Below, piece after piece: positions 1 through 12,483 of a stretch of DNA of 12,483 nt. A program made the position numbers and the translations under genes. The stretch comes from an uncultured Clostridia bacterium (GTDB lineage Bacteria > Bacillota > Clostridia > Oscillospirales > Acutalibacteraceae), in the NCBI GenBank assembly GCA_947165615.1, contig CAMVBD010000008.1:1-12483 (forward strand), in the 5' to 3' direction. The first letter of the stretch is position 1. Each line of letters starts with the position of its first letter. The notes beneath the pieces are model-generated. The model saw only the letters and a program-made list of their open reading frames with translations. It had not been told where the DNA came from and made no database searches.

Positions 1-971
1 TCGATCCCGAGTTTTTCGGACAGGATCGTCGTACTGCCGGACAGCGTGTTGACCCGCTGGCGCTTGGACAGATACTTCGAAAAATCAAAACCGGCCTCGC
101 TGACCGTCAAAAAGTCGATAAAGCGGGAGGCGACGTCGTCCAGAAGCGCTTCGTCCTCCTTGTCGGGGATCAGCGTATACTGCAGTCCGTAGAATTTGCC
201 GTATGCCTTCATGGTATCGTTGTAGCCGAGGCTCATGGAAAAACGCAGGGCGTCGCGCTCAAAATTCAAAAACGTGCCGAGGTCCCGGGAGGGCTTGACG
301 TACTTGACGCGGGGATGGTGGATGTACCCCTCGTGATTTTTCTCGGTCTTCAGATCCAGCACCAGCACTTCGTTTGCGCCGAGTTTGAACGCCGTTGCGA
401 CCGGGATGTTGTCGTAATAGCCGCCGTCCACATAGTCCTCGCCGTCCACGTTCATGACGGGAAAGACCGGATAGGCGGCGCCGGAGGCCGCAAGCCATTG
501 CCAGGCGTCAGCGCCGTAGGGGCGCATGTCCTCCTTGGTGACTTCACGGGGCGTAAAGGACGGGTAGCGGACGGTCATGAGCGCGTAATCGACGTCGGAA
601 GAAAAAAACTTTTCCGGGTCAAAATAACGCCTGAGGTTTTCATGGAAGGGCGTCACGTCCGCGCCCTTGGAGTTGATGAAGGTCCGGATAAACGGGATCA
701 GCTGATCGCGCTGCGAAAAGATCCCGTCCAGCGATTTGTCAAAATTGATGCCGTTTGTCATGATGCGGTCGGCAGTCAGGCTTTCCCACATTTCGTAGGC
801 GGCGTCAAAATCGTCCTGCACGTAGAAGCCGGCGTTGATGGAGCCGATCGACGTGCCGCAGGCGATCTGAAAGGTCTCGCCGAGTTCCCTGAGCGCCTTC
901 CACGCGCCGATCTGATACGCGCCCTTGCTGCCGCCGCCGGCAAAGACGAGGGCTTTTTTATGTTCGCTCAT
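1..971 (-). CDS. Patatin-like phospholipase family protein (3' end beyond window)
   Basis: Probable serine lipid acyl hydrolase of the patatin/RssA/NTE type, acting on membrane or storage lipids. Substrate cannot be told from sequence. All family landmarks are present: the glycine-rich oxyanion loop GGGSKG at residues 12-17, the nucleophile elbow GTSIG at 39-43 (Ser41), and the catalytic dyad motif DGG at 182-184 (Asp182). There is no signal peptide, so it is probably cytoplasmic or membrane-peripheral. The ATG at 971 is preceded by AAGGAG with 6-nt spacing, and this ribosome binding site overlaps the stop codon of the upstream gene (982). The gene is therefore likely co-transcribed and translationally coupled to the TIGR03936 gene. 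323 codons are visible with no stop, so the C-terminus lies outside the window. The family is clear; the physiological role is not. Confidence 0.9.
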   Translation of the reverse strand, partial: MSEHKKALVFAGGGSKGAYQIGAWKALRELGETFQIACGTSIGSINAGFYVQDDFDAAYEMWESLTADRIMTNGINFDKSLDGIFSQRDQLIPFIRTFINSKGADVTPFHENLRRYFDPEKFFSSDVDYALMTVRYPSFTPREVTKEDMRPYGADAWQWLAASGAAYPVFPVMNVDGEDYVDGGYYDNIPVATAFKLGANEVLVLDLKTEKNHEGYIHHPRVKYVKPSRDLGTFLNFERDALRFSMSLGYNDTMKAYGKFYGLQYTLIPDKEDEALLDDVASRFIDFLTVSEAGFDFSKYLSKRQRVNTLSGSTTILSEKLGI

Positions 972-981
972 ATCTGTCTCC

Positions 982-1644
982 TTACCGGAACTCTTCGAGG
1001 TCCGCGTTCAGCAGCCGCAGACGCACCGCGCGCAGGGGCGCGGCGGACGTACCGAGATACGCGTTGACGGCGTCGGTCAGCTGCTGGGGGTTGAGGTTCA
1101 TGACGGAGCCCGCGGGCAGAACGACTTTCAGGCGCAGGGCGTCTTCGGTCTCTTCCAGCGACCAGGAATGGATACACTCTGAGACATTGACTTTTTTCAT
1201 CACTTTCCTGCCGCCGTGCTTGCCGCTTTTTTCGGTTTCGAGGGCGCCGGAGTCCAGCGCTTCTTTCAGAGAATCCGCGTTCATTTCGGAGGGGTCGTAG
1301 GTGACAAGGTACTCGCCCCACGTGATCTCGGAGGGCTTCATGACGGGTTTTGTTGCCGCCTCCACGAAAAGGCCCTCTGGCAGAGAGGCGTTGAGTCTGT
1401 CCCGCACCTCCTCGGGCGTGACGGCGTCGTCCGTAATGCGTACGTCGACCGGCTCTTTCTCCCCTTCCACGCCGAGCGAGAGCGCCAAAAGGAACGAGAT
1501 GTAGGGATGGGGATTGAAACCCTCGGTGTACCAGAGCGGGATGTTTGCCCGCCGGACCGCCCGGGTCATGAGCCGAAACATATCCAGATGGGACACAAAG
1601 CGGATGCGTCCGCGTTTGGAAAGCCAAAGCCTTACCTCATACAT
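982..1644 (-). CDS. TIGR03936 family radical SAM-associated protein (DUF2344)
   Basis: A 220-residue protein of unknown function. It belongs to the family known to be encoded next to, or fused with, an uncharacterised B12-type radical SAM protein. The diagnostic N-terminus (MYEVRLWLSKRGRIRF, then VSHLD at about 17-21) and the ALSLGVEGEKEPVD segment are visible. The ATG at 1644 is chosen over an in-frame ATG at 1734 for two reasons. It has GGAGG about 8 nt upstream, and it matches the usual family start; the longer version would add 30 low-complexity residues buried inside the upstream gene. It overlaps the end of the radical SAM gene by 8 bases (ATGTATGA), so the two are probably translated in coupled fashion. 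This agrees with a shared task, possibly substrate presentation to the radical SAM enzyme; that last point is inference. Confidence 0.88.
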   Translation of the reverse strand: MYEVRLWLSKRGRIRFVSHLDMFRLMTRAVRRANIPLWYTEGFNPHPYISFLLALSLGVEGEKEPVDVRITDDAVTPEEVRDRLNASLPEGLFVEAATKPVMKPSEITWGEYLVTYDPSEMNADSLKEALDSGALETEKSGKHGGRKVMKKVNVSECIHSWSLEETEDALRLKVVLPAGSVMNLNPQQLTDAVNAYLGTSAAPLRAVRLRLLNADLEEFR

Positions 1645-3472
1645 CGCAGTGTCCTCCGTTGAGTTTATTCGCGCCGCAGCCCGCGCACTTATTGTGGCAG
1701 TTGTCGGTCGTTTCGGCGCGTTTGGCCTTTTCACTTTCGCGCATCAGGTATTTTTTCGGAATGCCGTAGTTCAGATGGTCCCACGGCAGAACCTCGTCGT
1801 AATCCCGTCTGCGGTTGGCGTAAAAGCGCGGATCGAGGACGAGATCGTGAAAGACCTCCATCCACGTGTCAAATCGATAGTATTCGCCCCAGGAGTCGAA
1901 CGTACAGCCGCGTCTCCACGCTTCCTCAATGACGGCGGAAAGGCGGCGGTCGCCGCGCGCGAGCACGCCCTCGAGGAAAGAGGTCTTGATGTCATGGAAG
2001 GAGACGTTGATCTTACGGGACGGCAGGGTCTCTTTCAGGTGGCGCTGCTTATGGTCCAGTTCTTCAGGCGTCGCCTGCGGCTCCCACTGGAAGGGGGTAA
2101 AGGGCTTCGGCACAAAGGAGGACGCCGACACGCCGACGGTCACGCCGCGGCCCTTCGGCTTATCGGGATTCTGATAGTACGCGTCGACGACCTTTTTGGC
2201 AAGGGTGCCGATGCCCTCGACGTCCTCGTCCGTCTCGGTGGGAAGGCCGAGCATAAAGTAGAGTTTGACGGCGGAATAGCCGCCGGAGAAAGCAATGTTT
2301 GCGGTCTCGAGCATTTCCTCTTCCGTCACGTTTTTGTTGATGACGTCGCGCATGCGCTGGGTACCGGCCTCCGGCGCGAAGGTAAGGCCTGAGCGGCGCA
2401 CGGATTTGAGTTTTTGCAGCAGTTCGTCCGAGAAATTGTCGACGCGCAGACTCGGCAGCGCGACGTTGACCTTTTCGCCGGGCGTCCAGTCCAGCAGAAG
2501 GTTCAGAAGCTCCTCGATGCGGGTATAGTCCGAGGACGACAGGGAACAGAGGGAAATCTCGTCATAACCGGTCTCGTGGATGAGGCCCTTGCACTGCTCG
2601 TTGATGACCTCTGGGCTTTTTTCACGGATGGGCCGGTTGAGAAAGCACGCCTGACAGAACCGGCAGCCGCGGATGCAGCCGCGGAAGATCTCATGCGTGA
2701 CGCGGTCGTGCACCACGTCAATAAACGGGACGACAAAGCTTTTGGGGTAATAGACGTTGTCAAGGTCCCGGATGATGCGCTTGGTAACGACGGCAGGCGC
2801 GCCGTCCTTGGGCGTGATCGCGGCGACGGTCCCGTCCGCGTTGTAGGAGATCTCGTAAAGCGAGGGGACGTATACGCCGGGAATCTTTGCCGCTTCGCGC
2901 AGGAATTCTTCCTTTGTGGAGCCGCGTTTTTTGTGAACGGCGTACAGGTCCATGATCTCGCTGTTGACCTCCTCCCCTTCTCCGAGCGAAAACAGGTCGA
3001 AGAATTCCGCGATGGGCTCGGGATTGCAGGCGCAGGGGCCGCCGCCCATGACGATGGGGGCAAGGTCCTTGCGGTCGGCTGCCTTGACCGGAAGACCGGC
3101 GAGGTCCAGCATGTTGAGGATATTCGTATAGCACAGTTCGTACTGCAGCGTAAAGCCGATAAAATCGAAGTCCCGGATCGGGTCGCCGCTTTCGAGCGCA
3201 TACAGCGGGATGTTCTGTTCCCGCATTTTCTGTTCCATATCCGGCCACGGCGCAAAAACCCGTTCACACCAGGTGTCCGGGCGCTCGTTGGCGATGGCGT
3301 AAAGGATTTTGATGCCGAGGTGGCTCATGCCGATCTCATAGGAGTCCGGGAAACAAAAGGCGTAGCGGATGTCTACCGCGTTTTTATCCTTCATGACCTG
3401 TCCCAGCTCCCCGCCCGTGTAACGCGCGGGCTTTTGCACGGTCGGCAGCAGTTTTTCAATTCTGGGATCCAA
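1637..3472 (-). CDS. TIGR03960 family B12-binding-type radical SAM protein
   Basis: A 611-residue radical S-adenosylmethionine enzyme of unknown substrate. The N-terminal part (about 1-240) starts with PRIEKLLPTVQKPARYTGGE and has the shape of a cobalamin-binding-like domain without an obvious DxHxxG motif. The radical SAM core carries CX3CX2C (Cys266, Cys270, Cys273), which binds the catalytic 4Fe-4S cluster. The C-terminus ends in another CX3CX2C (Cys592, Cys596, Cys599) plus Cys609. I chose TTG at 3472 as the start: it is preceded by AAGGA, gives the usual family N-terminus, and sits about 16 nt downstream of the predicted transcription start. The longer open frame to 3616 would begin upstream of the promoter. 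It is co-transcribed with the TIGR03936 partner and the patatin gene. Family assignment is secure; function is unknown. Confidence 0.92.
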   Translation of the reverse strand: MDPRIEKLLPTVQKPARYTGGELGQVMKDKNAVDIRYAFCFPDSYEIGMSHLGIKILYAIANERPDTWCERVFAPWPDMEQKMREQNIPLYALESGDPIRDFDFIGFTLQYELCYTNILNMLDLAGLPVKAADRKDLAPIVMGGGPCACNPEPIAEFFDLFSLGEGEEVNSEIMDLYAVHKKRGSTKEEFLREAAKIPGVYVPSLYEISYNADGTVAAITPKDGAPAVVTKRIIRDLDNVYYPKSFVVPFIDVVHDRVTHEIFRGCIRGCRFCQACFLNRPIREKSPEVINEQCKGLIHETGYDEISLCSLSSSDYTRIEELLNLLLDWTPGEKVNVALPSLRVDNFSDELLQKLKSVRRSGLTFAPEAGTQRMRDVINKNVTEEEMLETANIAFSGGYSAVKLYFMLGLPTETDEDVEGIGTLAKKVVDAYYQNPDKPKGRGVTVGVSASSFVPKPFTPFQWEPQATPEELDHKQRHLKETLPSRKINVSFHDIKTSFLEGVLARGDRRLSAVIEEAWRRGCTFDSWGEYYRFDTWMEVFHDLVLDPRFYANRRRDYDEVLPWDHLNYGIPKKYLMRESEKAKRAETTDNCHNKCAGCGANKLNGGHCDV

Positions 3473-3494
3473 AGAAACCACTTCCTTTATTTTT

Positions 3495-3523
3495 ATTGTA
3501 ACATATCCGGAAGCGGTTTGCAA
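3495..3523 (-). promoter_or_regulatory. Sigma-A promoter of the radical SAM operon (extended -10)
   Basis: On the minus strand, TTGCAA (3523-3518), a 17-bp spacer and TACAAT (3500-3495), with TG one base before the -10 box (extended -10). The predicted start near 3488 leaves a leader of about 16 nt holding the AAGGA ribosome binding site of the TTG at 3472. It lies in the 82-nt gap after the M50 gene, so the radical SAM operon can be expressed independently of the peptidase pair. Confidence 0.75.
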
Positions 3524-3554
3524 GAGGCGAAGGCGACAAAGCGGCGCCGCCCGT

Positions 3555-4172
3555 TCAGGCCCGGCGAAAGAAACGTCCCGGCAGACGGAACAGCCGGAAG
3601 GCGGCATATACGGCAAAGCCCCAAAGGAACAGCGCGTTGGCGCCGGCGAGCGTGAAAACGCCTGACGATAAAAACAGCCCCGCCGTCAGCGCAAGATCCA
3701 GACGCCGCTGGCCGCGGCTCAGAAAAGCCGCCTTTCCATGGAGGATCAACAGGACCGCCAGCGCTCTGCCGCCGTCCAGGAATGAAAGCGGCAAAAGGTT
3801 GAGGAGTCCAAGCGTCAGATTCAGGAGCACGCCCTCGCCCGTCGGCAAAGAAAAAAGCCGACCGCAGAAAAAGAGCGCCGCCGAGAGGACCAGATTGACA
3901 ACAGGCCCCGCAAGGATACTGACGAGCGCCTTTTTCGGCGGCAAACGGTCGATTTCCCTTCCCGCAATCGCGGCGCCGCCGGGCAGGAGGCTCAGGGTCA
4001 GGTCCCTGCATCCGGCGGACAACAGGCAGACAAGATGTCCCGCCTCATGTAAAAAGGCGCTCAGGAAAAAAGCCGCCGCCCGAAGAGGCGACGACGAGGA
4101 CAGAGCGAGGACCAGAAAGGCTGCAAAGAAAAAGGTGATCCGGAGTTTCAGCCTACCGAAGCGCAGTTCCAC
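3555..4172 (-). CDS. spoIVFB: M50 family site-2-type intramembrane metalloprotease, SpoIVFB-like
   Basis: A 205-residue polytopic membrane protease. SpoIVFB homologues cleave pro-sigma-K in the mother cell during sporulation. The zinc motif HEAGH (His42, Glu43, His46) lies in an early membrane helix. LAGPVVNL at about 87-94 and NLLPLSFLDGG (Asp133) supply the other family signatures, including the third zinc ligand. I chose GTG at 4172: it has GGAGGG at 4186-4181 and yields the normal family N-terminus. The longer frame to 4274 would add 34 residues lying wholly inside the M23 gene. It overlaps the M23 gene by 20 bases. The SpoIVFA/SpoIVFB order of neighbours and the upstream sigma-E-like promoter support a sporulation role. 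The C-terminus is hydrophobic and lacks the CBS domain of the B. subtilis protein (known to be 288 residues). The exact name spoIVFB is inferred, not proven. Confidence 0.82.
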   Translation of the reverse strand: MELRFGRLKLRITFFFAAFLVLALSSSSPLRAAAFFLSAFLHEAGHLVCLLSAGCRDLTLSLLPGGAAIAGREIDRLPPKKALVSILAGPVVNLVLSAALFFCGRLFSLPTGEGVLLNLTLGLLNLLPLSFLDGGRALAVLLILHGKAAFLSRGQRRLDLALTAGLFLSSGVFTLAGANALFLWGFAVYAAFRLFRLPGRFFRRA

Positions 4173-4935
4173 CGGAAGCGCCCTCCAAAAAAGCGGTCGG
4201 ATCGGTTTTTTCCCCACCGACGTGCAATTCAAAATGCAGATGCGGACCGGTCGCAAGCCCCGTATGTCCGACAAAGCCGACGACGTCGCCCTTTCGCACC
4301 GTCTCGCCCGTCTTTACGTTGACAGCGGACAGATGGCAGTACAGCGTCTCCCGGTCCCCGGTATGACGGAGTTTTACGTAATTGCCGCTCATCTCCCCGA
4401 CGCCGACGCCGACGACTTCTCCGTCCAGGACCGCAAGCACCGGCGTCCCTTCCTCCGCGCCGAGATCCACGCCGGAGTGGAACCGCGTTTGGCCGTAGAT
4501 CGGGTGGGTCCGCTCCCCGTAGCCGGAAGTCATGCTTCCCGAGACCGGCAGAATAGGCGTCTCGGTGTTCAGCGTCAGCGGGACCGGCGTCAGGGCGGCG
4601 GCGGGAAGCGCGGCGCCCGTTCCCGTCTGCTCTGCGGCGGAGGCGGCGGATACGGAGGGCTCGGCGTCCGGCTCGGAAGACGGTTCGTTCTTTTCGGAAG
4701 TTTGGTCCTCCTTTTTTTCGTATCCGCTTCCGATGTCAAAAAAGCGCAGGGGCTCTTTTCCGTAATCCCCGGCGTTCAGGCTGTCAAACTCTGTCCGCAT
4801 CCGGGAGAAAGACTCCTGTCGGTAAAAGGCCGTAAACAGCAGGACGGCCGCGATCAGGATGCAGATCCCCGTCTGCAGAAAAGTCAGAGAGATAAACGGG
4901 TCCCGCTGTTTTCCGGGCTTTTTTTCCGCACGCAT
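4153..4935 (-). CDS. M23/LytM family membrane-anchored peptidase in the SpoIVFA position
   Basis: A 260-residue protein with a short basic N-terminus, one membrane helix (about 18-37), a Ser/Glu/Ala-rich linker (about 70-125) and a C-terminal LytM domain (about 130-252). The domain keeps every catalytic residue expected of an M23 endopeptidase: His153 and Asp157 (HSGVD), His201, and His232/His234 (HLHFEL). It may therefore cleave peptidoglycan cross-links outside the membrane. Its place directly before an M50 protease is that of SpoIVFA, which tethers and inhibits SpoIVFB in B. subtilis. The ATG at 4935 has AAGGGGGAG upstream, separated by a run of seven T. That run and the ribosome binding site also form the 3' half of the LysR terminator. 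Alternative roles are a SpoIIQ-like factor or a plain cell-wall hydrolase. Confidence 0.85.
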   Translation of the reverse strand: MRAEKKPGKQRDPFISLTFLQTGICILIAAVLLFTAFYRQESFSRMRTEFDSLNAGDYGKEPLRFFDIGSGYEKKEDQTSEKNEPSSEPDAEPSVSAASAAEQTGTGAALPAAALTPVPLTLNTETPILPVSGSMTSGYGERTHPIYGQTRFHSGVDLGAEEGTPVLAVLDGEVVGVGVGEMSGNYVKLRHTGDRETLYCHLSAVNVKTGETVRKGDVVGFVGHTGLATGPHLHFELHVGGEKTDPTAFLEGASGGTALR

Positions 4936-4982
4936 AAAAAAACTCCCCCTTGTCCCTAAAGCGTATGCGCGGGAAAGGGGGA
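4936..4982 (-). terminator. LysR-gene terminator hairpin that also sequesters the M23 ribosome binding site
   Basis: Starting 12 nt past the LysR stop, the minus strand forms an 8-bp stem (TCCCCCTT 4982-4975 with AAGGGGGA 4951-4944), a 1-nt bulge (4952) and four more pairs (TCCC 4974-4971 with GGGA 4956-4953). The loop contains a small GCG-CATA-CGC hairpin. A G and seven T (4942-4936) follow, running directly into the ATG at 4935. It has the form of a Rho-independent terminator. The 3' arm AAGGGGGAG is also the M23 ribosome binding site. Confidence 0.78.
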
Positions 4983-4989
4983 TTATGAC
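4960..4989 (-). promoter_or_regulatory. Putative sigma-E (mother-cell sporulation) promoter for the M23-M50 pair
   Basis: On the minus strand, TCATAAT (4988-4982), a 14-bp spacer and CATACGCT (4967-4960). The B. subtilis sigma-E consensus is KMATATT, about 14 bp, CATACAHT. The match is 6 of 7 and 7 of 8 positions with exact spacing. The predicted start near 4953 gives an 18-nt leader that holds the M23 ribosome binding site. The B. subtilis spoIVF operon is known to be under sigma-E, which fits. It was found by eye, so chance similarity is not excluded. Confidence 0.6.
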
Positions 4990-4994
4990 GGGGT

Positions 4995-5894
4995 TCAGCG
5001 ATAGACGCGCACGGTATCGTTATAGGCGGCGACGATACCGTGGAGCATTTCGGTCTGCGAAAAATCATCCCGGTATGCGATGTTCATTTCTCGCATCATG
5101 CTGAGGTTTTCGACCGGCAGGACGGAGATTTTGCCTTTTTTGATCTCGTCCAGACACGCGGATCTCGGCAGGATGGAAATGCCGAAGTCCCGGCGGATCA
5201 GATCCTTGATGGTCGCGACGTTGTCGAGTTCCAGAATCACGTTGAAGTCGGAGACGTTCATGTTGTTCGATTCCAGATGCGCGACGAACAGGTTGCGGGT
5301 CCCGGAGTTCGGCAGGCGCAGGATCAGACGCTCCTTTTTGAGTTCCTGCAAAGTGACCATGCTTTTTCCCGCCAGCGGGTGCGTCGGGGAGACCGCGGCG
5401 ATCAGGTAGTCGGTATCGAGCAGCAGAAAGCGCAGCGACGGGTCCTGCGTGCGGCCTTCCACGACGGCGATGTCAAGTTCATAGGTTTTAAGCATCTTAT
5501 AAAGATTGCTTATAGAGTCCGTAATCATTTTTATACTGACGCCCCCGTTTTCGGCGGCGTATTTCGCAAGCGCCTCCGCAATGGGGTTGGACTCCGCCGT
5601 ATGGGTAATGCCGACGGTCAGGTGGTCGATGGAAAGCCGGGCGTCCGAAAGATCCTGCACCAGCGTATTCTCCAGCGCGATCATTTTCTGGGCGCAGCGG
5701 ATCACTTTTTTCCCGGGCTTTGTGACGATCAGCTTGCCGCCGACCCGTTCGAAGATTTTGACGCCCAGCTCGGATTCCAGGCTTTTGATGTGCTGGCTGA
5801 CGGCGGGCTGCGTAACAGACAACTGCTTTGCCGCGCCGACGAACGAGCCGCACTGGTACACGGCGACCAGAGAATAGAGTTTCGGTTCGATCAT
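4995..5894 (-). CDS. LysR family transcriptional regulator
   Basis: A 299-residue LysR-type regulator. The N-terminal winged helix-turn-helix (about 1-60) is textbook: LYSLVAVYQCGSFVGAAKQL followed by VTQPAVSQHIKSLESELG. The effector-binding domain follows from about residue 88 to the end. The ATG at 5894 has AAGGAG 5 nt upstream; an earlier in-frame ATG at 5951 lacks a site and adds 19 residues not seen in the family. It is divergent from the MATE transporter gene, with two T-N11-A dyads between them. It therefore probably controls that transporter and itself in response to an unknown small molecule. It ends shortly before a terminator that overlaps the start region of the M23 gene. The ligand cannot be deduced. 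Confidence 0.93.
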   Translation of the reverse strand: MIEPKLYSLVAVYQCGSFVGAAKQLSVTQPAVSQHIKSLESELGVKIFERVGGKLIVTKPGKKVIRCAQKMIALENTLVQDLSDARLSIDHLTVGITHTAESNPIAEALAKYAAENGGVSIKMITDSISNLYKMLKTYELDIAVVEGRTQDPSLRFLLLDTDYLIAAVSPTHPLAGKSMVTLQELKKERLILRLPNSGTRNLFVAHLESNNMNVSDFNVILELDNVATIKDLIRRDFGISILPRSACLDEIKKGKISVLPVENLSMMREMNIAYRDDFSQTEMLHGIVAAYNDTVRVYR

Positions 5895-5906
5895 ACAGAC
5901 TCCTTT

Positions 5907-5925
5907 ATATAACGATTTGTTATAT
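5907..5925. promoter_or_regulatory. LysR recognition site (T-N11-A dyad), distal
   Basis: Perfect inverted repeat ATATAAC-N5-GTTATAT containing TAAC-N5-GTTA, which has the T-N11-A form expected of LysR-type regulators. Its centre (5916) lies about 64 bases before the predicted MATE transcription start, the usual place of the high-affinity LysR site. It also lies in the LysR leader, next to that gene's ribosome binding site, so it could serve in autorepression. Confidence 0.65.
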
Positions 5926-5939
5926 CTGTGTAAAAAATA

Positions 5940-5954
5940 ATAACTTGACATTAT
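5940..5954. promoter_or_regulatory. LysR activation-type site (second T-N11-A dyad) over the MATE -35 box
   Basis: Imperfect dyad ATAAC-N5-ATTAT with T-N11-A geometry (T5941 to A5953). Its centre (5947) is 31 bp from that of the distal dyad, about three helical turns, and it overlaps the TTGACA box of the MATE promoter. This is where an activation-binding site of a LysR regulator normally sits. Because the arms are weaker, the call is less certain. Confidence 0.45.
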
Positions 5955-5973
5955 CTCATAGATTTAGTAGAAT
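5945..5973 (+). promoter_or_regulatory. Sigma-A promoter of the MATE gene
   Basis: TTGACA (5945-5950), 17-bp spacer, TAGAAT (5968-5973). The predicted start near 5980 gives a leader of about 120 nt before the TTG at 6102. The -10 box abuts the -10 box of the opposing LysR promoter, so the two promoters share DNA and may exclude each other. Confidence 0.75.
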
Positions 5974-6000
5974 TATATAGTATTCGAAAAGAAAAATCAA
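5972..6000 (-). promoter_or_regulatory. Sigma-A promoter of the LysR gene
   Basis: On the minus strand, TTGATT (6000-5995), 17-bp spacer, TATAAT (5977-5972). The predicted start near 5965 gives a leader of about 70 nt that includes both LysR dyads, a layout suited to autorepression. Confidence 0.65.
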
Positions 6001-6027
6001 CCGTTTCATAAACTTTTCTGACCATTT

Positions 6028-6060
6028 GCCGGGACTTCCCCGGCGATTGTCTTTTTCTTT
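6028..6060 (+). promoter_or_regulatory. Leader hairpin of the MATE mRNA, possible weak attenuator
   Basis: GCCGGG (6028-6033), loop ACTTC, CCCGGC (6039-6044), extendable by a T-G and a T-A pair, followed after six bases by T-rich sequence (two runs of five T). It lies inside the predicted untranslated leader. The T runs start late for a normal terminator, so the function is open. Confidence 0.3.
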
Positions 6061-6101
6061 TTATCCCTGTTTTCGACTTTTTCAGAAAGGAAGCGACCCT
6101 C

Positions 6102-7508
6102 TTGGCGTCCAAAAAGGATCTGTTTGAAAACAAGTCCGTGCTTTCCGCCGTGCTGAACCTTGCGCTGCCTTCGATCATGGGGCAGATCATTCTGGTCATT
6201 TACAACATGGCGGACACCTTTTTTGTCGGGCTTTCCGAAAGCGACGAAATGATCACCGCCGTGACCGTGTGCATGCCGGCTTTCATGTTTTTGTCCGCAA
6301 TCTCCAACCTGTTCGGCGTGGGCGGCGCCAGCGTGATCGCGCGCGCCCTCGGGAAAGACAACGACGTCAAGGCGCGCAGGACCTCCGCCTTTGCGGTCTG
6401 GGGCTGCGGCGCCGTCTCCCTGATCTACTGTCTCGGCGTCCTTGCCGGAATGAACGTCTTTATTGATCTGCTCGGCGGCTCAAATCCGGTCGTCCATGAA
6501 AACGCGAGAGCATACATGCTGACGGCGGTTGTCATCGGCGGCGTTCCGACGGCGCTCAACACCCTGTTTTCCCATCTGATCCGCTCCCGCGGCAATTCTT
6601 TGCAGGCCAGCATCGGGATCGCCATCGGCGGATTATTGAACGTGATCCTTGACCCTTTGTTTATGTTTGTGGTAGTGGGCATGGAAAACGCGGCGCTGGG
6701 CGCAGCCATCGCCACGGCGATCTCAAACGTCGCCGCACTCGCGTATTACGTCCTGATCCTCATCCTGCAAAAAGACAAACTTTCCATCCGTGTACGCCCC
6801 TCGATGGGGATGTTCAAAGAAAGCATTCCGCACGACGTCTTTTTGGTCGGCACGCCGGCGTGTCTGATGACCCTGTGCGAAAACATCTCCTACGCCATTC
6901 TTGACAACCTGATGAGCGCGGTCACTGTCGCGGACGCCGTTGCGGCGCAGGCGGGCGTCGGCGTCGCCAAGAAGGTCAATATGCTCGCCCACTCCTTTGT
7001 GCGCGGCATGGCGCAGGGCGTGCTGCCGCTGATCGGATACAATTACGCCAGCGGCAACCGAAAGCGCATGAAGAGCGTCATCTTTGTTTCAGGCAGCATC
7101 AGCATCGCGCTGGCTCTTGTTTGTCTGTCGGTGAACCTGCTGTTCAGCAGACAACTTGTCGGCGTCTTTATCCAGACAAAAGGAGATTCCCTGCGGTACG
7201 GCGCCGAGTTCTTGCGTATTTTGACCATTGGCGCGCCGTTTTCCGCCGCGGCCTACGCCGTCATCTCCTTTTTCCAGGCGACAGGCAGAGGCGGCAAGAG
7301 TCTCATCCTCGCCCTGCTGAGAAAGGGCATTCTGGACATTCCGCTGATGTTCATTCTGCAAGCCTTTCTTCCGATGTACGGGATCGTGTGGGCAACGCCT
7401 ATTGCCGATATCCTGTGCTGCGGCGTGTCCGTCGTTTTGTTTGTCATTTTCATCAACCGCCACGGCCAGAACAAAGGGATCCACAAAGAAGTCGCGGCAT
7501 CGGCGTAA
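6102..7508 (+). CDS. MATE family multidrug/metabolite efflux transporter
   Basis: A 468-residue integral membrane exporter with the two-fold six-helix pattern of the MATE family, which expels organic cations or metabolites using a Na+ or H+ gradient. Typical stretches are LPSIMGQIILVIYNMADTFF (about 22-41), GVGGASVIARALG (72-84) and NVILDPLFMF (180-189) followed by ALGAAIATAISN. It most resembles the MepA/DinF-type clade of Bacillota by eye. The only start giving the full N-terminus is TTG at 6102, with AAAGGAAG about 8 nt upstream. It is divergently transcribed from the LysR gene and has its own promoter and terminator, so it is monocistronic. The substrate is probably related to the LysR effector, but unknown. 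Confidence 0.93.
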   Translation: MASKKDLFENKSVLSAVLNLALPSIMGQIILVIYNMADTFFVGLSESDEMITAVTVCMPAFMFLSAISNLFGVGGASVIARALGKDNDVKARRTSAFAVWGCGAVSLIYCLGVLAGMNVFIDLLGGSNPVVHENARAYMLTAVVIGGVPTALNTLFSHLIRSRGNSLQASIGIAIGGLLNVILDPLFMFVVVGMENAALGAAIATAISNVAALAYYVLILILQKDKLSIRVRPSMGMFKESIPHDVFLVGTPACLMTLCENISYAILDNLMSAVTVADAVAAQAGVGVAKKVNMLAHSFVRGMAQGVLPLIGYNYASGNRKRMKSVIFVSGSISIALALVCLSVNLLFSRQLVGVFIQTKGDSLRYGAEFLRILTIGAPFSAAAYAVISFFQATGRGGKSLILALLRKGILDIPLMFILQAFLPMYGIVWATPIADILCCGVSVVLFVIFINRHGQNKGIHKEVAASA

Positions 7509-7523
7509 TCTGTTCATAAAAGG

Positions 7524-7557
7524 GTCCGCTTCCGTTTTTCGGAGGCGGACTTTTTTT
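7524..7557 (+). terminator. Rho-independent terminator of the MATE gene
   Basis: An 11-bp stem (GTCCGCTTCCG with CGGAGGCGGAC, one T-G pair), a five-T loop, then seven T. It begins 15 nt after the MATE stop codon and separates it from the MFS gene. Confidence 0.92.
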
Positions 7558-7577
7558 GCGGCAATCGGCAACGGGAC

Positions 7578-7606
7578 TTGATTTTTGGACTGTGCTGCCG
7601 TATAAT
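7578..7606 (+). promoter_or_regulatory. Sigma-A promoter of the MFS gene
   Basis: TTGATT (7578-7583), 17-bp spacer, perfect TATAAT (7601-7606). The predicted start near 7613 leaves a leader of about 23 nt with GGAGG before the ATG at 7636. Confidence 0.75.
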
Positions 7607-7635
7607 GGACGGCGAAACCACTCCGGAGGAACGCC

Positions 7636-8805
7636 ATGACACTGCTGCTTTGCATCATCTATATCGGCTTTATCAGCCTTGGACTGCCGGACTCCCTGTT
7701 CGGCACGGCCTGGCCGACTTTACAGGGGCAGTTCGGCGTGCCGCTGTCGTGGGCGGGGATCGTGACCATGACCATTTCCGGCGGGACGATCCTGTCTGCC
7801 CTGCTTTCGGACCGACTGACCTACCGATTCGGCGCGGGCAAGGTGACGGCGGTCAGCGTGCTGATGACGGCAGCGGCGCTGATCGGATTTTCCCATGCCT
7901 CCGCGTTTTGGATGCTGGTGTTGTTTGCCGTGCCGCTGGGTCTTGGCGCCGGCGCCGTGGACGCGGCGCTGAACAATTTTGTCGCCCTGCACTACTCCTC
8001 CCGTCATATGAGCTGGCTGCACTGCTTTTGGGGCGTCGGCGCGTCCATGAGTCCGTACGTCATGGGCTTTTGGCTGGAACGGGACCTCAGATGGGACAGA
8101 GGGTATCTGACCGTCGGGCTTGCGCAGTTGGTCTTGACCGTTTTGCTGTTCGCAAGTCTTCCGCTTTGGAAAAAGGCAAACCGAAACGAAAAGCCGGAAG
8201 AAGCCCGCACCGCGCCGAAAAAACTGAAAGACCTGTTCCGGCTGCGCGGCATTTTCGCGGTCCTGTTTTCATTCCTCGCCTACTGCACCGTGGAGGCAAC
8301 GGCTTTTGCCTGGACGAGCACCTATCTTGTCAAAGAACGCGCTTTATCTGTGGAAGACGCCGCGCGGTACGCCTCCCTCTTTTATCTCGGCATGACGCTC
8401 AGCCGGCTGCTGACGGGGTTTGTCGCGGACAGACTTGGGGATCGCAAAATGATCCGCCTCGGGTATACCGTCTGTTTTGCCGGTCTTGCCTTGATTTTGA
8501 TTCCGGTCAAGACGCCGCTTTTGTGTCTTATGGGGCTGTTTATCGCGGGCTTCGGCTGCGGTCCCGTGTACCCTGCCGTGATCCACTCGACGCCGGACGT
8601 GTTCGGGCGGGAGAATTCTCAGGCCGTCGTCGGTGTGCAGATGGCCTTCGCCTACACCGGCTCCACCTTTATGCCGCCGGTCTTCGGGCTGCTCGCAAAT
8701 CACATCAGCGTGGGACTGTTCCCGTGGTACCTGCTCCTTTTTGCCGCGCTCGGCTTTGTTTTGACCGAAGCGCTGAACCGCAGCCGCAAAACCACTGTCG
8801 CATAA
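7636..8805 (+). CDS. MFS transporter
   Basis: A 389-residue major facilitator superfamily permease with about 12 hydrophobic segments. A charged central loop (about 176-200, Lys/Glu-rich) separates the two six-helix halves. The loop after the second helix, LSDRLTYRFGAGKV (about 57-70), is the MFS motif-A region, and its counterpart in the second half is FVADRLGDRKMIRLG (about 262-276). The ATG at 7636 has GGAGG 6 nt upstream. The N-terminus GFISLGLPDSLFGTAWP and the segment ALNNFVALHYSSRHMSWLHCFWG recall FucP-like sugar-type MFS permeases; that subfamily placement is tentative. It has its own promoter and terminator, with no enzyme gene beside it to reveal the substrate. Confidence 0.9.
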   Translation: MTLLLCIIYIGFISLGLPDSLFGTAWPTLQGQFGVPLSWAGIVTMTISGGTILSALLSDRLTYRFGAGKVTAVSVLMTAAALIGFSHASAFWMLVLFAVPLGLGAGAVDAALNNFVALHYSSRHMSWLHCFWGVGASMSPYVMGFWLERDLRWDRGYLTVGLAQLVLTVLLFASLPLWKKANRNEKPEEARTAPKKLKDLFRLRGIFAVLFSFLAYCTVEATAFAWTSTYLVKERALSVEDAARYASLFYLGMTLSRLLTGFVADRLGDRKMIRLGYTVCFAGLALILIPVKTPLLCLMGLFIAGFGCGPVYPAVIHSTPDVFGRENSQAVVGVQMAFAYTGSTFMPPVFGLLANHISVGLFPWYLLLFAALGFVLTEALNRSRKTTVA

Positions 8806-8810
8806 CAAAA

Positions 8811-8849
8811 AATCCCCCGTACGGAGAATCGTCCCGTACGGGGTTTTTT
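8811..8849. terminator. Bidirectional terminator between the MFS and hsp20 genes
   Basis: A 10-bp stem (CCCCGTACGG 8815-8824 with CCGTACGGGG 8834-8843) and a 9-nt loop. Six T follow on the plus strand. On the minus strand, the six A before the stem become a T run after GA. It serves the MFS gene directly and is the only visible terminator for the convergent hsp20 gene, whose stop is about 120 bases away. Between 8850 and 8972 I see nothing else. Confidence 0.88.
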
Positions 8850-8972
8850 CGTATGGTTCACGCCCACAGCGCTTTCTGTCACTCGTCACTGCAAACGCTT
8901 TCTGTAAGTGTCTTCAGAATACCGCAATAACCTTAAATCATGCTAAAAGAGCGGCATCTTTTTTGAAATCTT

Positions 8973-9410
8973 TTATTCGATGGTCAGTTTTTTGGGTTCG
9001 GGCTTGACAGGGACCGTCTTTGGGAGAGTCAGGGTCAGAATGCCGTTTTCAAACTTTGCGCGCAGGTTTTCCACGTCCACGCCCGTCACGTCAAAGCGTC
9101 TGACGTAAGCGCCGTAGCTGCGCTCGCGGCGGATGAAGGATTCGTCCTTCTTTTCTTCTTCCTCGGCGTTGTGCGTCGCCTGGATGGTCAGGGTCTCGCC
9201 GTCAAGAGAAACTTCAATTTCTTCCTTTTTGAAACCGGGCAATTCCGCCTCCAGAATAAAGGCGTCGTCCTTTTCGCGGATGTCCGTCCGGAACGGGACG
9301 GAAGACGAGGAGAACCACGGGTTCCAAAGGCTTCTTTCGATGGCCTCCATCTCCTTAAAGGGATCGCGGCGATTGGGTCTGCAAGTCATAAAAGGGATCA
9401 TTTCAAACAT
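8973..9410 (-). CDS. hsp20: Hsp20 small heat-shock protein
   Basis: A 145-residue ATP-independent holdase chaperone that binds unfolding proteins in the cytoplasm and forms large oligomers. The alpha-crystallin domain spans about 40-131, with ELPGFKKEEIEVSLDGETLTI in the middle and the hallmark FENGILTLTLPK at 120-131. The C-terminal L-x-I anchor (residues 142-144, LTI) is present. The N-terminal arm (about 1-39) is rich in Phe and Trp, as usual. The ATG at 9410 has GGAGG 8 nt upstream; an earlier in-frame ATG at 9470 lacks a site and adds 20 atypical residues. A CIRCE-like operator about 110 bases upstream implies repression by HrcA, with induction by heat or protein damage. It is convergent with the MFS gene. 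Confidence 0.95.
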   Translation of the reverse strand: MFEMIPFMTCRPNRRDPFKEMEAIERSLWNPWFSSSSVPFRTDIREKDDAFILEAELPGFKKEEIEVSLDGETLTIQATHNAEEEEKKDESFIRRERSYGAYVRRFDVTGVDVENLRAKFENGILTLTLPKTVPVKPEPKKLTIE

Positions 9411-9517
9411 GTTTATTTCCTCCGTTTCAATTACAATATAGTATTCGCTTTGACAGTTTCTTTTATACACCCTTTATGTTACATTTTTGTTGTGTTTCTT
9501 TGTCTTATCTGTAAACT

Positions 9518-9544
9518 TTAGCAGTCCGATATTGTGAGTGCTAA
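9518..9544. promoter_or_regulatory. CIRCE operator (HrcA binding site)
   Basis: TTAGCAGTC-N9-GAGTGCTAA. The CIRCE consensus is TTAGCACTC-N9-GAGTGCTAA, so 17 of 18 arm positions match with exact spacing; the single change is C to G in the left arm (9524). It lies in the divergent hsp20/HD intergenic region and most likely controls hsp20. It also sits 14 bases before the -35 box of the HD promoter. Confidence 0.85.
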
Positions 9545-9558
9545 TTTCTTATTGCACC

Positions 9559-9587
9559 TTGCATTCCTTTGGATAATGTGGTAATAT
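9559..9587 (+). promoter_or_regulatory. Probable sigma-A promoter of the HD-CmpB operon
   Basis: TTGCAT (9559-9564), 17-bp spacer, TAATAT (9582-9587), with TG one base before the -10 (extended -10). The -35 box is weak. The predicted start near 9594 gives a leader of about 47 nt to the ATG at 9641. Confidence 0.5.
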
Positions 9588-9640
9588 AGTATAGTTCAAT
9601 TCAAAAACACCGAATTCGATAGTTTGGGGGAAACGGCGCC

Positions 9641-10192
9641 ATGGGACGCGTTTATGAGAATTACGTCAGATCTTATTGTCTGGACCGCGAACGGGACCGC
9701 GAATTCTTTGATCTGATCGGGGATCTGTACGATTCCGAAGAAGTACAGGGGCTGAAGATCTATCCGCAGCATTCTACCATCAACCGCTTGGACCACATCA
9801 CAAGCGTGACCTATACCGCCTACTGCTGGGCAAAAAAAGCGGGGGTGGACGTCCGCGCGACCGTACGCGGCGCCATTTTGCACGATCTTTTTTACTATGA
9901 CTGGCACGATCCCGCCCGCTGGCACCGTCCGCACGGCTACAAACACCCGCGCTTTGCGCTTGAAAACGCGCGCGTTCTGAACCCCGAGATCACCCCGAAG
10001 GAAGAGAACATCATCCTGCGGCATATGTTTCCGCTGACCGTCGTTCCGCCGCGCTTCAAAGAAGGCTGGATCGTTTCGCTTTGCGACAAATACTGCGCGA
10101 CGAAAGAACTGCTGATCGCGGATCACGCGTTTTTCCGCCGCCGGTTTGAAGAAAAGCGCCAAGCGCTTTCCGGAGGGCAAAAAGATGTATAA
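9641..10192 (+). CDS. HD domain-containing metal-dependent hydrolase
   Basis: A 183-residue soluble protein with the metal ligands of an HD-type phosphohydrolase: His52 (DHITSV), His81-Asp82 (ILHDLFYYD), His102, His128 (ILRHMF) and Asp149 (LCDKYCA). Such enzymes hydrolyse phosphate esters of nucleotides or similar compounds; the substrate is unknown. The ATG at 9641 has GGGGG about 10 nt upstream. The last 8 bases overlap the start of the CmpB-family membrane gene, so the two are surely co-translated. Proteins of this kind are often neighbours of PF06541 genes in Clostridia, which argues for a joint function, though none has been named here. Confidence 0.87.
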   Translation: MGRVYENYVRSYCLDRERDREFFDLIGDLYDSEEVQGLKIYPQHSTINRLDHITSVTYTAYCWAKKAGVDVRATVRGAILHDLFYYDWHDPARWHRPHGYKHPRFALENARVLNPEITPKEENIILRHMFPLTVVPPRFKEGWIVSLCDKYCATKELLIADHAFFRRRFEEKRQALSGGQKDV

Positions 10193-11069
10193 GACTTTGC
10201 TCGGCTACGTACTGATGTACTTTATATTTTCGATGATCGGCTGGACCATTGAGTCCATGTACCGTTCCATTGGCGAGACCTTCACCGAAAAACGAAAACT
10301 GTCCAATTTCAAAGTCATCAATTCCGGCTTTTTATACCAGCCGCTGTGCCCGATCTACGGCGCGGGCGGACTGGTGTTCGAAGTGTTTCTCGCAAAACCG
10401 AAACTCCCCTTCTGGGCGGTGCTGCTCGTCGGCATGATCGCGGCGGACATCGTGGAATACTTCACCTCCGTCGTTATGGAAAAACTGTTCAACGCCCGCT
10501 GGTGGGACTACTCCAACGAGTTTATGAACCTGCACGGGCGCATCTGTCTTAAACACACGATTTTCTGGGGTATTTTCGCCGCCGCCTACGTCTATGTCGT
10601 GCATCCGCTGTATTTTTATCTGTTGTCGTTTATTCCGGAAAACCTGCGCGAGATCGTCACCTATGTCGCGCTTGGCATTTTCCTCATCGACTTTACGTTT
10701 ACGGTGATCGCCGCGCTGGACATTCAGAAGTTTATGAAAAAACTGGAAAGCCTGCGAATAAACGTCGCCATGGCAGGCGCGTTCGTCAAAAGCGCCGCGG
10801 GCGACCTCAAAGGCAAGGCGCTTGCCCAGTACGACGAATTCCGCGATACCATCGCCTCCAACAGCGAGAAATTCGAGGCATGGCGCAACGATATTTCGAG
10901 CCAGATCCACTCCTCCGAAAAAAAACTCAGCGACCTGAGTTCCGACGACCTCTCTGCGCGCGACCGGCGCGCGAAGCGGCTGTTCGAGCATTCCAATTCG
11001 ATCCCGCAAAAGGCCAGAAAGACCATTCAGGAGATCAAGGAAAAGTGGGAAGAACTCAAAAACAAATGA
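10185..11069 (+). CDS. CmpB family (PF06541) putative ABC transporter permease-like membrane protein
   Basis: A 294-residue membrane protein. About five hydrophobic helices lie in the first 180 residues, with the family motifs NSGFLYQPLCPIYGAGG (46-62) and RWWDYSNEFMNLHGRICL (105-122). A hydrophilic tail (about 183-294), rich in Lys, Glu and Ser, is predicted to be helical or coiled-coil and cytoplasmic. The family is annotated as a putative ABC transporter permease, but no ATPase gene is present here, so transport is doubtful. The ATG at 10185 has GGAGG 8 nt upstream; the frame is open further back to 10146, inside the HD gene, but without a site. It is co-expressed with the HD hydrolase, which could act at the membrane through this partner (inference). 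Confidence 0.85.
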   Translation: MYKTLLGYVLMYFIFSMIGWTIESMYRSIGETFTEKRKLSNFKVINSGFLYQPLCPIYGAGGLVFEVFLAKPKLPFWAVLLVGMIAADIVEYFTSVVMEKLFNARWWDYSNEFMNLHGRICLKHTIFWGIFAAAYVYVVHPLYFYLLSFIPENLREIVTYVALGIFLIDFTFTVIAALDIQKFMKKLESLRINVAMAGAFVKSAAGDLKGKALAQYDEFRDTIASNSEKFEAWRNDISSQIHSSEKKLSDLSSDDLSARDRRAKRLFEHSNSIPQKARKTIQEIKEKWEELKNK

Positions 11070-11075
11070 CACAGC

Positions 11076-11113
11076 AAAAATCCCCGTCGGAGTTTCCGGC
11101 GGGGATCATTTTT
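11076..11113. terminator. Bidirectional terminator between the CmpB-family and GH28 genes
   Basis: A 12-bp stem (ATCCCCGTCGGA 11080-11091 with TCCGGCGGGGAT 11095-11106, one T-G pair) with a GTT loop. It is followed by CA and five T on the plus strand, and on the minus strand directly by a T run (the A run at 11076-11080). It terminates both convergent genes. Confidence 0.9.
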
Positions 11114-11127
11114 ACAAAAAGGATCTT

Positions 11128-12483
11128 TTACTCGACAGTCAGACCCGTTACGTTTTCAGCGCGGACGGCGGGAAGCCCCTCTTTGGCGGGATCTCCGGAG
11201 AAGCGGATCAGCGCAAGGCCGTTTACGTTTTCGGCGTCGACGGCATGGACATAGGATTCATTTTTCTTCCCCCAGCGGATCTCGGTTTTTTCGATGCGCA
11301 CGCGTTCGGCGTTACGGATGTAAAAGCCGGAGTTGTCAATGCGTTCGACGGCGCGGCCGAGCCCCGGACGCAGGTCGTAAAGCCCCTTTTCCCATTTGGA
11401 GACGGACGTCAGCGTAAAGCGGCAGTTTTCGAAACTGACGTCTTCGATAAGCTGATCGGGGCTGCCGTAGACAAGGACTCCGTTTTCGCCCTCGGCGGTG
11501 ACGTTAAAGAAGCGCACGTTTCGGATGTGCCCGCATTTGATATCCGCCTCCCGGTCGAAACAGGTGATGACGACCGGCTCGGCAGTGCCCCACCAGTCGG
11601 GACCGAAGCGGCGGGTCTCGATCATGATGTTGGAAAAACTGACGTTTTCGACGTTTCCGCCGTCCCGGATCTGAATGGAAAGCCCGCGGTTGGAGCGGCT
11701 GATGACGCAGTTGGAGACGAGAACGTTTTTGAAATCGCCGACGCCCTCGGTGCCGATCTTGACGGCGGCGGAGGTGGAAACGAGCGTACAGCCGTCGATG
11801 ATGATATTCTCGCACGGGCCGTATTCGGCGTTGCCCTTGGAGGCCTTGAGACAGATGCAGTCGTCCGCGCAGGTGATGTGGCAGCCGAGGATACGCACGT
11901 TTTGGCAGTGGTCGGGATCGATGCCGTCGGAGTTGGCGACGTCAAGGTCGTTAAGGATGCGGATCCTGTCGATCAGCACGTCGTCGCAACCCGCCGGATG
12001 CAGAGTCCAGAACGGCGCGTCCACGACCGTAAAATCCCGAAAACTGATATGATCGCATTTTTCAAAATAGATGACCGTGGGACGGGGATAAAAATCGCCG
12101 GTGACGTAGTAGCGGTCCTTGCGTTTAAGAAACGCGTGCCCGTTGGCGTCGATGGTCCCCTCTCCCGCAATGGAAGCGCCGGGCGCGTCATAAGCATACA
12201 GAAAGACAAAACTGGGCTTTCCGGTCACGGGATTGCCGATCAGCGCCGTCTTGGGGTCGTTGATCAGGAGATTGGGGCGGATATAATCCGAAAGGACGCT
12301 TGTCGCCTTCAAGACGGCGCCCTTTTGAATGTACAACTCCACGTTTTTGCCGATTTTTAAGGACGCGCTGTAATAAGTGCGTCCGCTTTCAAGCAGGACC
12401 CGTCCGCCGCCGTCCTGCGCACAGACGTCGATCGCCCGCTGGATGGCTGCCGCGCCGTCAGTCACGCCGTCGCCGACAGCGCC
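11128..12483 (-). CDS. GH28-like glycoside hydrolase, right-handed parallel beta-helix (5' end beyond window)
   Basis: 451 residues are visible. The frame is open through the right edge, so the N-terminus is missing. The first visible residues GAVGDGVTDG are the standard entry to the pectate-lyase-like beta-helix of GH28, so a GTG at 12465 is unlikely to be the true start. Repeated N-V/I-x-I/F-x-N coils run to the end. The GH28 acidic residues are present as NSDGID (visible Asp186) and CADD (Asp207, Asp208). Where polygalacturonases have GHG, this protein reads AAVKIGTEG (about 239-247), and the RIK motif is replaced by NRGLSIQIRDGG. It probably acts on a pectin-type or other uronic acid/rhamnose polysaccharide, but it may belong to a divergent subfamily. 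No sugar transporter or regulator is adjacent. It converges on the CmpB-family gene. Confidence 0.85.
   Translation of the reverse strand, partial: GAVGDGVTDGAAAIQRAIDVCAQDGGGRVLLESGRTYYSASLKIGKNVELYIQKGAVLKATSVLSDYIRPNLLINDPKTALIGNPVTGKPSFVFLYAYDAPGASIAGEGTIDANGHAFLKRKDRYYVTGDFYPRPTVIYFEKCDHISFRDFTVVDAPFWTLHPAGCDDVLIDRIRILNDLDVANSDGIDPDHCQNVRILGCHITCADDCICLKASKGNAEYGPCENIIIDGCTLVSTSAAVKIGTEGVGDFKNVLVSNCVISRSNRGLSIQIRDGGNVENVSFSNIMIETRRFGPDWWGTAEPVVITCFDREADIKCGHIRNVRFFNVTAEGENGVLVYGSPDQLIEDVSFENCRFTLTSVSKWEKGLYDLRPGLGRAVERIDNSGFYIRNAERVRIEKTEIRWGKKNESYVHAVDAENVNGLALIRFSGDPAKEGLPAVRAENVTGLTVE

Follow-up and report, generated by a model that had tools for sequence, protein, structure and literature searches.

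The 54 bases between a LysR-family regulator gene and an M23 peptidase-domain gene probably act as a developmental insulator, in which a sigma-E promoter is nested in a combined terminator and Shine-Dalgarno (SD) lock. They lie in a 12,483-nt stretch of an uncultured Acutalibacteraceae bacterium, hereafter the window, whose host is the metagenome-assembled genome (MAG) G000 (58% complete). Polymerase reading through from LysR would make RNA with both arms of a hairpin, and the hairpin and the U7 tract behind it would end the transcript at the ATG. In read-through RNA that escaped, folding predicts that the SD would be buried in the hairpin. Sigma-E polymerase would bind TCATAAT-N14-CATACGCT and begin just after the 5' arm. 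Because this start lies after the 5' arm, the sigma-E RNA could not form the hairpin; by the geometry of the sequence it would escape the terminator and expose its SD. The promoter spacer, otherwise free, would double as the anti-SD arm, and the same DNA would be silent in read-through RNA and active from the nested promoter. The same design, with a predicted sigma-F-like promoter, was found between ispE and spoIIR in G000 and its relatives; the nested element therefore appears to be a recurring way of putting an early sporulation gene immediately downstream of a vegetative gene on the same strand. What is said here of start sites, sigma factors, termination, blocked translation and biological purpose is deduced from sequence.

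The LysR-M23 junction and its host

A gap of 59 nt separates the LysR stop from the M23 ATG. Read along the minus strand, the LysR TGA (4997-4995) is followed by ACCCCG, TCATAAT (4988-4982), 14 nt, CATACGCT (4967-4960), TTAGGGACAAGGGGGAG, T7 (4942-4936), and the ATG of the M23 gene (4935-4933). The 14-nt promoter spacer is pyrimidine-rich and pairs with the SD when folded. As the first-pass annotation had stated, seven T run into the M23 ATG, and the ribosome binding site of the M23 gene lies within the 3' arm (Table 1). The 12-bp hairpin that it had described after the LysR stop was found at the same coordinates; the minimum-energy fold has 8 bp (TCCCCCTT/AAGGGGGA), a bulged C, and 4 bp (TCCC/GGGA), and a 3-bp GCG/CGC inner stem around the -10 box lies inside it. 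The sigma-E-like promoter with its -10 box in the hairpin loop was also recovered by sequence. Its start had been claimed to lie after the 5' arm, which agrees with the geometry: the -10 box ends at 4960 and the 5' arm at 4971, and the start itself is predicted from the usual spacing between -10 and +1.

Table 1. Features at and around the junction, with window positions
Feature	Position	Strand	Basis
LysR-family regulator gene, 318-aa ORF	4995..5951	-	ORF; PF00126/PF03466
-35 box TCATAAT, sigma-E-type promoter	4982..4988	-	sequence
5' arm (anti-SD) TCCCCCTTTCCC	4971..4982	-	fold; from the last -35 base into the 14-nt spacer
-10 box CATACGCT, within hairpin loop	4960..4967	-	sequence; CATA core kept in relatives
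3' arm GGGA-C-AAGGGGGA	4944..4956	-	fold
Predicted start region of sigma-E RNA, after 5' arm	4951..4955	-	inferred from the usual -10/+1 distance
GGACAAG, candidate SpoIIID operator over predicted start	4949..4955	-	sequence
Shine-Dalgarno AAGGGGGAG of the M23 gene	4943..4951	-	sequence; duplex with anti-SD -9.8 kcal/mol
U7 tract, adjoining the ATG	4936..4942	-	sequence
M23 peptidase-domain membrane protein gene, SpoIVFA-like by position	4153..4935	-	PF01551, 106.7 bits
M50 protease gene, SpoIVFB-like by position	3555..4157	-	PF02163, 42.9 bits (cut-off 27.2)
TIGR03960 B12-binding radical SAM gene, next on the same strand	1637..3466	-	997.9 bits

The fold of positions 4925-4997 had an energy of -28.4 kcal/mol (z -2.9), and 3 of 200 shuffles were as good. 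By sequence, the G+C-rich 12-bp stem followed by U7 has the form of an intrinsic terminator; a terminator scan with loops of up to 8 did not list the junction hairpin because of this loop limit. When the spacer was replaced by random 18-mers from the same locus, 4 of 3000 equalled the real one in their pairing with the leader. When it was shuffled with its composition kept, a match of at least 8 bp occurred in 23% of the shuffles (p 0.23, G000), indicating that the pyrimidine-rich composition carries much of the signal; this test gave the weaker outcome of the two, and both are reported. A rule combining an SD in a stem with a T-run at the start codon was satisfied by 8 of 6563 candidate starts in the window and 1.05 Mb of related loci. 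Three of these eight were the LysR-M23 junction (the window, and G009 counted twice), and one was spoIIR of G006. Under a looser rule, 9 of 4162 candidate starts on 61 MAG contigs passed, the window's start included. An Rfam family for the junction element was rejected, with 0 matches at the gathering threshold.

An M23-domain gene (PF01551) followed by an M50 protease gene (PF02163) is the arrangement of the spoIVFA-spoIVFB operon, and by position the pair looks like this operon; genes for TIGR03960 and TIGR03936 come next. With NCBIfam profiles at E 0.001, the M23 protein had no SpoIVF match and the M50 protein no match of any kind. HEAGH and LDGG motifs were recognized by eye in the M50 protease, whose exact start is uncertain, and the N-termini of the M23 proteins are similar in the relatives. 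A longer antisense ORF probably covers the window's M23 gene. A patatin-like gene (positions 3-971, GGGSKGAY by eye) follows TIGR03936, at a place where RNase G is often found. For the LysR ORF, the methionine of MIEPKLYSL near 5894 is the likelier start. On its other side lies a divergent MatE-family gene, from which LysR is most likely a vegetative gene. This layout is the usual one for a LysR regulator beside its target, and the divergent intergenic region (5952-6101) contains sigma-A-type matches on both strands.

A host lineage without sigE had been raised as a check on the proposal. The gene was found in the MAG (contig C12, 3916-4608; 310.9 bits; best family SigE), adjoining spoIIGA, and the idea that the host lacks it was rejected. 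Its score is below the SigE cut-off of 348.6, which was reached by 0 of the 26 genus genomes; a SigE-level match of at least 299 bits was present in 21 of the 26, and any match at threshold in 23. SpoIIGA is likewise present in G000 with a score below its curated cut-off, as is spoIIID with a score below its family cut-off. The gene after sigE in G000 (L008 3904-5967, contig C12) is unrelated, glycosidase-like by eye, and not sigG.

Predicted promoter and lock before the M23 gene in relatives

The promoter matrix was trained on spoIVA upstream regions from 17 of 21 genus genomes, all with 14-nt spacing. The window site scored 13.8, a value reached by 0 of 300 shuffles and lower than those of all 17 training sites (15.9-21.6). 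Among 1.18 million positions (61 of 398 MAG contigs), seven sites with 14-nt spacing scored at least 13.7, the window's included, and about 0.0002 chance sites were calculated for a given 40-nt upstream slot. The boxes, whose persistence in relatives had been proposed as a check, are kept: 14 of the 16 scored genus genomes have a matrix site ahead of M23, at -52 to -79 (each with p at most 0.017 against 300 shuffles; G005 is outside the 16). No sigma-E site was found by the matrix before M23 in G017 and G024. In G024, LysR is kept and is separated from spoIVFA by two genes, one MFS-like by eye and the other coding for an IS481-family transposase (L144 4345-7437). Across the 398 family genomes, the sequence pattern CATANNNNNTANGGACAAGG matched in 9 and the LysR search in 5. 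Elsewhere in G000, downstream of a gene that resembles yajC by eye, a TIGR04086 membrane-protein gene (L263 3960-4405, contig C58) has a strong sigma-E-type site, scoring 19.9, and no lock. A spoIVFA-like M23 match at E 1e-25 was absent from 9 of the 26 genus genomes (G001, G013, and G021 among them), some of them nearly complete and sigE-bearing; processing of pro-sigma-K may be different in genomes of this kind.

The GGACAAG box of the window lies across the predicted start and shares bases with the 3' arm. GGACARG resembles a SpoIIID site of the consensus WWRRACARNY, and by this likeness it may be a SpoIIID operator, which we regard as a lead. The motif occurred in 5 of 16 M23 upstream regions, just after the -10 box (shuffle mean 0.17). 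Among the spoIIIAA upstream regions, which were placed by approximate position, 9 of 19 had it, in most cases between the boxes (shuffle mean 0.22). It was found in 0 of 21 spoIVA upstream regions, and the looser RRACARG was present in 6 of these 21 versus 0.89 in shuffles. GGACARG has a near-fixed place in the sigma-E-type promoters of spoIVFA and of spoIIIAA, the spoIIIAA leaders being those in loci L184-L203. According to one report, SpoIIID represses spoIIIAA and spoIVA in C. difficile, and both genes are among its targets in B. subtilis (PMC3789822).

LysR lies directly upstream of M23 in G000, G009, and G022. The predicted cost of opening the SD, in kcal/mol, was 12.2 in read-through RNA versus 3.8 in RNA from the nested start in G000, 15.6 versus 5.4 in G009, and 14.4 versus 3.9 in G022, own RNA being taken to begin after the -10 box. 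These modelled energies agree with the claim that the ribosome site would be locked in read-through RNA and free in sigma-E RNA. In G010 the values were 14.1 and 5.1 kcal/mol, though LysR is not upstream there; in the remaining 12 M23 leaders, read-through opening cost at most 7.8 kcal/mol. Strong pairing between spacer and leader was found in all three LysR-upstream genomes, the window's included (matched by 4, 4, and 8 of 3000 random draws). Among the 11 other genomes scored, G010 pairs less strongly (61 of 3000) and 10 do not pair in this way.

The neighbors upstream of M23 differ among the other genomes: spoIIR in G006, G008, G014, G017, and G019, a 121-aa ORF in G010, a divergent gene in G011, and overlapping ORFs in G002 and G012, where the neighbor is probably divergent. 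In G007 there is an apparent separate terminator ahead of the M23 promoter, and the spoIVFA leader of G008 has a GAGCCG/CGGCTC hairpin with a T8 loop. Persistence of the stem in relatives, another proposed check, was thus only partly borne out: it is kept in the three LysR-upstream genomes and is weak or absent in most others. It has been lost in the close relative G011 (TIGR03960 protein 92% identical), an outcome that had been listed as speaking against the proposal, but the upstream gene is divergent there and leaves no read-through to block. G004 and G018 are counter-examples, with a co-directional dinB-like gene (named by eye) 66-67 nt upstream of M23 and no lock (SD opening of 0.0 and 6.6, respectively).

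Eight pairs counted outward from the loop are kept across G000, G009, and G022. In that order, column 5 reads C-G, U-G, and U-A, and column 8 reads U-A, U-A, and C-G. The pairs were counted on equal 23-nt loops; MAFFT gapped the loop and broke the pairing register. Compensatory changes, which had been suggested as evidence to look for, were found in part: two positions changed on both sides between G000 and G022, whereas arms swapped between G000 and G009 paired nearly as well as the native ones, and only G022, whose arms shift and change together, clearly preferred its own. The covariation at M23, coming from three sequences, gives modest support. Over all 16 M23 leaders, 97 of 5000 arm swaps matched the native pairing. 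The U-tract directly after the G+C-rich stem is U7 in G000 and U6 in G009; that of G022 is weak (TTCT before TTG).

The ispE-spoIIR leader

The gene upstream of spoIVFA in relatives led to the same architecture at spoIIR. In G000, spoIIR begins 51 nt after ispE (leader at L268 1999-2046, contig C55), and ispE and SpoIIR both score above their cut-offs. The leader contains GCATA-N14-TCCCATACT and the hairpin AAAAAAGTCC/GGACTTTTTT with AAAGGA as its SD, and the stretch leading up to the ATG is T-rich; the fold has a z of -4.4, and 0 of 200 shuffles equalled it. Overlapping ispE in another frame is a 99-aa ORF that extends into the spoIIR start; it was taken to be fortuitous. The promoter would be of the sigma-F type, judging from orthology and position. 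The -10 box lies in the 5' arm at spoIIR and in the loop at the spoIVFA-like gene.

Promoter-like boxes were present in 19 of the 21 genus spoIIR leaders (16 under a strict rule), and at least six T in the last 9 nt were also found in 19 of 21. Predicted SD opening in read-through RNA cost at least 7.3 kcal/mol in 20 of the 21 genomes (2.7 in G010). In RNA beginning after the -10 box it cost at most 4.7 in 17 of the 18 computed (10.2 in G018). In 20 of the 21 genomes, the frame that ends 48-110 nt upstream of spoIIR runs in the same direction and has 286-430 codons; in G002 it has 128. A model match identified this frame as ispE in just two genomes, G000 and G019, and the spoIIR starts of G004 and G018 were corrected by eye. 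Beyond the genus, a lock of at least 8 kcal/mol was predicted in 16 of 30 family loci from other genera, several with a poor U-tract. These 30 were the best-scoring SpoIIR matches of 353 matching genomes (395 searched), not a random sample, and in some, for example L288, L311, and L312, the start is probably misplaced. With a poor or no U-tract, the lock still reached 8.5 kcal/mol in G008, 14.7 in L290, and 16.0 in L301; in G008 (L151), A6 replaces the U-tract and the lock is kept. High SD opening alone is unspecific, at least 8 kcal/mol being found in 7 of 21 spoIVA leaders.

When 3' arms were swapped among spoIIR leaders, 0 of 5000 permutations reached the native mean, whether for the 21 genus leaders, the 30 family leaders, or all 51. 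In the spoIVA leaders used as a control, 1633 of 5000 reached it. The covariation score was 0.290 versus 0.171 in shuffles, and 66.2% of cells were paired versus 56.8% (0 of 500 shuffles as high for each); sliding the partners lowered both values. Two of the five measures did not beat the shuffles: pairs with two-sided changes (6 versus 5.8, a count reached by 416 of 500 shuffles) and further pair types (18 versus 17.1, reached by 203 of 500). These covariation values come from alignment A4, which covers 43 of the 51 leaders used in the swap test and leaves out eight without a -10 core by pattern (G022 and G025 from the genus, plus six of the family loci; in two of these six, L295 and L316, the lock can be seen by eye). 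G000 is off register in A4 by one C and was counted partly unpaired. Relatedness can inflate the covariation score and the paired-cell share; the spoIVA swap control speaks against relatedness as the whole cause.

In a scan of 857 kb of the MAG (101 of 398 contigs), nine promoter-gene pairs were found, and lock, relief, and T-run occurred together only at spoIIR and the window gene (lock of 11.9 and 11.8, relief of 2.0 and 3.7, respectively). With two of nine pairs carrying the full set, the design is not common to all sporulation promoters. The combination had been called unusual in the first-pass annotation; it is not unique to the window, an idea rejected because spoIIR carries the same design, and its logic has precedents in B. 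subtilis sigG and phage T4.

Alternative readings and known systems

An unlikely but not negligible alternative is that the junction is simply compact: the 59-nt gap would force the LysR terminator and the sigma-E promoter to overlap, and the SD would fall in the 3' arm since both are rich in G, with no translational lock. The survival of an 8-bp match in 23% of pyrimidine-rich spacer shuffles fits this idea, as does the fact that dinB-preceded genomes manage without a lock. It accounts poorly for an SD pairing that is kept in three genomes with compensated columns and an opening cost of 12-16 kcal/mol, and the spoIIR lock persists in G008, L290, and L301 despite their poor or missing U-tracts, which points to selection on the SD pairing itself. 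It is less probable still that the hairpin is a translational lock only, U7 being an A/T-rich spacer between SD and start with no appreciable termination. Here the weak U-tract of G022 and the poor ones of some strongly paired spoIIR leaders count in favor, but U7 in G000 and U6 in G009 directly follow a G+C-rich stem, and 19 of 21 genus spoIIR leaders have T-rich tails. We give hardly any weight to a real sigma-E promoter beside a chance hairpin of no functional structure. The LysR junction is confined to three genomes and its z of -2.9 is modest, as such a reading would expect; against it stand the 4 of 3000 random spacers that pair as well, the concerted shift of both arms in G022, and the same architecture with coevolving arms at spoIIR.

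The insulator reading, which we consider probable, suggests that the element would prevent untimely expression of a sporulation protease. We also favor, with more reserve, a broader proposal: that the lock architecture is conserved and recurrent in the sporulators of the family with sigma-F (spoIIR) and sigma-E (spoIVFA), that it arises behind vegetative genes and lets commitment genes be translated only from RNA that the right sigma factor has made, and that its spoIIR form is an undescribed family-wide structured leader. If this is true, an element of about 50 nt keeps developmental genes silent behind housekeeping genes in compact genomes. The product of spoIIR triggers sigma-E activation, and the element would explain how this gene can sit about 50 nt after ispE. 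It would also provide a sequence signature to seek in other sporulators and a natural design for leak-proof genetic circuits.

No description of a spoIIR lock or of a promoter inside a terminator was recognized in the literature covered, which mostly did not include subscription papers. IS10, IS50, and IS200 make RNA from outside promoters that folds to hide the ribosome binding site (RBS), sometimes with a terminator; the RBS-hiding fold is alike, but mobile elements are protected there and a developmental programme here. Sigma-E controls the B. subtilis spoIVF operon, and SpoIIID, bound upstream of spoIVFA, represses it (PMC517825). The sigma-E-type site and the GGACAAG box of the window are similar to it, whereas a lock with the promoter in a terminator is not mentioned in the part of that paper available to us (PMC517825).

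The lock logic itself is already known from T4 late genes and from the hairpin proposed for B. subtilis sigG, as far as the accessible parts of these reports go. Among the late genes and homing endonucleases of T4 (I-TevI, soc, e), the RBS is sequestered in early read-through RNA, and I-TevI has its late promoter so positioned that the inhibitory structure is missing from late RNA (PMC2988022). As at the junction, the RBS is hidden in read-through RNA and free in RNA from the gene's own promoter; in contrast, T4 uses phage late promoters and a lock, and here sporulation sigma factors are combined with a merged intrinsic terminator (PMC2988022). For sigG, a large hairpin of 20 or more pairs was proposed to block translation of spoIIGA-sigE read-through RNA, and it cannot form in RNA from sigG's own promoter (PMC5942855). 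The likeness is a translational lock on a sporulation gene that acts in read-through RNA and is absent from own-promoter RNA (PMC5942855). In the accessible text of that paper no terminator role is mentioned, whereas here the U-tract adjoins the ATG; a further difference is the place of the -10 box here, in the loop (spoIVFA-like) or within the 5' arm (spoIIR), and the neighbors upstream are apparently vegetative here, compared with spoIIGA-sigE there (PMC5942855). Relative to T4 and sigG, as far as is known from the parts of these papers at hand, the merged intrinsic terminator with a U-tract reaching the start codon, the use of a promoter spacer or -10 box as the anti-SD arm, and the occurrence with two predicted sigma factors set the present design apart.
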